The notes beneath the pieces were generated by a model, which saw only the letters and a program-made list of their open reading frames with translations, had not been told where the DNA came from and made no database searches. DNA of 64,000 bases from Lentilactobacillus sp. SPB1-3 (lineage in GTDB: Bacteria; Bacillota; Bacilli; Lactobacillales; Lactobacillaceae): positions 248,001-312,000 of the forward strand of contig NZ_CP168151.1 of assembly GCF_026913205.2 (NCBI RefSeq), read 5' to 3'. This document shows, piece after piece, positions 1 through 64,000 of this stretch. The position numbers were made by a program, and so were the translations under genes. Numbering within the stretch: the first letter of the stretch is position 1; the number at the start of each line of letters is the position of its first letter.

Positions 1-262
1 CACCTCTATCTTCCGAATAGATGGAATTATTAAACACATTCGTCGATATACTAATAAACCAATCATTGTTTATCCAAACAATGGGGATGAATATGACGGG
101 ACTATTGGTGAGTGGATCACTCAAGATTTATCAGCTGACTTTGGAAAGTTTGCGCAAACTTGGTTGGCAAGCGGTGCCAACATAATTGGTGGCTGTTGCC
201 GATCAACTCCTGAAGACATCAGTAAAGTTGCAGAAGTAATTCATGGCTTGAAGGTTGAATAA
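1..262 (+). CDS. mmuM: Homocysteine S-methyltransferase, C-terminal fragment
   Basis: The window opens inside this gene; the reading phase starts at base 2 and runs to TAA at 260-262, giving the last 86 residues. The end contains GGCCRSTPEDI, the zinc-binding double-cysteine motif of the homocysteine/S-methylmethionine methyltransferase family, which moves a methyl group from S-methylmethionine (or a similar donor) to homocysteine to make methionine. Upstream residues include VYPNNGDEYD, also usual for the family. The start and the first zinc ligand lie outside the window. A terminator follows directly, so this is the last gene of its transcript. Confidence 0.85.
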   Translation, partial: TSIFRIDGIIKHIRRYTNKPIIVYPNNGDEYDGTIGEWITQDLSADFGKFAQTWLASGANIIGGCCRSTPEDISKVAEVIHGLKVE

Positions 263-287
263 TAAAAAATATAAATTGAAACAAGTG

Positions 288-318
288 CACTCTCGTCAAA
301 ATTTGACGAGAGTGTTTT
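288..318 (+). terminator. Intrinsic terminator after the methyltransferase gene
   Basis: A 13-bp perfect inverted repeat (CACTCTCGTCAAA pairing with its complement up to 314) is followed by a short T run. It lies 25 bases after the stop codon. Confidence 0.85.
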
Positions 319-431
319 CATGATGTACGTAATTTCCTGAAATTCTCTTTTTTCATCTTCCAATTCATGTATAATTAATTGTTACGAACTTTCGATGGTT
401 CTAATAAATACATAACTTGGGAGATGGAATT

Positions 432-1313
432 ATGCACCACTTGAATAGAGTGATGTTGGTAATTGCATTGGTTTTTGGATTAACTATTAGTTCAGAAGCT
501 GCGATGACACCAACTAATGTTAGTGCTACCACAGCCGTTTACATAACGAGAACAGGGAAGCACTACTTTTATCACCGACATAACCGCGGCTTGAATAGAG
601 CTAAAAAGGTATATCGAGTCAGTTTGGTCACGGCACGAAGAAAAGGACTTACGTTAGCTAAAACTGACTATAGTACTGGACGGACTACAGTCCGACGTGC
701 TCCAAGGCGAACTGTAAGAAGAGCAGTTAAACGGAATCCAACTGTTTCAAAGACGAGCTACCACGATAAATTAATTACGGTCGTTAATGGCAATCGACCA
801 ACATTTACTCACAACGAATTGTCATTAGCTAGAGGGCCTTGGCAATATTACGGCCGTTTGGATGACTTTAATCGACCAACAATTGCTAAAGCAATGTTGA
901 ATGAGAGATTGATGCCATTGGCCCAACGCGAATCGTTATATGTTGATCCGACTGGTTGGCACAATAAGCGAACTAATTCAGGTTGGTTATACAATCGTTG
1001 TCATTTGATTGGCTACCAACTTACAGGACAGAATAATAATCCTAGAAACTTAATCACGGGAACCCGTGAACTTAATGATCCTGGGATGCTGAAGTATGAA
1101 AATCAAATAGCAAGTTATCTGAGACTCAGCTCTCACCACTATGTTCGTTATTCAGTGGCTCCGAACTTTAAAGGCAATAATTTATTGGCATCTGGGGTAC
1201 ACATGCAGGCTAAATCTGTTGGTAGTGACGCGGTTAGCTTCAATATCTACGTTCATAACATTGAACCTGGGTATGCGTTGAATTATGCAACAGGTACGAG
1301 TGTGAAAAATTAA
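432..1313 (+). CDS. Secreted DNA/RNA non-specific endonuclease (EndA-like)
   Basis: This is a 293-residue secreted nuclease. ATG at 432 is preferred because GGAGATGG lies just upstream; a TTG at 417 is in frame but precedes the ribosome binding site. Residues 1 to about 24 form a signal peptide. Residues about 36-76 are a small domain (VYITRTGKHYFYH, GLNRA) that matches the next gene's product. A basic Arg/Lys/Thr linker follows at about 80-105. The nuclease domain contains NRCHLIGYQL (about 188-197, catalytic His 191, a variant of the DRGH motif) and NNNPRNLITGTRELN, as in streptococcal EndA and other lactic nucleases that cut extracellular DNA. The role, nutrient scavenging or DNA turnover, is inferred. 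Confidence 0.88.
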   Translation: MHHLNRVMLVIALVFGLTISSEAAMTPTNVSATTAVYITRTGKHYFYHRHNRGLNRAKKVYRVSLVTARRKGLTLAKTDYSTGRTTVRRAPRRTVRRAVKRNPTVSKTSYHDKLITVVNGNRPTFTHNELSLARGPWQYYGRLDDFNRPTIAKAMLNERLMPLAQRESLYVDPTGWHNKRTNSGWLYNRCHLIGYQLTGQNNNPRNLITGTRELNDPGMLKYENQIASYLRLSSHHYVRYSVAPNFKGNNLLASGVHMQAKSVGSDAVSFNIYVHNIEPGYALNYATGTSVKN

Positions 1314-1356
1314 TAAGTCTATTTAAATATAAAAAAAGATTAAGAGGTCTATAAAA

Positions 1357-1605
1357 ATGAACAAATTCAAAAAAGCAGCAATTATCACAGGATTAGTATT
1401 TACAGTACAAACAGCTGGTAGTGCAGTTGTATTACCACCGGTTGTTAGTAATGCAAGGACTACTTATGTTTGGATTGCTCCTTATCAAGGAAGAAAGTAT
1501 CATTATAGTAGAGGTTGTCGTGGATTGAACAGAGCACGTTCTACGCGACACGTAACATTGCATTGGGCTAAATCACATCGATACAAGTTATGTGGATGGG
1601 AATAG
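1357..1605 (+). CDS. Small secreted cysteine-containing domain protein
   Basis: An 82-residue protein with a signal peptide (about 1-34) and one small domain: TTYVWIAPYQGRKYHYS, then GCRGLNRARS, a short linker, and a C-terminal LCGWE. The pattern of aromatic-His, Cys, Leu and a later Cys resembles a small domain often attached to secreted nucleases in Firmicutes, where the cysteines probably form a disulfide or metal site. The upstream nuclease carries the same domain without the cysteines. Forty-three bases separate the two genes, so they are probably co-transcribed. No function is assigned; it may bind the nuclease or its substrate. Confidence 0.75.
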   Translation: MNKFKKAAIITGLVFTVQTAGSAVVLPPVVSNARTTYVWIAPYQGRKYHYSRGCRGLNRARSTRHVTLHWAKSHRYKLCGWE

Positions 1606-1643
1606 TAATCTTAACCCGGATTAGTTTATAAGGAGTCATTACC

Positions 1644-3383
1644 GTGAAAAATATTATATCTCCAGTAATCAAAAAGGTTGATTATAGCAGTGAGTCTTTT
1701 GAGGAACTAACTAATAGCATTGCTGGTGACGAACGAGAATTTAGACTACTAGTTAAATTTCCGACCGTTTATATCGTGTTTTCAAAGATTAAGAACAGAG
1801 AATATGAAGTATATGTCGGGGAAACCAACAATATTGAGCGGAGAACCTTTCAGCACTTACATGAGTCAAGAGAAGATTGGCAAGAATTATCCAAAATTGA
1901 TAGTGCCAAGATGTTTGTTATAGGTCATGATCATTTCAATAAGTCTTTAACATTAGACATAGAAAATAAGATGATGCTGTACATGACAAGCGTCCCTCAA
2001 GTTAAGAAAATTAATAATCGTCGCGAAAATCAACAAGATGATTATTACACAGCTGATGAAATGGATGATATTTTTTCAAAGGTGTGGTTGCAATTACAGG
2101 AATATGATAAAGACTTATTTCCAGTACAATCAATTATCGAAGACTCCGCGATATTTAAGGCCTCACCGTTTCATCAATTAACTAGTCAACAAGAGTCTGC
2201 TAGAGAGGATATAATTGATCACGTTATTGATGCTTTAAATGAGAACAAAACAGGTCAACTGATTTTGGTAGAAGGTGAAGCAGGTTCTGGGAAAACGGTA
2301 TTACTTAGCACACTCTTTTACCAGTTAAATCAATTGAAATCTAATATTGTTAGTCCTAATATTGACAATTTAAATAGCTATTTAATCATTAATCATGATG
2401 AACAGCTTAAGGTCTATGAAGATATTGCAAAAAAGCTTGGCATTATGCAAAAAAATAATGAAACAGTTTTAAAACCAACTCGATTTATTAATAAGCACGG
2501 TGTTGATAAAAAGGCTGATGTAGTACTGATTGATGAGGCACATTTATTATGGACGCAAGGTAAACAATCGTATCGAGGTAAAAATCAACTTGAGGATATA
2601 ATGGATAGGGCAAAAATCGTTATTGCTGTTTTTGATCCCAAGCAAATCCTTAAGACTGAAGGATATATGAATACTAGCTCAATTCAGCGGTTAAGAAACA
2701 AAGCTTCTAATCAAGGGAACCTAATTGAACTGACTAATCAAATGCGAATAAATGCCAGTGATGAAACCATTCAATGGATTAGAGACATTATTGATAATCG
2801 AATGGTTAACAAAATTCCGAAGGATCCTAAGTATGATTTAAAGATATTTGATGATGCTAGGAAAATGTATGATCAGATTAAACTTAAGTCTAAAGATAGC
2901 TCAAACGGATTATCTAGAATGGTTGCCACTTTTGATTGGAAATATAACGGGAACCGAGGGCCAGAAGATGGTGGCTATTGGATGGTTAGCACGGGGAATA
3001 TTACCTTGCCATGGAATTTACAACTTCCGGTACCAAAATTAACTGGTAGGAAGAATTCAGAGTTGCCGTGGGCCGAACAACCACAAACTATTAATGAAAT
3101 TGGCTCTACTTACACTATCCAAGGATTTGACTTGAATTATTGTGGCTTAATCATTGGTCCGTCAGTTAAGTACAGAAATGGTAAAATTATTTTTGATCCA
3201 GAGGAAAGTTGCAATGAACATGCAACTCGCAATCGAACTATGGACGACGGTACGAAGACGACGGTTTACGATAAATTACTTCCCAATGAATTAAATGTTT
3301 TGATGACTCGTGGAGTTAATGGACTTTATATTTATGCGGTTGATGACCAATTGAGAGAAGCACTAAAGAATGCCGACAGATAA
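1644..3383 (+). CDS. GIY-YIG nuclease-DUF2075 ATPase/helicase-like fusion
   Basis: A 579-residue cytoplasmic protein starting at GTG 1644 with AAGGAG nine bases upstream. The N-terminal part is a GIY-YIG-like endonuclease domain: TVYIVFSKI (41-49), YVGETNNIERR (57-67) and Glu107 in LDIENKMMLYM. The rest is a DUF2075 P-loop domain of the SF1-helicase/Schlafen-like kind: Walker A GEAGSGKT (211-218), Walker B DVVLIDEAHLLW (292-303), a later TYTIQGFD segment and NVLMTRGVNGLYIY near the end. Such fusions are widespread in bacteria and are often suspected of nucleic-acid processing or phage defence; no function is proven here. It follows the secreted-protein genes by 38 bases and stands alone otherwise. 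Confidence 0.8.
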   Translation: MKNIISPVIKKVDYSSESFEELTNSIAGDEREFRLLVKFPTVYIVFSKIKNREYEVYVGETNNIERRTFQHLHESREDWQELSKIDSAKMFVIGHDHFNKSLTLDIENKMMLYMTSVPQVKKINNRRENQQDDYYTADEMDDIFSKVWLQLQEYDKDLFPVQSIIEDSAIFKASPFHQLTSQQESAREDIIDHVIDALNENKTGQLILVEGEAGSGKTVLLSTLFYQLNQLKSNIVSPNIDNLNSYLIINHDEQLKVYEDIAKKLGIMQKNNETVLKPTRFINKHGVDKKADVVLIDEAHLLWTQGKQSYRGKNQLEDIMDRAKIVIAVFDPKQILKTEGYMNTSSIQRLRNKASNQGNLIELTNQMRINASDETIQWIRDIIDNRMVNKIPKDPKYDLKIFDDARKMYDQIKLKSKDSSNGLSRMVATFDWKYNGNRGPEDGGYWMVSTGNITLPWNLQLPVPKLTGRKNSELPWAEQPQTINEIGSTYTIQGFDLNYCGLIIGPSVKYRNGKIIFDPEESCNEHATRNRTMDDGTKTTVYDKLLPNELNVLMTRGVNGLYIYAVDDQLREALKNADR

Positions 3384-3396
3384 TAGATAAACAAAA

Positions 3397-3436
3397 AACC
3401 GACCTTAACGCTTATACGCGATTAGGTCGATTTTAT
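3397..3436. terminator. Shared terminator between convergent genes
   Basis: An imperfect stem pairing CGACCT (3400-3405) with AGGTCG (3424-3429), flanked by an A run on one side and a T-rich run on the other, sits between the convergent ATPase and nucleoside hydrolase genes. It can act in both directions. Confidence 0.6.
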
Positions 3437-3441
3437 ATTTA

Positions 3442-4374
3442 TTATTCCGTCGCACTCTTCGCCAACTCATCAATTTTATCAAAGAATTCATCTGCATGAA
3501 CGCTTATGACAAAGGTCACTTCTCTGCCATTTTCGGTAATGTAAGTTTTACCAGCCGAAGGACCGTCAACAATGACGTCAGTAGTGATTTGCTTGGATTC
3601 AACTAATTCTGGGTACTTGCTAACTAGGGTGGTTAAGACATCCCACAGATAGTAAGTTGAGTTAGCCTCAAATGAATGAACCAGTGAGTAACCCATGCCA
3701 ATCAAATCAATTGCTGGGTATTGACGTTGTTTAGCCCACCGGCTTCGAAGTTCTGGAGTTAGTGGTACCTGATTGGTGCTATCTAGACTAACCACGGTAA
3801 TCTTAATATCAGAATCCCAGACGGTTTTCACCGCTTCTGGATCCCAAAAGGCATTCCATTCAGCTGAACCGTCATGGCCAGGTTCAGATACGTTACCATC
3901 AGTTGTCATTGAGCCACCCATCCAGTAAAGTTCGGCAATGTTATCGGTGACAGTTGCGTCAACTTCGATTGCGCGAGCTAAGTCTGTTAGCGGACCAGTC
4001 ATCACAACCGTGACCTTTTCATCACTGGCCTTAATTTTCTCAAGCATATCTAAATGGGCTGGCTTATCAGCTTGTGGAGTGATAACTTTGCCAGATTCAT
4101 TGAGAATTGGGAAATCATCGAATGAGAATGTGCTTAACCGCCACTCTTTTGGGAACTGATTAACAGGCCGCGAGTTAGACATTGCCACTTCAAGATTGTC
4201 CTGATGGCCGAATAGGTCAATGATCTTGCGGGATGCTGATACGGATGGCTCAACATAGGAGTCTGCCCCCACTGCACTAACTCCAATGATGTTAGTGTCT
4301 GGGAATTGAAGTAGGAGTAGTAATGAAACTAGGTCGTCAACGTTACCGTCGTGGTTAAAGTAGATAGTTTGCAA
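3442..4374 (-). CDS. Inosine-uridine type nucleoside hydrolase
   Basis: A 310-residue enzyme that splits the N-glycosidic bond of ribonucleosides for base salvage. The start is TTG at 4374 with GGAGG upstream. The N-terminal calcium-binding motif is NHDGNVDDLVSLL (residues 7-19), a variant of the usual DTDPGxDDA: Asp9, Asp13 and Asp14 are kept. VVMTGPLTDLARAIE and WDPEAVKTVW are also family segments. The gene is monocistronic and convergent with the ATPase gene. Its promoter region holds inverted repeats, which suggests control by a dedicated repressor. Substrate preference cannot be read from the sequence. Confidence 0.85.
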   Translation of the reverse strand: MQTIYFNHDGNVDDLVSLLLLLQFPDTNIIGVSAVGADSYVEPSVSASRKIIDLFGHQDNLEVAMSNSRPVNQFPKEWRLSTFSFDDFPILNESGKVITPQADKPAHLDMLEKIKASDEKVTVVMTGPLTDLARAIEVDATVTDNIAELYWMGGSMTTDGNVSEPGHDGSAEWNAFWDPEAVKTVWDSDIKITVVSLDSTNQVPLTPELRSRWAKQRQYPAIDLIGMGYSLVHSFEANSTYYLWDVLTTLVSKYPELVESKQITTDVIVDGPSAGKTYITENGREVTFVISVHADEFFDKIDELAKSATE

Positions 4375-4404
4375 AATGATACCTCCAGTTCTTTTGTTAG
4401 AAGA

Positions 4405-4434
4405 ATTATATCGCTTTTTATCTTTAAAAGCGAA
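4405..4434 (-). promoter_or_regulatory. Probable promoter of the nucleoside hydrolase gene
   Basis: On the minus strand TATAAT (4405-4410) lies 31 bases before the TTG start. TTCGCT, 18 bases further upstream, is a weak -35 candidate. Confidence 0.5.
4412..4432. promoter_or_regulatory. Operator-like inverted repeat in the promoter spacer
   Basis: CGCTTTT (4412-4418) and AAAAGCG (4426-4432) form a perfect 7-bp inverted repeat with a 7-base spacer. It lies between the probable -10 and -35 boxes of the nucleoside hydrolase promoter, where a repressor would block transcription. Confidence 0.5.
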
Positions 4435-4445
4435 CTATTTTTGAT

Positions 4446-4468
4446 AAAGCGTTTAAATCGTACGCTTT
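4446..4468. promoter_or_regulatory. Second AAAGCG/CGCTTT inverted repeat
   Basis: AAAGCG (4446-4451) and CGCTTT (4463-4468) repeat the half-sites of the neighbouring operator-like element in the opposite arrangement. The 4375-4748 gene-free stretch also holds the orphan terminator, a second palindrome and a cre-like site described separately. Confidence 0.4.
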
Positions 4469-4518
4469 AGCTCTCCGACATTCATCCATGTAACAAAACT
4501 CACAAGCGCTTCCAAAAG

Positions 4519-4545
4519 CTCGACTAAAAATAGTCGAGTTTTTTT
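4519..4545 (+). terminator. Orphan plus-strand terminator-like hairpin
   Basis: CTCGACTA pairs with TAGTCGAG (4519-4538), followed by seven T. No plus-strand gene ends before it, so it may end a short leader or small RNA, or stop read-through into the agmatine operon. Confidence 0.6.
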
Positions 4546-4581
4546 AATAATTTCTCAACTCATCATGTAATGCATCAGGGA

Positions 4582-4599
4582 AGTGGAACATGTTCCGCT
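4582..4599. promoter_or_regulatory. GGAACATGTTCC palindrome upstream of the AgDI operon
   Basis: AGTGGAACATGTTCCGCT is an 18-bp palindrome with a single mismatched pair, about 150 bases before the first agmatine gene. It has the look of a repressor or activator site. The downstream RpiR regulator is a candidate ligand by location only. Confidence 0.4.
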
Positions 4600-4656
4600 A
4601 AATGAAACAAAATACCACGTGCATTCCAAAACGTCAAAACCGTTGATATAACTGGA

Positions 4657-4671
4657 GTTTAGCGCTTACAT
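4657..4671 (-). promoter_or_regulatory. cre-like site (CcpA) before the AgDI operon
   Basis: Read on the minus strand, ATGTAAGCGCTAAAC fits the cre consensus WTGNAANCGNWNNCW with one mismatch. Catabolite repression of AgDI genes is known in other lactic acid bacteria; control here is inferred. Confidence 0.45.
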
Positions 4672-4748
4672 GATTTATATTTAAGCCATAAAGAAATACT
4701 CGAGAATTTCTGATGAGACAAAAATATAAATCACAGGAGAGTGCAATT

Positions 4749-5783
4749 ATGAAACGCGATTACATTGATACTAACGAATATACTAAAGAAGAAATCCAAT
4801 ACATCATCAAATTAGGTATCCAAATCAAGAAGGATATCAAGGATGGCAATTACCCAGACTTACTATCACACAGAACTCTAGGAATGATCTTCGAAGAATC
4901 ATCAACTAGAACCCGTGTATCATTTGAAACTGCAATGACTCAATTAGGTGGACATGCACAATACTTAGCACCAGGTCAAATCCACTTAGGTAGTGCCGAA
5001 AGTGAATCACTAGGTGACACTGCAATCGTTCTCTCACGTTTAACTGATATTTTAATGGCTCGTGTTGCTAAGCATGAAACTGTTGAAAAGCTTGCTCAAA
5101 CATCAACTGTTCCAGTTCTTAATGGTATGAGTGACTACAATCACCCAACTCAAGAAATGGGTGATATTATCACCATGGCAGAACACTTACCTTCGGGTAA
5201 ACGCTTGAGTGATTGTAAAGTTGTTTTCGTTGGTGACGCTACTCAAGTTTGTGTCTCAATGATGTTCATGGCAACTAAGATGGGAATGGACTTCGTTCAA
5301 TTTGGGCCTAAGGGTTACCAAGTACCAGAAGCTCAATTAGCAGTTGCTAAGAAGAACGCTGAAAAATCAGGTTCAAAGATTCTTATCACTGAAGATGCTG
5401 ACGAAGCAATGAAAGATGCTGACTTTGTTTACACCGACGTATGGTATGGATTATATGAATCACCACTTTCATACGATGAAAGAATGAAGATCTTCTTCCC
5501 TAAGTACCAAGTTAATGATGAATTAATGGCAAAGGCTGCTCCACACGCAATGTTCATGCACTGTCTTCCAGCTAACCGTGGTGAAGAAGTTACTGATAGT
5601 GTTATTGACTCACCAGCATCAATCGCTTGGGACGAAGCTGAAAACCGTTTGACTTCAATCAGAGCCCTACTAGTTTACTTGATGATTCCAAGCATGAACT
5701 ATACTGAAGCTCAATTAGATAGCTTCAACGATCCAACATTGAAACAAATGATTTTGGATAGAGTAGATAACTCCACATTCTAA
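4749..5783 (+). CDS. aguB: Putrescine carbamoyltransferase
   Basis: A 344-residue enzyme that phosphorolyses N-carbamoylputrescine to putrescine and carbamoyl phosphate, second step of the AgDI pathway. ATG 4749 follows CAGGAGAG; upstream in-frame codons lack a site. Family motifs are [10 protein letters not shown] (carbamoyl phosphate binding), HPTQEMGD and [12 protein letters not shown]. In place of the ornithine-binding SMG loop it has [16 protein letters not shown], which is characteristic of putrescine rather than ornithine transcarbamoylases, and it has the extra C-terminal helix region of that group. It is the first gene of the aguB-aguD-aguA-aguC operon. Confidence 0.93.
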
Positions 5784-5822
5784 TGTGAGGCGAATCGATT
5801 TCTCAACTAGGGGTGGAAAATA

Positions 5823-7211
5823 ATGGAAAAGAAAAAATTTAGACTGTTTGACGCAGTCTTAATGGCTGTCGTAGTCGTACTGGTTGTTGAATCGGTCGCC
5901 CCTGCAGCAGCGATTGGGCCATCACAATTCTTCTGGTGGATATTACTATTGTTACTATTCTTCTTGCCATACGGACTTATTTCTGCGGAGTTAGGAACTA
6001 CGTATGATGGCGATGGAGGAATATATGATTGGGTAAGAAAAGCGTTTGGTAAAAAGTGGGGCGGGCGTGCAGCCTGGCTTTACTGGATCAACTTCCCAAT
6101 TTGGATGGCCAGTTTAGCTGTCTTATTCACGGGAGTGATTGAACAAGCGTTTCAGATTAAAATTGGAACGTGGACCAGCGTTATAATTCAATTAATCTTT
6201 ATTGTGGTAATCTCTATAATTTGTTGTTACCCAGTTGCTGATAGTAAGTGGATTTTGAACTTAGCAGCCATTGCTAAGATCGTCATCATCATGAGTTTAG
6301 GAATTCTGGGAATTTACGTAGCTGTGACCAAAGGTGTTGCAAGTAAATTTACAGTTTCAACTATGCTACCTAGTTTCAATTTAAAGAGTTTAAGCTACAT
6401 TTCAGTTATTTTGTTCAACTTCCTTGGATTTGAAGTTGTTACCACTATGGCTAGTGATATGCCAAATCCTAAGAAACAAATTCCTCAAGCAATTATTTGG
6501 GGTGGTATCTTGATTGCCTTCTTCTATGTCTTTGCAGCATTTGGTATGGGAGTGGCTATTCCAGCAAGTAAATTATCCGCTTCAGGTGGATTGATGGATT
6601 CAATTCTACTTCTTGTTGGTCAACACAATTGGTTTGTGATTTTGATTGCAGTGCTATTCATGTACACCTTGGCTGCTAACTTGATTTCTTGGTCAGCCGG
6701 AGTTAACTATGTTGCTTCATACGCTGCTAAGAACCATGATTTACCAGCAGTTTTCGCTAAGGAAAATGCTAAGACGGGAATGCCTACGGGTGCCACTGTC
6801 TTAAACGGAATCATTGCTGCAGTGCTCGTGATAGCTGCACCATTAATTCCAAATCCAGATTTGTTCTGGGCATTCTTCTCACTTAACGTGGTAGCATTGT
6901 TAGGATCATACATCTTGATGTTCCCATCATTTTGGAAGCTTAGAAAAGACGATCCTAGTACAGAACGTCCATTTAAAGTTCCTGGTAACAAGTTAATGAT
7001 TAACTTAATGACATGGATTCCAGTAACTCTATTGGTAATCGCCTTGATCTTTACAGCAGTTCCTTTAAATGGTTCTGCAGCTGAAGTAGGTGGTAAGACA
7101 CCTATCTTAGTTGGAACGATCATTACAATTTTAATTGGTGAGGTATGTATTCACTACGCTGAACGCCATGATACTAGAACAGAAGAACAAAAGAAGAATA
7201 CTAAATACTAA
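5823..7211 (+). CDS. aguD: Agmatine/putrescine antiporter (APC family)
   Basis: A 462-residue integral membrane protein with about 12 hydrophobic segments and the APC superfamily look (VESVAPAAAIGPSQFFWW near the N-terminus, NFLGFEVVTTMASDMPNPKK in the middle). Lying between the carbamoyltransferase and deiminase genes, it matches the antiporter that brings in agmatine and exports putrescine. Start ATG 5823 has AGGGGTGG upstream, 39 bases after the previous stop. The exchange adds to pH homeostasis together with carbamate breakdown. Substrate is assigned by context. Confidence 0.88.
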   Translation: MEKKKFRLFDAVLMAVVVVLVVESVAPAAAIGPSQFFWWILLLLLFFLPYGLISAELGTTYDGDGGIYDWVRKAFGKKWGGRAAWLYWINFPIWMASLAVLFTGVIEQAFQIKIGTWTSVIIQLIFIVVISIICCYPVADSKWILNLAAIAKIVIIMSLGILGIYVAVTKGVASKFTVSTMLPSFNLKSLSYISVILFNFLGFEVVTTMASDMPNPKKQIPQAIIWGGILIAFFYVFAAFGMGVAIPASKLSASGGLMDSILLLVGQHNWFVILIAVLFMYTLAANLISWSAGVNYVASYAAKNHDLPAVFAKENAKTGMPTGATVLNGIIAAVLVIAAPLIPNPDLFWAFFSLNVVALLGSYILMFPSFWKLRKDDPSTERPFKVPGNKLMINLMTWIPVTLLVIALIFTAVPLNGSAAEVGGKTPILVGTIITILIGEVCIHYAERHDTRTEEQKKNTKY

Positions 7212-7241
7212 TTCATAGAAATTAAAAAGGAGTGTCTGAAT

Positions 7242-8339
7242 ATGAAAACTTTACAATCATCTCCTAAAAAAGATGGCTTTAGAATGCCTGGTGAATTCGA
7301 ACCTCATAAGGGTGTTTACATCCTTTGGCCAGAACGTCCAGATAACTGGCGTAACGGTGGAAAACCAGCTCAACACACTTTCGTAAATGTTGCTAAAGCA
7401 ATTTCTAAATTTGAACATGTTACTGTCGGTGTTTCAGATGATCAGTATGAAAATGCTCGTCATTTACTACCTGACGAAGTTGAAGTTGTTGAAATTTCTA
7501 ACGATGATTCTTGGGTTCGTGATTGTGGTCCATCGTTTGTTGTGAACGATGCTGGCGATATTCGCGGAGTCGATTGGACATTTAATGCCTGGGGTGGATT
7601 AGTCGATGGACTTTACTTCCCATGGGATAAAGATGATCGTGTTGCTCAAAAGATTACTGAATTGGAACATGCAGATCGTTACCGTTTGGATGACTTCATT
7701 CTTGAAGGTGGATCAATTCACGTTGATGGTGAAGGTACATTAATCACCACCGAAGAATGTCTATTATCAAAGGGTCGTAACTCACAACTTTCTAAAGACC
7801 AAATCGAAAGCGTTCTTAAAGAATACTTGAACCTTGATAAGGTAATTTGGTTGAAGAACGGAATTTACAATGATGAGACCAACGGCCACGTTGACAACAT
7901 TGCTAACTTCGTACGTCCAGGTGTAGTTGCACTTGCTTGGACCGATGATGAAAATGATCCACAATACGCAATTTCAAAAGAAAATTACGATATCTTGTCA
8001 AACGCAACTGATGCCAAGGGTCGTAAGATTCAAGTAGAAAAGATCTACGTTCCAAAGCCTGTTAAGATTACTAAAGAAGAAAGTGAAGGCGTTGACGCTG
8101 TTGACGGAACTTTACCACGTCAAGAAGGCGACCGTTTAGCAGCTAGTTATGTTAATTACTACACTGCCAACAATGCCATCATCTTCCCAATGTTCAATGA
8201 TCCAATGGATGAGAAAGCTAAAGAAACATTGCAAAGATTATACCCTGATCGTGAAATTGTTGGGGTTTATGCAAGAGAAATCTTACTTGGTGGTGGAAAT
8301 ATCCACTGCATTACTCAACAAGTACCATTAGGTAAATAG
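7242..8339 (+). CDS. aguA: Agmatine deiminase (active form)
   Basis: A 365-residue guanidino-group-modifying enzyme that hydrolyses agmatine to N-carbamoylputrescine and ammonia in the cytoplasm. All catalytic features are present: [36 protein letters not shown] with the catalytic His at 216, and [13 protein letters not shown] with the nucleophile Cys356. Length equals that of characterised bacterial AgDIs. AAGGAG lies upstream of ATG 7242. It is the third gene of the operon, 30 bases after the antiporter. Compare the paralogue at 9415-10503, which lacks both catalytic residues. Confidence 0.95.
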
Positions 8340-8352
8340 GGGTGTAGTAGAT

Positions 8353-9291
8353 ATGGCAAAGATAGTTGTTGCTTTAGGTGGAAATGCTATCCTTTCTAAG
8401 GATGCTTCCGCTGAGGCTCAAAGAAAAGCGGTCGAATCAACTGTTGAACAATTAGTTAGTTTCATTGAGAACGGTGATCAACTGATCATCACCCATGGTA
8501 ATGGACCTCAGGTTGGTAACTTATTATTGCAGCAAATTGCTGCTGATACGCCAGCCAATCCGGCAATGCCTTTAGATACTTGTGGTGCAATGACTCAAGG
8601 AAGCATTGGCTATTGGTTCCAAAACGCGATGAAGGAAGAGCTATCAAAGCGCGGAATTAATAAGGATGTTATGACGATTATTACTCAAACAATTGTTGAT
8701 GGTAATGATCCAGCATTTTCAAATCCTTCTAAACCAATTGGACCATTCTATGATGAAGCTGAGGTTGTTGATATCAAAGCTGATCATCCTGACTGGATTA
8801 TGATGGAAGACGCCGGTCGTGGTTACCGCCGGGTAGTTCCTTCACCAAAGCCAGTTGAAATTAATGAATACTCAGCAATCAAGACCGTGGTTGATGCTGG
8901 AATTGTTCCGATTGTATCAGGGGGCGGTGGCATACCCGTCGTTCGCGAAAATGGTAAATTAGTTGGTAAAGAAGCAGTTATTGATAAAGATTTTAGTGCT
9001 GCTAAAATTGCTGAGTTAATTGGAGCAGACAAGTTGATTATCTTAACATCTGCTGGTGGAGTATTTTATAACTTTGGTAAGCCTGATGCAGTTCAACTTC
9101 ATGATGTTGCTGCTAGTGAACTTGAAGAGCATATCGCTCAAAATGAGTTTGCAAAGGGTAGTATGTTACCAAAAGTTCAGGCTGCTGTTAACTTCGTTAA
9201 CCAAACTGGTAATCCAGCAGTTATTGGGGACCTTAAGGATGTCAAAGAGATCATTAAGGGAACTGAAGGAACAGTAATTAGAGCAAAATAA
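8353..9291 (+). CDS. aguC: Carbamate kinase
   Basis: A 312-residue amino-acid-kinase fold enzyme that uses carbamoyl phosphate from the carbamoyltransferase to make ATP from ADP, releasing CO2 and ammonia. Motifs: VVALGGNAIL at the N-terminus, THGNGPQVGNLL, IVSGGGGIPVV and KDFSAAKIAELIGADKLIILT. It follows aguA by 13 bases and is the last gene before a strong terminator. The pathway thus yields one ATP per agmatine and alkalinises the medium. An arginine deiminase paralogue (arcC) is possible in sequence terms, but the location decides for the agmatine pathway. Confidence 0.93.
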   Translation: MAKIVVALGGNAILSKDASAEAQRKAVESTVEQLVSFIENGDQLIITHGNGPQVGNLLLQQIAADTPANPAMPLDTCGAMTQGSIGYWFQNAMKEELSKRGINKDVMTIITQTIVDGNDPAFSNPSKPIGPFYDEAEVVDIKADHPDWIMMEDAGRGYRRVVPSPKPVEINEYSAIKTVVDAGIVPIVSGGGGIPVVRENGKLVGKEAVIDKDFSAAKIAELIGADKLIILTSAGGVFYNFGKPDAVQLHDVAASELEEHIAQNEFAKGSMLPKVQAAVNFVNQTGNPAVIGDLKDVKEIIKGTEGTVIRAK

Positions 9292-9314
9292 CAAAACCAA
9301 AAGAACCTTTTGAC

Positions 9315-9350
9315 AAAGAATCGGATTTTTTAATAAATTCGGTTCTTTTT
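9315..9350 (+). terminator. Terminator of the AgDI operon
   Basis: AAAGAATCGGATTT pairs over 14 positions (two G-U) with the stretch ending at 9348, followed by Ts. It separates aguC from the second deiminase homologue, which must have its own promoter in the gap to 9415 or rely on read-through. Confidence 0.85.
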
Positions 9351-9414
9351 GTATAAATATTCGTTTAATGTGCATTATTGATGTTACTATATTAATGATA
9401 ATGAGGTGGATAAT

Positions 9415-10503
9415 GTGAAGATTGAAGAGACAATTCCAAGCCAAGATAATTACAAGTTGTTACCTGAATGGTCTGCACACCATGAATCATATATGTTATG
9501 GCCAATGCGGCCAGATAATTGGCGCGAAGGTGGCAAGCCTGCTCAAAAAACATATGCAGAAATTGCAAAACAAATCAGTCGATTTGAACCAGTCACGATG
9601 TTGGTCAATCAATCCCAATATCTACATACAAAAAATGTCTTCGAGAATACGGATGTTAGAGTATTAGAAATGAGCTACAATGACGCCTTTTATAGAGATA
9701 TTGCCCCAACTTTTTTGAAAAATGGTGATAGTGTTCGAGCTGTTGATTGGGAATTCAATGCCTGGGGTGGATTATTTGATGGACTTTATTTTCCTTGGGA
9801 TCAAGACAATTTGGTTGCTAGAAAGATTTGTGATCTTAATCGCATCGATTATTATCACAACGACTTTGTTCTTGAGGGATGTGGCTTTGTCACGGATGGT
9901 CAAGGAACATTGATTTTGACTGAAGAGTCTGCTTTATCTGAAGGAAGAAATGGAATCGTTGATAAAAGTTCTGTTGAAAAATTATTGATGGACTACCTTG
10001 GAGTTAAAAAAATAATTTGGGTAGAACAGGGATATTACATGGATGAAACTAATGGGGACATCGATAACATGGTCCGGTTTATCAAACCAGGAGAGGTTGT
10101 ATTGACCTGGACTGATGACCAAAAAGATCCACAATATTATATTTCTCATCGTGCCCTAGAGACTTTGGAAAAAGAAACAGATGCTAATGGAAACAAATTC
10201 GTGATTCATAAAATTCAGATTCCTGCGCCAATGTACGCTACTGACGAAGAAAGCAATGGTGTTGATCCGGTTAATGGATTGCTTCCTAGATATGCTGGTG
10301 ATCGTTTAGTTGCTTCGTACGTCAATTTCTATTTGGTTAATGGAGCGGTCATTCTGCCGATTTTTAATGATGCGCAGGACGACATTGCCATCAAGAAATT
10401 TGGCGAATTATTTCCAGATCGAAAAATCATTCCGATTTATTGTCGAGAATTATTGCTTGGTGGAGGTAACATTCACTCGATTGTTGCTAGCATTCCAAGA
10501 TAA
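9415..10503 (+). CDS. Agmatine deiminase homologue lacking catalytic Cys and His
   Basis: A 362-residue full-length paralogue of AguA. GTG 9415 is chosen because GAGGTGG sits five bases upstream; GTG 9406 overlaps that site. The fold-defining segments are kept ([37 protein letters not shown]), but key residues are not: the catalytic His of DETNGHVDN is Asp215 (codon GAC, 10057-10059), the nucleophile Cys is Ser355 (TCG, 10477-10479), EGGSIHVDG reads EGCGFVTDG, and the Trp of DSWVRD is Phe. The frame is intact, so it is conserved as a protein but cannot use the known mechanism. It lies 10 bases before the RpiR regulator, with which it probably forms a transcript. A binding, sensing or regulatory role is inferred. 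Confidence 0.88.
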   Translation: MKIEETIPSQDNYKLLPEWSAHHESYMLWPMRPDNWREGGKPAQKTYAEIAKQISRFEPVTMLVNQSQYLHTKNVFENTDVRVLEMSYNDAFYRDIAPTFLKNGDSVRAVDWEFNAWGGLFDGLYFPWDQDNLVARKICDLNRIDYYHNDFVLEGCGFVTDGQGTLILTEESALSEGRNGIVDKSSVEKLLMDYLGVKKIIWVEQGYYMDETNGDIDNMVRFIKPGEVVLTWTDDQKDPQYYISHRALETLEKETDANGNKFVIHKIQIPAPMYATDEESNGVDPVNGLLPRYAGDRLVASYVNFYLVNGAVILPIFNDAQDDIAIKKFGELFPDRKIIPIYCRELLLGGGNIHSIVASIPR

Positions 10504-10513
10504 GGGGATCAGT

Positions 10514-11299
10514 ATGAACTTTTTTGAAATAATTAATCCAAATATCGAAAAATTAACTAAAAACGAATATGAAATTTTAGATTATGTGATTAAGCATATG
10601 AATGAAATTCATAACCAAAATATTCGTGAAGTGGCTGCAGCATGCTTTGTATCAACTACCACATTCTTACGTTTTGTTCGGAAAGTTGGTTTTTCTGGGT
10701 ACAGTGAATTTACTACAGTTATTAAATATACTGTGTTAAATGACCAGTCAAAACCCACTGAAACTGCTACATTTGATATGCAACAATCAGATTATCGTTC
10801 AGAATACTTAAAAAATATTGATGAAACAGTTCGAGTTTTAGATGATCATAAGCTAGATTCGTTGTGCCAATTGATGCTGAATAAGCCCAAAATATACATT
10901 TACGCCAAAGGTTTTAGTAAATACGCCGCAGAATACGTGGAATATCTGTATACTCTAGAAGGATTTTTGGTTATATTCCCCAAAAATTCTGATCAAAGAA
11001 AGCTTGCTTATCGGAATATTTCTAAGAATGACATTGTGTTTGTATTTAATTATTCCGGTAATGATCAAGAGTTAATTGGAATTATCCAAGTGATCAAGAG
11101 CCAATGTGATTTTGCATCTCTAGTATCAGTAACCGGCGCTAATAATAACAGTATTCAGAATCTGAGTGATTATAATTTGTATGTATTTTCCGATGAAATC
11201 AGTGATCGGAATGTCGATATTACTTCTCACGTCTCAATGATCGTCATTATGGAATTGTTATTATATCAATTTAGGGATTATCGAAAGAAGCAGGTATAG
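10514..11299 (+). CDS. RpiR-family transcription regulator (HTH plus SIS domain)
   Basis: A 261-residue regulator. ATG 10514 follows AAGGGG. Residues 1 to about 75 form an RpiR helix-turn-helix (LTKNEYEILDYVIKHM, REVAAACFVSTTTFLRFVRK). Residues about 125-255 form a SIS domain (KIYIYAKGFSKYAAEYVEY, DIVFVFNYSGNDQELIG), which in this family binds phosphosugars or other small effectors. It ends the agmatine region and is the only regulator there, so it is the likely controller of the agu genes; the effector is unknown. SIS domains do not usually bind agmatine, which makes the coupling with the dead deiminase notable. Confidence 0.88.
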   Translation: MNFFEIINPNIEKLTKNEYEILDYVIKHMNEIHNQNIREVAAACFVSTTTFLRFVRKVGFSGYSEFTTVIKYTVLNDQSKPTETATFDMQQSDYRSEYLKNIDETVRVLDDHKLDSLCQLMLNKPKIYIYAKGFSKYAAEYVEYLYTLEGFLVIFPKNSDQRKLAYRNISKNDIVFVFNYSGNDQELIGIIQVIKSQCDFASLVSVTGANNNSIQNLSDYNLYVFSDEISDRNVDITSHVSMIVIMELLLYQFRDYRKKQV

Positions 11300-11306
11300 C
11301 TTAGTG

Positions 11307-11348
11307 AAGCATATTATTCTAAATTAGATGAATATGCTTTTTTATTTT
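11307..11348 (+). terminator. Terminator after the RpiR gene
   Basis: AAGCATATT pairs with AATATGCTT around an AT-rich loop, followed by a T-rich run, eight bases after the stop codon. Confidence 0.8.
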
Positions 11349-11438
11349 CGAGATTTTCTATGAACGCAGATAGTGTTAATGCTATAGTTAAAGCAATTAT
11401 TTGATTGTTTTTACATAATATTGATTGGAGGTTTCCAC

Positions 11439-12200
11439 ATGACAACGAAACCAATTAAAATTAAAAACATCATTTTAGGCGAAGGTAGGCCTAAGATAGC
11501 AGTGCCAATTACTGGCAAAACGGAAACTGATATCATAAATCAAGCGCAAACCATAGTTACTAAGAAACCCGATATGGTTGAATGGCGCATTGATTTTTTT
11601 GAGGAAGTGACTAATGCTAGCAGGCTTCACGACGTTGGCGAGAAGTTAGCCCAGTACTTAAATGGGATTGCACTATTGGTTACTTTTAGAACGCAAACCG
11701 AGGGTGGCGAAATGTCGCTATCTGATGAACGGTACTTTGATGTCTGCCTAGAGTTGGCTAAGAGTAGGTTTGCGGATGCAGTTGATGTGGAAATGTTTCA
11801 TGACCCAGAGCCTGTGATGGCAGTGGTGGAAGAGGTACATCAAAATAATAAGGTGGTTGTGATGAGTAACCATAATTTTGATCAGACTCCAAGCGAAGCG
11901 GAAATTATTACTCGTTTGTCGGAAATGCAGGATTTAGGCGCAGATGTGTTAAAAATGGCGGTGATGCCTAGCAACGTTGATGATGTACTAACGTTATTAT
12001 CGGCGACGACTCATGCGCAAGCAGCACTTGTTCAACCAATCGTTACTATGGCAATGGGAGAATTGGGTAAGTTAACCAGAATCAGTGGTGAATTATTCGG
12101 TTCTGCACTTAGCTTTGCGACTGTTGATGAGGCTTCTGCTCCAGGTCAGATGAAGTTGGAGCGGGTGAAAAATGCATTAGATGATCTAAAGATAGAGTAG
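11439..12200 (+). CDS. aroD: Type I 3-dehydroquinate dehydratase
   Basis: A 253-residue (beta/alpha)8 enzyme that dehydrates 3-dehydroquinate to 3-dehydroshikimate in the shikimate pathway. ATG 11439 follows TTGGAGG at a normal distance; the earlier in-frame codon overlaps that site. Motifs: DMVEWRIDFFE, DAVDVEMF, VVMSNHNFDQTPS (general-base His), ADVLKMAVMP (Schiff-base Lys) and MAMGELGKLTRISG. It stands alone between terminated neighbours, without other aro genes, so it could serve either aromatic synthesis or use of quinate/shikimate. Confidence 0.93.
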   Translation: MTTKPIKIKNIILGEGRPKIAVPITGKTETDIINQAQTIVTKKPDMVEWRIDFFEEVTNASRLHDVGEKLAQYLNGIALLVTFRTQTEGGEMSLSDERYFDVCLELAKSRFADAVDVEMFHDPEPVMAVVEEVHQNNKVVVMSNHNFDQTPSEAEIITRLSEMQDLGADVLKMAVMPSNVDDVLTLLSATTHAQAALVQPIVTMAMGELGKLTRISGELFGSALSFATVDEASAPGQMKLERVKNALDDLKIE

Positions 12201-12355
12201 TCGCTTGAGGAGATTCATGACTTTTTTACGGCATTATAGTGATTAATCAACCCTAAATTGCAGATTGTGCCATCATTCTGTATGATGGAATATGGAAAAC
12301 TTCAAGTCGTGGATTTAAAAGCTAGCCAAATATTTGGTGCGTAAGGAATGTTAAT

Positions 12356-13600
12356 ATGATTAAAAACAAAGAGAATTTTGCCTTAGCCTTTTCAACTTTA
12401 ATACTTGGCGGGGTAGTTGGAATAGGTTCAGTTATTTTGGGCTTATTTTATGAACTGGTTGAAGGGATTTTTTTGCATTTTCACGAGACAACCTGGCAGC
12501 CAGTTTCTTGGTCATCAGGGCCAGTAACTAGAGCTACCTCATTGATAGTTGGCAGTATCATTGCCGCAGTCGTTTGGTGGATTGTCAGAACTAAGATGAA
12601 GCCTACTGTGTCGATCGGTAAAGAAATTGCCGGTGAAGAAATGCCATTCACGACAACATTGGTTCATGTTTTTACTCAAATTTTCTTCGTCGCAACTGGT
12701 GGCTCAGTTGGTCGTGAATTAGCACCTCGTGAACTGGGTGCTTTAGTTTCTCAGACATGGCAAAAGGGATTTGGTCGTTTGACTAATATCAAATTATCTG
12801 ATGATGATCGCAGATTGCTTATCGCTGCGGCAGCCGGAGCTGGGTTCGCAGGAGTCTACATAGCACCAATTACAGGAACGATGTTTAGTTTGGAATTGTT
12901 GTTGAAACGAGTTGATCAACGGGCCATCATTGTCAGTCTGACTATGTCGGTTGAAGCAATGTTAGTCGGCTCGCTTCTTAAGGGGTTCCATCCATATTAC
13001 GGCGTTGGCCATAATAATTTTTCTTTGATCAGTACTGTAGTTGTGATTGTATTAGGCCCTGTGTGTGGAATACTTGGGTCATTGTTTAGAAAAATGTTCC
13101 AATATGCTAATGCTCATCAAGTTAAAGATAGTCGGATACTTTGGCAATTACCTTTGGTTGGCCTTTTGACCGGATTAATTGCGATTTATTTCCCCGAAGT
13201 TATGGGAAACGGTCGTCCGTTAGCTCAAACTGCTTTTGCAGCGACTAATACCACGTTCATTCTACAGGTATTGCTGATTGGCGCTGTTATTAAGGCGGTT
13301 ATGACTGTCCTATCACTAAGAGCCGGTGCATCTGGTGGAACTTTGACACCTTCGATTGCAATTGGTGCCGTGGTAGGAGTTGCTTTTGGAATCTTAGTTC
13401 ATTATTTTGTACCAGGTATTCCAATCTGGGAAATCGGCTTGTTAGGGGCAGCATCCTTGCTTGCAGCCTCACAGCAAGCACCATTGATGGCGATGTTTAT
13501 GATATTCGAAGTTAGTCATTTGAATTATTCAGCGATTCTTCCGTTGGCTCTAGGTGTTTGTCTGTCAGTATATACGTCCAGATTCATTTTAAAAAAATAG
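12356..13600 (+). CDS. ClC-type chloride channel/transporter
   Basis: A 414-residue membrane protein with about ten hydrophobic stretches and the ClC landmarks: TGGSVGRELAPRELGAL (counterpart of the GREGP filter with the gating Glu), AAAGAGFAGVYIAP, and ASGGTLTPSIAIGAVVG (counterpart of GxFxP). It is shorter than animal channels and lacks CBS domains, as usual for bacterial members that exchange chloride or fluoride for protons. The filter variant GRELAP differs from that of E. coli ClcA, so ion preference is not certain. The gene is transcribed alone. Confidence 0.88.
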   Translation: MIKNKENFALAFSTLILGGVVGIGSVILGLFYELVEGIFLHFHETTWQPVSWSSGPVTRATSLIVGSIIAAVVWWIVRTKMKPTVSIGKEIAGEEMPFTTTLVHVFTQIFFVATGGSVGRELAPRELGALVSQTWQKGFGRLTNIKLSDDDRRLLIAAAAGAGFAGVYIAPITGTMFSLELLLKRVDQRAIIVSLTMSVEAMLVGSLLKGFHPYYGVGHNNFSLISTVVVIVLGPVCGILGSLFRKMFQYANAHQVKDSRILWQLPLVGLLTGLIAIYFPEVMGNGRPLAQTAFAATNTTFILQVLLIGAVIKAVMTVLSLRAGASGGTLTPSIAIGAVVGVAFGILVHYFVPGIPIWEIGLLGAASLLAASQQAPLMAMFMIFEVSHLNYSAILPLALGVCLSVYTSRFILKK

Positions 13601-13612
13601 CAGTATACGAAG

Positions 13613-13650
13613 AGAACTCCAATCAATCTTTGATTGGAGTTCTTTTTTTT
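13613..13650 (+). terminator. Terminator after the ClC gene
   Basis: AGAACTCCAATCAA pairs with TTGATTGGAGTTCT across a 4-base loop, followed by eight Ts. Confidence 0.92.
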
Positions 13651-13801
13651 TCATGGTAAATTTCAAAGTGATTTATGTGAATACATGATCAAAAAATATT
13701 TGTTATTATCCCGTGCTGATTGAGTATATTTCATGAATGTGAGTCAAGTATATCAGTGTACCAAGAAGCACTATAATATTTATTTATAGATTGGCAAAAA
13801 A

Positions 13802-13831
13802 TTGACTATAACGATTTGTGAAATGTATCAT
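13802..13831 (+). promoter_or_regulatory. Promoter of the fumC operon
   Basis: TTGACT (13802-13807) and TATCAT (13826-13831) are spaced by 18 bases. Transcription would start near 13838, which supports ATG 13874 rather than the in-frame codon at 13802 as the gene start. Confidence 0.6.
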
Positions 13832-13873
13832 TTGTCCATAATAAAGAAATCGCTCGAAAATGGAGGAGTCATC

Positions 13874-15256
13874 ATGACAGAATATCGTACTGAAGAAGAT
13901 ACATTAGGTCCAGTTCAAATCCCCGTAGACGCACTTTGGGGTGCCCAAACAGAACGTAGCCGCAACAACTTTCAAGCTGGTTCAAAGATGCCACTTGAAT
14001 TAATCAAAGCGTTGTTACAAATCAAAAAGGCTGCTGCTCAAGCCAATAAAGAAGAAAATACAATCGCTCCTGAAAAGGCTGACTTAATTATTGAAGCTAT
14101 CGATAAGTTATTAGCTCTTGATGATGAAGATATCCGCAAAGATTTTCCATTGGTAATTTACCAAACTGGTTCAGGAACTCAAACTAATATGAATACTAAC
14201 GAAGTGGTTGCTCATATGGCTGCTAAGATCAATCCTGAGATCGAAATTTTGCCTAATGATGACGTTAACCATGGTCAAAGTTCTAATGATATCTTCCCAA
14301 CGGCTATGAATATTACTGCAGCTGTTGCGGTTGAAAAATTAAAGGATGCAACCCAACATTTAATTGATGAATTAGATAAAAAACAAAAAGCATACTGGGA
14401 CGTTGTTAAAATTGGCCGTACCCATCTTCAAGATGCTGTTCCATTGACATTCGGCCAAGAAGTTAGTGGTTGGAAGAGTGCCTTAGAACATGATTTAGAA
14501 TACTTGAATGAATTAGCTCCAACCCTTCGTGAACTTGCAATGGGTGGAACTGCCGTTGGTACTGGTTTGAATGCTGCTCCTCATTTCTCAAAAATCATTG
14601 CTGAAAAGATGAGCGCTATTTACGGAATTGAATTCACTTCTGATTCAAACAAGTTCTACGGCCTTTCACATCACTCAGGTCTTAACGTTGTTCACGGTGC
14701 CTTTAAGACATTGGCCAGTGATTTGATGAAAATCGCTAACGATGTCCGTTTCTTAGGTAGTGGTCCTCGTGCCGGTTATGGTGAATTAAACTTGCCTGCA
14801 AACGAACCTGGTTCATCAATCATGCCTGGTAAAGTTAACCCAACTCAAGCCGAAGCAATTACTATGGCTGCCGCTCGAGTAATGGGTAACGATGTGACAG
14901 TTGATGTTGCATCAAGCCAAGGTAACTTTGAAATGAACGTTTATAAACCAGTATTGATCAGTGCCTTCTTAGAATCAGCTGAATTACTAGCTGGCACAGA
15001 AATCGGCTTTGCTGATCGGATGATCGCTGGGATGACTGTTAATGCAGAAAGAATGGCAGAATTAGTTGATAACTCATTGATGACTGTTACTGCATTGTCA
15101 CCACACATTGGTTACCACGAAAGTGCTGTAATTGCTCAACAAGCCCAAAAAGATGGTACTACTTTGAAAGAAGCAGCATTGAAGTCAGGCAAACTTACTG
15201 AAGAACAATTTGATGAGTGGGTTGTGCCAATCAACATGACTAATTACGATAAGTAA
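13874..15256 (+). CDS. fumC: Class II fumarate hydratase
   Basis: A 460-residue cytoplasmic enzyme interconverting L-malate and fumarate, normally a homotetramer. ATG 13874 follows TGGAGGAG. Motifs: SGSGTQTNMNTNEV, NHGQSSNDIFPTAMN, RTHLQDAVPLTFGQE and the fumarase/aspartase signature GSSIMPGKVNPTQ. It heads an operon with a fumarate-reductase-like flavoprotein 30 bases downstream, so its product fumarate is probably reduced to succinate, re-oxidising NAD(P)H in the incomplete reductive TCA branch of lactobacilli. Confidence 0.95.
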   Translation: MTEYRTEEDTLGPVQIPVDALWGAQTERSRNNFQAGSKMPLELIKALLQIKKAAAQANKEENTIAPEKADLIIEAIDKLLALDDEDIRKDFPLVIYQTGSGTQTNMNTNEVVAHMAAKINPEIEILPNDDVNHGQSSNDIFPTAMNITAAVAVEKLKDATQHLIDELDKKQKAYWDVVKIGRTHLQDAVPLTFGQEVSGWKSALEHDLEYLNELAPTLRELAMGGTAVGTGLNAAPHFSKIIAEKMSAIYGIEFTSDSNKFYGLSHHSGLNVVHGAFKTLASDLMKIANDVRFLGSGPRAGYGELNLPANEPGSSIMPGKVNPTQAEAITMAAARVMGNDVTVDVASSQGNFEMNVYKPVLISAFLESAELLAGTEIGFADRMIAGMTVNAERMAELVDNSLMTVTALSPHIGYHESAVIAQQAQKDGTTLKEAALKSGKLTEEQFDEWVVPINMTNYDK

Positions 15257-15286
15257 TCTTTAGGTTTATTAATTAGGAGACAAAAT

Positions 15287-16678
15287 ATGGCTGAAAAATT
15301 TAGATTTAAACTAACTGATGTTAGTGAATTGCAAGAAAGCTATGATCTAGTAGTGATTGGTTCCGGTGCTGCTGGAATGACTAGTGCGATTCAAGCAAAA
15401 GAATTGGGATTAAACCCAATCATCTTAGAAAAGATGGACAAGCTGGGTGGAAATTCTACCAGAGCTTCTTCAGGAATGAACGCTGCTGAAACGTTGGTTC
15501 AACTAAAACACCATGTCGTTGATAGTTTCCAAGAATTTTATGATGAAACATTCATCGGTGGCGGTAAGATGAACAACACTGAGTTGTTACGCTACTTTGC
15601 TGACCACGCAGCATTATCGATTGATTGGTTAGCTGATCATGATATTCATTTAGATGATATTACGATTACTGGTGGGATGAGTAAAATGAGAACTCATCGT
15701 CCAGCCACATTGGCCCCAATCGGTGCATTCTTAGTTACCGAATTGTTAAAGCAAGTCCAAAAGCTAGGTATTCCACTATTTGCCGGTACTAAAGTTACTG
15801 AGTTAGAAAAAGACGCTGATGGCAAAGTTTCTGGAATGAAGGTTATGGCAAACGGTGAACCTAAACACATTGCTACTAAAGCGATTGTATTGGCCGCTGG
15901 AGGATTCGGTGCAAATCAAGAAATGTTAGCTCAATATCGTCCAGACCTTAAGGGTTACAAGACTACTAACCAAGATGGTGCTACTGGTGATGGTATTCGT
16001 TTGGCTGAAAAGCTGGGAGCTAAAGTTGTGGACATGGATCAAATTCAAGTTCACCCAACTGTCCAACAAGATAATCCACACACTTACTTAATTGGTGAGG
16101 CTGTTCGTGGTGAAGGTGCAATTCTGGTCAACAAAGCTGGTAAGCGATTCGTTAATGAGTTAAACACACGAAAGGTAGTATCTAATGCCATCGATGATCT
16201 TAATGAAGGCGGAGCTTACCTGGTGTTTGGCCAAGAAGTTCGTGATCGTGCAAAAGCGATTGATTTTTATGATTCAGTTGGATTAGTTAAAAGTGGTAAC
16301 ACAATTGAAGAAGTGGCAAAAACAACTGGTTTGGATGCCGCACAATTAGTTAAGACAGTTGCTAGCTGGAACAAGGCAGTCGCCGACCATAACGATACTG
16401 AATTTGGCAGAACAACAGGAATGGACCGACCAATGGAACAAGGACCATTCTCTACTATTCATATCGCACCAGCCGTTCATTACACAATGGGTGGTGTGGG
16501 GATTAATAAAGAAACTGAAGTATTAACTGATGATGATCAAATCATCCCAGGTTTGTATGCCTGTGGCGAAATCGTCGGTGGACTTCATGGTAATAACCGA
16601 ATTGGTGGTAACTCGATTGCTGAAACAGTTATCTTTGGCCGCCAAGCAGGACAACAAGTATTTAATTACTTGAAGTAA
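15287..16678 (+). CDS. Soluble fumarate reductase-like FAD flavoprotein
   Basis: A 463-residue flavoprotein of the FrdA/flavocytochrome c family. The FAD site is VVIGSGAAGMTSAIQAKELG (about residues 21-40). Active-site features of fumarate reductases are present: HPTVQ, GEAVRGEGAILVN (proton-donor Arg) and GGLHGNNRIGGNSIAET (substrate-binding His and Arg). It has no FMN-binding or heme domain and no signal peptide, so electrons must come from a partner. The two FMN-reductase genes directly downstream are the obvious donors. Fumarate is the likely substrate because of fumC; urocanate or hydroxycinnamates (compare the lactobacillar Hcr enzymes) are alternatives. Confidence 0.88.
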   Translation: MAEKFRFKLTDVSELQESYDLVVIGSGAAGMTSAIQAKELGLNPIILEKMDKLGGNSTRASSGMNAAETLVQLKHHVVDSFQEFYDETFIGGGKMNNTELLRYFADHAALSIDWLADHDIHLDDITITGGMSKMRTHRPATLAPIGAFLVTELLKQVQKLGIPLFAGTKVTELEKDADGKVSGMKVMANGEPKHIATKAIVLAAGGFGANQEMLAQYRPDLKGYKTTNQDGATGDGIRLAEKLGAKVVDMDQIQVHPTVQQDNPHTYLIGEAVRGEGAILVNKAGKRFVNELNTRKVVSNAIDDLNEGGAYLVFGQEVRDRAKAIDFYDSVGLVKSGNTIEEVAKTTGLDAAQLVKTVASWNKAVADHNDTEFGRTTGMDRPMEQGPFSTIHIAPAVHYTMGGVGINKETEVLTDDDQIIPGLYACGEIVGGLHGNNRIGGNSIAETVIFGRQAGQQVFNYLK

Positions 16679-16695
16679 TAAGAAGGAAGTAAAAC

Positions 16696-17322
16696 ATGAA
16701 AAAAATCGTTGCGATTGTGGGGTCAAATGCTGACCGGTCAACGAATCGACAATTACTTGAATATATTAAAAATCGCTATGCTAGTCAGGCAAACATTGAA
16801 TTAATGGAAGTCAGGGGACTACCAATTTTTCAAAAGACTCGGGATATGGTTATTCCTGATCAAGCAAAAGAGATGGCAAAGAAAATCAAAGAAGCAGATG
16901 GGGTAATCATTGCCACACCTGAATGGGATCATAGTATTCCCGCAATTCTGTCTAGTGCATTAGCTTGGTTGTCATATGGGGTTCATCCATTTATGGATAA
17001 ACCTGTAATGATCACTGGTGCATCTTTTGGAGCTCTTGGTACATCCAGAGCTCAAGCACAGTTACGACAAATACTTGATTCACCTGAACTTCAAGCTCGT
17101 ATCATGCCAAGTTCAGAATTCTTATTAAGTCACTCACTTAACGCCTTTGATAAGGAAGGCCAATTATTAGATGATGACCAAAACAAACGATTAGATTCAA
17201 TTTTTAATGACTTTTTGATCTTCATTGATGCTGAAGCCAAGCTCAGTCATACTTATGCTGATGACTTAAGAAGACGTAATGAGATTGATGTTGACTACGG
17301 TACTGCTGAAGTCGGAAAGTAG
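16696..17322 (+). CDS. NAD(P)H-dependent FMN reductase
   Basis: A 208-residue flavodoxin-fold protein. IVAIVGSNADRSTNRQLL binds the FMN phosphate, and ATPEWDHSIPAILSSALAWL is the typical second segment of the NADPH-dependent FMN reductase family. It lies 17 bases after the fumarate-reductase-like gene and 12 bases before a longer paralogue whose first 180 residues resemble it. It probably passes electrons from NAD(P)H to the reductase system. No tail motifs are present in this copy. Confidence 0.88.
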   Translation: MKKIVAIVGSNADRSTNRQLLEYIKNRYASQANIELMEVRGLPIFQKTRDMVIPDQAKEMAKKIKEADGVIIATPEWDHSIPAILSSALAWLSYGVHPFMDKPVMITGASFGALGTSRAQAQLRQILDSPELQARIMPSSEFLLSHSLNAFDKEGQLLDDDQNKRLDSIFNDFLIFIDAEAKLSHTYADDLRRRNEIDVDYGTAEVGK

Positions 17323-17334
17323 GTGGGTGGAATT

Positions 17335-18780
17335 ATGATTAAACTAGTAGCGATTGCCGGATCGATCGGCGAACAATCTTATAACAGAGAATTGTTGCAA
17401 TTCATTTCTAAACATTATAGTAATTTGGTAAATATTGAATTGGTCAGCATTAATGACTTACCCGTATTTAATCCAGATAAAGATGTTAGTGACAGTGAAG
17501 CAGTTCAAAGTGTGTACCAAAAACTCAAGGGTGCTCAAGGAGTTATCTTAGCAACCCCCGAGCATAATCATTCGGTTCCAGCCGCATTGAAGAACTTGGT
17601 GGAATGGATGTCATTTAATTTACATCCGCTAGAGGGGAAACCAGTTTGGATAGTTGGTGCTTCATACCATAACCAAGGATCTTCAAGAGCTCAACTTCAT
17701 TTGAAGCAAATCTTGGAAGCTCCAGGTGTCGACGCATTAGTCATGCCTGGTGATGAATTCTTGTTATCAAATGCCAAGGAAGCATTTGATGATGAAGGTA
17801 ATTTAAAGGATGCCAGAACAATTGGTTTCTTAGATAAACTAATTCATAAATTTTTGAAATACGTTAAGGTGATTGATTTGTTTGATGCTCCAGATCCACT
17901 AACAGTTGATGATGAAGATTTAGACGCAACTGGTAGAGTTAACACCACGATTGATGGTGTTGATATGAATGATGACCAGTGGGTTGAAAAGGCTGCTGCC
18001 AAAGTACACGCCGTTGATGGTAGTACTTACGTTAAATTAGATCGCGGAATTTTAACAGTCGATCAATTAAACTACTTTTTGAAGACTATGCCAGCTGAGC
18101 TCACGTTTGCTGATGATAATAATCAATTTATCTATTACAACCAAAGCTTACCAACTCGTAAAATGTTAGCTCCTCGTCGTCCTGAACAGGTTGGTGATCC
18201 ATTGTCATCTGTTCACCCTGACAGAGCAGTTGAACATGTTAAACAAGTGATTCATGCACTAAGAACTGGAGAATCAGATTTGGTTGGTATGCCAGTTCCT
18301 GGTAATGGACCAGACAAGCACATCATGCATTACTATAAAGCCATGCGTGATGAAAACGGTAGATATCGTGGAATTAATGAATGGGTTCTAGATATCATGC
18401 CAATTGTTAAATATTACCTTGAAACTACCGGTCAAAAGTTGGTTGTCGATGAGAATCAACAACCTGTACCGCCTATCTTTGGATTAGATTTAGATGCATC
18501 GACAGGCGCCTCTGTTCATGAAACAGTGGCAACACCTAAGGCTGATGCCTCAACAGGTGCTTCTGAAGATGCAGCGCCTGCAGCATCAACTGAGAATGAA
18601 ACTCCAGTTGATGACGAAGTTGGAATTGAAATTAGTGCATTGTTAAACTCTGGTAGTAATGTTGCTACTGAAGGTGTGCAACCAAAAGAAGTGACTGTAA
18701 ATGTTGCAAAAGATGCTAAACCAAATGAATCAAACAATAACCCTTTTACTGATGCATCAACAGGAGCATCAGAAAGTTAG
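17335..18780 (+). CDS. FMN reductase-PAS-like protein with three flavinylation motifs
   Basis: A 481-residue cytoplasmic protein; ATG 17335 follows AGGTGGGTGG. Residues 1 to about 185 are an NAD(P)H-dependent FMN reductase domain (VAIAGSIGEQSYNRELLQF, ATPEHNHSVPAALKNLVEW). Residues about 235-365 resemble the PAS domain of DUF438-type proteins (MPAELTFADDNNQFIYYN, HYYKAMRDENGRYRGINEW). The tail from about 380 is Ala/Ser/Thr/Asp/Glu-rich and holds three identical DASTGAS heptapeptides at 387-393, 404-410 and 473-479. These fit DxxS/TGAS/T, the sequence to which ApbE attaches FMN. I infer a soluble electron carrier that takes hydride at its reductase domain and delivers it by tail-bound FMN to the fumarate-reductase-like protein. 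No apbE gene is in the window. Confidence 0.85.
   Translation: MIKLVAIAGSIGEQSYNRELLQFISKHYSNLVNIELVSINDLPVFNPDKDVSDSEAVQSVYQKLKGAQGVILATPEHNHSVPAALKNLVEWMSFNLHPLEGKPVWIVGASYHNQGSSRAQLHLKQILEAPGVDALVMPGDEFLLSNAKEAFDDEGNLKDARTIGFLDKLIHKFLKYVKVIDLFDAPDPLTVDDEDLDATGRVNTTIDGVDMNDDQWVEKAAAKVHAVDGSTYVKLDRGILTVDQLNYFLKTMPAELTFADDNNQFIYYNQSLPTRKMLAPRRPEQVGDPLSSVHPDRAVEHVKQVIHALRTGESDLVGMPVPGNGPDKHIMHYYKAMRDENGRYRGINEWVLDIMPIVKYYLETTGQKLVVDENQQPVPPIFGLDLDASTGASVHETVATPKADASTGASEDAAPAASTENETPVDDEVGIEISALLNSGSNVATEGVQPKEVTVNVAKDAKPNESNNNPFTDASTGASES
18493..18771 (+). repeat. Three DASTGAS-encoding repeats (predicted FMN attachment sites)
   Basis: The three 21-base units are at 18493-18513, 18544-18564 and 18751-18771. 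All give the same seven residues but with different codons for Ala, Ser, Thr and Gly, so the repeat is kept at protein level and not by recent DNA duplication. Confidence 0.85.
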
Positions 18781-18786
18781 TTAAGT

Positions 18787-18822
18787 AAAAACCGATTAGA
18801 GATAATTTCTAATCGGTTTTTT
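18787..18822 (+). terminator. Terminator of the fumC operon
   Basis: AAAACCGATTAGA pairs with TCTAATCGGTTTT, followed by further Ts, six bases after the stop codon. Confidence 0.9.
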
Positions 18823-18828
18823 GTAACT

Positions 18829-18864
18829 AAAAAATCCTCAAACCGTTAAGTAAGGTTTGAGGAT
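18829..18864 (-). terminator. Terminator of the acetoin reductase-like gene
   Basis: On the minus strand ATCCTCAAACC pairs with GGTTTGAGGAT and is followed by a run of six T. Confidence 0.85.
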
Positions 18865-18912
18865 AGAGAGGGATATATGTTGTACGCAGTGCACGATAAA
18901 TCAATAAAATTA

Positions 18913-19674
18913 CTATGAGTAGCTGATACCACCGTCGACAATGATCGATTGACCAGTGATGTAGCTAGATTTTTCATCAGATAGGAATGAAACTAAGTTG
19001 GCAACATCGGCAGGGGTTTCACCGCGACCTAATGCGATTGAGTCGATGTTCTTTTGAAGACTTGCGCCAATTGGCACATTGTAGATTTTAGCCATTTCAG
19101 CATCGATTTGATCCCACATTGGAGTCAAAACGATTCCTGGACAATAAGCATTCACAGTAATTTTATCTTTGGCAAGTTCTTTGGCAGCAACTTGAGTTAA
19201 TCCACGAACCGCAAACTTGGTTGCAGAGTATGCCCCGAGGAGTTCAAAGCCTTCATGTCCGGCGATTGAACAGGCATTAACAATCTTACCACCATGTCCT
19301 TGCTTCTTCATTTGTTCAGCAGCAGCTTGGATTCCAAAGAATGCACCTTTGATATTAACATCTAAGATTTGGGAAAGGTCAGCTTCACTAGTTTCAGTAA
19401 TTTGACCAATCTTAGCAATACCGGCGTTATTGATCATAACGTCTAAGTCACCTAAATCACTTACTACTTGAGATACAAGATCGATTAGGCCTTGCTTCTT
19501 TGAGACATCTACGAAGTAACCCTTTGAACCGTTGCCAACACTTTCAGCAACTTTCTTAGCATTGTCTTCGTTTAAATCAGCAACACCGACAGTGAAACCA
19601 TCTTTAACTAATTGACGGACGATACCTTCGCCAATTCCTTGACCACCACCGGTGACGATTGCAACTTTTGCCAT
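18913..19674 (-). CDS. butA: Acetoin/diacetyl reductase-like short-chain dehydrogenase
   Basis: A 253-residue classical SDR. TGGGQGIG (cofactor loop), NNAG, the catalytic YSATK and the ending SYITGQSIIVDGGISYS are all present. ADLNEDNAKKV after the second strand, with Asp at its start, indicates NAD(H). The overall sequence, including HEGFELLGAYSATKFAVRGL and the PMWDQIDAEM region, resembles bacterial acetoin(diacetyl) reductases/2,3-butanediol dehydrogenases, which use acetoin as an electron sink. The gene is monocistronic with a cre-like site upstream. Confidence 0.82.
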   Translation of the reverse strand: MAKVAIVTGGGQGIGEGIVRQLVKDGFTVGVADLNEDNAKKVAESVGNGSKGYFVDVSKKQGLIDLVSQVVSDLGDLDVMINNAGIAKIGQITETSEADLSQILDVNIKGAFFGIQAAAEQMKKQGHGGKIVNACSIAGHEGFELLGAYSATKFAVRGLTQVAAKELAKDKITVNAYCPGIVLTPMWDQIDAEMAKIYNVPIGASLQKNIDSIALGRGETPADVANLVSFLSDEKSSYITGQSIIVDGGISYS

Positions 19675-19763
19675 TAAATTTGCCCCCTTAGTTAATATTG
19701 AATCCTTGAAACACCTTAAGTATATCGGGGTGGTATGTTGATGTAAACTAAATGCTCTTTTGA

Positions 19764-19778
19764 ATTAAGCGTTTTCAT
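19764..19778 (-). promoter_or_regulatory. cre-like site before the acetoin reductase-like gene
   Basis: On the minus strand ATGAAAACGCTTAAT fits WTGNAANCGNWNNCW with one mismatch, about 90 bases before the start codon. It also lies upstream of the divergent channel gene. Confidence 0.4.
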
Positions 19779-19899
19779 AATCGACCATAAAAGTTGATTT
19801 AAAGCCATTACTTGAAATTCAAACAACTACTTAGTTTCTTAAGTAAAGAGTTATAATGTAAGTAACATTTAAGAAATAAATTTATGGGGATGATTAATA

Positions 19900-20493
19900 T
19901 TGGATAAGTCACGAGTTGCTGCATTTACTGATGCAGTGGTAGCAATTATTATGACAATAATGGTACTGGAATTTAAGACACCAGAAACTTACAATTGGTC
20001 TGGAATTTTAGATGAAGGCACGTATTTTTTTGCATACGCGATAAGTTTTCTATTCATTTTGGTCGCTTGGTATAATCACCATTACATGTTTGCGTTGGCG
20101 CCGCGCATTACGAAGCGCATATTTTGGATTAACAATGCTTGGCTCTTTTCGATGTCAATAATACCAGTCTCTACCGCTTGGGTTGGAAAGTTTATGATGA
20201 ATAAGGCTCCTGAATATTTTTATCTGATTATTTTCCTGTTTTGGAGTCTTGCTTACGAATCACTGACCAAGGAGATTATCAAAGCATCTAAGGCCAGTGG
20301 TCATAAAGAAATAGCCAAAAAAATAGCATCTATGCCACCATATCGGCTACTAAACAGTTGGCGATCATTGATTTTGTACGCGGTAGTATTGGTGATGATC
20401 CAGTATTTTCCACCAATGGGTCTATTAGTAACATTAGCTGAATTACTGTACATGGCTTTTCATACTACGGATGATAGTGATCAAATTGCGTAA
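19900..20493 (+). CDS. TMEM175-family (DUF1211) potassium channel-like protein
   Basis: A 197-residue membrane protein with about six hydrophobic segments. The first helix, RVAAFTDAVVAIIMTIMVLE, is the signature of the DUF1211/TMEM175 family, in which the F-S/T-D residues sit at the pore. Bacterial members have one six-helix unit and assemble as tetramers. TTG 19900 is preceded by ATGGGGATG; there is no better start. The gene is monocistronic, closed by a strong hairpin. Potassium selectivity is assumed from the family. Confidence 0.82.
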   Translation: MDKSRVAAFTDAVVAIIMTIMVLEFKTPETYNWSGILDEGTYFFAYAISFLFILVAWYNHHYMFALAPRITKRIFWINNAWLFSMSIIPVSTAWVGKFMMNKAPEYFYLIIFLFWSLAYESLTKEIIKASKASGHKEIAKKIASMPPYRLLNSWRSLILYAVVLVMIQYFPPMGLLVTLAELLYMAFHTTDDSDQIA

Positions 20494-20494
20494 A

Positions 20495-20531
20495 CTAAAA
20501 CCCAGAAATCCTACTGGTTTCTGGGTTTTAG
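20495..20531. terminator. Terminator after the TMEM175-like gene
   Basis: CTAAAACCCAGAAA pairs with TTTCTGGGTTTTAG around a 9-base loop, directly after the stop codon. The arms carry A and T runs on both sides. Confidence 0.85.
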
Positions 20532-20632
20532 ACTCTAAAGTGGTCGTTTAAATACACTTTTACTAGTTAAAATAAATGTGAGATAATTAGAGATGCTTTT
20601 TTGTACAGTTTGTAAATTTGGAGGATATAAAA

Positions 20633-21232
20633 TTGTTACGAATGATAAAAGGATTATTGGGATGGATAATTCCAATTGCTGTTGGAGTTTTAATTGCGTT
20701 GGCACTAAAGACATATCTAGTATCATTCGCAAAGGTTGATGGTTCATCAATGTATCCTAATTTACATAATAATGAGAGATTGGTTCTATTGAAGAACAAA
20801 CCGATTAAGAGACTTTCTGTGGTAGTTTTTGATGCCCATAATGTGGCTCCAGGAGCCAAAGCAAAGACTTATTATGTTAAGCGTGTGATTGCATTGCCTG
20901 GAGATAAACTAGTTTACACAAAAACTGGTAAGCTTTACGTAAATGGTAAGTATGTTAAACAATCATTTATTAGCAAACAGCAACAAAAGTCAGGGACACT
21001 AAGTAACGTGAGTCAGAATGGTTTTACTCTGAATTCAATTTCTAAAAAATGGCCCAGATATAAAAGCCAAAAAATTGTCAAAGTACCAAAGGGTGATTAC
21101 TTTGTGATGGGTGATAACCGAGCTATTTCTTATGACAGCCGCTATTGGGGATTTGTACCTAAAAGCAAAATGGCTGGCGTAGTGTACGTACCATGGGGAA
21201 ATCATAAGGCAGAAGTTAATAAAGCAAGCTAG
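20633..21232 (+). CDS. lepB: Signal peptidase I
   Basis: A 199-residue membrane-bound serine protease that removes signal peptides from exported proteins. TTG 20633 is chosen because GGAGG at 20620-20624 precedes it; the in-frame TTG at 20618 overlaps that site. A single N-terminal membrane anchor (about 8-25) is followed by the catalytic region: DGSSMYPNL with Ser39, YYVKRVIALPGD with Lys83, and the conserved FVMGDNR and DSRYWGFVP boxes. Length is typical for Gram-positive type I peptidases. It is monocistronic. Confidence 0.93.
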   Translation: MLRMIKGLLGWIIPIAVGVLIALALKTYLVSFAKVDGSSMYPNLHNNERLVLLKNKPIKRLSVVVFDAHNVAPGAKAKTYYVKRVIALPGDKLVYTKTGKLYVNGKYVKQSFISKQQQKSGTLSNVSQNGFTLNSISKKWPRYKSQKIVKVPKGDYFVMGDNRAISYDSRYWGFVPKSKMAGVVYVPWGNHKAEVNKAS

Positions 21233-21260
21233 ATAAAGCTAATTGAAAAAATCATTTTAC

Positions 21261-21293
21261 AACCACCACAATCCTAGATTGATGGTGGTTTTT
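21261..21293 (+). terminator. Terminator after lepB
   Basis: AACCACCA pairs with TGGTGGTT, with AATC and GATT extending the stem, followed by a T run. Confidence 0.8.
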
Positions 21294-21381
21294 ATATATA
21301 AATCGTAAAGCAAGTAGAACTAGCTTTGTTTTTGCCGCTGTTAATAATATGATTATTTCTAAACTTGAAGGGGAGAAATAG

Positions 21382-21864
21382 ATGAAATTTAGTGAGCAAA
21401 TTACCCAGATACGTAAGCGAAATCATTTAACTCAGCAGGAATTCGCTGATAAGTTAAATGTAACTAGGCAGGCTGTGTCTAATTGGGAGAATGATCGCAA
21501 TTTACCAGATTTAGAGATTCTGATTGCAATAACTCACCTGTTCAATGTTTCTCTTGATTACCTTGTTTTGGAAGAGGGAACTAAGACCAAGATGGCTACA
21601 AAATTAATTAAGAACACTAGCGATAATCGCAAGGCTAAGCTGAATTTGTATACGATACTGATTGGAACATTCATAGTGATTCTAGGTTTAACTTGCATAT
21701 TCATTAAGGCAAATTCAGTTGAATATATTGATCACGCAGGCTTTTTGCACGAAAACTTTTATTTATTACCTGTTGGCTTTTTACTGATATTTGTTGGTGT
21801 GATCGTGATCATAGTGGCTGGACTTGTATATCTATGGACGATTCGGCACGATAAGCGTAAATAA
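21382..21864 (+). CDS. XRE-family regulator with membrane tail
   Basis: A 160-residue protein. Residues about 5-60 are an XRE helix-turn-helix (LTQQEFADKLNVTRQAVSNW, FNVSLDYLVLEE). Residues about 85-155 carry two hydrophobic stretches (TILIGTFIVILGLTCIFI and LLPVGFLLIFVGVIVIIVAG), so the regulator is probably membrane-anchored. This architecture is common in lactobacilli, where targets are rarely known. AGGGGAG precedes ATG 21382. It lies alone, with no obvious partner gene. Confidence 0.85.
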   Translation: MKFSEQITQIRKRNHLTQQEFADKLNVTRQAVSNWENDRNLPDLEILIAITHLFNVSLDYLVLEEGTKTKMATKLIKNTSDNRKAKLNLYTILIGTFIVILGLTCIFIKANSVEYIDHAGFLHENFYLLPVGFLLIFVGVIVIIVAGLVYLWTIRHDKRK

Positions 21865-21871
21865 ATTAGAA

Positions 21872-21909
21872 AGAAACGGAAACCATGAATGTGGTTTCCG
21901 TTTCTTTTT
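21872..21909 (+). terminator. Terminator after the XRE gene
   Basis: AGAAACGGAAACCA pairs with TGGTTTCCGTTTCT around a 7-base loop, followed by Ts. The rest of the 21865-22214 gap holds the promoter, operator and cre of the next operon. Confidence 0.9.
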
Positions 21910-22024
21910 GAATGGTTTGTGAGTTCTGATAACAATAACGAATAGTTTGGGTAATGCGTTTCCTTAAATCATGTTGTCCATAAAACACTTTATAATCAAG
22001 GATATATGGCGATGCATGTTTTTA

Positions 22025-22053
22025 TTGACAACTATCAGGAAAACGTTTACCAT
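22025..22053 (+). promoter_or_regulatory. Promoter with embedded LacI-type operator
   Basis: A consensus TTGACA (22025-22030) is spaced 17 bases from TACCAT (22048-22053). Inside and across the spacer lies GGAAAACGTTTACC (22038-22051), a palindrome with central CG and one mismatched pair, the form of LacI-family operators. The LacI regulator ending the operon is the likely binder. The leader to the first gene would be about 155 bases. Confidence 0.55.
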
Positions 22054-22166
22054 AAAAATTGTAAAAATGATCAAATACTTAATAGTTTTATTTAGCTAAG
22101 GGGGATTCTTAACTTTACAGAATTTATCAGTTGAATACTTCAGAGGAATATTTTTTTACGCCGTCT

Positions 22167-22181
22167 ATGTAAGCGCTCACA
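22167..22181 (+). promoter_or_regulatory. Perfect cre match in the operon leader
   Basis: ATGTAAGCGCTCACA meets every position of WTGNAANCGNWNNCW and is part of a near-perfect 16-bp palindrome. It lies downstream of the predicted promoter, where bound CcpA could act as a roadblock. Confidence 0.65.
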
Positions 22182-22214
22182 TGAATTTATTTTAATTTGA
22201 ATAGGGGAATGATC

Positions 22215-22964
22215 ATGACATTAATTTTAAATACTTGGATTTTCGAAAAAGACGTTAAAAACGGTGCACTACAAACTGATTTGATTGATAGAGTTGCAAA
22301 GCTTGGAGCAGATGGTATTGAAGTTCGCCGGGAATATTTTAAAAATATCGGTGATGAATCGGTTGTTATTGGTAATAAAGCTAAAGAAAATAATTTAATA
22401 GTTAACTACAGTGTTCCGGATGTTGTCTTTCTTGAAGATGGTAAGTTGAATCCTAAGTTGCCTCAATATTTCGAAGAGGGAAAAACAATGGGAATCAGTA
22501 AAATCAAGTTTAATACTGGTAATTTTGATGAATTTAAAGGTGATTTAGTTGCTGAATTTAATAAGTTACCAATCAATGAGATTGAAATGAATGTAGAAAA
22601 TGACCAAACGAGAGTGTCGGGTACTATTGATACCATCGACACATTTTTGGGGGCAGCATACCAAGCTGGACTTACTCAACTAGGATATGTGTATGATCTT
22701 GGAAATTGGGCGTTCACCCATGGTGACGCTAATGAGGCAGCTGCAAGATTGTCTAAGTACACGCACTATATTCACTTGAAAAACACAATCGATGATGGAA
22801 ATAAGCTCGTTACGTCCGATGATTTAGATGAGGGAGTGTTTGATTGGGTGGATATCGTTAAACGATTACCTAAGAATGTTCAATATGCTCTTGAATACCC
22901 GATGGATAGTGATGAACAAATCGCACAACAAATTAAGCTGTTTAATACGAAGGCCGGTGATTAG
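22215..22964 (+). CDS. Xylose isomerase-like TIM-barrel (sugar phosphate isomerase/epimerase)
   Basis: A 249-residue protein of the AP-endonuclease-2/xylose-isomerase-like barrel family. ATG 22215 is used because AGGGGAA is seven bases upstream. Family traits include LGADGIEVRREYF, NEIEMNVENDQT (metal-ligand Glu), YVYDLGNWAFTHGD (Asp) and YTHYIHLKN (His). Members isomerise, epimerise or dehydrate ketoses and keto acids. As first gene of the kinase/HPS/PHI operon it probably prepares the imported sugar or sugar acid for phosphorylation. It is shorter than most members (usually 260-290). Confidence 0.78.
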   Translation: MTLILNTWIFEKDVKNGALQTDLIDRVAKLGADGIEVRREYFKNIGDESVVIGNKAKENNLIVNYSVPDVVFLEDGKLNPKLPQYFEEGKTMGISKIKFNTGNFDEFKGDLVAEFNKLPINEIEMNVENDQTRVSGTIDTIDTFLGAAYQAGLTQLGYVYDLGNWAFTHGDANEAAARLSKYTHYIHLKNTIDDGNKLVTSDDLDEGVFDWVDIVKRLPKNVQYALEYPMDSDEQIAQQIKLFNTKAGD

Positions 22965-24260
22965 ATGTTATCAACAATTAGTTCGATTTTATTATTGATT
23001 ACTTTTATTGCATTTATTTACTACATCATCAAGGGTGGTAACTTGATGATTGGATTTTTCGTGATGGCCATTTTGTGGTCAATTATCGGAATGGTTCCTG
23101 CTGATCAAGTTATTCAAAAAGTTTTTGCTGAGCCTGCTCTTAATTATGGACCAACCATTATATATATTGTTTTTGGATCTTGGTTTGGCCGAGTTCTTGT
23201 TGATAGTGGTATCGCACCTGCAATATCTTTAGCGACGAATCGCGTGGGTAAAAAACGGCCATTATTAGCAGCCATATTAGTTGTCTTAGTAACAGCTCTT
23301 ATTTTTATTAGTGCATATGGAGTTGGTTCTGTTATTGCAATCGGAGTTATTCTACTTCCAATCATGTTATCAGTTGGGGTTCCAAGAGAAATTGCGTTAT
23401 CTGCATTTTCTTTAGCCATTGGTGCACCAATGTATTTAAACGTTGTTCTTTACAACCAAATCAAAGCATTCTTTCCACATGCTGTTTATGGTGGTAAGTA
23501 TTTAGTATTTGGAGCATTAGCGATGGCAGTTCAGTTGCTGGCAGTATTGATCTTTTTATTAATAAATCGTAAAAAAATTGATCCATCCAAAGCTGAAGAG
23601 AATTTAAGAATTATTGGTGCAGAAAATAATGATCTTGCAGAAGTTAGTTCTGTTCCTAAGATTGCATTTATTGTACCGATTATTCCGGTCTTGATGAATA
23701 TGATATTTAAATGGGATGCTATTCCGGCATTAACATTGGCAACATTAATTGCAATAGTTATAACTGGTAAAGCAAATCACTACAAAGACTTTGTTAAATT
23801 CCTCAATAGCACTATTTCAACTGCTATTAGCGATATTGCGGGCCTGATTATGTTCTTGATGGCTTTGATTATGTTTAGTGGTGCTGCCCAATTGGACGCA
23901 GTTCGTTTCAAGCCATTATTTGAAATGATTTTGCCACATAATAATTTGATATTGGCTGTAGCTCTTGGTGTCTTAGCTCCACTGGCATTATTTAGAGGAC
24001 CATTACATGTTTGGGGTGCCGGTGCTGCGACCGCAGCAGTTCTTTCTGGAACTGGATTATTCAATGACGCATTTCTTTTACCACTTCTATACGTTCCGAG
24101 TATCCTAGCCGTTTCGACTGATATTACTCAGTCTTGGAATGTTTGGGGACTTGATTATATGAAGGTTGAATCTAAAGAATTTTTGAAACTAGGGGTCCCG
24201 ATTATGTGGGGAGTTTCCTTAATTAATGAAGTATTAGTTTACTATTTCTTTGGTAGATAA
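22965..24260 (+). CDS. GntP-like organic acid/sugar acid permease
   Basis: A 431-residue integral membrane protein with about 11-12 hydrophobic segments, beginning immediately after the stop codon of the isomerase gene. The segments GPTIIYIVFGSWFGRVLVDSG and VTALIFISAYGVGSVIAIG, the loop KKRPLLAA and the second-half GLIMFLMALIMFSGAAQLD fit the ion-transporter superfamily near gluconate permeases. It most likely imports the operon's substrate by proton symport, probably an aldonate or keto acid rather than a neutral sugar. The substrate is not known. Confidence 0.72.
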   Translation: MLSTISSILLLITFIAFIYYIIKGGNLMIGFFVMAILWSIIGMVPADQVIQKVFAEPALNYGPTIIYIVFGSWFGRVLVDSGIAPAISLATNRVGKKRPLLAAILVVLVTALIFISAYGVGSVIAIGVILLPIMLSVGVPREIALSAFSLAIGAPMYLNVVLYNQIKAFFPHAVYGGKYLVFGALAMAVQLLAVLIFLLINRKKIDPSKAEENLRIIGAENNDLAEVSSVPKIAFIVPIIPVLMNMIFKWDAIPALTLATLIAIVITGKANHYKDFVKFLNSTISTAISDIAGLIMFLMALIMFSGAAQLDAVRFKPLFEMILPHNNLILAVALGVLAPLALFRGPLHVWGAGAATAAVLSGTGLFNDAFLLPLLYVPSILAVSTDITQSWNVWGLDYMKVESKEFLKLGVPIMWGVSLINEVLVYYFFGR

Positions 24261-24277
24261 AATGGAGGTTTAATAAG

Positions 24278-25240
24278 ATGAGTGAAGTTATTACAATTGG
24301 TGAACCAGTGGTTACATTTGCTTCAACCGAGCCCGACGTAAGTATGGCGGATGCTTTAAACTGGAAAAAGATTCTTGGCGGTGCCGAATTGAATGTTGCT
24401 ATTGGAATTAGTCGACTTGGACATTCTGTTGACTATATTTCACAAGTAGGTACAGACCCATTTGGTGAATATGCAATTAACACAATCAAATCGCATAATG
24501 TTGGCACAAAATATATTTCCGAAGATTCTCAAAATTGGACTGGACATCAACTTAAAGAATTAGTTACTAAAGGAGATCCCAAGACTTTTAATTATCGAAC
24601 TGGTTCTGCTGCTGCACATTTGACTAGTGATACTATCGATAAAGTGAATCTAGACGGAGTGAAGTTTGCACACATGTCAGGAATTTTTCCTGCCATTTCA
24701 GATACCGCTAGAGAAACATTTAAAAAACTGTACGCCAGAATAAATGAAGCGGGCATCCCAACCACTTTTGATCCAAATCTAAGACCATCTCTTTGGGGAG
24801 ATGACGAAAAGATGATCAGTACAATTAATGATCTTGCACGTAATGCAGACATTGTTTTACCTGGTGTCGAAGAGGGAAAAATTCTCATGGGTTCATCGGA
24901 TCCTGAAGAGATTGCTGATTTTTACCTTAAAGGTGAGAAAACTCATACGGTTATTGTTAAAATAGGCTCAAAGGGTGCTTTTGTGAAAACGTCCGATGGC
25001 GATAAATATGAGGTCGGTGGATTTAAAGTTGATAATGTAGTGGATACTGTCGGAGCGGGTGATGGATTTGCTCTAGGAGTAATCACGGCATTGTTAGAAG
25101 GAAAAACAATGAAATCAGCTGTGCTTCGTGGAAATGCAGTTGGAGCAATGCAGGTTCAAACACCCGGTGACAATGACGGATACCCAGACCAAACTAAATT
25201 AGCAGACTTTTACAACTCGAAGGGAGTTTCTGAAGAATAA
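24278..25240 (+). CDS. PfkB-family sugar kinase (2-keto-3-deoxygluconate kinase-like)
   Basis: A 320-residue ribokinase-fold kinase. It shows GGAELNVAIGISRLGHSVDYI (N-terminal family region), FDPNLRPSLW and the ATP/anion-hole signature DTVGAGDGFALGVITALLEG with the catalytic Asp of GAGD. KdgK-like kinases have the same FDPNLR box. ATG 24278 follows GGAGG. The neighbouring decarboxylase/aldolase and isomerase imply that its product is a 6- or 5-phosphorylated ketose or keto acid. It overlaps the next gene by one base (TAATG). Confidence 0.85.
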   Translation: MSEVITIGEPVVTFASTEPDVSMADALNWKKILGGAELNVAIGISRLGHSVDYISQVGTDPFGEYAINTIKSHNVGTKYISEDSQNWTGHQLKELVTKGDPKTFNYRTGSAAAHLTSDTIDKVNLDGVKFAHMSGIFPAISDTARETFKKLYARINEAGIPTTFDPNLRPSLWGDDEKMISTINDLARNADIVLPGVEEGKILMGSSDPEEIADFYLKGEKTHTVIVKIGSKGAFVKTSDGDKYEVGGFKVDNVVDTVGAGDGFALGVITALLEGKTMKSAVLRGNAVGAMQVQTPGDNDGYPDQTKLADFYNSKGVSEE

Positions 25241-25863
25241 TGAAATTGCAAGCAGCTATTGACAGAGTTAGCCTAGACCGTGCAAATGAAATTGCAAAAG
25301 GCTTAGATGGAATTGTGGACATCATTGAATTAGGAACCTCACTGGTTAAAGACTACGGTTTTGAAACTCTAAAAAGAGAATTTGTGGGTTTGAACGAATC
25401 AACCCTATTATTTGATGGAAAAACAATCGACGAAGGCGAATATGAGTTTGAAAAGGGGTTTGAAGCTAACGCTGATATTTTAACTGTTATGGCAGGATCT
25501 TCAATTGACACTCTTAGTAAGACATACGAAGTTACTGAAAAGTTGAATAAGCAAATGTTTATTGATTTACTGGAAGTTGAAGACGATAAGATTAAGCAGA
25601 TTGCGAACTTTAAGAATGCTATCTATGGCTTGCATCATTCTAAGGATAATAAAAATGCATTTGATGCAGTTTCGTCTGTCGCAGCATTTCATAAGCAATT
25701 CCCGGATATATCGAACATCGCTGTTGCTGGTGGAATTGATGTTGATCAAGCTAAAAAACTAAGTGAACAAGGAATAGCGAATATCGTTATTGTTGGTGGA
25801 AAAATATCCGGAGCTGATGATCCAGTGGCAGCTGCTAAACAATTTATGGAGGTAATTAAGTAA
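25240..25863 (+). CDS. HPS/KGPDC-family aldolase or decarboxylase
   Basis: A 207-residue barrel protein of the orotidine monophosphate decarboxylase suprafamily, which includes 3-hexulose-6-phosphate synthase (HPS) and 3-keto-L-gulonate-6-phosphate decarboxylase. The metal/acid motif is DGKTIDEGE (usual DxKxxDxGE), followed by ANADILTVMAGSS; VAGGID and IVIVGGKISGADDP form the phosphate site. YGLHHSKD replaces the usual VHxGxD segment, so the active site is divergent. It overlaps the kinase gene by one base and the isomerase gene by one base, so the three are translationally coupled. Whether it releases formaldehyde or CO2 is open. Confidence 0.82.
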   Translation: MKLQAAIDRVSLDRANEIAKGLDGIVDIIELGTSLVKDYGFETLKREFVGLNESTLLFDGKTIDEGEYEFEKGFEANADILTVMAGSSIDTLSKTYEVTEKLNKQMFIDLLEVEDDKIKQIANFKNAIYGLHHSKDNKNAFDAVSSVAAFHKQFPDISNIAVAGGIDVDQAKKLSEQGIANIVIVGGKISGADDPVAAAKQFMEVIK

Positions 25864-26405
25864 TGGCATTAGTTGATGAAGTACTATCAGAAATCAATGA
25901 AGTGATGAAGTTAGTTGATGAATCACAAATTGACGACGTGGAGAAATTAGTTCAAAAAGATAAAAGAATTTTTGTATTGGGATCCGGTAGATCTGGATTA
26001 ATGGCCAAAGGATTCGCCATGAGGTTGATGCATATCGGCTATACTGTATTTGTGATTGGAGAAACAATTACACCATCAGTACAAGCTGGAGATGTCTTGA
26101 TTTCAGTTTCCGGCTCAGGAAAAACCTCAAGTATTGTCGAATTATCCGAGAAGGCTAAAAAGAATGGAGTTGAAGTTATTGGCGTTACCAGTTCTAATAA
26201 CTCTCCATTAGCACAAATTGCTGATCAAGTTTTGATTGTCCCAGGTGCAACTAAAACTGGTGATGGTGTTAAATCTATTCAGCTATTGAGTACATTGTTT
26301 GACCAAAGCGTTCATATTACTTTAGATATTTTGGCATTGAAGCTCAGTCGTAGAGACAATGTATCTAATGAATCTGCCGCTAATACTCATAGCAACATGG
26401 AATAA
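25863..26405 (+). CDS. 6-phospho-3-hexuloisomerase-like SIS protein
   Basis: A 180-residue SIS-domain protein. It has FVLGSGRSGLMAKGFAMRLMH, ISVSGSGKTSSIVE and VIGVTSSNNSPLAQIAD, the features of PHI (HxlB), which interconverts 3-hexulose 6-phosphate and fructose 6-phosphate. A PHI next to an HPS-like gene is the classical ribulose monophosphate pair, here placed behind a kinase and permease. In this setting the pair may run toward pentose phosphate or act on another phosphorylated ketose. Confidence 0.85.
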   Translation: MALVDEVLSEINEVMKLVDESQIDDVEKLVQKDKRIFVLGSGRSGLMAKGFAMRLMHIGYTVFVIGETITPSVQAGDVLISVSGSGKTSSIVELSEKAKKNGVEVIGVTSSNNSPLAQIADQVLIVPGATKTGDGVKSIQLLSTLFDQSVHITLDILALKLSRRDNVSNESAANTHSNME

Positions 26406-26437
26406 TTCCTGATTTTGAGATTGACAATTAAAAATAT

Positions 26438-26482
26438 TAAAAAGATACTACTTTTGATATTATGGAAGTAGTATCTTTTTAA
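26438..26482 (+). terminator. Terminator between the PHI-like gene and the LacI gene
   Basis: AAAAAGATACTAC pairs with GTAGTATCTTTTT around a 15-base loop. The LacI gene follows after 20 bases, so partial read-through or a separate promoter is needed for it. Confidence 0.8.
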
Positions 26483-26503
26483 TAATTAGGACGGTGTAAT
26501 TGT

Positions 26504-27493
26504 ATGGCAACCAAAAAATCAAAATCGGCGAATATTAAAGATGTTGCAGCTCTTGCTAACGTGTCAGTGGCTACAGTATCTCGATATTTAAATGGTAATT
26601 TAAATAGAATGTCAGCAAGTACTGCGGATATAATCAAAGATGCCATTGAGAAACTGAATTACGTTCCGAATTCCACGGCAAGACAGATGAAAACTAAGAC
26701 CAGTAAGATGATTGCGGTTGTTGTGTCTAACATTGATGATTTCTTTTCTACTGAATTATTTAAAGGAATTAGTTCGATGCTTGAAAGTAAAGGTTATATT
26801 GGAGTGCTGTTTGATTCTGACTCTGACCCAGATAGAGAAAAAGCCGTGCTAAAGTCAATTGGCAGTCAAATGTTTGATGGAGTAATAATTCAGCCAATTA
26901 ACAACCCGAGTGATATTCAAAAGGCGCTCGTTCGTACAATACCAATTATCATTGTAGATAGGGAGTTGGATGGTAGCCCGTGGCCACAAGTGGTTACTGA
27001 TAACTATGAGATTTCACAAAGAGCAACAAAATATTTCATGGGACAAGGCTTTAAGCGCGTGATCGTCCTAACTTCTGATGTAAAAAATGCTAGAACCAGA
27101 ATGGAGCGATACCGTGGAATTGAGTCCGCAACTGACTCGGTTGAGTTGATAAATGTTCCAGAAAAATCTTTAAATCATGCCGCAATTAATAAACAACTTG
27201 AAGAAGCTCTACGAGATCATTCGACTAAAACGCTGTTATTCTGCTTGAAGGAGAGATGGATGCTAGAGTTTGTTCCTAATTTAATTTTCAGGGGATTCAT
27301 TGATAACGAACATGTCACGACAACTGGGTTTGCCGATACAGATATTACCCACATGTTGGAACCTAAATTTAAATTAATTTCTCAAAATCCTTTCTTAATG
27401 GGTGCTGATTCTGCTGAAATGATTATTAACGTAATTTCAGGGGATGACGTTCTAGTTGATAATAGAATGGTAGTTCCAGCGAAATTTGAATAG
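26504..27493 (+). CDS. LacI-family transcription regulator
   Basis: A 329-residue regulator. The N-terminal helix-turn-helix is ANIKDVAALANVSVATVSRY, with hinge segment KLNYVPNSTARQM. The effector-binding domain begins at about 62 (KMIAVVVSNIDDFFSTELF). RBS ACGGTG is weak. It ends the sugar operon region and probably represses that operon through the operator at 22038-22051. Unlike many LacI proteins the C-terminal half is short and ends soon after QNPFLMGADSAEMII. Confidence 0.88.
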   Translation: MATKKSKSANIKDVAALANVSVATVSRYLNGNLNRMSASTADIIKDAIEKLNYVPNSTARQMKTKTSKMIAVVVSNIDDFFSTELFKGISSMLESKGYIGVLFDSDSDPDREKAVLKSIGSQMFDGVIIQPINNPSDIQKALVRTIPIIIVDRELDGSPWPQVVTDNYEISQRATKYFMGQGFKRVIVLTSDVKNARTRMERYRGIESATDSVELINVPEKSLNHAAINKQLEEALRDHSTKTLLFCLKERWMLEFVPNLIFRGFIDNEHVTTTGFADTDITHMLEPKFKLISQNPFLMGADSAEMIINVISGDDVLVDNRMVVPAKFE

Positions 27494-27503
27494 TAATATT
27501 AAA

Positions 27504-27549
27504 AAATAGTCTTCTCAAAGCTTTTAGTGCTTTAAGGGGACTATTTTGA
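27504..27549. terminator. Shared terminator between LacI and reductase genes
   Basis: AATAGTC pairs with GACTATT and AAAGC with GCTTT, with T-rich flanks on both strands, between convergent genes. Confidence 0.65.
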
Positions 27550-27558
27550 TTTTAAGTA

Positions 27559-28587
27559 TCACACTTGTTTCGTTCTAACCAACGTATCAACTGCTGCCAA
27601 CACTGCTTCTTCCTTTGAGTACGTGGCTTGCCAATCGAGAAGCCTCTTAGCTTTATCAACACTAACGTTTCTGTTCATTTCCAGCATCAGCTTGCCTTCA
27701 TTGGCTGTTCGGTTGAATCTTGCTAGTGATTTGATTATCCAGTTGGGCATGGTATGCTTAGCAATTTTACCGGCCAAGTCTGGGCGCTGTTGCTTCACAA
27801 GAGTTGCGATTTCAGGCATTGAAATCGAACCTTCAGATGATGCTATGAATCTCTGACCATATGCGTTTTGATTGCCTAATACTGCCACGTGAATTGATGC
27901 TACATCTCTGACATCGACAACATTTAGATTGATGTTGGGAATATAATTTGTCGAACCGTCCATTATATTTTTGATGATACCAAAACTTCCTGAGGTGTGA
28001 TCATTCATGGATGGACCAAGAATTGCTACCGGGTTAATGGTCGTGAATTGCAGGTCTGTATCTTGGCCTTGCATATAATCCCAAGCAGCTTTTTCAGCGA
28101 TTAACTTGGATTTTTCATATAGTGAAAGTCCAGACTGTTTAGGATCAGTCCAATCAGCTTCGGTAGTGATGGAATGTTTATCCAGATTACTAAATCCAAC
28201 GGCACCAAAATTGGCAGTCATGACCACTTGTTTGACATTAGCGGCAATAGCAACTTTAAGGATTTTGAGAATGCCATCAGTTGCTGCTTGACCCATTTCA
28301 TCAGGGTTGTCCGGAATGGTCATGAATACAGGTGAGGCGACGCTGATTACACGATCGATGTCACTCATCGCCTCAGACCAGCCGTCATCAGCTGATAAAT
28401 CTGCTTTGGCAAAACTTAGCTGTGTAATATTTGGAACTTGATTATTTTTTAAGGTGGCAATTACTTCATTGGATTTGGCCAGATCTCTAAGAGTAGCTCG
28501 GACGTTGTACCCTTTAGTTAGTAATTCGGCGATTACGTGGATTCCTAAAAATCCGTTAGCACCAGTAACGAGAATGTTTTCTGTCAT
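27559..28587 (-). CDS. Extended SDR: dihydroflavonol reductase/aldehyde reductase-like
   Basis: A 342-residue NAD(P)-dependent reductase. ATG 28587 is preferred to the TTG at 28602, which forms part of the TTGGAG ribosome binding site. ILVTGANGFLGIHVIAELL is the cofactor loop, RATLRDLAK suggests NADPH, and SLYEKSKLIAEKAAWDY holds the catalytic Tyr-Lys pair. Family members reduce aldehydes, ketones or flavonoid-type carbonyls. The divergent MerR gene is the probable regulator. Confidence 0.82.
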   Translation of the reverse strand: MTENILVTGANGFLGIHVIAELLTKGYNVRATLRDLAKSNEVIATLKNNQVPNITQLSFAKADLSADDGWSEAMSDIDRVISVASPVFMTIPDNPDEMGQAATDGILKILKVAIAANVKQVVMTANFGAVGFSNLDKHSITTEADWTDPKQSGLSLYEKSKLIAEKAAWDYMQGQDTDLQFTTINPVAILGPSMNDHTSGSFGIIKNIMDGSTNYIPNINLNVVDVRDVASIHVAVLGNQNAYGQRFIASSEGSISMPEIATLVKQQRPDLAGKIAKHTMPNWIIKSLARFNRTANEGKLMLEMNRNVSVDKAKRLLDWQATYSKEEAVLAAVDTLVRTKQV

Positions 28588-28638
28588 AATTATTTGCTCC
28601 AATCATGGGTTAAAACTACTTGAGTTTTTGTATTGATG

Positions 28639-28655
28639 AGGTTACTCTAAACCCT
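28639..28655. promoter_or_regulatory. Possible MerR-type dyad in the divergent promoter region
   Basis: AGGTTACTCTAAACCCT is an imperfect dyad between the reductase and MerR genes. It resembles the TAGAGT/ACTCTA-containing sites of this MerR subgroup. Weak evidence. Confidence 0.3.
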
Positions 28656-28703
28656 AGACATAACTCTATGGCAAATAAAAATGAAAAATGTGAGGATAAT
28701 TTT

Positions 28704-29147
28704 TTGACCTACACAATCAAAGAAGTTTCAGAGATAACTGGTTTGTCGATTTATACATTGAGATTTTATGATAAGAAAGGGTTACTTCCCTTTGTTGCTC
28801 GTAACGATTCAGGGTATCGTGAGTTCACCGAAGGGGATTTAAATCTGATTCATACAATCTGCTGTTTGAAAGATACCGGGATGAAAATTGATAAAATTCG
28901 GGAATACATTGATGATGTTATGCAAGGTACCAGTTCAATTAATCATCGAGTTTTCTTACTAAATGAACATAAAAAGGCAGTACTCGATGAGATGGACAGA
29001 ATTCAACAAAATTTAGCTGAGATCGACTATAAATTAAACATGTATGAGTCACCGGATGCTACCAAAAAAGTGAGTGAAGAACTGGCTTATGCGATTAATG
29101 AAAAACAGGTCAATCAATTGGCTAATCCATACCCAGCAAATAAATGA
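28704..29147 (+). CDS. MerR-family transcription regulator
   Basis: A 147-residue regulator. TTG 28704 with GAGGAT seven bases upstream starts the protein right at the conserved TYTIKEVSEITGLSIYTLRF; an ATG at 28668 would add a 12-residue polar extension without a good ribosome site. The winged helix is followed by YDKKGLLPFVARND and a C-terminal coiled-coil helix (about 80-120). No effector cysteines are evident. It is divergent to the reductase, a common arrangement for aldehyde-responsive MerR proteins, and is followed closely by a glycosylase gene. Confidence 0.85.
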   Translation: MTYTIKEVSEITGLSIYTLRFYDKKGLLPFVARNDSGYREFTEGDLNLIHTICCLKDTGMKIDKIREYIDDVMQGTSSINHRVFLLNEHKKAVLDEMDRIQQNLAEIDYKLNMYESPDATKKVSEELAYAINEKQVNQLANPYPANK

Positions 29148-29157
29148 GGTGACTAGT

Positions 29158-29790
29158 GTGGCAACGCAGACAATATTGACGCCCAAGTGGATAGAGTGGG
29201 GCAAACAACAGGCAGCAAAATTTAATAATTTGGAAGGATTTGTCGCTGGTGAAGGTGGTCCTGATCCGAAAATATTGTTACTAGGAGAAGCTCCTGGAGC
29301 AAAAGAAATTGAGCTAGGACACCCGTTTCAGGGCCCTTCAGGCAAAGAACTGGATCGTTGGTTAACCACACTTTCATTAACTCGCGAAGATGTTTATATT
29401 TTCGGAGTTGTTAGTTCACGCCCTTTTAGTATTGGTAAGTCCGGTTTAAAAAGTGATCGGCGACCAAATAATACTGAAGTTAAAGCATTTGCTCCGTTGT
29501 TTGATTATGAGTTATCCCATTTTAAAAATAAGTTATTGGTAACCATGGGTAATGCCAGCCTACAACGATTACTAGGTAAGGATGCTAAGGTCGGTGATTT
29601 GCATGGCCAGTTACTTCATCAACCAGTGCAAAGATACAATGAGTCTACGGGTGAATTTGAGTGGAGTGATTCAAAGTATGATATTTTTCCGCTCTATCAT
29701 CCTTCATATTCTAAAAGATTTAAGTCCATGGCACCGATTGTCGATGAAGATTCTGCCAAATTGAAGAAATTATTGGCTACCTTAAAATAA
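29158..29790 (+). CDS. Uracil-DNA glycosylase superfamily protein
   Basis: A 210-residue protein; GTG 29158 follows TGAGGTG, 10 bases after the MerR stop. The UDG-superfamily motif is ILLLGEAPGAKEIELGHPF with GPSGKELDRWL next, and the second motif is YHPSY near the C-terminus, as in family 4/5-like UDGs. The four iron-sulfur cysteines of family 4 are missing, so it is closer to the non-cluster subgroup. It probably removes uracil or other deaminated bases from DNA. Co-transcription with merR seems accidental in function. Confidence 0.8.
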   Translation: MATQTILTPKWIEWGKQQAAKFNNLEGFVAGEGGPDPKILLLGEAPGAKEIELGHPFQGPSGKELDRWLTTLSLTREDVYIFGVVSSRPFSIGKSGLKSDRRPNNTEVKAFAPLFDYELSHFKNKLLVTMGNASLQRLLGKDAKVGDLHGQLLHQPVQRYNESTGEFEWSDSKYDIFPLYHPSYSKRFKSMAPIVDEDSAKLKKLLATLK

Positions 29791-29998
29791 AAAAGTCTCT
29801 TTTAAGGTTAATTTAAGTTAAGGGATGTATATTAGTGACAATTAAATATGAGTCGAGGCTTCAGTTATTTAAAAGTATTTCTGGCTTCATTTCTCCCAAG
29901 TGTGTTAGCGTAAGTGATATTTTAGCTGGGCCTTGATTTGTATTTAATTTCAAGTAGAAGATTACTTTAATAAACGACTAGTTACTTTGTTTTCATGA

Positions 29999-30027
29999 TT
30001 GTTCATCTCCCCCAGAGTGTATATAAT
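29999..30027 (+). promoter_or_regulatory. Promoter in the 29.8-30.5 kb gene-free region
   Basis: TTGTTC (29999-30004) and a consensus TATAAT (30022-30027) are spaced exactly 17 bases. No protein gene follows at a sensible distance. The spacer contains CTCCCCCAGAGTG. Confidence 0.6.
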
Positions 30028-30033
30028 TTAATG

Positions 30034-30115
30034 AAATATAACTTAGTCGATGTCATTTAGTTAAAGTGACAAACAACAGCGGTGGTAGAATTTATTTCTA
30101 TCATCGCTTTTGTTT
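30034..30115 (+). ncRNA. Candidate small RNA of about 80 bases
   Basis: The predicted transcript from the promoter at 29999-30027 runs to a strong terminator: AGCGGTGGTAGAA pairs with TTCTATCATCGCT (two G-U pairs), followed by TTTTGTTTT. A second hairpin (TGTCATTT with AAAGTGACA, 30052-30072) precedes it. No ribosome site or open frame of note is inside. No known RNA family was recognised. Confidence 0.45.
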
Positions 30116-30154
30116 TGCAAAAAAAGAATTTGAAATTAGCTGATATTTTTAAAC

Positions 30155-30203
30155 TTGTTTTAAGGTACCGTTGGTATGATGCTGATAATCAATAAAAGGA
30201 AGG
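30155..30203 (+). promoter_or_regulatory. Promoter-leader module, copy A
   Basis: TTGTTTTAAGGT (30155-30166), then TATGATG at 30175 with an upstream TGG (extended -10 form), then AAAGGAAGG at 30195-30203. The same three blocks with nearly the same spacing occur at 31981-32030. Confidence 0.5.
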
Positions 30204-30204
30204 G

Positions 30205-30258
30205 GTGAATCGACTCGTTTCAGAGATAAACTCAGGTATAGCTGAATTCAATCAATGA
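30205..30258 (+). CDS. Possible 17-residue leader peptide
   Basis: GTG 30205 opens a frame for MNRLVSEINSGIAEFNQ, ending TGA 30258. The AAAGGA site is very close to the start, so translation is doubtful. No similarity recognised. Confidence 0.2.
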   Translation: MNRLVSEINSGIAEFNQ

Positions 30259-30271
30259 AAGGAAGTTTGAT

Positions 30272-30322
30272 ATGACGATTAAACAAATAATTCCATTGGC
30301 TCGATTTACCACTTGCTTTTAA
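30272..30322 (+). CDS. Possible 16-residue peptide
   Basis: ATG 30272 follows a good AAAGGAAG site at a spacing of six to seven bases and gives MTIKQIIPLARFTTCF. The N-terminal part is weakly amphipathic and the end FTTCF is distinctive. It might be a leader or signalling peptide; nothing is known to me. No transporter or histidine kinase lies nearby. Confidence 0.3.
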   Translation: MTIKQIIPLARFTTCF

Positions 30323-30398
30323 GATTCATAGTATATTGCATGAATTAAGTGTGGTGCAATTCCTCGAAGATTTGAATGCTCATCTCCTCCAATAATAA

Positions 30399-30427
30399 AA
30401 AAGCCGACCAAAATGGCCGGCTTTTTT
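30399..30427 (+). terminator. Terminator before the MarR operon
   Basis: AAGCCGACC pairs with GGCCGGCTT with one internal A/C mismatch around AAAAT, followed by six T. Confidence 0.88.
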
Positions 30428-30463
30428 ATTGAGTTAACTTAAAATTAAAACAGTTGTATTTTT

Positions 30464-30482
30464 AAGTATTAGGTATATACTT
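30464..30482. promoter_or_regulatory. Operator-like palindrome before marR
   Basis: AAGTAT (30464-30469) and ATACTT (30477-30482) are perfect inverted arms seven bases apart, 24 bases before the MarR start. This suits autoregulation by the MarR protein. Confidence 0.5.
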
Positions 30483-30505
30483 ACCTTTCACATGGAGGTA
30501 ATTCA

Positions 30506-30925
30506 ATGGAAAAGCAAATCACTATTTCGTCATTGCTATACCGAATTTCGGTCTTGCAACAGACCATTTTAACTAAGAAGCTTAAACAAATCGGTGTCAG
30601 TCAAGATCAGGCTCGTACACTGAATTTAATTGAAAGTGTGCCACTAATAAAGCAAACAGAGATTGCAAGATATGTTGGTAGAAGTGACGCTAGTACGTCA
30701 AACTTACTTAAAGGTCTAGAAAAGAATCACTTGATTGAACGGAAAGTCAGTGAATTTAGCGATCGCGAAAAGCAGCTCCAATTAACAGAAGATGGGGTCA
30801 AAATGGTTCAAAAAATTCAGGTGGCCTTTGATGAATTAAATCAACTAGTGGATCAGTCTGTAGTTAAACAGGATGAACTTTCTGAGCAATTAACGAAAAT
30901 CGTTGATGGATTAAAAGGAGAATAA
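30506..30925 (+). CDS. MarR-family transcription regulator
   Basis: A 139-residue winged-helix regulator. Central segments are IKQTEIARYVGRSDASTSNL (recognition helix) and GLEKNHLIERKVSEFSDREK (wing with the usual D-R pair). ATG 30506 follows TGGAGG. It heads a three-gene operon with a DUF2316 protein and an SDR. Such regulators usually respond to phenolic or reactive compounds. The palindrome just upstream is the probable binding site. Confidence 0.9.
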   Translation: MEKQITISSLLYRISVLQQTILTKKLKQIGVSQDQARTLNLIESVPLIKQTEIARYVGRSDASTSNLLKGLEKNHLIERKVSEFSDREKQLQLTEDGVKMVQKIQVAFDELNQLVDQSVVKQDELSEQLTKIVDGLKGE

Positions 30926-30928
30926 ACA

Positions 30929-31240
30929 TTGTCACTTACACCAGAAGAAACAATTGCAACTAGAGAAGAACTTTTGGCTAATTTTAAGATAGCCGATGTG
31001 TCAATTGAGCAAATTGCTTTGGACTTAAATACAAGCTCAAGTCATGTCCAACGAGTTTTAGATTTAGATCCTGATCGAATTGAAGAACCTTGGATTTTGC
31101 GCAACTACCTTAATAGCATGATTGAGAAGAATGGTGATAAACCATTACCATATTCAAGATTAAAGGGGTCACCTTTGAAGCATTGGTTCTTAGATCAAAG
31201 ATTTATTAGAGAAAACAAATTAGTTAAGGAGCGGGATTAA
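30929..31240 (+). CDS. DUF2316 family small helix-turn-helix-like protein
   Basis: A 103-residue protein starting at TTG 30929, three bases after marR, with AAAAGGAG upstream. SIEQIALDLNTSSSHVQRVL looks like a helix-turn-helix, and the C-terminal GSPLKHWFLDQRFI is typical of the DUF2316 family, which is common in lactobacilli beside MarR and SDR genes. Function unknown; possibly an accessory DNA-binding protein. Confidence 0.8.
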   Translation: MSLTPEETIATREELLANFKIADVSIEQIALDLNTSSSHVQRVLDLDPDRIEEPWILRNYLNSMIEKNGDKPLPYSRLKGSPLKHWFLDQRFIRENKLVKERD

Positions 31241-31963
31241 ATGGTTAAGACATTAGTTACTGGAGCAAACAGAGGAATCGGGTACCAAATTGCGCTACAA
31301 CTGGCTCTGACAGGAAATGAAGTTATCATCTCAGCTAGGACTGATAACTCATTACTCGATGCACTGGGTTCTTTGGAAAAGGATGGTGCAGATCCTAGTA
31401 AGATTGATGGTGTAGTGATGAATTTGAACGACAGCGTAACGATTGAGCAGGCTGGCCAATACATTACTACGAATCATCCTGATTTACAGCAATTGATCAA
31501 TAATGCAGGAATTGCTGGTGATATGGATAAATTGCCGTTGGACACCACAGTAGAGGAAATGAAAGCCACGATGGACGTCAATGTCTATGGCACTTATCAA
31601 GTAATTCAGGCGATGCTGCCAGTAATTGAGAAAAATAGTGGGAAAATCGCTAATATCACTGGAGGCAATCAGCCAGTTGCTTGGTACAATCCGACGGCAT
31701 ACCGAGTTTCAAAGGTGGCATTAAACGCAGTGATGCAATCAATTGCTATCCAGTTCTTCAATGAAAAACGTTCAGTTGAAATCTTTGGTATTTTTCCGGG
31801 TGGTGTTTCAACAGGTATCAATGGATTCCGCCAAGGTTCATATATGAAATCCGCAGAAGAAGCAGGTAAATTGATTATTGGTATTATGAATGATGGTCAG
31901 AATCACAATGGTGATATTGTGGGTCCCGACAAAACTATCTTGAATAAAATTGATTTTGAATAA
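31241..31963 (+). CDS. Short-chain dehydrogenase/reductase
   Basis: A 240-residue classical SDR: LVTGANRGIGYQIALQLAL (cofactor loop), INNAG, and the catalytic AYRVSKVALNAV. The basic residue pair in ISARTDNSLL hints at NADP(H). It starts one base after the DUF2316 stop. The MarR/DUF2316/SDR set suggests an inducible carbonyl detoxification operon; the substrate is unknown. Confidence 0.87.
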   Translation: MVKTLVTGANRGIGYQIALQLALTGNEVIISARTDNSLLDALGSLEKDGADPSKIDGVVMNLNDSVTIEQAGQYITTNHPDLQQLINNAGIAGDMDKLPLDTTVEEMKATMDVNVYGTYQVIQAMLPVIEKNSGKIANITGGNQPVAWYNPTAYRVSKVALNAVMQSIAIQFFNEKRSVEIFGIFPGGVSTGINGFRQGSYMKSAEEAGKLIIGIMNDGQNHNGDIVGPDKTILNKIDFE

Positions 31964-31980
31964 TTTTTCTGGATTTAACT

Positions 31981-32030
31981 TTGTTTTAAGGTCCACCATT
32001 TATGATGTAGCTATCCTAAAAAAAGGAAGG
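31981..32030 (+). promoter_or_regulatory. Promoter-leader module, copy B
   Basis: TTGTTTTAAGGT (31981-31992), TATGATG from 32001 and AAAGGAAGG (32022-32030) repeat the blocks of copy A with equal spacing between the first two and a one-base difference before the third. Sequence in between is unrelated. Confidence 0.5.
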
Positions 32031-32276
32031 CAACATACCAATCTCTATCGGATTAAAAGTTGAGACACCCCCAAGTGTATTCAGAATAATACTCTCGTTT
32101 CAACTAATTTAAGGATGTTAGATTAATACCTTGTTTTATAGTTAATAACCAGTTTAGGTTGCCAAACCGTTCTTATTCATTCCCCCAATGTAATAAATCA
32201 TGTAAATGGCAATGCAGTAAATAAGGTTATGTAACTGAAAGAACCGCGTAGATATCATTATCTACGCGGTTCTTTT
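32013..32276 (+). ncRNA. Candidate transcript in the 31.96-32.27 kb gene-free region
   Basis: A transcript from module B would run about 260 bases to the terminator at 32239-32276. After the AAAGGAAGG site a 25-codon frame is open, but its first suitable codon is ATA, so coding is unlikely or decayed. The region has two C-rich stretches (CCCCCAAGTGTA at 32069-32080 and TCCCCCAATGTAA at 32181-32193) like those in the region at 29.9-30.4 kb. Confidence 0.3.
32239..32276. terminator. Terminator between the intergenic RNA region and tetR
   Basis: AGAACCGCGTAGAT pairs with ATCTACGCGGTTCT around ATCATT, followed by Ts. The hairpin reaches the stop codon of the convergent TetR gene. Confidence 0.9.
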
Positions 32277-32850
32277 ATTTAATGTGGTTAGCAAATTCAG
32301 TCACATTTTGGCTAATGAACTGTTCTTCACTTAATTCTAGTGACCCAGAAAGTCTAACTGAGATTCTGCCAAAATTCATAAACATAAAATTGGTAGCTTC
32401 AACCTTGACGTTAACGGAAGAGTTAACTTCACCGTTTTCTTGCATTTGGGTTAACACAGTAATTAGGCCATCTCTGTATTTTTGAGGAAGCCGTTTAACT
32501 TGATCACTAATATTATCAGAAATGTCGGCGTTACGTTCCATAAGAATGGTGAATATCGCTCGATGATTAGCTACGAATTCGGCATAGGTTTTAGCAATCC
32601 AAGTTAAGTCAGCGACAATGTCACCAGAAATTTTGAATTGATCTTCTAATTCACCAACTGTTTCCATATATTGAGAAATCAGTGCATCAAGCAAGTGGGC
32701 CTTGTCTTTAAAATGTCGAAAGATGGTGATCTCATTGACACCAGCAGCTTCGGCAATTTTTTTAGTTGTTGTGGATTTGTAACCGTAGTGGGTGATTAGG
32801 TCAGCAAAGGCATCTAAGATTAATGTGTCGGTATCTCTTTTTGTTGTCAT
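32275..32850 (-). CDS. TetR-family transcription regulator
   Basis: A 191-residue regulator. The N-terminal helix-turn-helix is KKIAEAAGVNEITIFRHFKD; the ligand-binding part (50-190) is all-helical with no recognised effector. It lies 43 bases downstream of the YhgE/Pip-like gene on the same strand, with a palindrome between them, so it may both repress itself and control the membrane protein. Confidence 0.9.
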   Translation of the reverse strand: MTTKRDTDTLILDAFADLITHYGYKSTTTKKIAEAAGVNEITIFRHFKDKAHLLDALISQYMETVGELEDQFKISGDIVADLTWIAKTYAEFVANHRAIFTILMERNADISDNISDQVKRLPQKYRDGLITVLTQMQENGEVNSSVNVKVEATNFMFMNFGRISVRLSGSLELSEEQFISQNVTEFANHIK

Positions 32851-32861
32851 AAATGTATCCT

Positions 32862-32880
32862 TAGATAATGTATTTATCTA
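32862..32880. promoter_or_regulatory. Palindromic operator before tetR
   Basis: TAGATAA and TTATCTA are perfect 7-bp arms with a 5-base spacer, 11 bases before the tetR start codon. Typical of a TetR autoregulatory site. Confidence 0.6.
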
Positions 32881-32893
32881 TAACTATACTAGA

Positions 32894-34231
32894 TTATTCG
32901 GCTGCTTTAAAGTTAGTCGCAAATGGTTTGCTCTTTTTGAGGCTGACAATGATCAGGTTAATAACAATTAATGCGATGATTATCAAGCTCAACTTCATCC
33001 AAAGAGTTGTAGTTCCAGAACCACCGTACATGATATTGAAATCAGCGGTGACACTATAATACATTGGCGAAACAGTATGAATTGCTTGATAGAAGCCATT
33101 CATAGCAACCACTGGAATCATACCACCCGATGCCACGACTTGAAGCATTGTTAGGAAGACGTTGACTGACGTTCCAAGAATTCCAAATAGCATTAGCATA
33201 ATGCTGTTTAAATTAAACGATGCGAAAGTTTCAAGAGCGTGGTTTAACCAAAGCTGAGTAAAAACGTCACTTCCAAGATGCATAGAAGGTGAGATGATAG
33301 CCACGGTAACACCACTAGAAATGATGGCGATTAAAACCATGGCGATTTCTAGCATTACGAATGCCTTCAAGCGGCCAACTTTCATGGTTTCTTTTGAGTA
33401 GGCAGTAAATAGTACTACTGTTCCTAGCATTGAGCCAATGTAAATTGCTAAGTTAACAATGAAGGGAGCTAAGCTGTAATTCAAACCAGTTCGAACAGGG
33501 TTAACTTTATGGATCTTAGTTTTTACAGACTTACCTACTGGAGCATAAACTTTGGCAACACCTTGTTTGATTTTTGTTTCTTGGGCTTTGGCAGTTTGAT
33601 TGATTTTTTTGCTTCCAGCGGCTGTTTGTTGCTTAAGACGAGCTTCGAGTTGTGGCTGGGCTGCGGTAGGTGCAGCAGCGATAGCTTGTTTTTGAGTGGC
33701 CACTTGTGCCGTCATCTTTTTTTGTTGGGTGGCAAGGGATTGCTTAAGGACTTTCATTTGGCTTTCAGCAAGAATAGCTTGGCCCTTCTTTAAAATCACT
33801 TGTTGATTAACAGAATTACCAACGCCAGTGGCGACAGCGTTCATTTGCGTTGTCACAGATGATTGATTTGATTGATTAATGTAAAAGTTGAGATCAACCG
33901 ATTTGTTTTTGCCAATATCTTTTGAAAAATTTTTAGGGATAGCAATAATCAAGTACGTTTTGCGATCTTTTAATTTCTGCTGAGTGTCGCTTAAGTTACT
34001 TGAATGATGAATATACTTGAATGGAAGGCTGTCATCCAACTGATTGGTAAGTTTTTTGCTCTTACTATCTTGGTTCACGATGGTAACTGGCATTTCGTCG
34101 ACCTTCTTAGGAACACCGCTATAACCGTTAAAGTAAATTGCAAAAATTAAGCAACCGTAGATAATCAATAAAAATAGCGTTACTAACACTTCTTTGCTAG
34201 TTAAAAATTTCTTGAGTTCTTTCATGTTCAA
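32894..34231 (-). CDS. YhgE/Pip-like ABC-2 type membrane protein (DUF3533)
   Basis: A 445-residue membrane protein: one N-terminal membrane helix (about 14-33), a large outside domain to about 245 with a Gln/Ala/Lys-rich coiled region (about 150-230), then about five membrane helices. This is the plan of YhgE/Pip and DUF3533 ABC-2-like proteins, which in lactobacilli are often paired with TetR genes and linked to export of toxic or lipid-like compounds. There is no ATPase in the neighbourhood. An older name, phage infection protein, comes from a Lactococcus member. Confidence 0.8.
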   Translation of the reverse strand: MNMKELKKFLTSKEVLVTLFLLIIYGCLIFAIYFNGYSGVPKKVDEMPVTIVNQDSKSKKLTNQLDDSLPFKYIHHSSNLSDTQQKLKDRKTYLIIAIPKNFSKDIGKNKSVDLNFYINQSNQSSVTTQMNAVATGVGNSVNQQVILKKGQAILAESQMKVLKQSLATQQKKMTAQVATQKQAIAAAPTAAQPQLEARLKQQTAAGSKKINQTAKAQETKIKQGVAKVYAPVGKSVKTKIHKVNPVRTGLNYSLAPFIVNLAIYIGSMLGTVVLFTAYSKETMKVGRLKAFVMLEIAMVLIAIISSGVTVAIISPSMHLGSDVFTQLWLNHALETFASFNLNSIMLMLFGILGTSVNVFLTMLQVVASGGMIPVVAMNGFYQAIHTVSPMYYSVTADFNIMYGGSGTTTLWMKLSLIIIALIVINLIIVSLKKSKPFATNFKAAE

Positions 34232-34279
34232 GACTCCTTAAAGTTGATGTTTGGATAATAGCACCTTTTTAAAAACTGT

Positions 34280-34291
34280 GCAAGTACTTGC
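34280..34291. promoter_or_regulatory. GCAAGTACTTGC palindrome before the YhgE/Pip-like gene
   Basis: A perfect 12-bp palindrome about 50 bases upstream of the gene, where a TetR operator would be expected. Its sequence differs from the site before tetR, so one regulator may not bind both. Confidence 0.5.
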
Positions 34292-34325
34292 TTACATTTC
34301 TTTGCTAAACAGGCAAATTTAATAA

Positions 34326-34366
34326 CAAAAACCACCACATCAGCAAAGTTTGCTAGCGTGGTGGTT
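34326..34366 (-). terminator. Terminator of the matrixin-like protease gene
   Basis: On the minus strand AACCACCAC pairs with GTGGTGGTT, and an inner AGCAAA/TTTGCT stem extends it; a T run follows. Confidence 0.88.
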
Positions 34367-34374
34367 CAGATGTT

Positions 34375-34977
34375 TTATCCACATATAGGCTGTGAATATA
34401 ATTGTTTTAAATTATTGATATCGTTTCTTGCGAGTTTAGCTTTCGAATTCCATTTAGTTACTGGGTACATGATTGATTTCGGATCGTTACTATTATGAGA
34501 TAGTCCCAGTGCGTGGCCTAATTCATGCTCAATCACATGAAGTTTTGCTTGTCTTGTGTACCCATACTGATTTAGATCTCGATTATTGATTTGAATTTGA
34601 CAGCTGGTTAGTTGAGTTCCATCACTTTCCCAATGAGTGTTGCCTAAAATTGTATCTCCTAATAACTTTGCATTATCTGTAGCAGCAGGTGATTTGGGTA
34701 AAATGTGCTTTAAAGAGAAAGTAATTTGACCAGCAGAGGTGGTTTTAACCAATGTAATAGTGTTAGTTTGGTTGTATTTTCTAATCGCTTGATCGAATAG
34801 TTTGTTATAACCTTTGGAAGAGGTTTTTGATTGCACGTAGACAGATGGTGTATGCCAATGAAAATTACAATTATCATTGGTAGTATCTGCATGGATTGGA
34901 ATAACAACGCCAAAATTAGCCAGTATGAGTACAATGACTGTTAGCAAAAGTTTCTTGATAGAATGAGATTTGTGCAT
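34375..34977 (-). CDS. Secreted matrixin-like zinc metalloprotease
   Basis: A 200-residue exported protein. Residues 1 to about 31 are a signal peptide ending IPIHA-D. The zinc site is HELGHALGLSH with a following SIMYP (Met-turn), which marks the M10A (matrixin) metzincins. There is no propeptide or hemopexin domain and no membrane anchor, so it is a minimal secreted protease. GAAAGG precedes the ATG. A second protein of this kind is at 58377-59282. Substrates are unknown; surface proteins or bacteriocins are guesses. Confidence 0.85.
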   Translation of the reverse strand: MHKSHSIKKLLLTVIVLILANFGVVIPIHADTTNDNCNFHWHTPSVYVQSKTSSKGYNKLFDQAIRKYNQTNTITLVKTTSAGQITFSLKHILPKSPAATDNAKLLGDTILGNTHWESDGTQLTSCQIQINNRDLNQYGYTRQAKLHVIEHELGHALGLSHNSNDPKSIMYPVTKWNSKAKLARNDINNLKQLYSQPICG

Positions 34978-35125
34978 GCTTGGACCTTTCTATAATGAAT
35001 TTCTAATTTCTAGAACAATAAAAGTTTATCATAGGAATACAAAATAAAAAAGGTCTTTCGTTTGACAAAAAATAAAAAATATGATAAATGGGGTAGATTA
35101 TCAAACCGGTATATTATTTACCACT

Positions 35126-35974
35126 TTAAAGAATATCGAGAGGCGCGTGTGTTGTTGGAGCAGGAAAATTATCGTCGATAATTGATAATTCTTTAGCGCT
35201 TAATTCAATATCGCCAGAATTGATATTTTCGGTAGCATGTTGTGGATTGCTTGATTGAGGAATTGCCAGAACATTGCCATTACGAATGGACCAAGCAAGG
35301 AGGATTTGGTAAGGAGTGACATCGTGGCGGTTAGCAATTTCTAGAATGGTTGAATTAGTGGTTAAATCTTGACCAAAACGATCCCCTTGAGCGACCGGAG
35401 TATAAGCGATGAAGGGAATATGATGATCAACTTGCCAAGATTGTAAGTCATATTCTGTTCCGCGACTGCCTAAGTTATAGAGATCTTCGTTGGCAGCAAC
35501 ATTGTTACCACCTGATATTGCTAATAATTCTTCCATATCCATTAGATCAAAGTTTGAAACACCCCAACGTTTAATTTTTCCAGTTGTTTGAGCTGCCTGC
35601 AATGCTTCTACAGTTTCTGACAAAGGAATGCTACCACGCCAGTGATAGAGGTATAGGTCGAAATAATCAGTATCCACACGTCTTAAGCTAGCTTCTAAAT
35701 GTTTGGGAAGTTGAGCGAGCGAAGCATTTTCGGGCAGCACTTTATCAATAATGAACAAATCTTGGCGATTGAATTTCTTAATTGCCTTGCCAACCAATCG
35801 TTCACTATTACCATTGCCATACATTTCTGCAGTATCTATGACCTGAGCTCCGGCCTCGATACCTGCTTGAATTGCGGCAATTTCATCACCTTGGCGGTTA
35901 GACTTATCACCCATGTGCCATGTTCCAATACCAATTGCTGGGACTGATTGATCTCCAAACATAACTGTTTTCAT
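35126..35974 (-). CDS. Aldo/keto reductase
   Basis: A 282-residue (beta/alpha)8 NADPH-dependent reductase. The catalytic tetrad is visible: Asp and Tyr in IDTAEMYGNG, Lys in FIIDKVLP and His in LYLYHWRGS. The C-terminal IPQSSNPQHATEN binds the cofactor. It lies 25 bases after the PH-domain gene on the same strand with AGGAGG in the gap, so it is the third gene of that operon, though no functional tie is evident. Substrate unknown. Confidence 0.88.
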   Translation of the reverse strand: MKTVMFGDQSVPAIGIGTWHMGDKSNRQGDEIAAIQAGIEAGAQVIDTAEMYGNGNSERLVGKAIKKFNRQDLFIIDKVLPENASLAQLPKHLEASLRRVDTDYFDLYLYHWRGSIPLSETVEALQAAQTTGKIKRWGVSNFDLMDMEELLAISGGNNVAANEDLYNLGSRGTEYDLQSWQVDHHIPFIAYTPVAQGDRFGQDLTTNSTILEIANRHDVTPYQILLAWSIRNGNVLAIPQSSNPQHATENINSGDIELSAKELSIIDDNFPAPTTHAPLDIL

Positions 35975-35999
35975 TATGAATTCCTCCTTAAATATTGAT

Positions 36000-37415
36000 T
36001 TAAGATAGCCAATTAAATAGGTTGTCCGCTTCTGCTTTAGGTATATATCTTAAGCGTAGTTCTTTATCACTATTTTTAGAACGAATATGAATCACAAAGT
36101 GGGCTAGTCCGGTTCTGTGCATCCAAATTGATTGTCTAACTTCGAATGACTGAATGTTTTTAGTTTCCACAACTGTTATTGACTTAGTTAATAGGTGGCC
36201 GTTTGAAATAATCAATTGATGATTGCCAATGTAATAACCGTTGTTCTTAGCAGCGTACCAACCGATCCATATTGCAAAAGGCAATAAAATCAAAGTAGTT
36301 AATCCCCATATTCTGAATGTGCTAACAAATATAGCTACCATCAATATGCTGATCAAACTGGCATTGCGAATATAATACCAGTAGCTTCTGTGTGGTAAAT
36401 GGGCCAATGAAGGTAACTTTTCTGGGACCCAATCCACGAAGCGATGGGTCATCGAATCAGCCAAGTGATTGTTAATTACAGGAACCAATGTAATATCGTC
36501 TTCCTCTTCTTGCTTGCCTGCATTAGAGGCAACGACCGTCTGTACCGTTGTTAGTTTAAAAAGCTGACGGATGATATTTTGTTTGAAAACGACGGCTTGG
36601 ATTCGTTGTTGTTTAACGCTAAAAGAGCGTTTTGTAATTAATCCTTGAGTGGTTTGCAGTTGACCGTTATCTTCACTGATCGTGAAGCGATAGTATTTAA
36701 AAATGGTCATTAAATATGAAATGATCATGCCAATAATCAGCAAGATAACTATCACTGAGACGATAATTAGAATCGATTCGTTAGCCATTAGTGCGAACAG
36801 ACTATTGAGATATCGTTCAGGAATGGCATCTTGAATTCGACCATAGACCGCACCAAGAACCGCCAGAATTGGTAGTATTCCCAATGAGGTTAATGCGAAG
36901 ATATTTAAACTGTGCGAGTCAATATGATAGACATTGTCATCTGGTTTGATATCGGCATCAGTTACTGCAGAAGTTGGATGGCGATGAGACTCGATTATAG
37001 AGCGAGTTGATTCAGGCACCATGGGCAGAATTGCTTCTGCCTTGTCACTTTCTTGACCTGCAGTTTCAATGTTGAGGGTTTCTAAATGAAAGGGAATTAA
37101 AAAGAACTGTTGGTCTTGAGTGATAGTCTGAATTCGTTGGTAGGGGATGTGCAGATGCTTTTTGACAAAAATACCACTATTGATGGTCAGCATTTCTTCG
37201 CCAATTTCATAAGTAAAAACACCATAGCGAATAATGGATGAAATGACGATTAAAATCACAAAGGCAGTTACGACCATTGGTAAGCTGATACCAACTTTTT
37301 GAAAAACACTTAAAAGTGACGCAAATACAATGAAAATTATCCAGAGCCAGTCAGCCAATGTTTTATAGATAAAATAGATGAGAGCAACAGGATTGAGGTG
37401 CTTCTTAGAGGTCAT
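36000..37415 (-). CDS. Bacterial PH-domain membrane protein (YdbT-like)
   Basis: A 471-residue membrane protein with three repeated units: paired hydrophobic segments, each followed by a bPH_2-type domain with motifs such as IPYQRIQTITQDQQFF, SVKQQRIQAVVFKQNIIR and VETKNIQSFEVRQS. This is the plan of Bacillus YdbT. It overlaps the preceding YdbS-like gene by 11 bases, so the two are translated together and likely form a complex. In Bacillus the pair is linked to resistance to certain antimicrobials; the exact role is not known. Confidence 0.85.
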   Translation of the reverse strand: MTSKKHLNPVALIYFIYKTLADWLWIIFIVFASLLSVFQKVGISLPMVVTAFVILIVISSIIRYGVFTYEIGEEMLTINSGIFVKKHLHIPYQRIQTITQDQQFFLIPFHLETLNIETAGQESDKAEAILPMVPESTRSIIESHRHPTSAVTDADIKPDDNVYHIDSHSLNIFALTSLGILPILAVLGAVYGRIQDAIPERYLNSLFALMANESILIIVSVIVILLIIGMIISYLMTIFKYYRFTISEDNGQLQTTQGLITKRSFSVKQQRIQAVVFKQNIIRQLFKLTTVQTVVASNAGKQEEEDDITLVPVINNHLADSMTHRFVDWVPEKLPSLAHLPHRSYWYYIRNASLISILMVAIFVSTFRIWGLTTLILLPFAIWIGWYAAKNNGYYIGNHQLIISNGHLLTKSITVVETKNIQSFEVRQSIWMHRTGLAHFVIHIRSKNSDKELRLRYIPKAEADNLFNWLS

Positions 37416-37884
37416 TTTCGGCCTCCTTCATCGCCCGCTGCATGATTTGAGTCCGCAACTGTTCGGCAATAGCTGGTTCTAAACCATCAATATCATGGTT
37501 TGTTGAGGCAGTAGTGATAGTAACTAACTGTAGTTTTTGTGATCTTAAAACGGGTCCTTGAGCAATTCGGACATCTTGTACTCTAGCGATGGGAACGGAC
37601 ACTAACTTGCGGAAGATAAATCCCTTTTGGATCTGGATAGCGTCTTCAGTTAATTGATATTTGAAAAAGTTATATCGGTAAGGAATTAATGCCAGTCCGA
37701 CGAGGAGAACAATTATTCCGTAGGCCATGATTGCATATGATAGGTATATCAGCCACTGCCAATCACTGTATGATCCGATAAAGAAGGCAGCGATGAAAAT
37801 GCCAGTGGTTACGATGAATGTTAGGAATGTCGAGATTCTCCAAACGGTCTTGATTTTATGAGGTAAATAGGATGCTTGTTCCAT
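37405..37884 (-). CDS. Bacterial PH-domain membrane protein (YdbS-like)
   Basis: A 159-residue protein with two membrane helices (about 18-38 and 44-68) and one bPH_2 domain (VSVPIARVQDVRIAQGPVLR). It is the smaller partner of the YdbT-like protein encoded next, as in Bacillus. ATG is preceded by AAAGGAGC. First gene of the operon. Confidence 0.85.
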   Translation of the reverse strand: MEQASYLPHKIKTVWRISTFLTFIVTTGIFIAAFFIGSYSDWQWLIYLSYAIMAYGIIVLLVGLALIPYRYNFFKYQLTEDAIQIQKGFIFRKLVSVPIARVQDVRIAQGPVLRSQKLQLVTITTASTNHDIDGLEPAIAEQLRTQIMQRAMKEAENDL

Positions 37885-38090
37885 GTTTTGCTCCTTTTAA
37901 TGCTGTATTTAAATCAATCATAACAAATTATTTAAATAAAATATGGTGAGATAATCAATTTTTAATTTGCTGATTTTTTAAAGATACGCAGATGTTTTTT
38001 ACTGCCAAGTGAATTGATTAGTTGACTAGTTAATGAAATTTACCGTACAATAGACGGAATTGACTTTAAGGAAAAAAGAGGGGGATGACA

Positions 38091-39302
38091 ATGTCAAAAA
38101 AGGTTAGAAACGCGATTATCGCGCTTATCTTTGGTAACTTTTTAGTTTGTATTGGGATGAGTTTGATTTTCCCAGTTATGCCGTTTATTAAAAATGAACT
38201 GCATTTGTCTGCGACAGATATGGGAATTATGAATTCATTATTCGCATTGGCTCAATTAATTGCTTCGCCAATCGTTGGTCAAATATCTGACCGCATGGGT
38301 CGCAAGAAGATTTTAGTAGCCGGATTAGCTTTATACGCTGTATCTGAAGTCATGTTTGCTGCGACTAACTTTTTATGGATGTTTGACATCTCTCGAATAA
38401 TCGGTGGATTGTCAGCTGCCATGGTCGTGCCAACTACCAATGCTTTAGCAGCCGATATCACTACCCCTAAGCAACGGGCACGGGTGATCGGTCTGTTATC
38501 AGCAGCTTTTAGCGGGGGCCTGATTCTGGGACCTGGTCTTGGTGGGGTATTAGCCAAAATCGATTATAAAACGCCTTTTTGGTGTGCTGCAGCTTTAGGA
38601 CTACTATCTATGTTGTCATTTATATTTATGCTGCCAAACGACGAGGAAATTAAATCAATGGCTACTGCTACAGGTGGTAAGATTGAAGATCCTAGGTCAG
38701 TGACTGGTAAAGCCAGTTGGGCACAAACTAAGCAATTATTATTTGGTCCTATGGGACTACTATTCTTGATGATTTTGATATCATCTTTTGGCCTAGTTGG
38801 TTTTGAAAGTATCTATAGTCTGTATGTAAATGAAGTTCATCATTTCACTTTGGAAAATATCGCTTTAGTATTAACGTTGAATGGAGTAATTTCTTTATTC
38901 TTCCAAGTAGTATTGTTCAACAGAATGGTAACGTGGTTAACGGAAAAGCGCCTGATTCGCTACTGTTTCTTCTTAGCATTTGCTGGAACGATTTGGATTA
39001 TTTTAGCTCATTCCAAGATTGAAGTGATTATTGCTACTTTGATCGTATTTACTATGTATGACTTGTTAAGGCCAGCCATTACCACATTGTTGACAAAGGC
39101 TAGTACAACTAATCAGGGATTCGTAAATGGGGTCAATATGTCCCTTACGAGTGTGGGTAATATTATCGGACCAATCGTTTCTGGATCATTATTAGATGTT
39201 AACTATCATTATCCTTACTTGGTAGTAATCGTGTTCTTGTTTGCGTCATATTTATTGACTTACAAAATTAAAGATAATTTCACACACGTTGAAGTTAACT
39301 AA
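38091..39302 (+). CDS. MFS multidrug-type efflux transporter (DHA1 family)
   Basis: A 403-residue membrane protein with 12 hydrophobic segments. ATG 38091 is preferred because AGAGGGGG lies eight bases upstream; the ATG at 38085 is only two bases from that site. The MFS motif A is GQISDRMGRKKILVAGLA, and motif C-like glycines are in GGLILGPGLGGVLAKI, the drug:H+ antiporter signature. Similar to TetA/NorA-type exporters. No regulator is adjacent. Substrate unknown. Confidence 0.85.
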   Translation: MSKKVRNAIIALIFGNFLVCIGMSLIFPVMPFIKNELHLSATDMGIMNSLFALAQLIASPIVGQISDRMGRKKILVAGLALYAVSEVMFAATNFLWMFDISRIIGGLSAAMVVPTTNALAADITTPKQRARVIGLLSAAFSGGLILGPGLGGVLAKIDYKTPFWCAAALGLLSMLSFIFMLPNDEEIKSMATATGGKIEDPRSVTGKASWAQTKQLLFGPMGLLFLMILISSFGLVGFESIYSLYVNEVHHFTLENIALVLTLNGVISLFFQVVLFNRMVTWLTEKRLIRYCFFLAFAGTIWIILAHSKIEVIIATLIVFTMYDLLRPAITTLLTKASTTNQGFVNGVNMSLTSVGNIIGPIVSGSLLDVNYHYPYLVVIVFLFASYLLTYKIKDNFTHVEVN

Positions 39303-39338
39303 AAAAGGAGCTGAAATAAATTCAGTTCCTTTTTTTAT
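39303..39338 (+). terminator. Terminator after the MFS gene
   Basis: AAAGGAGCTGAA pairs with TTCAGTTCCTTT (one G-U) around a short AT loop, then Ts. Confidence 0.88.
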
Positions 39339-39352
39339 TTGGAATCCAGTTC

Positions 39353-39577
39353 TTATTTTGTAATATAGACGATATCGTCGACATTGCTTTCTTTGATTTT
39401 ATGCGAGCGATTAAAGAGGCTCGTTAAGGTAATTAAATGATCCTTAACGCCGGTTACATTACCGATTAAATCTTGGCGACTTATCTCCCTGTCACCGTTA
39501 AAAAGCTTGATTTCTACGATTGCTCCGTTGCGCATCGCATCTTCTGCGAGGGCCCCGATTGGTAAAATTTGTTCCAT
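39353..39577 (-). CDS. Small conserved-looking hypothetical protein
   Basis: A 74-residue soluble protein with a good GGAGG site before its ATG. The sequence alternates short strands (GAIVEIKLFNG, IGNVTGVKDHLITLTSL, DDIVYITK), suggesting a small beta-barrel of SH3 or Sm type. I do not recognise a family. It is convergent with the MFS gene and divergent from the gene at 39798. Confidence 0.7.
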   Translation of the reverse strand: MEQILPIGALAEDAMRNGAIVEIKLFNGDREISRQDLIGNVTGVKDHLITLTSLFNRSHKIKESNVDDIVYITK

Positions 39578-39797
39578 GTAATCAACCTCCGTTCGATTCT
39601 TTAATTATACGAACACAGGTTTGGATATTCAATATTGATTTTTGATTTTCAATGTTGTATCTACCAGAAAAAAAGTTTAGTGCAAGGAATCAATTGTTAA
39701 ATTTATTTACGAATTTTATTCAAAATAGTTAGAAATTGTAACCTAGAAAAATTGGGTTTCATGATAAAATTATTGTACAAGACAAAGGAGAAACAAA

Positions 39798-40448
39798 TTG
39801 GTAAAACAGGGTAAGTTCGCAAAATCTAGTAAGCAAAAACAAATCAAACAAATCTTAAAAGCTAAGCGTAAGCCTCAAGGCAGAATCATCAATGATTCAG
39901 AATTCGAGAACTTTTTGTTGGTTCGTTATGGATTAACGTTGAAGAAAAAATTGAATTCGGAAGTTAAAGAATCAGTTCAGCGTTTTCTACAACAGTGGAT
40001 CTTAGTGGGGGGTAACCAATCGACTTGGTCAGTAGAAGCCATGTTACCACAAGTTCTGCAGCAACTAAATGTTAGTTTGCCATGGCAATTCTATAAACAA
40101 ATCGCTGACAATTTTTCTGAATTTCAATCTTTCTTACAACGAGAACTTAAGGCTGTTCCTCTAAAAGAAAGAAAAGCACTGACAGATGAACTGTCTGATG
40201 GAGATGTGAATGACGTCATCGCTGGTCAGTTAGCTGCTAATACATTTATCGCCACTATGGGTGGAAATCAAGAAATGCTTCAAAAGGTGACACAAAGCCA
40301 ACTTGAGGATGTATTGAACAGCTTTAGCCATGAGGAAGCAATTGATTGGGATAAAGTCAGAAATATTTTTGATCCAATGGGTTTTGAAATTCCAAGTGGT
40401 TTGGATATGCCAACTAAAAAATGGCTAGAAACTATGAGCGAAAGTTAA
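39798..40448 (+). CDS. Hypothetical protein, helical with basic N-terminus
   Basis: A 216-residue soluble protein starting at TTG 39798 with AAAGGAG upstream. The first 30 residues are strongly basic (many Lys/Arg), and the rest is predicted mainly helical, without Cys and without hydrophobic segments. No family recognised. A basic N-terminus would fit nucleic-acid binding, but this is only a guess. Monocistronic, ending in a bidirectional hairpin. Confidence 0.7.
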   Translation: MVKQGKFAKSSKQKQIKQILKAKRKPQGRIINDSEFENFLLVRYGLTLKKKLNSEVKESVQRFLQQWILVGGNQSTWSVEAMLPQVLQQLNVSLPWQFYKQIADNFSEFQSFLQRELKAVPLKERKALTDELSDGDVNDVIAGQLAANTFIATMGGNQEMLQKVTQSQLEDVLNSFSHEEAIDWDKVRNIFDPMGFEIPSGLDMPTKKWLETMSES

Positions 40449-40463
40449 TTTTAAATTGATAAT

Positions 40464-40502
40464 AAACAAAGGCCATTCATATTAATGAATGGCCTTTGTT
40501 TT
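40464..40502. terminator. Bidirectional terminator
   Basis: AAACAAAGGCCATTCAT pairs with ATGAATGGCCTTTGTTT around TTAA. Lies between convergent genes. Confidence 0.9.
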
Positions 40503-40507
40503 ACTAT

Positions 40508-41188
40508 TTATTTTGCGCGATAACTTTCAATTTTGTTTAGAAGCTTTTCATTAACATGTTCACTCCAGAATTCAATAAGTGGACCAGTAAAGAAGGCGAT
40601 GATGATGGTTACAAAACCAATTGGGCCACCAACTAAGTATGCTGCTACCATGAATGCAACATCTTGAATAACTCTGATTACTCGGTAACGAATCTTAGTC
40701 CAGTTAGTGATGATAGGAGCAATCCCGTCATATGGGGCCATTCCTAAGTTAGCCGACATGTACATTGAAGCACCGAATGAGAAAATCAATAAGCCGACGA
40801 TGGCATTGATAAGTTGTAATGGTAATGAAGTTATTGTGCCGAACAATGAAGTGTAGATTCCTGAGAAGAACTGAATCTCGTAACCAACTAACACCATGTT
40901 AAGCACGGTTCCGATTCCAATCATCCGGTAGTTAGCAAACACTACGAAGACGAACAACACTAGATTGATTATTAATTGGAAGTTCCCTAGACCCATTCCC
41001 AATAGTTTGCTGGCACCTAGGTTTAGTCCGGTAAATGGATCCATTCCCAAGTTGGCTGCCTTTAAGAAAGCTTCGCCAATTGAAATGATGAGAATTCCCA
41101 CAAATGACATGAGTGTTTTGTTAGATAAAATAACCGTTTTCTCTTTACGTGTAACCGTTTGCATTTTTGCCTCTACTCTTTCATCCAT
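40508..41188 (-). CDS. YczE/YyaS/YitT-family membrane protein
   Basis: A 226-residue membrane protein with about six hydrophobic segments. GEAFLKAANLGMDPFTGLNLG and ASMYMSANLGMAPYDGIAPI are the repeated NLGxxPxDG motifs of the YczE family. ATG 41188 is preferred because GGTGG lies just upstream; an ATG at 41200 is possible. It sits 18 bases after the OsmC gene on the same strand. Function unproven; YczE-type proteins have been linked to surfactin production in Bacillus. Confidence 0.82.
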   Translation of the reverse strand: MDERVEAKMQTVTRKEKTVILSNKTLMSFVGILIISIGEAFLKAANLGMDPFTGLNLGASKLLGMGLGNFQLIINLVLFVFVVFANYRMIGIGTVLNMVLVGYEIQFFSGIYTSLFGTITSLPLQLINAIVGLLIFSFGASMYMSANLGMAPYDGIAPIITNWTKIRYRVIRVIQDVAFMVAAYLVGGPIGFVTIIIAFFTGPLIEFWSEHVNEKLLNKIESYRAK

Positions 41189-41206
41189 TATTTCCACCAT
41201 CCTGTA

Positions 41207-41623
41207 TTATTTAATCTTGATCGTCATTTCAGTAGCGTCCTCTAATGTTTTATGAACTGTGCATCGGTGGATTACTTCTTCGACAAAATTTTGTTGATCA
41301 GTGTAACTTAAATTTGTTTTACAATCAATTATAATGTTAATCGAAGATATCTTTGATGACTTATCTGGAAATACAGTAACGTCTCCAGATACATCAACGG
41401 CAAACTTTTCAATCTCCAGATTTTCCATTTTTCGAGCTAAGATACTTGCTGTTGCTCCTAAGCACGCACCAATCGAACCCAGTAAATATTCGATTGGTGT
41501 TGGACCCTTATCGGTTCCATGAACTTTCAGTGGTCGATCGGAAATGAATTCGTGATTACCAGCAGTTGTAGTAGTTTTAGCTCCAACCTTTTGGTAGTCT
41601 GTGTGTACGGAATAACTTGCCAT
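41207..41623 (-). CDS. OsmC-family thiol peroxidase-like protein
   Basis: A 138-residue OsmC/Ohr-fold protein. Both redox cysteines are present: LLGSIGACLGATASILAR and EVIHRCTVHKTLED. Family members reduce organic hydroperoxides or handle other electrophiles. ATG is preceded by GGAGGT. It is upstream of, and probably co-transcribed with, the YczE-like gene. Confidence 0.85.
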   Translation of the reverse strand: MASYSVHTDYQKVGAKTTTTAGNHEFISDRPLKVHGTDKGPTPIEYLLGSIGACLGATASILARKMENLEIEKFAVDVSGDVTVFPDKSSKISSINIIIDCKTNLSYTDQQNFVEEVIHRCTVHKTLEDATEMTIKIK

Positions 41624-41710
41624 TAGATAACCTCCGTTCGTAGCTTATGAAAGTATTTTACAACAAATCTAGACCAATGAAAACCCATTCATTTTAGTGA
41701 GGCAATTAAT

Positions 41711-42400
41711 ATGAAGACACAAATATTGGTTTCACACCCGCAAATAAAGGGTTCTGGAACCCAAAAATTTCTTGAAACGACTGGAAAATATTTTTCAAAT
41801 AATTTTTTTGAATCGATTGATCTAACATATCCTGATGGTGATATAGATATTGACACTGAACAGGACCGATTGAGAGAAGCTGACCGAATCATTTTTCAAT
41901 TTCCGATGTATTGGTATCAGGCTCCTGATAGCCTAAGCCGGTATATGCAAGACGTATTTACTAGAAAATATGTTGAAAGTCAACGAGCTTTAAGAGATAA
42001 GGAATTAGGCATCGTGGTGTCTATTGGTGATGCTCTAAGTCAATTCCAACTTGGCGGTAGTGAGCATTTCACACTTTCAGAATTAATGGCACCGTACGCT
42101 GCTTTTGCGAATAAAGCAGGGATGAAATTTTTGCCAATTTTTCCAGTGGAACAGTTCAGTTATATGGATGAATCACAGAGGCTGAAACTCGCCAGTGATT
42201 ATGCTGCTTACATCGGTGCAGAGCAACCGTTCTCTTTAGTAGGCCGAACTGAATGGCTAACTAGTCAGTTAGAATCAATAATGACTAAGCGTGAAAATAA
42301 AACAGCCATCAAATTGATCATTGATTCTATCAACGATAGAAAAGATCGCATTGATGACTTACAGGAAAATATTAAATTGATTCGTGATGAGGAGGAATAA
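41711..42400 (+). CDS. NAD(P)H dehydrogenase (quinone)/flavodoxin-like protein
   Basis: A 229-residue protein of the flavodoxin_2 family (MdaB/KefF-like). QILVSHPQIKGSGTQKFLE holds the FMN phosphate site, and IIFQFPMYWYQAPDSLSRYM is the diagnostic second motif. Probably a two-electron quinone or azo reductase. The C-terminal 45 residues form an extra charged helix (DSINDRKDRIDDLQENIK). A 59-residue gene follows after two bases. Confidence 0.85.
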   Translation: MKTQILVSHPQIKGSGTQKFLETTGKYFSNNFFESIDLTYPDGDIDIDTEQDRLREADRIIFQFPMYWYQAPDSLSRYMQDVFTRKYVESQRALRDKELGIVVSIGDALSQFQLGGSEHFTLSELMAPYAAFANKAGMKFLPIFPVEQFSYMDESQRLKLASDYAAYIGAEQPFSLVGRTEWLTSQLESIMTKRENKTAIKLIIDSINDRKDRIDDLQENIKLIRDEEE

Positions 42401-42402
42401 TT

Positions 42403-42582
42403 ATGAACGATGAACAAGACTGGTTAGTCCAACAACTCAATCAACAAGCATCAGACTCATCATCGTTTGTGGAACGGGCTTTATTTACCGCTGCTGAGAA
42501 TTTAGTAATCGAGCAGGGTAATCGAATCGACCAACATGAAGGCGAATTAGATGGCCGGATTTGGAACCCAGATAAATGGTAG
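42403..42582 (+). CDS. 59-residue hypothetical protein coupled to the quinone reductase
   Basis: ATG 42403 lies two bases after the previous stop, with the strong site GAGGAGG at 42388-42394. The product (beginning MNDEQDWLVQQLNQQ, ending GRIWNPDKW) is acidic, soluble and helical. It ends two bases before the convergent kinase stop. No family recognised; translational coupling suggests it works with the flavoprotein. Confidence 0.7.
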   Translation: MNDEQDWLVQQLNQQASDSSSFVERALFTAAENLVIEQGNRIDQHEGELDGRIWNPDKW

Positions 42583-42584
42583 TG

Positions 42585-43391
42585 TTAATCTTTGGGAGCC
42601 CAGTGATTGATGGGACCAAATTTATGGCCAACCATAATTTCTGATTCAATTGCTTCATTAACAAAACGTTTGGCAATTTCGATGGCTTCCTTGATACTGG
42701 TTCCCTTGGCAATCTCAGCTGCAATACATGCTGAAAGACTATCACCAGTACCATTAACGCGATTAGTTGCATGATATTTATCAAGTAAGAAGAAATCTTC
42801 ACCAGACTCTAAGAGGACATAATCAGCAACTTCTGTCTGATGATTATCATCGTGACGACCCTTTAAGACTACGTTTTTTGCACCAAGTTGTTGCAATTTT
42901 TTGGCGGCTAATTTGGTATCAGCTTCATCATTGATTTGCATTTCGGCTAGTTTTTGCGCTTCAAAGAAATTAGGGGTAATCACAGTTGCTAATGGAATGA
43001 GCTTGTCTCTTAAAGTTTGGTAGGCACTTTCTTCTAACAAAACGTTACCATGTTTAGTTGTAATTACTGGGTCGACTACTAATGGTCCGAAATCGTATTG
43101 AGTATAATTTTTGACGACAGTCATAATCAATTCAGAATCTGAAAGCATGCCGGTTTTACTAGCTTTGATTTGATAATCATCTGCGAGGGCTTTAAATTCA
43201 TTATCAATGAAGCTGGTGGGCAAATTAACGGCATCGTGAATGCCATAACTGTTTCCAGCAACACAGGCAGTCATAACCGAAGCGCCGTAAACGTGTCTTC
43301 TAAAAAAAGTGTGCAGATCTGCCTGCATACCGGCACTACCATCACTGTCAGATCCAGCAATGGTCAGTGCTTGGGGATATTGTTCTATCAT
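42585..43391 (-). CDS. thiD: Hydroxymethylpyrimidine/pyridoxal kinase
   Basis: A 268-residue ribokinase-like kinase. ATG 43391 follows GAGGTGG; a GTG at 43400 overlaps that site. AGSDSDGSAGMQADLHTF and GASVMTACVAGNSYG are the substrate region of the HMP/pyridoxal kinase family, and NRVNGTGDSLSACIAAEI carries the catalytic GTGD. DSDGSAG instead of DSSGGAG is usual for bifunctional Gram-positive PdxK/ThiD proteins. No thi or pdx genes lie nearby, so it probably serves vitamin salvage. Confidence 0.87.
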   Translation of the reverse strand: MIEQYPQALTIAGSDSDGSAGMQADLHTFFRRHVYGASVMTACVAGNSYGIHDAVNLPTSFIDNEFKALADDYQIKASKTGMLSDSELIMTVVKNYTQYDFGPLVVDPVITTKHGNVLLEESAYQTLRDKLIPLATVITPNFFEAQKLAEMQINDEADTKLAAKKLQQLGAKNVVLKGRHDDNHQTEVADYVLLESGEDFFLLDKYHATNRVNGTGDSLSACIAAEIAKGTSIKEAIEIAKRFVNEAIESEIMVGHKFGPINHWAPKD

Positions 43392-43456
43392 ATTAGCCAC
43401 CTCAATTAGCTTATTTGGTTGTAAATATTACCATATATTGACATTTGAATGTTGGT

Positions 43457-43486
43457 TTGATTTTCTGATATAGATTGTAGTACAAT
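43457..43486 (+). promoter_or_regulatory. Promoter of the 40-residue protein gene
   Basis: TTGATT (43457-43462) and TACAAT (43481-43486) spaced 18 bases, about 55 bases before the start codon. Confidence 0.55.
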
Positions 43487-43541
43487 ATAAAAGTCTATTG
43501 AAGTGTAAAGAATTATTAAAGCTTATAAGGAGAATTCTACA

Positions 43542-43664
43542 ATGCGTAAATGTCATCCAAATGGCGTTCAAGGACGTCGTCCAATCAACAAGAAGAATGA
43601 TGCAAAACGTAACCAACAAATTGCTGATCTTCAAAAGTTTTTGAAGTCAAAACCAGCTAAGTAA
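43542..43664 (+). CDS. 40-residue basic protein
   Basis: ATG 43542 with AAGGAG upstream, its own promoter and its own terminator define a single-gene unit. The product, starting MRKCHPNGVQGRRPINKK, is very basic (over a quarter Lys/Arg) with one Cys, like a small ribosome- or RNA-associated protein. I do not recognise it as a named ribosomal protein. Codon use is that of a well expressed gene. Confidence 0.75.
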   Translation: MRKCHPNGVQGRRPINKKNDAKRNQQIADLQKFLKSKPAK

Positions 43665-43681
43665 TTACGTGCTTGTGTTAT

Positions 43682-43716
43682 AAAGCCTCCACCATTTAAT
43701 TGGTGGAGGCTTTTTT
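43682..43716. terminator. Bidirectional terminator
   Basis: AAAGCCTCCACCA pairs with TGGTGGAGGCTTT, followed by a T run on the plus strand. It also ends the convergent ktrA. Confidence 0.9.
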
Positions 43717-44386
43717 ATTTATCAGCTGTCGCAATGACTTCAAATTTTTCAACATCTTCTTGATTACCAATGATAGTTATCAAATCATTGCCATGTAAGG
43801 TGGTCGTTGGTTCGGCAATGAATGTTTCACTTTGATCTGCTCGTGAGACAGCGATTATCGTAATTTTAAAACGATTAGTTAAGTTTAGTTGATCAAGGGA
43901 TTGGTTAGCAAAATTAGGATTAGTCATTTGTAGTTCTGCAACGGATAGGGTCCCGGAAAGCTTCAAATCACCGATTATTTTCGGATCCATGGTATGAATG
44001 GCCGTTCGTTTCCCCATATCACGTTCAGGCTGAATCACTTCGTCAGCACCTAAACGTTGAAGCACCCGAGCGTGGCGCTGATTCTCAGCTTTACATACGA
44101 GATGTTTTACGCCCAGATCTTTACAGATCATGGTGGCCATTACACTGGCTTCAACATCGGTGGCAATTGAAATAAACACATTGTCAAAGTTACCAATGTC
44201 TAATTGCTGCATGGCTGTTTCATTTTGCGCATCTGCGACGACAGCGGAGGTCACAATATCACGGTATTGATTAACCAGCTCCTCTTTTTTGTCGATTACT
44301 AACACTTCCTGGCCGTGAGCTACTAGTGTGTCAACGATGCTACCTCCAAATAAGCCTAAGCCGATTACTGCAAAATTCTGTTGCAT
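43715..44386 (-). CDS. ktrA: Potassium uptake regulatory subunit KtrA
   Basis: A 223-residue cytoplasmic RCK protein. Residues 1-130 form an RCK_N Rossmann domain (FAVIGLGLFGGSIVDTL, nucleotide binding; VIDKKEELVNQYRD), and the rest an RCK_C domain. It forms an octameric ring that gates the KtrB channel according to bound nucleotide. It lies 15 bases downstream of ktrB on the same strand. Confidence 0.92.
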   Translation of the reverse strand: MQQNFAVIGLGLFGGSIVDTLVAHGQEVLVIDKKEELVNQYRDIVTSAVVADAQNETAMQQLDIGNFDNVFISIATDVEASVMATMICKDLGVKHLVCKAENQRHARVLQRLGADEVIQPERDMGKRTAIHTMDPKIIGDLKLSGTLSVAELQMTNPNFANQSLDQLNLTNRFKITIIAVSRADQSETFIAEPTTTLHGNDLITIIGNQEDVEKFEVIATADK

Positions 44387-44401
44387 TTTTTTAAACCTCC
44401 A

Positions 44402-45742
44402 TTAACCGATCATGATGTTTTCTTCTGGATATCTGAACTCATCATCTGGATGATTAGTCGTGAGAATCGAATACATAACTGTAAATATACCGACACGACC
44501 CATAAACATTAGTACACAGAAAATTAATTTACCAATAATTGTTAGATGAGGCGTAAGCCCTAAAGTTAATCCAGTAGTTCCAAACGCAGAAACCACATCA
44601 AAAATTATATATTCAAATCCCATGTATTTGGGAATGGTTTCTGTGGTCAACAAGACTAACGCCGCAATTGATAAGGTGATTACCACTAAGAAGCCTAATG
44701 TTAACGAGCGATTGACGTTATCATCTGAAAAGCGCCGTCCCATGAACGTTGAATCTCGTTTGCCCCGTAGAATCGACCAAACCTTAATTAACAAAATTCC
44801 AACAGTTGTGGTTTTGATTCCTCCGGCAGTTGAACCAGGAGTTCCACCAATGAACATCAAAATAATCGTAAACAAAATTCCGGCATCTGAAAATTGATTG
44901 TAATTGAAAATTGAAAACCCGGCCGTTCGTGGAGAAACTGAGATGAAGAAGGTGTCGATCAGACGTTGTCCGGCACTCAACTGAGTATGCTGACTAAAGT
45001 TTTGTTCGGTCGTTAAATATACGATAAAACTAATGACGATTAAACCTAAATAGGTCACTAACGCCAATTTTGTGTGGAGCGATAAGTGATGATTTTGTCG
45101 AAATAGTAGTAAATCTTCCCAGACCAAAAATCCCAGTGATCCGGCAATAATCAATCCTGATAAGACTAATAACAGATATGAGTCCCCGGCAAATTTGGTT
45201 AAAGAATTGGCATACAGATCAAAACCAGCATTACAAAAAGCGCTGATCGAATGGAATATGCTATAACCTAGACCTTTCCAAAAACCGTATCGGGAGCCAA
45301 AATCAATGAATAATAATGCGGTTCCTAGTCCTTGAATAAGTAAGGAAAAACAAATCACTAGTTGGACAACTCGATAAACTTTATCAGTGGATTGAATACT
45401 TAATGATTCTTGGGTCAGTAACGAAGTCGTCAGATCAACTTTTCTTTTTAGAAACGAAAATAATAGCACAGCAAATGTCATGAAACCCAAGCCACCAACT
45501 TCGACTAAAATTAAGATGACAATTTTACCAAAGATACTCCAGTGTAGGGCAGTGTTAACGACTGTCATTCCAGTAATACAGGTAGCTGAAGTAGCTGTAA
45601 ACAAGGCATTTAGATAGCCAGTTGAATGGCCAGAATTAGTTGAAATAGGCAAAGATAATAAAATGGTGCCAACTATAATGATGACAATAAAGCCTAAAGT
45701 TAGGATTCTAGGCAATGGTAACTGCTTGTTAGCGTGTATCAT
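44402..45742 (-). CDS. ktrB: Potassium uptake channel subunit KtrB (TrkH family)
   Basis: A 446-residue membrane protein with repeated membrane-pore-membrane units. Pore segments with the conserved Gly include ATSATCITGMTVVN, ISAFCNAGFDLY and GGTPGSTAGGIKTTTVGIL, the last being the TrkH/KtrB signature; VSAFGTTGLTLGL is the fourth. It imports K+ with Na+ dependence in related species and acts with KtrA encoded next. Confidence 0.93.
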   Translation of the reverse strand: MIHANKQLPLPRILTLGFIVIIIVGTILLSLPISTNSGHSTGYLNALFTATSATCITGMTVVNTALHWSIFGKIVILILVEVGGLGFMTFAVLLFSFLKRKVDLTTSLLTQESLSIQSTDKVYRVVQLVICFSLLIQGLGTALLFIDFGSRYGFWKGLGYSIFHSISAFCNAGFDLYANSLTKFAGDSYLLLVLSGLIIAGSLGFLVWEDLLLFRQNHHLSLHTKLALVTYLGLIVISFIVYLTTEQNFSQHTQLSAGQRLIDTFFISVSPRTAGFSIFNYNQFSDAGILFTIILMFIGGTPGSTAGGIKTTTVGILLIKVWSILRGKRDSTFMGRRFSDDNVNRSLTLGFLVVITLSIAALVLLTTETIPKYMGFEYIIFDVVSAFGTTGLTLGLTPHLTIIGKLIFCVLMFMGRVGIFTVMYSILTTNHPDDEFRYPEENIMIG

Positions 45743-45862
45743 TTTTAATTACCTCTTATAGTATGTTTTATAAACATTATCACACTGAATTGTAAATATC
45801 TCCAACACTGAACCTATTTTGGGATATAATTTACTGAGACTATTAGTTCGGGGGATATATAA

Positions 45863-47104
45863 ATGCTAATTAAAAATGTTCATATTCAAAATTCTGAAGC
45901 TCTTCAAGATGTGCGAATCGTTCATGGCAAATTTGCCGAAATCGCACCTAACCTTGAAAGACAGGATGACGAGCGATTGATTGATGCAACTGACAAATTG
46001 TTGTTGCCACCATTTGTTGATCCACATGTCCATCTAGATGCCACTATGACTGCTGGTGATCCTGAATGGAATCAAACAGGCACATTGTTTGATGGGATCC
46101 GCATCTGGAGCGAACGCAAGAAAACTTTAACCAAGGAAGACGTTAAGACACGAGCAAAGCAGGCCATTAAGATTCAAGTTCAAAATGGTATTCAATTTGT
46201 ACGTAGTCACGTTGATGTCACAGATCCTAATTTAACTGCATTAAAGGCTTTGATTGAAGTCCGAGAAGAGGTTAAGGATCAGGTTGAACTGCAACTAGTT
46301 GCCTTTCCGCAAGAAGGAATCTTATCATTTCCAAATGGTAAGGAATTAATGACAGAAGCAGCTGATTTAGGAGCTGATGCGATGGGGGGTATTCCTCATT
46401 TTGAGTTTACCCGTGAATACGGGGTTGAATCGTTGAAGTTCTTAATGAAACTTGCTGAACAAAAGAACAAATTAGTAGATGTGCATTGTGATGAAATCGA
46501 TGATCCTCAATCACGAAGTTTGGAAACTTTAGCTACCCTTGCCCTTGAAAGTGGCATGGGCGATAAGGTAACCGCTAGCCACACCACTGCAATGGGTTCA
46601 TATAATGATGCCTATGCTTACAAATTATTCAGATTGTTGAAGATGTCAAATATCAACTTTATTGCCAATCCACTTGTTAACACTAATCTGGGTGGTCGTT
46701 TTGATACTTATCCAAAGCGTCGTGGCATGACAAGAGTTAAGGAACTTCACGCTGATGGTATTAACGTGGCTTTTGGTGAGGATGATATCAAAGATCCATG
46801 GTACCCAATGGGAAATGGTAACATGCTTGATGCTCTTCATATGGGATTACATGTTGGTCATTTGATGGGATACAACGATATCTTAGATTCATATCAATTC
46901 GTAACGTTAAATGGTGCAAAAGCCATGCATGTTAGTGATCATTACGGAATTGAAGTTGGTAAACCAGCTAACTGTATCATTATGAACAACGATAATTTCT
47001 ACAATGCTTTAAATGAACGTTCAGAAATTCTTTACTCAATTCATAATGGGGAAGTTTTGGTTAAGACAGAACCTAAACAAGTTAAAAATAATTTCAGAGC
47101 ATAA
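45863..47104 (+). CDS. codA: Cytosine deaminase
   Basis: A 413-residue amidohydrolase that converts cytosine to uracil and ammonia for pyrimidine salvage. Metal and active-site motifs: DPHVHLDATMTAGDP, VDVHCDEIDDPQ, ASHTTAMGSYND and FGEDDIKDPWYPMGNGNML; the WNQTGTLFDGI segment matches E. coli CodA. The conserved Asp of the last motif is present. There is no codB or upp nearby, so transport is encoded elsewhere. ATG 45863 follows CGGGGG. Confidence 0.9.
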   Translation: MLIKNVHIQNSEALQDVRIVHGKFAEIAPNLERQDDERLIDATDKLLLPPFVDPHVHLDATMTAGDPEWNQTGTLFDGIRIWSERKKTLTKEDVKTRAKQAIKIQVQNGIQFVRSHVDVTDPNLTALKALIEVREEVKDQVELQLVAFPQEGILSFPNGKELMTEAADLGADAMGGIPHFEFTREYGVESLKFLMKLAEQKNKLVDVHCDEIDDPQSRSLETLATLALESGMGDKVTASHTTAMGSYNDAYAYKLFRLLKMSNINFIANPLVNTNLGGRFDTYPKRRGMTRVKELHADGINVAFGEDDIKDPWYPMGNGNMLDALHMGLHVGHLMGYNDILDSYQFVTLNGAKAMHVSDHYGIEVGKPANCIIMNNDNFYNALNERSEILYSIHNGEVLVKTEPKQVKNNFRA

Positions 47105-47126
47105 TTAAGTTTGATATTTTATGTAG

Positions 47127-47164
47127 ACGAGCAGAGCCGTGAATTAAGGCTTTGCTCGTTTTTG
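47127..47164. terminator. Terminator between codA and the LysR gene
   Basis: ACGAGCAGAGCC pairs with GGCTTTGCTCGT (one G-U), then a T run. It overlaps the end of the convergent LysR gene. Confidence 0.85.
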
Positions 47165-48043
47165 CTTGGATAAAATTTTAGAGATGGAATTGGCCATGTC
47201 TAAAAATAAGGTTTCTTTTGGCGTCCCCGGTAGATAAACCATGTTAAGTTCATGGCTGATTTCAAAATTATTCAAGTTAAATGTACTCAAATGAAATGAA
47301 TCTGGCAATGAACGCGCCGCAGAACGATACATGAAACTAACACCGAGATTTTTGTTTAATAATTGCTGAATAGTGAAGATATCACCAACTGAAATCATGT
47401 GATTAAAATCGTTTAAATCATAATTCATGCCAGCTAACCAGTTCTCAAAAATGAATCGACTACCTGATCCTGGTTCTCGAATCAACAACTGACTGGTTAG
47501 CAACTCATCGATAGAAATGGTGCGGTTGCTGAAGGGATGTTCTTCATTACAGACACCGACAAATTCATCTTGGCCAATCAAAATATTAGCAAAACTTTGG
47601 CGGTCAAAGTTTCCTTCAATTAAGCCAAACTCGATGTCACCACTGATCAATTGATTGATAATGACGGTGGTGTTTTGAATCTCACAGTGGATTTTAGGAT
47701 AGTCGGTAGCCAGTTGCTGAATAAAGTCTGGCTCAATCATTTCATTGAATGAGAGGGTGGTACCAAAAGAAATACTTTGCCGCTTTTCGGGATTAGTAAT
47801 ATTGGATAGTCCCTGCTGGGTTTGCGTATTGATTTGTTCTATAAGTTTAGCTAATTTAAGTCCCTCAGTAGTAAATGTTAATTGGGAATGGTGATAATCC
47901 ACTAGCTTAACATTTAATTCCTGTTGAAGAGCTTGAATTTGTTGAGATACTGCCGGTTGAGTAACGAACAGTTGCTGAGCAGTTTTAGTAAATGATTTGG
48001 TTTGATACAACACAAGAAACATGATGAATTTATTATCTAACAT
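47144..48043 (-). CDS. LysR-family transcription regulator (YeiE/CysL-like)
   Basis: A 299-residue LTTR. ATG 48043 follows GAGGTG; the earlier in-frame ATG overlaps that site. The helix-turn-helix is FTKTAQQLFVTQPAVSQQIQ. The effector domain (about 90-295) has the periplasmic-binding-protein fold. It is divergent from the YeiH-like gene, the standard LysR/YeiH pairing, and probably activates it. Targets of such CysL/YeiE-type regulators concern sulfur compounds in other bacteria. Confidence 0.9.
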   Translation of the reverse strand: MLDNKFIMFLVLYQTKSFTKTAQQLFVTQPAVSQQIQALQQELNVKLVDYHHSQLTFTTEGLKLAKLIEQINTQTQQGLSNITNPEKRQSISFGTTLSFNEMIEPDFIQQLATDYPKIHCEIQNTTVIINQLISGDIEFGLIEGNFDRQSFANILIGQDEFVGVCNEEHPFSNRTISIDELLTSQLLIREPGSGSRFIFENWLAGMNYDLNDFNHMISVGDIFTIQQLLNKNLGVSFMYRSAARSLPDSFHLSTFNLNNFEISHELNMVYLPGTPKETLFLDMANSISKILSKQKRAKP

Positions 48044-48141
48044 AACGCACCTCATAAGTTATTCTTATAGAGTTATCATACTTAATAATTTTCCTTTATA
48101 CAATGTCTTTGATAAGCTATTAATTGTGATGGAGGAGAGAA

Positions 48142-49176
48142 ATGAAAAATTATAGTGCAACAGAAGTTAGAAGTTTTGGCTTAGCAGCCGTTTTGACGCT
48201 AATTTGTGCCTTGATTGGAACATTTTTAGCGGGATTACCATACTTGAATTTAATTGGAGCTTTAGTGATCTCTTTATTAATGGGAATGGTATTTCAAGTA
48301 TTTAAAGGACCGGTTCAGACAGCTAAGTTTGGAATTGGATTTATTTCAAATAAATTTTTACGATTAGGAATTATTTTATTAGGATTCAAACTTAACTTGT
48401 TAGATCTTGCTCGAGCAGGAGTGAAGACAATCCTGTTAGCAATGATCGTAGTTACTGGAACCATTTTATTAACTTATACAATCGCGCGGAAACTAAATGT
48501 TGAAAAAGAATTAGCTATTCTTGCCGCTGGCGGAACTGGAATCTGTGGAGCTGCGGCCGTTATGGGAATTTCCCCACAAATCAAAGTTCCTGAAGAACAG
48601 GCTGAGCATCAACGGGAAAACGAAGTGTTGGCCGTCGCAGTGGTAGCTATTTTAGGTACCATCTTTACGTTGGTCGACATTAGTTTGAAGCCATTACTAC
48701 ACTTAACTGCTACTCAATTTGGTGTGATGGCTGGTGCGTCCTTGCATGAAATTGCCCATGCTGTTGCTGCCGGAAGTGCAGGCGGTCCAGTGAGTTTGGA
48801 CGCTGCTATCATTACCAAGCTATCCAGAGTTTTGATGCTAGCTCCAGCTGCATTGATTATCGGTGCTTGGTATCAAAGAAGTACTAATAAAGAACGTGGG
48901 GATGCTGCTCAAAAAGCCAAATTACCAATTCCTTGGTTCATGGCCGGATTCATTCTCGCAAGTATTATTGGTACGTTCGTTCCTTTAGGAGCTAACATTA
49001 TTCAATTACTTGTAAAAGCTGCATACCTATTCTTAGGAATGGCCATGGCTGCCTTAGGAATCAGCGTTAACTTCCGAGTAATCTGGCAACGAGGCCGCAA
49101 TGTCTTCTTAGCCGCATTTATTTCATCAATTATCTTGTTAATATTTGCAATTATTGTTGTTAAATTATTCTTCTAA
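48142..49176 (+). CDS. YeiH/UPF0324-family membrane transporter
   Basis: A 344-residue membrane protein with 9-11 hydrophobic segments. KFLRLGIILLGFKLNL, LAAGGTGICGAAAVMGISP and GASLHEIAHAVAAG are the conserved segments of the YeiH family (putative sulfate exporter). It stands alone next to a divergent LysR gene. GGAGGAG precedes the ATG. Substrate is uncertain; sulfur oxyanions are usually proposed. Confidence 0.88.
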   Translation: MKNYSATEVRSFGLAAVLTLICALIGTFLAGLPYLNLIGALVISLLMGMVFQVFKGPVQTAKFGIGFISNKFLRLGIILLGFKLNLLDLARAGVKTILLAMIVVTGTILLTYTIARKLNVEKELAILAAGGTGICGAAAVMGISPQIKVPEEQAEHQRENEVLAVAVVAILGTIFTLVDISLKPLLHLTATQFGVMAGASLHEIAHAVAAGSAGGPVSLDAAIITKLSRVLMLAPAALIIGAWYQRSTNKERGDAAQKAKLPIPWFMAGFILASIIGTFVPLGANIIQLLVKAAYLFLGMAMAALGISVNFRVIWQRGRNVFLAAFISSIILLIFAIIVVKLFF

Positions 49177-49185
49177 ATAAAAAGC

Positions 49186-49226
49186 AAATCGCGGTGTAAC
49201 CAAAACTAGGTTTCATCGCGATTTTT
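49186..49226. terminator. Terminator between yeiH-like and fructosamine kinase genes
   Basis: AAATCGCG.GTG.AACC pairs with GGTT.CATCGCGATTT, followed by Ts, between convergent genes. Confidence 0.85.
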
Positions 49227-49228
49227 TA

Positions 49229-50089
49229 TTATCCAAGTTGATTAACGATTTGCGTCATTTCTGATTGAACACTGCTGGCATACATTTCACCGAATTTTAC
49301 TAAGTGGACCATTAGGTAATAGAGTCGGTAAAATTTCATTCTTTGATTAGCGCCTTCAGATAGCGGGTATGCTTCACCATAAGCTTGATAAAACTCACTA
49401 TCAAAGCCACCAAATACGGTGGTCACACCGAGGTCGAATTCTCGATCACCATACATGGCTGCGGGATCTATCAAAGCGGGTTGACCGATGTCGGTGAATA
49501 AGTAATTACCGCCCCATAGGTCACCGTGCAATAGAGAAGGCTCGCTTTGATGGTTGGCAAGTTGATTGATAATGATTTGGCGAACATGATTGAACTCGGC
49601 AAGTTCAGTGGATGACCATAGGTGCTGTCTAACGATTTCGTCTCGTAGTTTATCGAGGCGCCGGTCAACGAATAGTTCGCTCCAAGACGTTGTCCAGCTA
49701 TTATCAAATTCAATTGCAGTTCCTTTATAATCGGTGTCAAACCCAAATGATCCATTCGGATTGTGATGATGATGTAATTTAGCGACCAGTCTACCAAGGT
49801 CTGCCTGACTACCAGTACCGCTTGATAGATATGTAATTAATAAGTAGGCATCGCCTTGAATCTCACCATTGGCAATTACTCTGGGTGCTAAAATATTGGC
49901 GGTCTCAAATTCCTGTAAGCCGGCAATTTCACCGTCATAAAAATCTGCATCGTGATGTGGTTGCACTAATAAGAAGTATGTGTCATCAGGTGTCGTTAGT
50001 TTAAATGCCTGATTCACGTCACCGCCACCAACTGGAGTTACAGAATCGATTTCTGCAATGGGCAGCTGTTGAAGCCAATGTTCGTCCAT
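49229..50089 (-). CDS. Fructosamine kinase family protein
   Basis: A 286-residue protein kinase-like fold enzyme. SLLHGDLWGGNYLF (catalytic HGDxxxxN) and ALIDPAAMYGDREFDLG (DPxxxYGDREFDLA) are the signature of the FN3K family, which phosphorylates ketosamines for deglycation. GGGDVNQAFKL forms the nucleotide loop. GAGGTG precedes the ATG. Bacterial members act on ribulosamine or fructosamine adducts; it is a single gene here. Confidence 0.9.
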   Translation of the reverse strand: MDEHWLQQLPIAEIDSVTPVGGGDVNQAFKLTTPDDTYFLLVQPHHDADFYDGEIAGLQEFETANILAPRVIANGEIQGDAYLLITYLSSGTGSQADLGRLVAKLHHHHNPNGSFGFDTDYKGTAIEFDNSWTTSWSELFVDRRLDKLRDEIVRQHLWSSTELAEFNHVRQIIINQLANHQSEPSLLHGDLWGGNYLFTDIGQPALIDPAAMYGDREFDLGVTTVFGGFDSEFYQAYGEAYPLSEGANQRMKFYRLYYLMVHLVKFGEMYASSVQSEMTQIVNQLG

Positions 50090-50163
50090 AAAAAATCACC
50101 TCACACTCATTGTAAATCAGAAAGCGAATCAATGATAACTATAAGGTAGCTCAATTAAGTTGA

Positions 50164-50215
50164 AATAAAAAAACCACAGTGAATAGGAAAATAATTCCTC
50201 ACTGTGGTAAAAATA
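50164..50215 (-). terminator. Terminator of the 143-residue protein gene
   Basis: On the minus strand ACCACAGTGAGGAA pairs with TTCCTATTCACTGTGGT with a small bulge; seven Ts follow. Confidence 0.85.
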
Positions 50216-50216
50216 G

Positions 50217-50648
50217 CTACTTTTTAGCGGTGTTAGTAGCCAATGACTTTTTCTTTTTAGACTTACTTTTTAAAACGTCTTTTAACTCTGAAATATCGTC
50301 TTCATGTTTAACCTTCCATTGTTTATAGGAAGAACTAGAATCTGTATCACCAGGCTTAAGACCTGTATCGAGCCAGAACAGTGCTTCGGTTAAACTAGAA
50401 AAGTTGTGCATCCAGAGAGTTTGTCCGTTTTCCGAGTCAAATGCAACGTATGAACGGGCGTGTCTGGCCAAAAATGTGTGCTTACGAATCTTAAAGGCCT
50501 CACGTTTTCTGGTCAAGCGATAATCAGGTAGTATATACTTACCTTGACGTTTTAATTGTGGAAATCGTTCGTTGATTTGGTCTGAACGATCTTTAAGTAG
50601 TGCCTTGGCTTCTTCAACACTAATAAGTGTCGCGTTTAATTGGGTCAT
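50217..50648 (-). CDS. Hypothetical protein with basic tail
   Basis: A 143-residue soluble protein. The middle has a basic segment (YRLTRKREAFKIRKHTFLARHA) and a region with SLTEALFWLDTGLKPGD; the C-terminus is Lys-rich (KSKSKKKKSL). AAGGGGG precedes the ATG. I recognise no family. The charge pattern suits binding to nucleic acid or ribosomes, a guess. Confidence 0.7.
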   Translation of the reverse strand: MTQLNATLISVEEAKALLKDRSDQINERFPQLKRQGKYILPDYRLTRKREAFKIRKHTFLARHARSYVAFDSENGQTLWMHNFSSLTEALFWLDTGLKPGDTDSSSSYKQWKVKHEDDISELKDVLKSKSKKKKSLATNTAKK

Positions 50649-50769
50649 TGCGATAGCCCCCTTTACTAATATTTTCGCATAGATTTATCTAATTGAAAAG
50701 AATATTGGAAAAATATAATTGATTGTTAATAAATTGAAATCTAATGTAGCTAATTTGGAGGTAATAATT

Positions 50770-51621
50770 ATTAAATTTTATGCAGTTAAGAAAGGCCGTA
50801 AACCAGGAATCTATAGCACTTGGCCGGACGCTCAGAAACAAATTTCTAAATTTCCAGGAGCAGTTTTCAAAAGTTTTCCCACTAGAAAAGCTGCGGAAGA
50901 TTTTTTGAACGGCCAAGGGGACTACGGTAATTTAACCGAGTCGGCACCCAAGACTGATGAGATTATCGTCTATACAGATGGTGGCTCTAGAAATCATGGG
51001 AACGTAGCCGGTGGCCACGTTAAGCAAAGTGATCCGGCAGCTTGGGCTTATCTAATTATTAACCACGGTAAGAAAACTTCAGATACTGGTGGTGAGTTTG
51101 GCGCCACTAATAACCGAATGGAAATCATGGGGCTTCGAAATGCTCTGCAATATTTGCTGGATAATGGTTTAAACCAGGAGCACGTTCACATCATTGCCGA
51201 TTCTAAATATGTGCTTGATGCTATCACCAAGGGCTGGCTTGCGGGCTGGAAAGCACGCGGATTTCAACGTAGCCAAGGTGAATTGAAGAATCGTGAATTG
51301 TGGCAAGACATTGATCGTTTGTTACCAAAGTTCACTAATATCGTTTATTCATGGACCAAGGGCCATGCTGATAATAGTGGCAATGTTTTCGTGGATGAAT
51401 TATTGAACCAGACGATGGACGAAATGATGGCTGGTAAAAAATCATCTTCACATGTTTCAGCTAAAACTAAAGCAACGACTACTAAATCTAGTCCCGCAAA
51501 TTCCAAACCAGTGACCCAGCAAAAGTCACAAGGGAAACGGGATGATAATCCAAAAATAAAGGCCTCAGTTGACGCTATTAAAGAGAATTTACGTCAATTA
51601 GGTTTATTTGATGATCAATGA
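50770..51621 (+). CDS. rnhA: Ribonuclease HI with N-terminal viroplasmin-type domain, AUU start
   Basis: About 283 residues. The protein begins KFYAVKKGRKPGIY, the usual start of RNase HI proteins with a caulimovirus viroplasmin-like hybrid-binding domain (1-45). The RNase H domain has all acidic residues: VYTDGGSRNHG, NNRMEIMGLRN, IADSKYVLDAI and KGHADNSGNVFVDELL. A Ser/Thr/Lys-rich tail follows. GGAGG at 50757-50761 is followed only by ATA, ATT and ATT; the only in-frame ATG/GTG/TTG codons upstream are before or within that site. ATT 50770 (or 50767) is therefore the best start, a rare case outside infC. It removes RNA from RNA/DNA hybrids. Confidence 0.88.
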   Translation: MKFYAVKKGRKPGIYSTWPDAQKQISKFPGAVFKSFPTRKAAEDFLNGQGDYGNLTESAPKTDEIIVYTDGGSRNHGNVAGGHVKQSDPAAWAYLIINHGKKTSDTGGEFGATNNRMEIMGLRNALQYLLDNGLNQEHVHIIADSKYVLDAITKGWLAGWKARGFQRSQGELKNRELWQDIDRLLPKFTNIVYSWTKGHADNSGNVFVDELLNQTMDEMMAGKKSSSHVSAKTKATTTKSSPANSKPVTQQKSQGKRDDNPKIKASVDAIKENLRQLGLFDDQ

Positions 51622-52178
51622 TGGCCATTGGCCTTGTGATACCTACGATCGACTTCTTTGCTCCAGAATCCTCCAGATAATTGAACTGGTTCCTGAACCA
51701 TGATAAATGCATCTGGAGAAATTTCCCTAATTTGCTCCATCAAACGCCGATCCGCTTTTCTGGGTGCTAATATGCTTAACACTAAGCGAGGGCCAAAGCG
51801 ACCTTCTGCGTGAGAAACAGTAACACCGTATCCAAGATTACGAAGCATTTCTGGTAAGTCTTCGTTTTTATCATGAAGGGGATTTTCAGGGTCAATCTGA
51901 ACTGTCACTTCGAAATTGACGTAACCCAAAGCGATTTTATCTTCAATGACGATGCCGATATAGATACCGACCCCAAATCCAATCGCATAAGCCGCAATGT
52001 TTAATGGGCTATCAATATGCTGCAGGGCGATTGCCAAAGCCATAACGTAGATTGATTCTTCCACAACGGCCACTAATGGTGCTAAGAAGCGGTGACCTTT
52101 AACCACTAACATGGTTCTAAACGTGTTAATGGCTATGTACAGTGCGTTTAAAATGAAAATTGTGATAGCTAATTGCAA
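51615..52178 (-). CDS. UPF0316/DUF2179 family membrane protein
   Basis: A 187-residue protein with three N-terminal membrane helices and a soluble C-terminal DUF2179-like domain (VTVSHAEGRFGPRLVLSI, DAFIMVQEPVQLSGGFW). This is the plan of UPF0316 proteins such as Bacillus YebE. The DUF2179 fold may bind a small ligand. It overlaps the end of the convergent rnhA by seven bases. Confidence 0.85.
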   Translation of the reverse strand: MQLAITIFILNALYIAINTFRTMLVVKGHRFLAPLVAVVEESIYVMALAIALQHIDSPLNIAAYAIGFGVGIYIGIVIEDKIALGYVNFEVTVQIDPENPLHDKNEDLPEMLRNLGYGVTVSHAEGRFGPRLVLSILAPRKADRRLMEQIREISPDAFIMVQEPVQLSGGFWSKEVDRRYHKANGHH

Positions 52179-52230
52179 ATTGTTTTCCTCCTTAAAAAGC
52201 TTAATATACCGCCGTTTAATACGCCTGAAA

Positions 52231-52259
52231 TTGACGCTTTCTTAGTTTTAGGGTATTCT
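52231..52259 (+). promoter_or_regulatory. Promoter of the VOC-family gene
   Basis: TTGACG (52231-52236) and TATTCT (52254-52259) with exactly 17 bases between. Transcription would start near 52266, supporting ATG 52299 as start. Confidence 0.6.
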
Positions 52260-52298
52260 TATGGCTGTACTAAAACAAACGTAAGGGCTGTTGACCAG

Positions 52299-52742
52299 AT
52301 GAATCAAGAACTAATTCCATATCTTACATTCGAGAACACTAAAGATGCTCTTGAATACTATAAGCTAGTATTTGGCGCAACCGATGTTTTTCGGGAGTCA
52401 CCAACTGCTAAGCAAGCAGCCGAAATGGCGTTTAATGATGATGTAGACCTTGATAGTATGACAATGAGTGCACATTTTAAAATTTTCGGAAAAGAAATTT
52501 GGTGCGCCGATAGTTTTCTTGGCAAACCAGTTGTCTCTTCCTTAATTTCATTAATGTTCAAAGTTGATCTCGATGATTCTGATGCAGTGACGGAGATGGA
52601 AAATCTCTATAAACGAACGGTGGAATCAGAAGAGGTCAAGGTAATTGTTACACTTGAAAAAAAATCTAGTGGGAACCGCTATGGACAAATTGTTGATAAG
52701 TACGGAATCACTTGGATTTTTAATGCTATACGTAACGACTAA
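52299..52742 (+). CDS. VOC-family (PhnB/glyoxalase-like) protein
   Basis: A 147-residue protein of the PhnB-like vicinal oxygen chelate group: LIPYLTFENTKDALEYYKLV, FGATDVFRESPT and the C-terminal DKYGITWIFN are the usual opening and closing. AAGGG lies 11 bases upstream. Members bind metal or drugs or act on small metabolites; in this one some metal ligands are not obvious, so no reaction is assigned. Monocistronic. Confidence 0.8.
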   Translation: MNQELIPYLTFENTKDALEYYKLVFGATDVFRESPTAKQAAEMAFNDDVDLDSMTMSAHFKIFGKEIWCADSFLGKPVVSSLISLMFKVDLDDSDAVTEMENLYKRTVESEEVKVIVTLEKKSSGNRYGQIVDKYGITWIFNAIRND

Positions 52743-52752
52743 ATTTTAGTTT

Positions 52753-52794
52753 AATAGGCCAATCAAAACAAATGTTTTGATTGGCCTATTTTTT
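52753..52794. terminator. Terminator after the VOC-family gene
   Basis: AATAGGCCAATCAAAACA pairs with TGTTTTGATTGGCCTATT, followed by Ts; one of the strongest hairpins in the window. Confidence 0.93.
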
Positions 52795-52866
52795 AAATCA
52801 TGCAATTAATAAGATATGTACCTTGTGGTGTATGATAAAGACAAAAGTACTTTAGGGGGTACTAGC

Positions 52867-53538
52867 ATGCGTGATTTTAAGAATATTCGGGGCTGGTGTT
52901 TTGATTTGCACGGTGTGATCACAGATTCTTGGATCTACCATGCCATGGCATGGGAAGAGACGGCTGAATTGCTCGGAGTAAAGTGGACGCCTGATATTCA
53001 AGAACAACTGAAGGGTCGAGACCGCCTTGATTCGTTGGAATTTATTTTAGAAGCAGGTGGCTTACAGGATAAGTATTCTGATGAAGAAAAACAGGCTATT
53101 GCCGAGCGAAAGAATCAACGGTATTTAAAATATCTTCAAAAAATGAATCCAAATGATATTTTGCCAGGCATCCAAGAGCTCCTTGATGATTTAACAGCTA
53201 ATGGCTACAAAATGATTATTGCTTCCGCATCACAAAATGCACCATTAGAAATTGAAAAATTAGGTCTAACCAAATACTTCTCTCAAGTTGTTGATGTTAC
53301 TAAACTGGCCCATAACAAGCCAGCTCCAGATGTCTTTTTAAAAGCCGCTGAAATGCTAGACTTGAGTGTTGATCAATGTGTTGGAATCGATGATGGTGCA
53401 ATTGGCGTTGAATCAATAAATGCGGCTAAGATGGTTTCAATTGGTGTGGGAGATAAACAAATTCTGCACGAAGCAGATATTATTGTGCCAACAAGTAATG
53501 AACTAACGATTCAAAATGTTCGTCAGGCGTTTAACTGA
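52867..53538 (+). CDS. Beta-phosphoglucomutase-like HAD protein with Asp-to-His change
   Basis: A 223-residue HAD-superfamily protein; ATG 52867 follows TAGGGGG. Overall it matches beta-phosphoglucomutases: GRDRLDSLEFIL, IIASASQNAPLEIEKLGL, NKPAPDVFLKAAEML and CVGIDDGAIGVESINAAKM. Motif I, however, reads FDLHGVITDS instead of FDLDGVITD. The codon for the second Asp, the general acid/base of the mutase, is CAC (His), while the nucleophile Asp is kept. No maltose phosphorylase gene is adjacent. Activity as a mutase is thus doubtful. Confidence 0.85.
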   Translation: MRDFKNIRGWCFDLHGVITDSWIYHAMAWEETAELLGVKWTPDIQEQLKGRDRLDSLEFILEAGGLQDKYSDEEKQAIAERKNQRYLKYLQKMNPNDILPGIQELLDDLTANGYKMIIASASQNAPLEIEKLGLTKYFSQVVDVTKLAHNKPAPDVFLKAAEMLDLSVDQCVGIDDGAIGVESINAAKMVSIGVGDKQILHEADIIVPTSNELTIQNVRQAFN

Positions 53539-53885
53539 TCTTCAACAAATTTTTTTAAAACGACAGCCTGATTGTTTATAGTGTCCTTTGTACCATATAA
53601 AAATATGACATCTTGGGTTTGCAGATGTGTAGAAACTAGTGAAATAAACTCACCGGTTTTTTCATTTCTAGTTAATTCTGATAGATACCGGTCCTGAAAT
53701 TCGGTAAATTTCTCTGGATCATGACCAAACCAAGTTCGTAACTCTTTGGACGGAGCAATTTCTTTAGCCCAGGTATCTAGATTGGCATTTACTTTAGATA
53801 CGCCACGAGGCCATAGACGGTCAACTAGGACGCGGTAACCGCTACTTTGATTGTGAGAATAAATTCGTTCAAGTTTAATTTTCAT
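53523..53885 (-). CDS. DUF488 family protein
   Basis: A 120-residue protein; ATG 53885 follows GGAGACG. YRVLVDRLWPRGVSK and WAKEIAPSKELRTWFGHDP are the signatures of the DUF488 (YeaO-like) family, whose function is unknown. It overlaps the end of the convergent HAD gene by 16 bases and is divergent from the DNA glycosylase gene. Confidence 0.88.
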   Translation of the reverse strand: MKIKLERIYSHNQSSGYRVLVDRLWPRGVSKVNANLDTWAKEIAPSKELRTWFGHDPEKFTEFQDRYLSELTRNEKTGEFISLVSTHLQTQDVIFLYGTKDTINNQAVVLKKFVEDQLNA

Positions 53886-53922
53886 GAAAGACGTCTCCAA
53901 GTTTAAGAAAGGAGTAACTATT

Positions 53923-54543
53923 ATGAGTAGCCACAATTTTTATGATAGCGACACAACTGATCAACTTGCTCAACAAATGCTGGGAATGTTATTAACGTAT
54001 GAATCACCGAATGGATTAGTAGGTGGTCGCATTGTGGAAACTGAAGCTTACATGGGTGAGCAAGATTCTGCTGCCCATGCTTTTCAAGGTAAGCGTACTG
54101 CATCAAATGAGCCCTTATATGGCCCAGCAGGGACAGTTTACATATATTCGATCCACGGCAAGTATTTACTTGATGTCGCCACGCAAGGCCCAGATGTGCC
54201 TCAAGGAATCCTCATTCGAGCCATTGAACCCACGATCGGCCAAGAAATCATGTACCGAAATCGGCCAAGGCCTGGAGCAGAACTTACCAATGGACCTGGA
54301 AAATTAATGGCTGCACTAGGGATAGCTGAAAAGACCATGAATTTTGAAATCATTGGTGAGGGTAAATTGAATATTGATGTTCATGACCGTTGGCAGCCAC
54401 GGCGCGTTCAGAAATCTGGTAGAATCGGTGTTTCAATTGGTGAATGGACTGATAGACCACTGAGATACTATGTCAGGCACAATCCATACGTTTCTGGTAT
54501 CAAGCGCAATGAAGTAAATATTGCTAATTTTGGCTGGATCTAG
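53923..54543 (+). CDS. 3-methyladenine DNA glycosylase (AAG/MPG family)
   Basis: A 206-residue base-excision repair enzyme; ATG 53923 follows AAAGGAG. GGRIVETEAYMGEQDSAAHA holds the catalytic Glu, and RGASNE-like RTASNEPLYGPAGTVYIY and GPGKLMAALGI are further family motifs. It removes alkylated and deaminated purines. It overlaps the convergent PgpA-like gene end by four bases. Confidence 0.92.
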   Translation: MSSHNFYDSDTTDQLAQQMLGMLLTYESPNGLVGGRIVETEAYMGEQDSAAHAFQGKRTASNEPLYGPAGTVYIYSIHGKYLLDVATQGPDVPQGILIRAIEPTIGQEIMYRNRPRPGAELTNGPGKLMAALGIAEKTMNFEIIGEGKLNIDVHDRWQPRRVQKSGRIGVSIGEWTDRPLRYYVRHNPYVSGIKRNEVNIANFGWI

Positions 54544-55040
54544 TTATGCTCATGAGCTGTTTTGGCTGAAACGGCACTAACGATCGCACCGACGATATCG
54601 TCAATGAATGTATTTGAGATATCATCTTTTCCTTCGTCGAGGGCTTTGATCTTGCCAGTCTTATCACGGTCGATAAAACCATAGTTAGTCACACCGATGG
54701 TGCCGTAAATATTCGCGATATTTAAAGCAATACCTTCATCCACACCGAAGACACCCGAATCATTCATGACAATACTTTCAAGCGGTTCTTTTAGAAGCCC
54801 TTGTGAAGCAAGCCGGTCTAATTCTAGGCCAACCATGGCATTGTTTAAAACCTCACGTTTATGCATTACGTTGATCGTGTTTTTCATCATTTCTTCTTTA
54901 GTTAGATTATCAAAGAAAACTGACTGCAAATCATAAGCCATGTCAGCTATGTCTTCTAAAGAGATGCCTTTTTCCTTTAATCCACTAATGACGAAGTTAT
55001 AAGCAGCTGTATCTGGAAATTTGAAGTTTTTATTATTCAT
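54540..55040 (-). CDS. Phosphatidylglycerophosphatase A-like protein (YutG-like)
   Basis: A 166-residue soluble protein; ATG 55040 follows AGGGGGAAT. GVFGVDEGIALNIANIYGTI and KTGKIKALDEGKDDISNTFIDDIVGAI are the conserved parts of the PgpA/YutG family. Unlike E. coli PgpA it lacks membrane helices, as do the Gram-positive members, and substrate may be phosphatidylglycerophosphate or a low-temperature-related lipid. Monocistronic. Confidence 0.85.
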   Translation of the reverse strand: MNNKNFKFPDTAAYNFVISGLKEKGISLEDIADMAYDLQSVFFDNLTKEEMMKNTINVMHKREVLNNAMVGLELDRLASQGLLKEPLESIVMNDSGVFGVDEGIALNIANIYGTIGVTNYGFIDRDKTGKIKALDEGKDDISNTFIDDIVGAIVSAVSAKTAHEHN

Positions 55041-55138
55041 ATTGATTCCCCCTAAAATAATGATATGTATGTGATACGCCCTAATAAGGGTTATCACTGT
55101 CTATAAAACTAATGGTAATGCCTAATTGCTTGATTTGC

Positions 55139-55179
55139 AAAAAACGGACACGAATGAAAATTCGTGTCCGTTTTGTTTA
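55139..55179. terminator. Bidirectional hairpin next to map
   Basis: AAAACGGACACGAAT pairs with ATTCGTGTCCGTTTT around GAAA, with Ts on both strands. It ends map on the minus strand. Confidence 0.9.
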
Positions 55180-55181
55180 TA

Positions 55182-55976
55182 CTAAAGTTGGTATTTTTTG
55201 TCGATGTCTAATCCTTGAGATGTAAGAATCTTAGGACCGTCTTTAGTGATGGCAATGGTATGCTCATATTGAGATGATGGGGTACCATCAGCAGATACAT
55301 AGTATGTCCAGTCATCTTTTTCATCTAGACGATCTTTGATTTCCCATGTTCCAGTGTTAACCATAGGTTCGATAGTAATGGTCATTCCTTCTTTAAGACG
55401 GAGACCATGACCTTCTTTACCATATGCAGGAACATTTGGTTCTTCATGCATGGTTGGTTGGATTCCGTGACCAATTAAATCACGAACGTCACCAAAACCA
55501 TTTTCGTCTTCAACGTAAGTTTGAATGGCAGCACCGATGTCACCAAGACGGTTACCGATAACGGCTTTATCAATTCCCTTGTACAATGACTTTTGGGTGA
55601 CGTCCATTAATTTTTTAACTTCATCGCTAACTTCGCCAACGGCATATGACCAGCAAGAGTCACTTTCAAAACCATCAAGGTTAACAGTCAAATCAACCTT
55701 AACGATGTCACCACTCTTTAATTTGAGTCCCTTACGAGGAATTCCGTGAGCAACTTCATCATTAATTGAGATACATGTAGCATATTTGTATCCTTCAAAG
55801 CCCATTTCAGAAGGGGTAGCACCATGATCTGCAATATATTTTCTGGCAAAATCTTCAATTTCCCAAGTATCTAAACCGGGCTTGATCATTTCACGAACGC
55901 CTTTGTGGACGCCAGCAAGTACTGCGCCAGAGGCAGCCATTTTTTCGATTTCTCGTGGTGATTTTAATGTAATCAA
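55182..55976 (-). CDS. map: Methionine aminopeptidase, type I
   Basis: A 264-residue metalloenzyme that removes the initiator Met from new proteins. The five metal ligands are in KVDLTVNLDGFESDS (two Asp), LIGHGIQPTMHEEP (His), MTITIEPMVN (Glu) and QYEHTIAIT (Glu). CISINDEVAHGIPRKG contains the substrate His. It lacks the N-terminal zinc-finger extension, as usual in bacteria. AAGGAAG precedes the ATG. Confidence 0.95.
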   Translation of the reverse strand: MITLKSPREIEKMAASGAVLAGVHKGVREMIKPGLDTWEIEDFARKYIADHGATPSEMGFEGYKYATCISINDEVAHGIPRKGLKLKSGDIVKVDLTVNLDGFESDSCWSYAVGEVSDEVKKLMDVTQKSLYKGIDKAVIGNRLGDIGAAIQTYVEDENGFGDVRDLIGHGIQPTMHEEPNVPAYGKEGHGLRLKEGMTITIEPMVNTGTWEIKDRLDEKDDWTYYVSADGTPSSQYEHTIAITKDGPKILTSQGLDIDKKYQL

Positions 55977-56072
55977 TTAATATACTTCCTTTTATCTGTA
56001 TTCAATTCCTGAAGCAACTAAATTAACGCATCTAAGCATATTCGATACAAAAAATATGTCAAGCAAAGTAAT

Positions 56073-56243
56073 CTAGTTTACTTCATCAATAATTCCCTTT
56101 TGCAAGGCCTCTAAGATCAACTTAACTTCAGACATCTTTGAGTCAACTAAATACTGCATGGGCTCATTTTTGGATTGTCTGGCATCATCTAATTGTTCAT
56201 TTAAAAAAGTTAGTTGGTTGTGGAGATATTCACTTAGTTTCAC
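56073..56243 (-). CDS. 56-residue hypothetical protein
   Basis: A GTG start at 56243 with GAGGTGAG just upstream opens a frame for an acidic helical protein beginning MKLSEYLHNQLTFLNEQ and ending KGIIDEVN. Heptad-like spacing of Leu suggests a coiled coil. No family recognised. The bases from 56244 to 56526 hold no gene that I can see, only AT-rich sequence that must contain the promoter of the next gene. Confidence 0.65.
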   Translation of the reverse strand: MKLSEYLHNQLTFLNEQLDDARQSKNEPMQYLVDSKMSEVKLILEALQKGIIDEVN

Positions 56244-56526
56244 GTCGCTCACCTCACATAGTAGCTTACTTGTTTCATTATAGCTTAAACTATAAATTTT
56301 TACATTAGTTTAGAATCGTTTTTAGGTAGTAATGGTTAACGGTGGCATCTTAATTAAGTTTTTAGTAGCTTTTGCGATGATATCAGTTAATCCATACAAA
56401 ATTAGTTCGGTGTCTAAAAAATATTCGTAAAAATTACGAGAAAAATGAAAATTTGCTTAAAAAATTCTTTAAAATAGTCTACAATATTAATAATTCAAAT
56501 TTACGCAAGAGGGAGACTTTAAATTT

Positions 56527-58227
56527 ATGGTACAAGAAAAGATTGATACAGCGCCGTTGTATGTCAACCCGGACCGTGGGGTTGCAGTTTTGAATTACAG
56601 CTCTAAATACATTAAGGACTTATTCCAGTTAGTTAATAGTGAAGAACTTGCCGGAATCGTCAAGGTTTACTTGAATGATAATAGCTATAAAAAGACACCT
56701 TCAGCGCTAAACGATGTTTCTGTTGAAGAATATGTCGGTGTCATCAAAGATATTTTGATGAACCACATGGATAGTCTCAAGTTTGCTTCAACCGACATCT
56801 TGAATAGTATCGAAGATCTGTACACATACTATCGTTCGCTCCTTCGAATTTCGACAATTAATAAACATCAAAATGCGATTATTGGTACTTCATTCATGAA
56901 TATTGATAATCGATTCAATGAACTAGTTTTAAATTTGTATCGGAGTGTTGAAGAAAAGCTTCAAGGCCACGTTAACCATATTTATCGCCAGGTTGATGCC
57001 GGTACAAACGCCTGTATTTTAACTCAAACAATTAAATGGGATGTTCCTGAAAAGTATGCTTCACTTGCTAGCATTCGTTTTATTGATACATTAATGGTTC
57101 GACCTCCAGTTATGGTTCATACCAAGAGTAACAAGCGTGAAGGGGTCTTTTCTGAGACTAAACAAAACCCAATTGAAAACTTCAAAGGCGATCGTGAAAG
57201 CTGGTATTGTTATCCAGCTTGGGTCGGCGAAAGTTTAGCATACATTTACTTTGATCGCGATTACTTCGCTAATGGCCTAGCATTAGGTAACTTATTTGAA
57301 TTAGCCGATGAAGAAGCTGTTAAAGATCGCAAACCAGATATCATTTTATTATTTGGTAGTGAAGGGGCCACTTCAGATACTGATGACAATTGTCATTACT
57401 TCTTAGATGCAGAAAATGACATTTACGTTGGCCAAGTTCCTTATAACGATAAAACAACTTACTTTGGTTATATGAAGAAGATGGTTTTGACGCTTCATAA
57501 CCTAAGCATGATTAGCAAACATAAATTGCCAATTCATGGTTCAATGGTTAAGATTACTTTCTCAAATGGTAAGACTAAGTCAGTCGTCTTCTTTGGTGAT
57601 AGCGGTGCCGGAAAGTCTGAATCTATTGAAGCATTGCAAGAAATTGCTGATGATAAAATTGAAAATATTGAAACTATTTTCGATGACATGGGTAGCTTCA
57701 CGCTTACAGGAGATGAACAAGCCATCTACGCGCAAGGAACTGAAACGGGTGCTTTTGTTCGACTAGATGATTTGAGTTCTGAAGTAGCATTTAGCAATAT
57801 GGATCGGGGTATCTACATGAATCCTGAATTATCTAATGCCCGTTGTATAATTCCTGCTAACACTTACCAAAATATTGTTAAACACCACAACGTTGATATG
57901 TGGCTGTACGCTAACAACTATGATAAAGAAATCGGTGTTCATCAATTTGATGATGAGCAAGAAGCTAAGAGTGTTTTTGTAGCTGGTAAACGTAAAGCGT
58001 TAGGAACTACTGATGAAGTTGGAATGAGCATAACTTTCTTTGCCAACCCATTTGGACCAGTTCAAAAACAGGCGGAAACTCAAGAGATCATTGATGAAGT
58101 CTTCCCAGCCTTATTTAAAAAAGGCACATTTATTGGTGAAATCTATACTCACCTTGGATATGATAAGAAGAAATCAAGTCTTAACGCGTCAGCTCAAGCT
58201 TTGCTTGATATTTTAATGAACAGCTAG
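56527..58227 (+). CDS. PEP carboxykinase/HPr kinase-like P-loop protein
   Basis: A 566-residue cytoplasmic protein. The C-terminal half carries a Walker A loop GDSGAGKSESIEAL (357-370), almost the GDSGxGKSE form of HPr kinase/phosphorylase, then IFDDMGSF (384-391) as a Walker B-like acidic site. Large-scale segments (GHVNHIY, PVMVHTKSNK, NCHYFLDAENDIYVGQVPY, GIYMNPELSNARCIIP) recall ATP-dependent PEP carboxykinase, to which such proteins are often annotated, but the PEPCK signature GLSGTGKTT is not present. The N-terminal 270 residues match nothing I know. It is monocistronic. It may be a carboxykinase-fold kinase of unknown substrate. Confidence 0.7.
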   Translation: MVQEKIDTAPLYVNPDRGVAVLNYSSKYIKDLFQLVNSEELAGIVKVYLNDNSYKKTPSALNDVSVEEYVGVIKDILMNHMDSLKFASTDILNSIEDLYTYYRSLLRISTINKHQNAIIGTSFMNIDNRFNELVLNLYRSVEEKLQGHVNHIYRQVDAGTNACILTQTIKWDVPEKYASLASIRFIDTLMVRPPVMVHTKSNKREGVFSETKQNPIENFKGDRESWYCYPAWVGESLAYIYFDRDYFANGLALGNLFELADEEAVKDRKPDIILLFGSEGATSDTDDNCHYFLDAENDIYVGQVPYNDKTTYFGYMKKMVLTLHNLSMISKHKLPIHGSMVKITFSNGKTKSVVFFGDSGAGKSESIEALQEIADDKIENIETIFDDMGSFTLTGDEQAIYAQGTETGAFVRLDDLSSEVAFSNMDRGIYMNPELSNARCIIPANTYQNIVKHHNVDMWLYANNYDKEIGVHQFDDEQEAKSVFVAGKRKALGTTDEVGMSITFFANPFGPVQKQAETQEIIDEVFPALFKKGTFIGEIYTHLGYDKKKSSLNASAQALLDILMNS

Positions 58228-58234
58228 TTAACAT

Positions 58235-58273
58235 AAAGCCTGGAAAGATAATTAATTATTGTTCCAGGCTTTA
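58235..58273 (+). terminator. Terminator after the P-loop protein gene
   Basis: AAAGCCTGGAA pairs with TTCCAGGCTTT around an AT-rich loop; a T-rich run follows. Confidence 0.85.
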
Positions 58274-58376
58274 TTTATTGCATAAAGTAATTGATAAGTA
58301 TTTAGCATATCGCTTGCTATCTTTAGTGAGTGCTTGTACTATAAAGCTAAAATTCAGTACTTGTAGGGGGAAAATA

Positions 58377-59282
58377 ATGATAAAAAGAATGCATGTTAAA
58401 CGGATTCTAGCTGCTGGTATGGTTGGAGTGTTTGGCTTAGTTCCATTGGCTAACGTGACGGCTTCTGCTGCAACGATGACTAGTGTTACACCAACCAAAA
58501 CTTTGTTGAACGCAAGTAATAAATACTATCGTACTCACCAAAGGGCCATCATTAAGAAATATAAGCTAGATCTTAGTTCACAAACCGCATTGACCTCTAA
58601 AAAGACCGCAAGTATTTATGTTAAGACAAATAATAAATATTTGAAACAAAGCTTGAATTTAGCAATGAATTATTGGAATCAAAAACTTGGCCGGAAGGCT
58701 TTAAAGTATGGTACTAAAAATAAGCACACAATGACCTTCTCAGTTTCAAAAGAAAGAGCCACACCAGCTGACGAGAGTGATGCCTGGTGGTCACCAAGTG
58801 ATAAAAAAATGCAGGTTCGTTACTCATTCTTCGTGAAGGCACCAGCAACATTGGCCAATGAGATTATGGCAACTAGCATGAAGACGCTGGTTAACCAAGC
58901 AAATGCCAGAATCAATAGTTATGAAAGTACTTTGGACAAAACCGACCCTAATTACGCCCAAAAGCTGTCGACTTATCGTACTCAACAAGTTACTGATGTT
59001 CAAAACCAATTAACGGCTGAAAAAAATGACATTAGCTCCAGTCAATTAGGCTATAAGGCTCGAACATTAGACTACGCAAGTACCTTAGCTCATGAATTTG
59101 GTCATGCCTTAGGATTGGATCATTCTCCTAACAAGAACGATGCAATGTATTATGCTAGTGAGAGCCCACAAATCTTTGACTACTCTAAGTTAAAGGCAAA
59201 CACAAATGGATTTAACCCATTAACTTACACCGATGTTACTAGAGCTAAGTTAGCACTTAAGATGTTTACTGCTTTAAGATAA
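58377..59282 (+). CDS. Secreted matrixin-like zinc metalloprotease, long form
   Basis: A 301-residue exported protein; ATG 58377 follows AGGGGG. The signal peptide ends near TASAA (about residue 31). The zinc motif HEFGHALGLDH and a following DAMYYAS (Met-turn) place it in the M10A group, like the shorter protein at 34375-34977. The middle contains a Gln/Lys/Asn-rich helical insertion (about 160-225) that the short form lacks. No anchor. Function unknown. Confidence 0.85.
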   Translation: MIKRMHVKRILAAGMVGVFGLVPLANVTASAATMTSVTPTKTLLNASNKYYRTHQRAIIKKYKLDLSSQTALTSKKTASIYVKTNNKYLKQSLNLAMNYWNQKLGRKALKYGTKNKHTMTFSVSKERATPADESDAWWSPSDKKMQVRYSFFVKAPATLANEIMATSMKTLVNQANARINSYESTLDKTDPNYAQKLSTYRTQQVTDVQNQLTAEKNDISSSQLGYKARTLDYASTLAHEFGHALGLDHSPNKNDAMYYASESPQIFDYSKLKANTNGFNPLTYTDVTRAKLALKMFTALR

Positions 59283-59290
59283 ACAATAAA

Positions 59291-59335
59291 AAATACCTCC
59301 TGATCTCAATGATTGAAATCAGGAAGTATTTTTTT
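59291..59335. terminator. Terminator after the long matrixin-like gene
   Basis: AAATAC.TCCTGAT pairs with ATCAGGA.GTATTT around TCAATGATTGA, then Ts; it lies between convergent genes. Confidence 0.85.
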
Positions 59336-59344
59336 GTGCATCCA

Positions 59345-62300
59345 TTATTTATTTAAATTTTTGGGTTTGTAAACTAAGTGAACGATTATGGCACCTAATA
59401 ACCAGATTATACCAATGATAGAAATTATTTTACCTAGTTTTAATCCAGGAGTCTTGTAGGTCAAGGTGATTTGATGCTTACCTTTTGGAATCGTTGCACC
59501 GACAAACCCCTTGTTAACTAAATAAGTCGGTGTGACTTTGCCGTCGACTTTTAGTTGCCAACCACTGGTGTATGGAATTGAAGTGGTTAGAATAGATTTG
59601 TGTTGTGGACTAACCGCCATTCCAGTAATGCGGTCATTTTTGACAGATAAATGTTGTAGACCTTGTCTTTGTAATTTCTTGATTTGTTGTTGATATTTCG
59701 CTGGATTAAATGTGACTGCCATTAGCCTAACACTCTTAAAGTGTAGCGACTTAGCCACGGTAAATTGTAACTTCACTTGTTTTCTTGGAGTTTTAGAATA
59801 TCCCAGATTAAGAACGGTATTGTGGCGAATATCAAAATCCGAAAGATTATTTGTAGGCAATTGGTGATAGTAGTTAAAACTGTCGGAAGTGTTGGCGCTC
59901 AATGTGTAAGCACCTAAATCTGGAAAACGCAAGGCTGTGCGTGTGCGCTCAGCTTTTTTAACTTTAGATATTGGGAGACCATTGACTGCTTCTTGAGCGA
60001 CAAAATGATCGATAAAATCACCAGTTGTGTTTTTGGTACCTTTAGCACCATTAATAACCAAGTATAATTCGCTATTCTTTAATTGTTGTGGATACTTGAC
60101 CTTGAGTCGATAGGATAAGTGGCGACCCTCAGCGTCAGTTGACATTAAGTGCAATGAACTTCGGTTTGCCAATTTGTTTTCTTTAATGACCTGTTGATTA
60201 GTTCGAATGACTTTTTTTAGGTCTGGTCGTTGAACTTGAATTGTTCTAGATTTAATTTCGTCGACCCGCTTGTTGATTACTTGTTGGCTATGCTGACTAC
60301 TTGTTTTGTAAACCCGATGCAATGCGACTTTCTTTCCACTATTGAGAATCGACTTGGTTTTTAAGACAGGTGTGTAAGCAACGTTTTTCACATTCGTTGT
60401 GGGTTTGATTGAAGGAATACCTGCGACATTTTGATTAACTTGGGCGCCCTGAAGAAGGGATTGCTCGCGTTGAATGGGATTTAGTTGTTCGTATCTCTGT
60501 TTAGAAATAGTTTGATTTTGTAGATAAACTAATGGAAGTGCCAAATCAGACTTCAGAATCACCGTGCCAGAGTGGTTAGATAGTCCTGAGATTTGTTTAT
60601 CACGGTACTCGATGATTTTTCCTTGACGAGTTTTCATTAATTTAAATCCATAAGGAATGGCGCTAGGCTGTTTTAGGATATCGCTTTTAGCAAATAAGTA
60701 CCTTACACCTAACAAATTCAAGAGGGTCGTCCGATTGTCACCCTCACTAGTAGGGGCATTAGCAACGGATTGCGCATTATCGATTGATTGATTAAAGCGG
60801 AATAGATAACCGTTTTGAATTGAATAGTACGAATTCAGGTCATGGGTTCCTAAAAATCCTGGAATATCATTTCCGGCAGCACGGTATGGATAATAATTAC
60901 GCATCGTATCGGTTCTATAGAATGAATTATCAGATCTAAGGGCATTGTTAGCACCATCATAATAGTTATGAAGCCATTTTGTTGCAGAACCAGCATTAAG
61001 TTCTCGTGAGGTATTTGCACTCAGCAAGGGATTCATCCAACCTTGACCACCATTAATCAAGCTAATAAACACTATTAAGCTGGTTGCGAGTGTGAACGTC
61101 GTGGATTTCAAATGAGTTGCCCGTGCAGTAACTAATAGCAACAGAATGAGTAGCAAGATACCATAGTTCATTAAATCATTCTTGTTGAGGTGCAAGGTAA
61201 AACCTTGTGTGAGCCAGACAACAAAGATTAATCCAATACTAGCACCAACTAGCCATAGTAAGTCTTTAGTCGTTAGGTCGGTTAAATGATCGATAAACAC
61301 CATTGTTGCAAATGAGAGTGGTAACACAGCTAAAAATAACCAACGATTAGATGGTGTGGACATCGCATTAAAGAACGCCGCAGCTTGAGGTAACAGTATA
61401 GCTACACCAATTAAACAAAAGATGCTTGCCAAGTATTTATATGTTTTGAAGTGGACTATGATGTACACTGCCGCTAAAAATGCGAAGGCACTCACATTAA
61501 TGATTAGCCAAAAGCCTTTGAAGGTAGACGTAGTAATGAGTTGATTAGGGATACTGAGATAGTAACTCAAGGGGTAAAGCAGCATTCCATTAGCGAAAGG
61601 TATGTGATGCATAGCTCTAGATGATTGTAAAACTGCTATTACAGTGGGAATTAGCACAATACTTGAAAGAAGTAGTCCGCTGATTGCTGCCATGATAAAT
61701 TGGCGTAAGTGACCCCAGCTGAACTTAAACCCACTGTTTTGATTTTTTAAGTGCAAAGTTCGTACAATTAAGTAAACCAAAGTTCCGATTGCTAAAATAT
61801 ACGCGAAATAGAAATTACTAATTAATGCAAATCCAATTGCAAATGCAAGGACAATCCAGTTATGTTTTTCCAGCAATAGATCAACCCCAATTGCGAGAAG
61901 TGGGAAAATGATCATTGGTAACAAGAAGAAGGGATGGTGCATAGAAACGTAAAAATTGTATCCAGAAAATGTATAGATTAAAGTGCCAATTAATTTACTA
62001 TGATTGCTAAATGAAAAGCGGTTAGCCCAAGCGAGAAAGGCTAGACCAACACAATATAAACGAAGTAAGATTAAAAATTGAAAGCCTAGTTCAAGATGAG
62101 TGGCTGGAAATAGTGCAATCAAGTAACTAAAAGGATCACCGACAACATAATAGGCAAATGTGGTAAGTTGATCTCCACCTGCACCAATATTCCAAGACCA
62201 ACCAGTTAGTGATTGATGCACTGTTCCTTGCAAAATTCCTTGAAATTGGGCTAGAATCGGGAAATGTTGTGCAATGCCGTCGACTCCCCAAATTAGAGAT

Positions 62301-62416
62301 TTTGATGACAACCAAGGCATTGAATAAGTTAAAGCGCAGATAATTAAGAATGCTATTGTATAGATAAGATAATTAATTGACTTATGATTTGAATTGCGAC
62401 TATTTAAAAAATCCAT
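59345..62416 (-). CDS. YfhO-family glycosyltransferase-like membrane protein
   Basis: A 1023-residue membrane protein; ATG 62416 follows GGGAGGAAA, with upstream in-frame codons preceding that site. The N-terminal half has about 12 hydrophobic segments (GT-C-like: GWSWNIGAGGDQLTTFAYY near residue 65), and the second half is a long outside region rich in Gln/Lys, with a last membrane helix near the C-terminus (IISIIGIIWLLGAIIVHL). This is the YfhO plan; Bacillus YfhO is needed to glycosylate lipoteichoic acid. It is probably a polymer-modifying glycosyltransferase at the membrane. Confidence 0.88.
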   Translation of the reverse strand: MDFLNSRNSNHKSINYLIYTIAFLIICALTYSMPWLSSKSLIWGVDGIAQHFPILAQFQGILQGTVHQSLTGWSWNIGAGGDQLTTFAYYVVGDPFSYLIALFPATHLELGFQFLILLRLYCVGLAFLAWANRFSFSNHSKLIGTLIYTFSGYNFYVSMHHPFFLLPMIIFPLLAIGVDLLLEKHNWIVLAFAIGFALISNFYFAYILAIGTLVYLIVRTLHLKNQNSGFKFSWGHLRQFIMAAISGLLLSSIVLIPTVIAVLQSSRAMHHIPFANGMLLYPLSYYLSIPNQLITTSTFKGFWLIINVSAFAFLAAVYIIVHFKTYKYLASIFCLIGVAILLPQAAAFFNAMSTPSNRWLFLAVLPLSFATMVFIDHLTDLTTKDLLWLVGASIGLIFVVWLTQGFTLHLNKNDLMNYGILLLILLLLVTARATHLKSTTFTLATSLIVFISLINGGQGWMNPLLSANTSRELNAGSATKWLHNYYDGANNALRSDNSFYRTDTMRNYYPYRAAGNDIPGFLGTHDLNSYYSIQNGYLFRFNQSIDNAQSVANAPTSEGDNRTTLLNLLGVRYLFAKSDILKQPSAIPYGFKLMKTRQGKIIEYRDKQISGLSNHSGTVILKSDLALPLVYLQNQTISKQRYEQLNPIQREQSLLQGAQVNQNVAGIPSIKPTTNVKNVAYTPVLKTKSILNSGKKVALHRVYKTSSQHSQQVINKRVDEIKSRTIQVQRPDLKKVIRTNQQVIKENKLANRSSLHLMSTDAEGRHLSYRLKVKYPQQLKNSELYLVINGAKGTKNTTGDFIDHFVAQEAVNGLPISKVKKAERTRTALRFPDLGAYTLSANTSDSFNYYHQLPTNNLSDFDIRHNTVLNLGYSKTPRKQVKLQFTVAKSLHFKSVRLMAVTFNPAKYQQQIKKLQRQGLQHLSVKNDRITGMAVSPQHKSILTTSIPYTSGWQLKVDGKVTPTYLVNKGFVGATIPKGKHQITLTYKTPGLKLGKIISIIGIIWLLGAIIVHLVYKPKNLNK

Positions 62417-62520
62417 GACATTTCCTCCCATAACTCTTAGCATCATTGTTAGGCGAAAATGAGAATAAAACAAGTTAATTAACCAATCCTTAACTAACGA
62501 TAAAGAAATCTAAGAAACTA

Positions 62521-62572
62521 AAAACAGGTTACTAGTTACACGCAAATGCAATGTAATTAATAACCTGTTTTT
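62521..62572 (-). terminator. Terminator of pepO
   Basis: AAAACAGGTTA pairs with TAACCTGTTTT, with inner TTACA/TGTAA pairing; T run on the minus strand after pepO. Confidence 0.85.
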
Positions 62573-62583
62573 AGTTGATTGAA

Positions 62584-64000
62584 CTACCAAATTTTTACCC
62601 GTTTATCTTCTGGCAAATACATTTTGTCGTTGCTTGAAACGTTAAAAGTGGTATAAAAATCATCAAGATTCTTAACTTGAACGTTTGCTCGTAATTCATG
62701 CGGAGCGTGAACATCGATGTTTAATAGTAGTTGCATGTATTCTTTAGTAGCTTTCATGCGCCAAACCCGTGCCCAATTAATAAAGAAGTCCTTTAAGTCA
62801 TAGTCTCCTTCGTTTTTGGCCGCTTCATTGGCACAACTCAAGCCACCGGCATCAGCAATGTTTTCAGAAACGGTCAACTTACCGTTTACCTTACCGCCAG
62901 CAAATGGAATACCATCAAATTCAGCAATCATTTTATCTGCTAACTTATCAAATGATTTTCGATCTTCATCAGTCCACCAGTTGTTTAAGTTACCGAATTC
63001 ATCAAATTGTGAGCCATTATTATCAAATGCATGAGAGATTTCGTGAGCAATAACAGCACCAATACCACCGTAGTTGGCACTAGCAGATTGTTCTAAGCTG
63101 TAGAAAGGTGCTTGTAAGATAGCTGCTGGAAATACAATCATGTTTTTTGATGGATCGTAGTAAGCATTCACAGTATTGGCACTCATATCCCAACGAGTTC
63201 TATCAACTGGTTTACCTAATTCAGCGTAACGATATTCTTTAGTGATTCTAATGAATTGATTTACGTTTGCGAATAATGTTCCGCCTTCGCCATGAGGCGT
63301 AACTTGGTACTTGTATTCAATAGGATCGATTTTCTCGGGATAACCAACATGTAACTCGAGCTTGCTAAGTTTGAGCACTGCTTTTTCGCGAGTAGCTTTA
63401 CCTAACCAATCGTTATTCTCTAATCGTTGTTGATATACTTTGATCATATTGCGAACCATTTGTTCAACATCGGCCTTAGCTTTGGGGCCAAAGTACTTGT
63501 GAGCATAGTAGTCACCGACAGTTTGACCAAAGACACCTGACGCAAGGTAGAATGCGGATTTCTTTTGTGATGAAGCGGCTTTTCTTCCAGAAAGTGCCCG
63601 ACTATAAGTTGAACCAGTCTGACGGAATTCTTCTGAAAGATAACCAGTAGTTGAAATTAAGAATTTCACTAACATCCAGTTCTTCAAGTCACTGAAGGTA
63701 TCAGGATTAACGATGTTATTAATGGCTTCAAAGTATTTAGGATCAGTAACAATGATTTGTTCTGGAGCTTTGCCAAATAAGTCATTAGCAAATTTTGTTA
63801 AATCAATGCTTGAGCTGTATTTAGCAAACTCGGTGAAGTCCATTGGATTATACATCTTAGTATAATCCGCAGATTCTTCCGCTGATTTCACATTGGGTGC
63901 GATTGCAGCATCGAACTTCTTAGCAGATTCAATAATTTCGTCTGCTTCACTACCACTATAATCTGCTAGCACTAATAATGAAGTCACCATATTGGTGAAG
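62584..64000 (-). CDS. pepO: M13 oligoendopeptidase PepO, C-terminal part
   Basis: The reading frame runs off the window's right edge, so the 5' end is missing; at least 472 residues are visible, of about 630 expected. The zinc site is VIAHEISHAFDNNG and the third-ligand motif is ENIADAGGLSCA, with Asp after the Glu, as in neprilysin-like M13 peptidases. The C-terminal LPEDKRVKIW is typical (KxxxW ending). It digests oligopeptides in the cytoplasm and serves nitrogen nutrition. No signal is visible in the part present. Confidence 0.93.
   Translation of the reverse strand, partial: FTNMVTSLLVLADYSGSEADEIIESAKKFDAAIAPNVKSAEESADYTKMYNPMDFTEFAKYSSSIDLTKFANDLFGKAPEQIIVTDPKYFEAINNIVNPDTFSDLKNWMLVKFLISTTGYLSEEFRQTGSTYSRALSGRKAASSQKKSAFYLASGVFGQTVGDYYAHKYFGPKAKADVEQMVRNMIKVYQQRLENNDWLGKATREKAVLKLSKLELHVGYPEKIDPIEYKYQVTPHGEGGTLFANVNQFIRITKEYRYAELGKPVDRTRWDMSANTVNAYYDPSKNMIVFPAAILQAPFYSLEQSASANYGGIGAVIAHEISHAFDNNGSQFDEFGNLNNWWTDEDRKSFDKLADKMIAEFDGIPFAGGKVNGKLTVSENIADAGGLSCANEAAKNEGDYDLKDFFINWARVWRMKATKEYMQLLLNIDVHAPHELRANVQVKNLDDFYTTFNVSSNDKMYLPEDKRVKIW

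Follow-up and report, generated by a model that had tools for sequence, protein, structure and literature searches.

What does a cytosolic FMN reductase do with a tail that carries three copies of the signal by which ApbE attaches FMN? The first-pass annotation of the window, i.e. the whole stretch of 64,000 nucleotides of Lentilactobacillus sp. SPB1-3 DNA analysed here, had reported DASTGAS at residues 387, 404 and 473 of a reading frame at 17335-18780, and had proposed that its product, encoded directly after a fumarate-reductase-like gene, is a flexible flavin relay of a new kind. According to the accessible text of PMC12052999, the seven-residue motif D-x-x-[ST]-G-A-[ST] suffices for flavinylation and works best at the termini, FMN is attached at its last Ser/Thr, and cytosolic ApbEs exist. 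The features on which the argument rests are as follows.

13802..15256, + strand: fumC, fumarase C, first gene of the set (Pfam Lyase_1, 3.7e-95; FumaraseC_C, 1e-21)
15287..16678, + strand: FAD-only fumarate-reductase-like flavoprotein (frd), 463 aa (Pfam FAD_binding_2, 3.7e-86, residues 20-444)
16696..17322, + strand: first FMN_red protein, 208 aa, without PAS or tail (Pfam FMN_red, 3.2e-34)
17335..18780, + strand: FMN_red, PAS_10 and multi-motif tail protein, 481 aa
18487..18777, + strand: tail, predicted disordered, residues 385-481 (~97 residues; AlphaFold2 pLDDT <50 throughout)
18493..18513, + strand: DASTGAS copy 1, residues 387-393
18544..18564, + strand: DASTGAS copy 2, residues 404-410
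18622..18684, + strand: tail segment GIEISALLNSGSNVATEGVQP, residues 430-450, candidate docking element
18751..18771, + strand: DASTGAS copy 3, residues 473-479

An FMN reductase with a PAS domain and a motif-bearing tail

The ATG at 17335 and the stop through 18780 delimit the reading frame just where the annotation had placed it, and the three motif positions, counted from that ATG, were verified; an in-frame GTG at 17323 is an alternative start that would add four residues. The FMN reductase and PAS-like domains said to precede the tail were recovered as FMN_red at residues 2-148 (Pfam, 2.8e-35) and PAS_10 at residues 245-354 (Pfam, 1.5e-27). The tail itself has no Pfam match, FMN_bind is absent from the protein (Pfam scan, E <= 0.1), no NCBIfam family scores above its cut-off, and no export signal was found by our criterion, FMN_red beginning at residue 2. 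In an AlphaFold2 model from a 25-row alignment (mean pLDDT 75, pTM 0.47), the FMN_red and PAS folds were modelled confidently; Foldseek grouped the first with 1rtt and ChrR/FerB enzymes and matched the second to 2qkp, the C-terminal domain of Streptococcus mutans SMU_1151c. Across the tail, which holds all three motifs, the ten-residue pLDDT means were mostly 28-35.

When the 111-residue tail was shuffled 200,000 times, D..[ST]GA[ST] appeared once in 657 cases, twice in 1 and three times in 0; a chance origin of the three motifs is thereby excluded, and the idea that they are chance repeats was rejected. The copies differ in their synonymous codons, from which the annotation had argued for selection on the protein, and comparison with Lentilactobacillus kosonis bears this out: the 21 motif codons show no amino-acid change and 12 synonymous changes, against 34 amino-acid changes in the other 90 aligned tail codons (Fisher p = 3.4e-4). 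With 0/21 changes in the motifs and 34/90 elsewhere in the tail, the codon comparison indicates selection on the motifs at the protein level. In Paucilactobacillus oligofermentans the middle copy is a degenerate DSFKSAS. Over the whole 1.93-Mb genome, a DAxTGAx-type DNA pattern has four matches (reversed control, 0), three of them in the 481-aa protein and the fourth in a second PAS_10 protein. Five single sites, scattered over the genome, join these four when the pattern is widened to D..[ST]GA[ST]; because the nine matches so obtained compare with eight in the control, the single sites outside the two PAS_10 proteins are at chance level.

Between copies 2 and 3 lies GIEISALLNSGSNVATEGVQP, which is identical to the window at 20/21 positions in L. 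kosonis and at 17/21 in P. oligofermentans, while the tail without motifs and this segment is identical at 36/69 and 19/63, respectively. Among 253 sequences (many redundant) the pattern of GIEISALLNSGSNVATEGVQP was found only in the window, these two species and their duplicate loci, in a scan by pattern that diverged copies would escape. The three species with the segment share the fumC-frd gene order. It is absent by pattern from Paucilactobacillus nenjiangensis, a congener of P. oligofermentans, in whose 13.9-kb locus there is no frd. This distribution may stem from a single inheritance.

ApbE in the genome and among relatives

The annotation had taken the absence of apbE from the genome as the finding that would speak against a flavinylated tail. 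One ApbE is encoded, at C1:211119-211934 (E 1.8e-69; PF02424, 3.6e-69), ~53 kb from the 17335-18780 gene. It aligns at 9.8e-57 to 7esa, an FAD:protein FMN transferase that we take to be the Listeria-type FmnB, through the SIVTSG-YER and YHHI-D stretches; its N-terminus is not hydrophobic (maximum 15-residue mean 0.71), and the enzyme is apparently cytosolic. Its gene is followed by that of the second PAS_10 protein.

L049:1273-1869, same strand as apbE, same genome (C1) outside the window: second PAS_10 protein, 198 aa, 15 bases after apbE

This protein ends DASTGASDSWLS, containing DASTGAS, and is a candidate for a stand-alone flavin carrier. PAS_10 has only two matches in the genome (E <= 0.001), and FMN_bind, the usual ApbE target, has none in the whole genome at the same threshold; since the target class searched is lacking, the two PAS_10 proteins are the evident candidate targets of ApbE.

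We then have the relatives. Of 42 named related loci, extending up to 6 kb per side and less at contig ends, 40 have a PAS protein, and in 35 of the 40 it carries the strict D..[ST]GA[ST] motif; the five without are those of Scardovia, Secundilactobacillus kimchicus, two Limosilactobacillus and a broken copy in S. similis. An apbE gene is present in 20 of the 42, in 17 of them ahead of the FMN_red pair by no more than 150 bases. A 30-locus set gave 26 loci with a recognised frame, 20 of these with the strict motif.

A family survey covered 201 genomes, of which, among the matches listed, 120 have ApbE and 94 have PAS_10; both are found in 89, PAS_10 only in 5, ApbE only in 31 and neither in 76, a co-occurrence with Fisher p = 1.2e-23 when kinship is ignored. 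The PAS_10-positive genomes yielded 149 distinct PAS proteins (duplicates merged) from 91 of the 94, again among the matches listed; the genomes outside the protein set are L194, which gave none, G059 and G168. Architectures were assigned by BLAST matches and length classes, not by a Pfam scan of each protein. Among the matches listed, the strict motif is present in 48 of 58 FMN_red-PAS proteins, in 0 to 6 copies, which is the comparison of motif numbers across homologues that the annotation had suggested, and in 32 of the 38 PAS proteins that are 160-389 aa long and have no FMN_red match, some of which may be pieces of split genes. It is found, by the same matches, in 0/32 PAS proteins of at least 390 aa without FMN_red, one of which is DUF438-Hemerythrin-PAS by Pfam, and in 0/21 of less than 160 aa. 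The motif was thus rejected as a general trait of PAS_10 (0/53 long or short PAS_10 proteins without FMN_red, among the matches listed), and the reversed motif occurs in 0/149 of the PAS proteins so listed.

All 80 motif-bearing PAS proteins among the matches listed come from ApbE-positive genomes. Counted by genome, ApbE is present in 67/67 with a motif-bearing PAS_10 protein versus 53/134 others (p = 3.2e-20; matches listed, kinship ignored), and of the 120 ApbE-positive genomes the 16 with weak matches only (E 1e-4 to 1e-15) include none that is motif-bearing among the matches listed. In 10 of the 58 FMN_red-PAS proteins listed, all from ApbE-positive genomes, the strict motif is replaced by degenerate repeats such as DAVSSAS and DASASAS, for which either relaxed ApbE specificity or decay would account. 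A relaxed pattern, D..[STA][GSA]A[ST], occurs in 58/58 of the listed FMN_red-PAS proteins and, having no shuffled null, was not counted as evidence. With an ApbE present, no FMN_bind target in the genome and so strong a co-occurrence of motif and enzyme, the tail is very likely flavinylated by ApbE, as the annotation had it, the attachment itself being the predicted step.

The fumarate gene set

The set starts with fumC, whose listed start is a TTG (the Pfam scan ran from the ATG at 13874), just downstream of a terminator-like hairpin at 13609-13647. Orthologues of fumC also precede frd in L. kosonis (97% identity) and P. oligofermentans (86%). The 463-aa flavoprotein has neither FMN_bind (Pfam, E <= 0.1), in agreement with the claim that it lacks an FMN domain of its own, nor a haem domain; NCBIfam places it above cut-off in PRK06481, flavocytochrome c. 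Its best PDB match is the flavocytochrome c fumarate reductase 1d4c (4.3e-100), in the flavin domain (target residues 123-568), and the alignment spans the QVHPT, EAVRGEG, PAVHYTMGG and NNRIGGNS stretches, which presumably contain the catalytic residues of fumarate reductase. Yeast fumarate reductase 2 (5glg) is matched at 4.4e-67. That yeast enzyme accepts electrons from reduced free flavin, and by analogy a tethered FMN could stand in for free flavin as the donor.

The 481-aa protein is not encoded directly after the flavoprotein, since the first FMN_red gene at 16696-17322, which the annotation omitted, intervenes. Its 208-aa product is likely the heterodimer partner subunit of the 481-aa protein: 38/40 PAS-bearing named loci have a relative ahead of the PAS protein, the other two being cut by a contig end or having the PAS part only. 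In L. kosonis the gene order is fumC-frd-DASS transporter-nfrA-nfrB, and P. oligofermentans has this order too, with a LysR gene ahead of nfrA and with apbE following nfrB. Unlike in these two, the frd/nfrA gap of the window (16679-16695) holds no DASS transporter; the one DASS-family member of the genome is at C1:482872-484266.

A window-type fumarate reductase is present in only 2/40 PAS-bearing named loci (<=6 kb per side). Genome-wide, and among the matches listed, a fumarate reductase match is found in 52/67 motif-bearing genomes versus 51/134 others, with no match (E <= 1e-60) in 15/67 motif-bearing genomes. The 2/40 loci and the 15/67 genomes without a match imply that the window-type fumarate reductase is not the general acceptor. 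It lies within 15 kb of ApbE in 18/73 genomes with both located (among the matches listed; in one of the 18 the copy is 39% identical and 13.5 kb distant). It is close to PAS in 7 genomes, from 31 PAS places of which six were picked as already seen close, so that this figure gives no rate. Two further relatives, L041 and L042, are fused FMN_red-FMN_bind-FAD_binding_2 proteins whose middle, folded FMN_bind carries DVISGAS; by their domain content, they have in one protein what appears to be the same cofactor chain as the gene set of the window.

Relation to known flavinylated systems

FMN_red proteins associated with apbE and having one to two C-terminal motifs were described by Huang et al. 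(2024, PMC11334425), where gels showed the proteins of Lactococcus lactis and L. taiwanensis to be flavinylated by the cognate ApbE in a Ser/Thr-dependent manner. FMN_red and a motif-bearing C-terminal extension are common to these and to the 481-aa protein; the Lactococcus proteins have one to two motifs in an unstructured extension, whereas the 481-aa protein has three motifs. The Lactococcus genes are associated with apbE, which lies in the locus in 20 of the 42 named loci and ~53 kb away in SPB1-3. A PAS domain or a fumarate reductase partner is not mentioned for the Lactococcus proteins, WP_021723379.1 included, in the accessible text of that paper. Plasmids of Lactococcus lactis and Lacticaseibacillus paracasei (L250, L251 and L252) bear apbE-FMN_red-FMN_red-PAS cassettes, in the same order of apbE before the FMN_red pair as in the 17 named loci; in L. 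lactis a Crp/Fnr regulator gene lies upstream of the cassettes, and the PAS protein WP_011915228.1 has two motifs. As an L. lactis plasmid combines this gene order with two motifs, the family of PMC11334425 very probably overlaps the PAS-FMN_red family.

A second published relative is FRedA/B of Lactobacillus johnsonii, an NADH-oxidising heterodimer with FMN as acceptor and H2O2 as product (Valladares et al. 2015, PMC4500961). Two adjacent FMN_red genes and a PAS_10 module are found both there and in the window, the PAS being a separate protein, LjPAS, in L. johnsonii and fused to FMN_red in the window; the same paper noted that other lactic acid bacteria have relatives of LjPAS as fusions with FMN reductase. 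The accessible text of PMC4500961 contains none of the terms flavinylat-, covalent and ApbE, yet the LjPAS reverse primer printed there, translated by eye, gives an SGASEY end. Among seven fetched copies of LjPAS-like proteins from genus g37, presumably Lactobacillus, five have three motifs, one has two and one has none. The stand-alone proteins of L140, L141, L144, L147 and L149 have three motifs, the last of them two residues before the C-terminus (SGASEY). Further short PAS_10-like proteins of the genus (L195-L199; 178-182 aa) end in DAESGASEL; because they co-exist with the former in the same genus, there may be several putative flavin carriers per cell. LjPAS, published as a 'regulator', may itself be a flavin carrier. 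E. coli ApbE is exported. For this reason, LjPAS as studied in PMC4500961 was probably unmodified.

Other systems share single traits. HcrA/HcrB, the hydroxycinnamate reductase of Lactiplantibacillus plantarum (PMC10295242), the L041 and L042 proteins, which are HcrB-like to judge from their architecture, and the window all have an FMN_red pair feeding an FAD_binding_2 reductase, in the window by prediction. L041 and L042 do so in a single chain with a folded FMN_bind, whereas the window has PAS, a predicted disordered tail and FAD_binding_2 on a separate gene; with separate genes and no FMN_bind, the window protein was rejected as an HcrB-type member. Vibrio-type cinnamate or acrylate reductases with ApbE have reportedly been covered by earlier work. 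Several predicted covalent FMNs per chain are common to the window tail and the multi-flavinylated proteins that Meheust et al. (2021, PMC8238504) treat, in the text accessible, as extracytosolic; those have repeated folded FMN-bind domains outside the cytosol, in contrast to bare seven-residue sites in a disordered tail, and membership was rejected, no FMN_bind and no export signal being seen. Klebsiella pneumoniae has, as is predicted for SPB1-3, a cytosolic ApbE with a soluble fumarate-reducing system (PMC12052999); there, FMN is on the reductase itself, whereas in the window it is proposed to be on the NAD(P)H-oxidising partner. What is accessible of PMC13101492 and PMC8965153 has no bearing on the tail.

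The novelty claimed for the arrangement must therefore be reduced: the principle, a flavinylated FMN_red with a motif tail, was already published in 2024, and the fusion to PAS had been remarked on in 2015. What is added to the published family is the PAS linkage, the number of sites (0-6 strict), the stand-alone carriers and the fumarate gene set. In the literature searched, mostly non-subscription, we found neither PAS-FMN reductases flavinylated at several sites nor a PAS-linked disordered tail in the cytosol that carries flavin at several sites. Nor did the same literature report stand-alone PAS-tail carriers of the LjPAS type or a fumC-frd-(DASS)-nfrA-nfrB set whose reductase lacks an FMN or haem domain.

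A proposed relay and its alternatives

It can be hypothesized that the gene set encodes a soluble, cytosolic electron-transfer system. The 16696-17322 protein would pair with the FMN_red domain of the 17335-18780 protein and the pair would oxidise NAD(P)H, the 481-aa protein probably taking its electrons from NADH. The cytosolic ApbE, encoded elsewhere, would put FMN on the last Ser of each DASTGAS, and the tethered FMNs, reduced at the FMN reductase site, would act as swinging arms and pass their electrons on to the FAD in the fumarate reductase of the same set. FumC would provide the fumarate, NAD+ would be regenerated anaerobically, and in the presence of oxygen the reduced flavins would yield H2O2 instead. 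The anatomy of the protein, its predicted disorder, the conservation, the presence and co-occurrence of ApbE and the gene neighbourhood are observed; from these we infer flavinylation, NADH as donor, subunit pairing and electron delivery to the fumarate reductase. This delivery is plausible because the reductase lacks FMN and haem domains, is part of the same gene set and has fused relatives, and the flavin relay of the annotation survives to this extent, against the 38/40 loci without the reductase nearby. We consider the full relay, from NADH over the FMN reductase pair and the tethered FMNs to fumarate reductase, moderately probable.

A more far-reaching proposal, which we put forward tentatively as a possibility short of an even chance, is that PAS_10 with a disordered tail of 1-6 ApbE sites, fused or stand-alone, serves lactic acid bacteria as a cytosolic swinging arm of covalent flavin that takes electrons from NADH to one acceptor or another (fumarate reductase, oxygen), that GIEISALLNSGSNVATEGVQP docks the tail on fumarate reductase in the lineage of the window, and that LjPAS is a carrier and not a regulator.

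The Lactococcus proteins were read differently in PMC11334425, namely as anchoring their cofactor, and in the present case the tail FMNs would likewise fold back into the FMN_red active sites and serve as fixed cofactor without any relay. Lactococcus models that put the motif extension near the flavin sites (PMC11334425), and the weak FMN binding of L. johnsonii FRedA/B (KD about 2 uM; PMC4500961), are consistent with this. However, up to 6 strict sites would have to serve the two flavin sites of such a heterodimer, the PAS domain stands between FMN_red and tail, and the motifs also occur in the 32/38 PAS proteins of 160-389 aa without FMN_red, among the matches listed and with some maybe split-gene pieces, so that we regard anchoring as unlikely.

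Alternatively, oxygen could be the main acceptor, in which case the system would be an NADH oxidase that carries flavinylation and produces H2O2, with the adjoining fumarate reductase as a separate enzyme. The H2O2 formed by L. johnsonii FRedA/B, the knock-out cited in PMC4500961 as abolishing H2O2 production, and the lack of a nearby fumarate reductase in most named loci all point this way. Against it stand the gene set with fumC and frd, joined by a DASS transporter in L. kosonis and P. oligofermentans, and the restriction of GIEISALLNSGSNVATEGVQP to species with the fumC-frd gene order; we think this reading improbable, and more so than anchoring.

PAS domains are commonly sensors, and the tethered flavins might signal the redox state to the PAS domain, which would then control the reductase, similar to what was proposed for LjPAS. 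Preincubation of FRedB with LjPAS did halve the initial rate of FRedA/B in vitro, but the effect was lost once the heterodimer had formed (PMC4500961), and a number of strict sites that varies from 0 to 6 fits a carrier better than a switch, which makes a sensor very improbable. Least credible of all is a plain linker, unmodified and with no more than a likeness to the motif, since the low complexity and predicted disorder of the tail and the degenerate repeats of some relatives are set against the shuffles, the codon conservation, the co-occurrence with ApbE and the published flavinylation of relatives.

If the relay holds true, the soluble fumarate reductases and peroxide-making flavin reductases of lactic acid bacteria would gain a defined electron carrier, multi-flavinylation would not be solely extracytosolic, and the LjPAS 'regulator' would become a testable flavin carrier. 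As the 481-aa protein has a match in 135/295 genomes of the order (E <= 1e-60; some to the FMN_red or the PAS part alone), this would be relevant to redox balance and to H2O2 output in fermentation and microbiota.

Around the genes themselves, a promoter scan gave 10 sites versus 16.7 expected from shuffling, i.e. no excess, and a hairpin downstream, near 18790-18825, was seen by eye and is absent from the list of the tool. Motif layout varies among the relatives: in three Aerococcaceae (L033, L034 and L043) an FMN_red protein, 882-894 residues long, contains three PAS_10 stretches and has three to four strict motifs spread over its length, and the short PAS proteins adjoining apbE in L161, L167 and L187 have five motifs within ~80 residues near the C-terminus and a common ending, G-P-F-x-Y-D-L.
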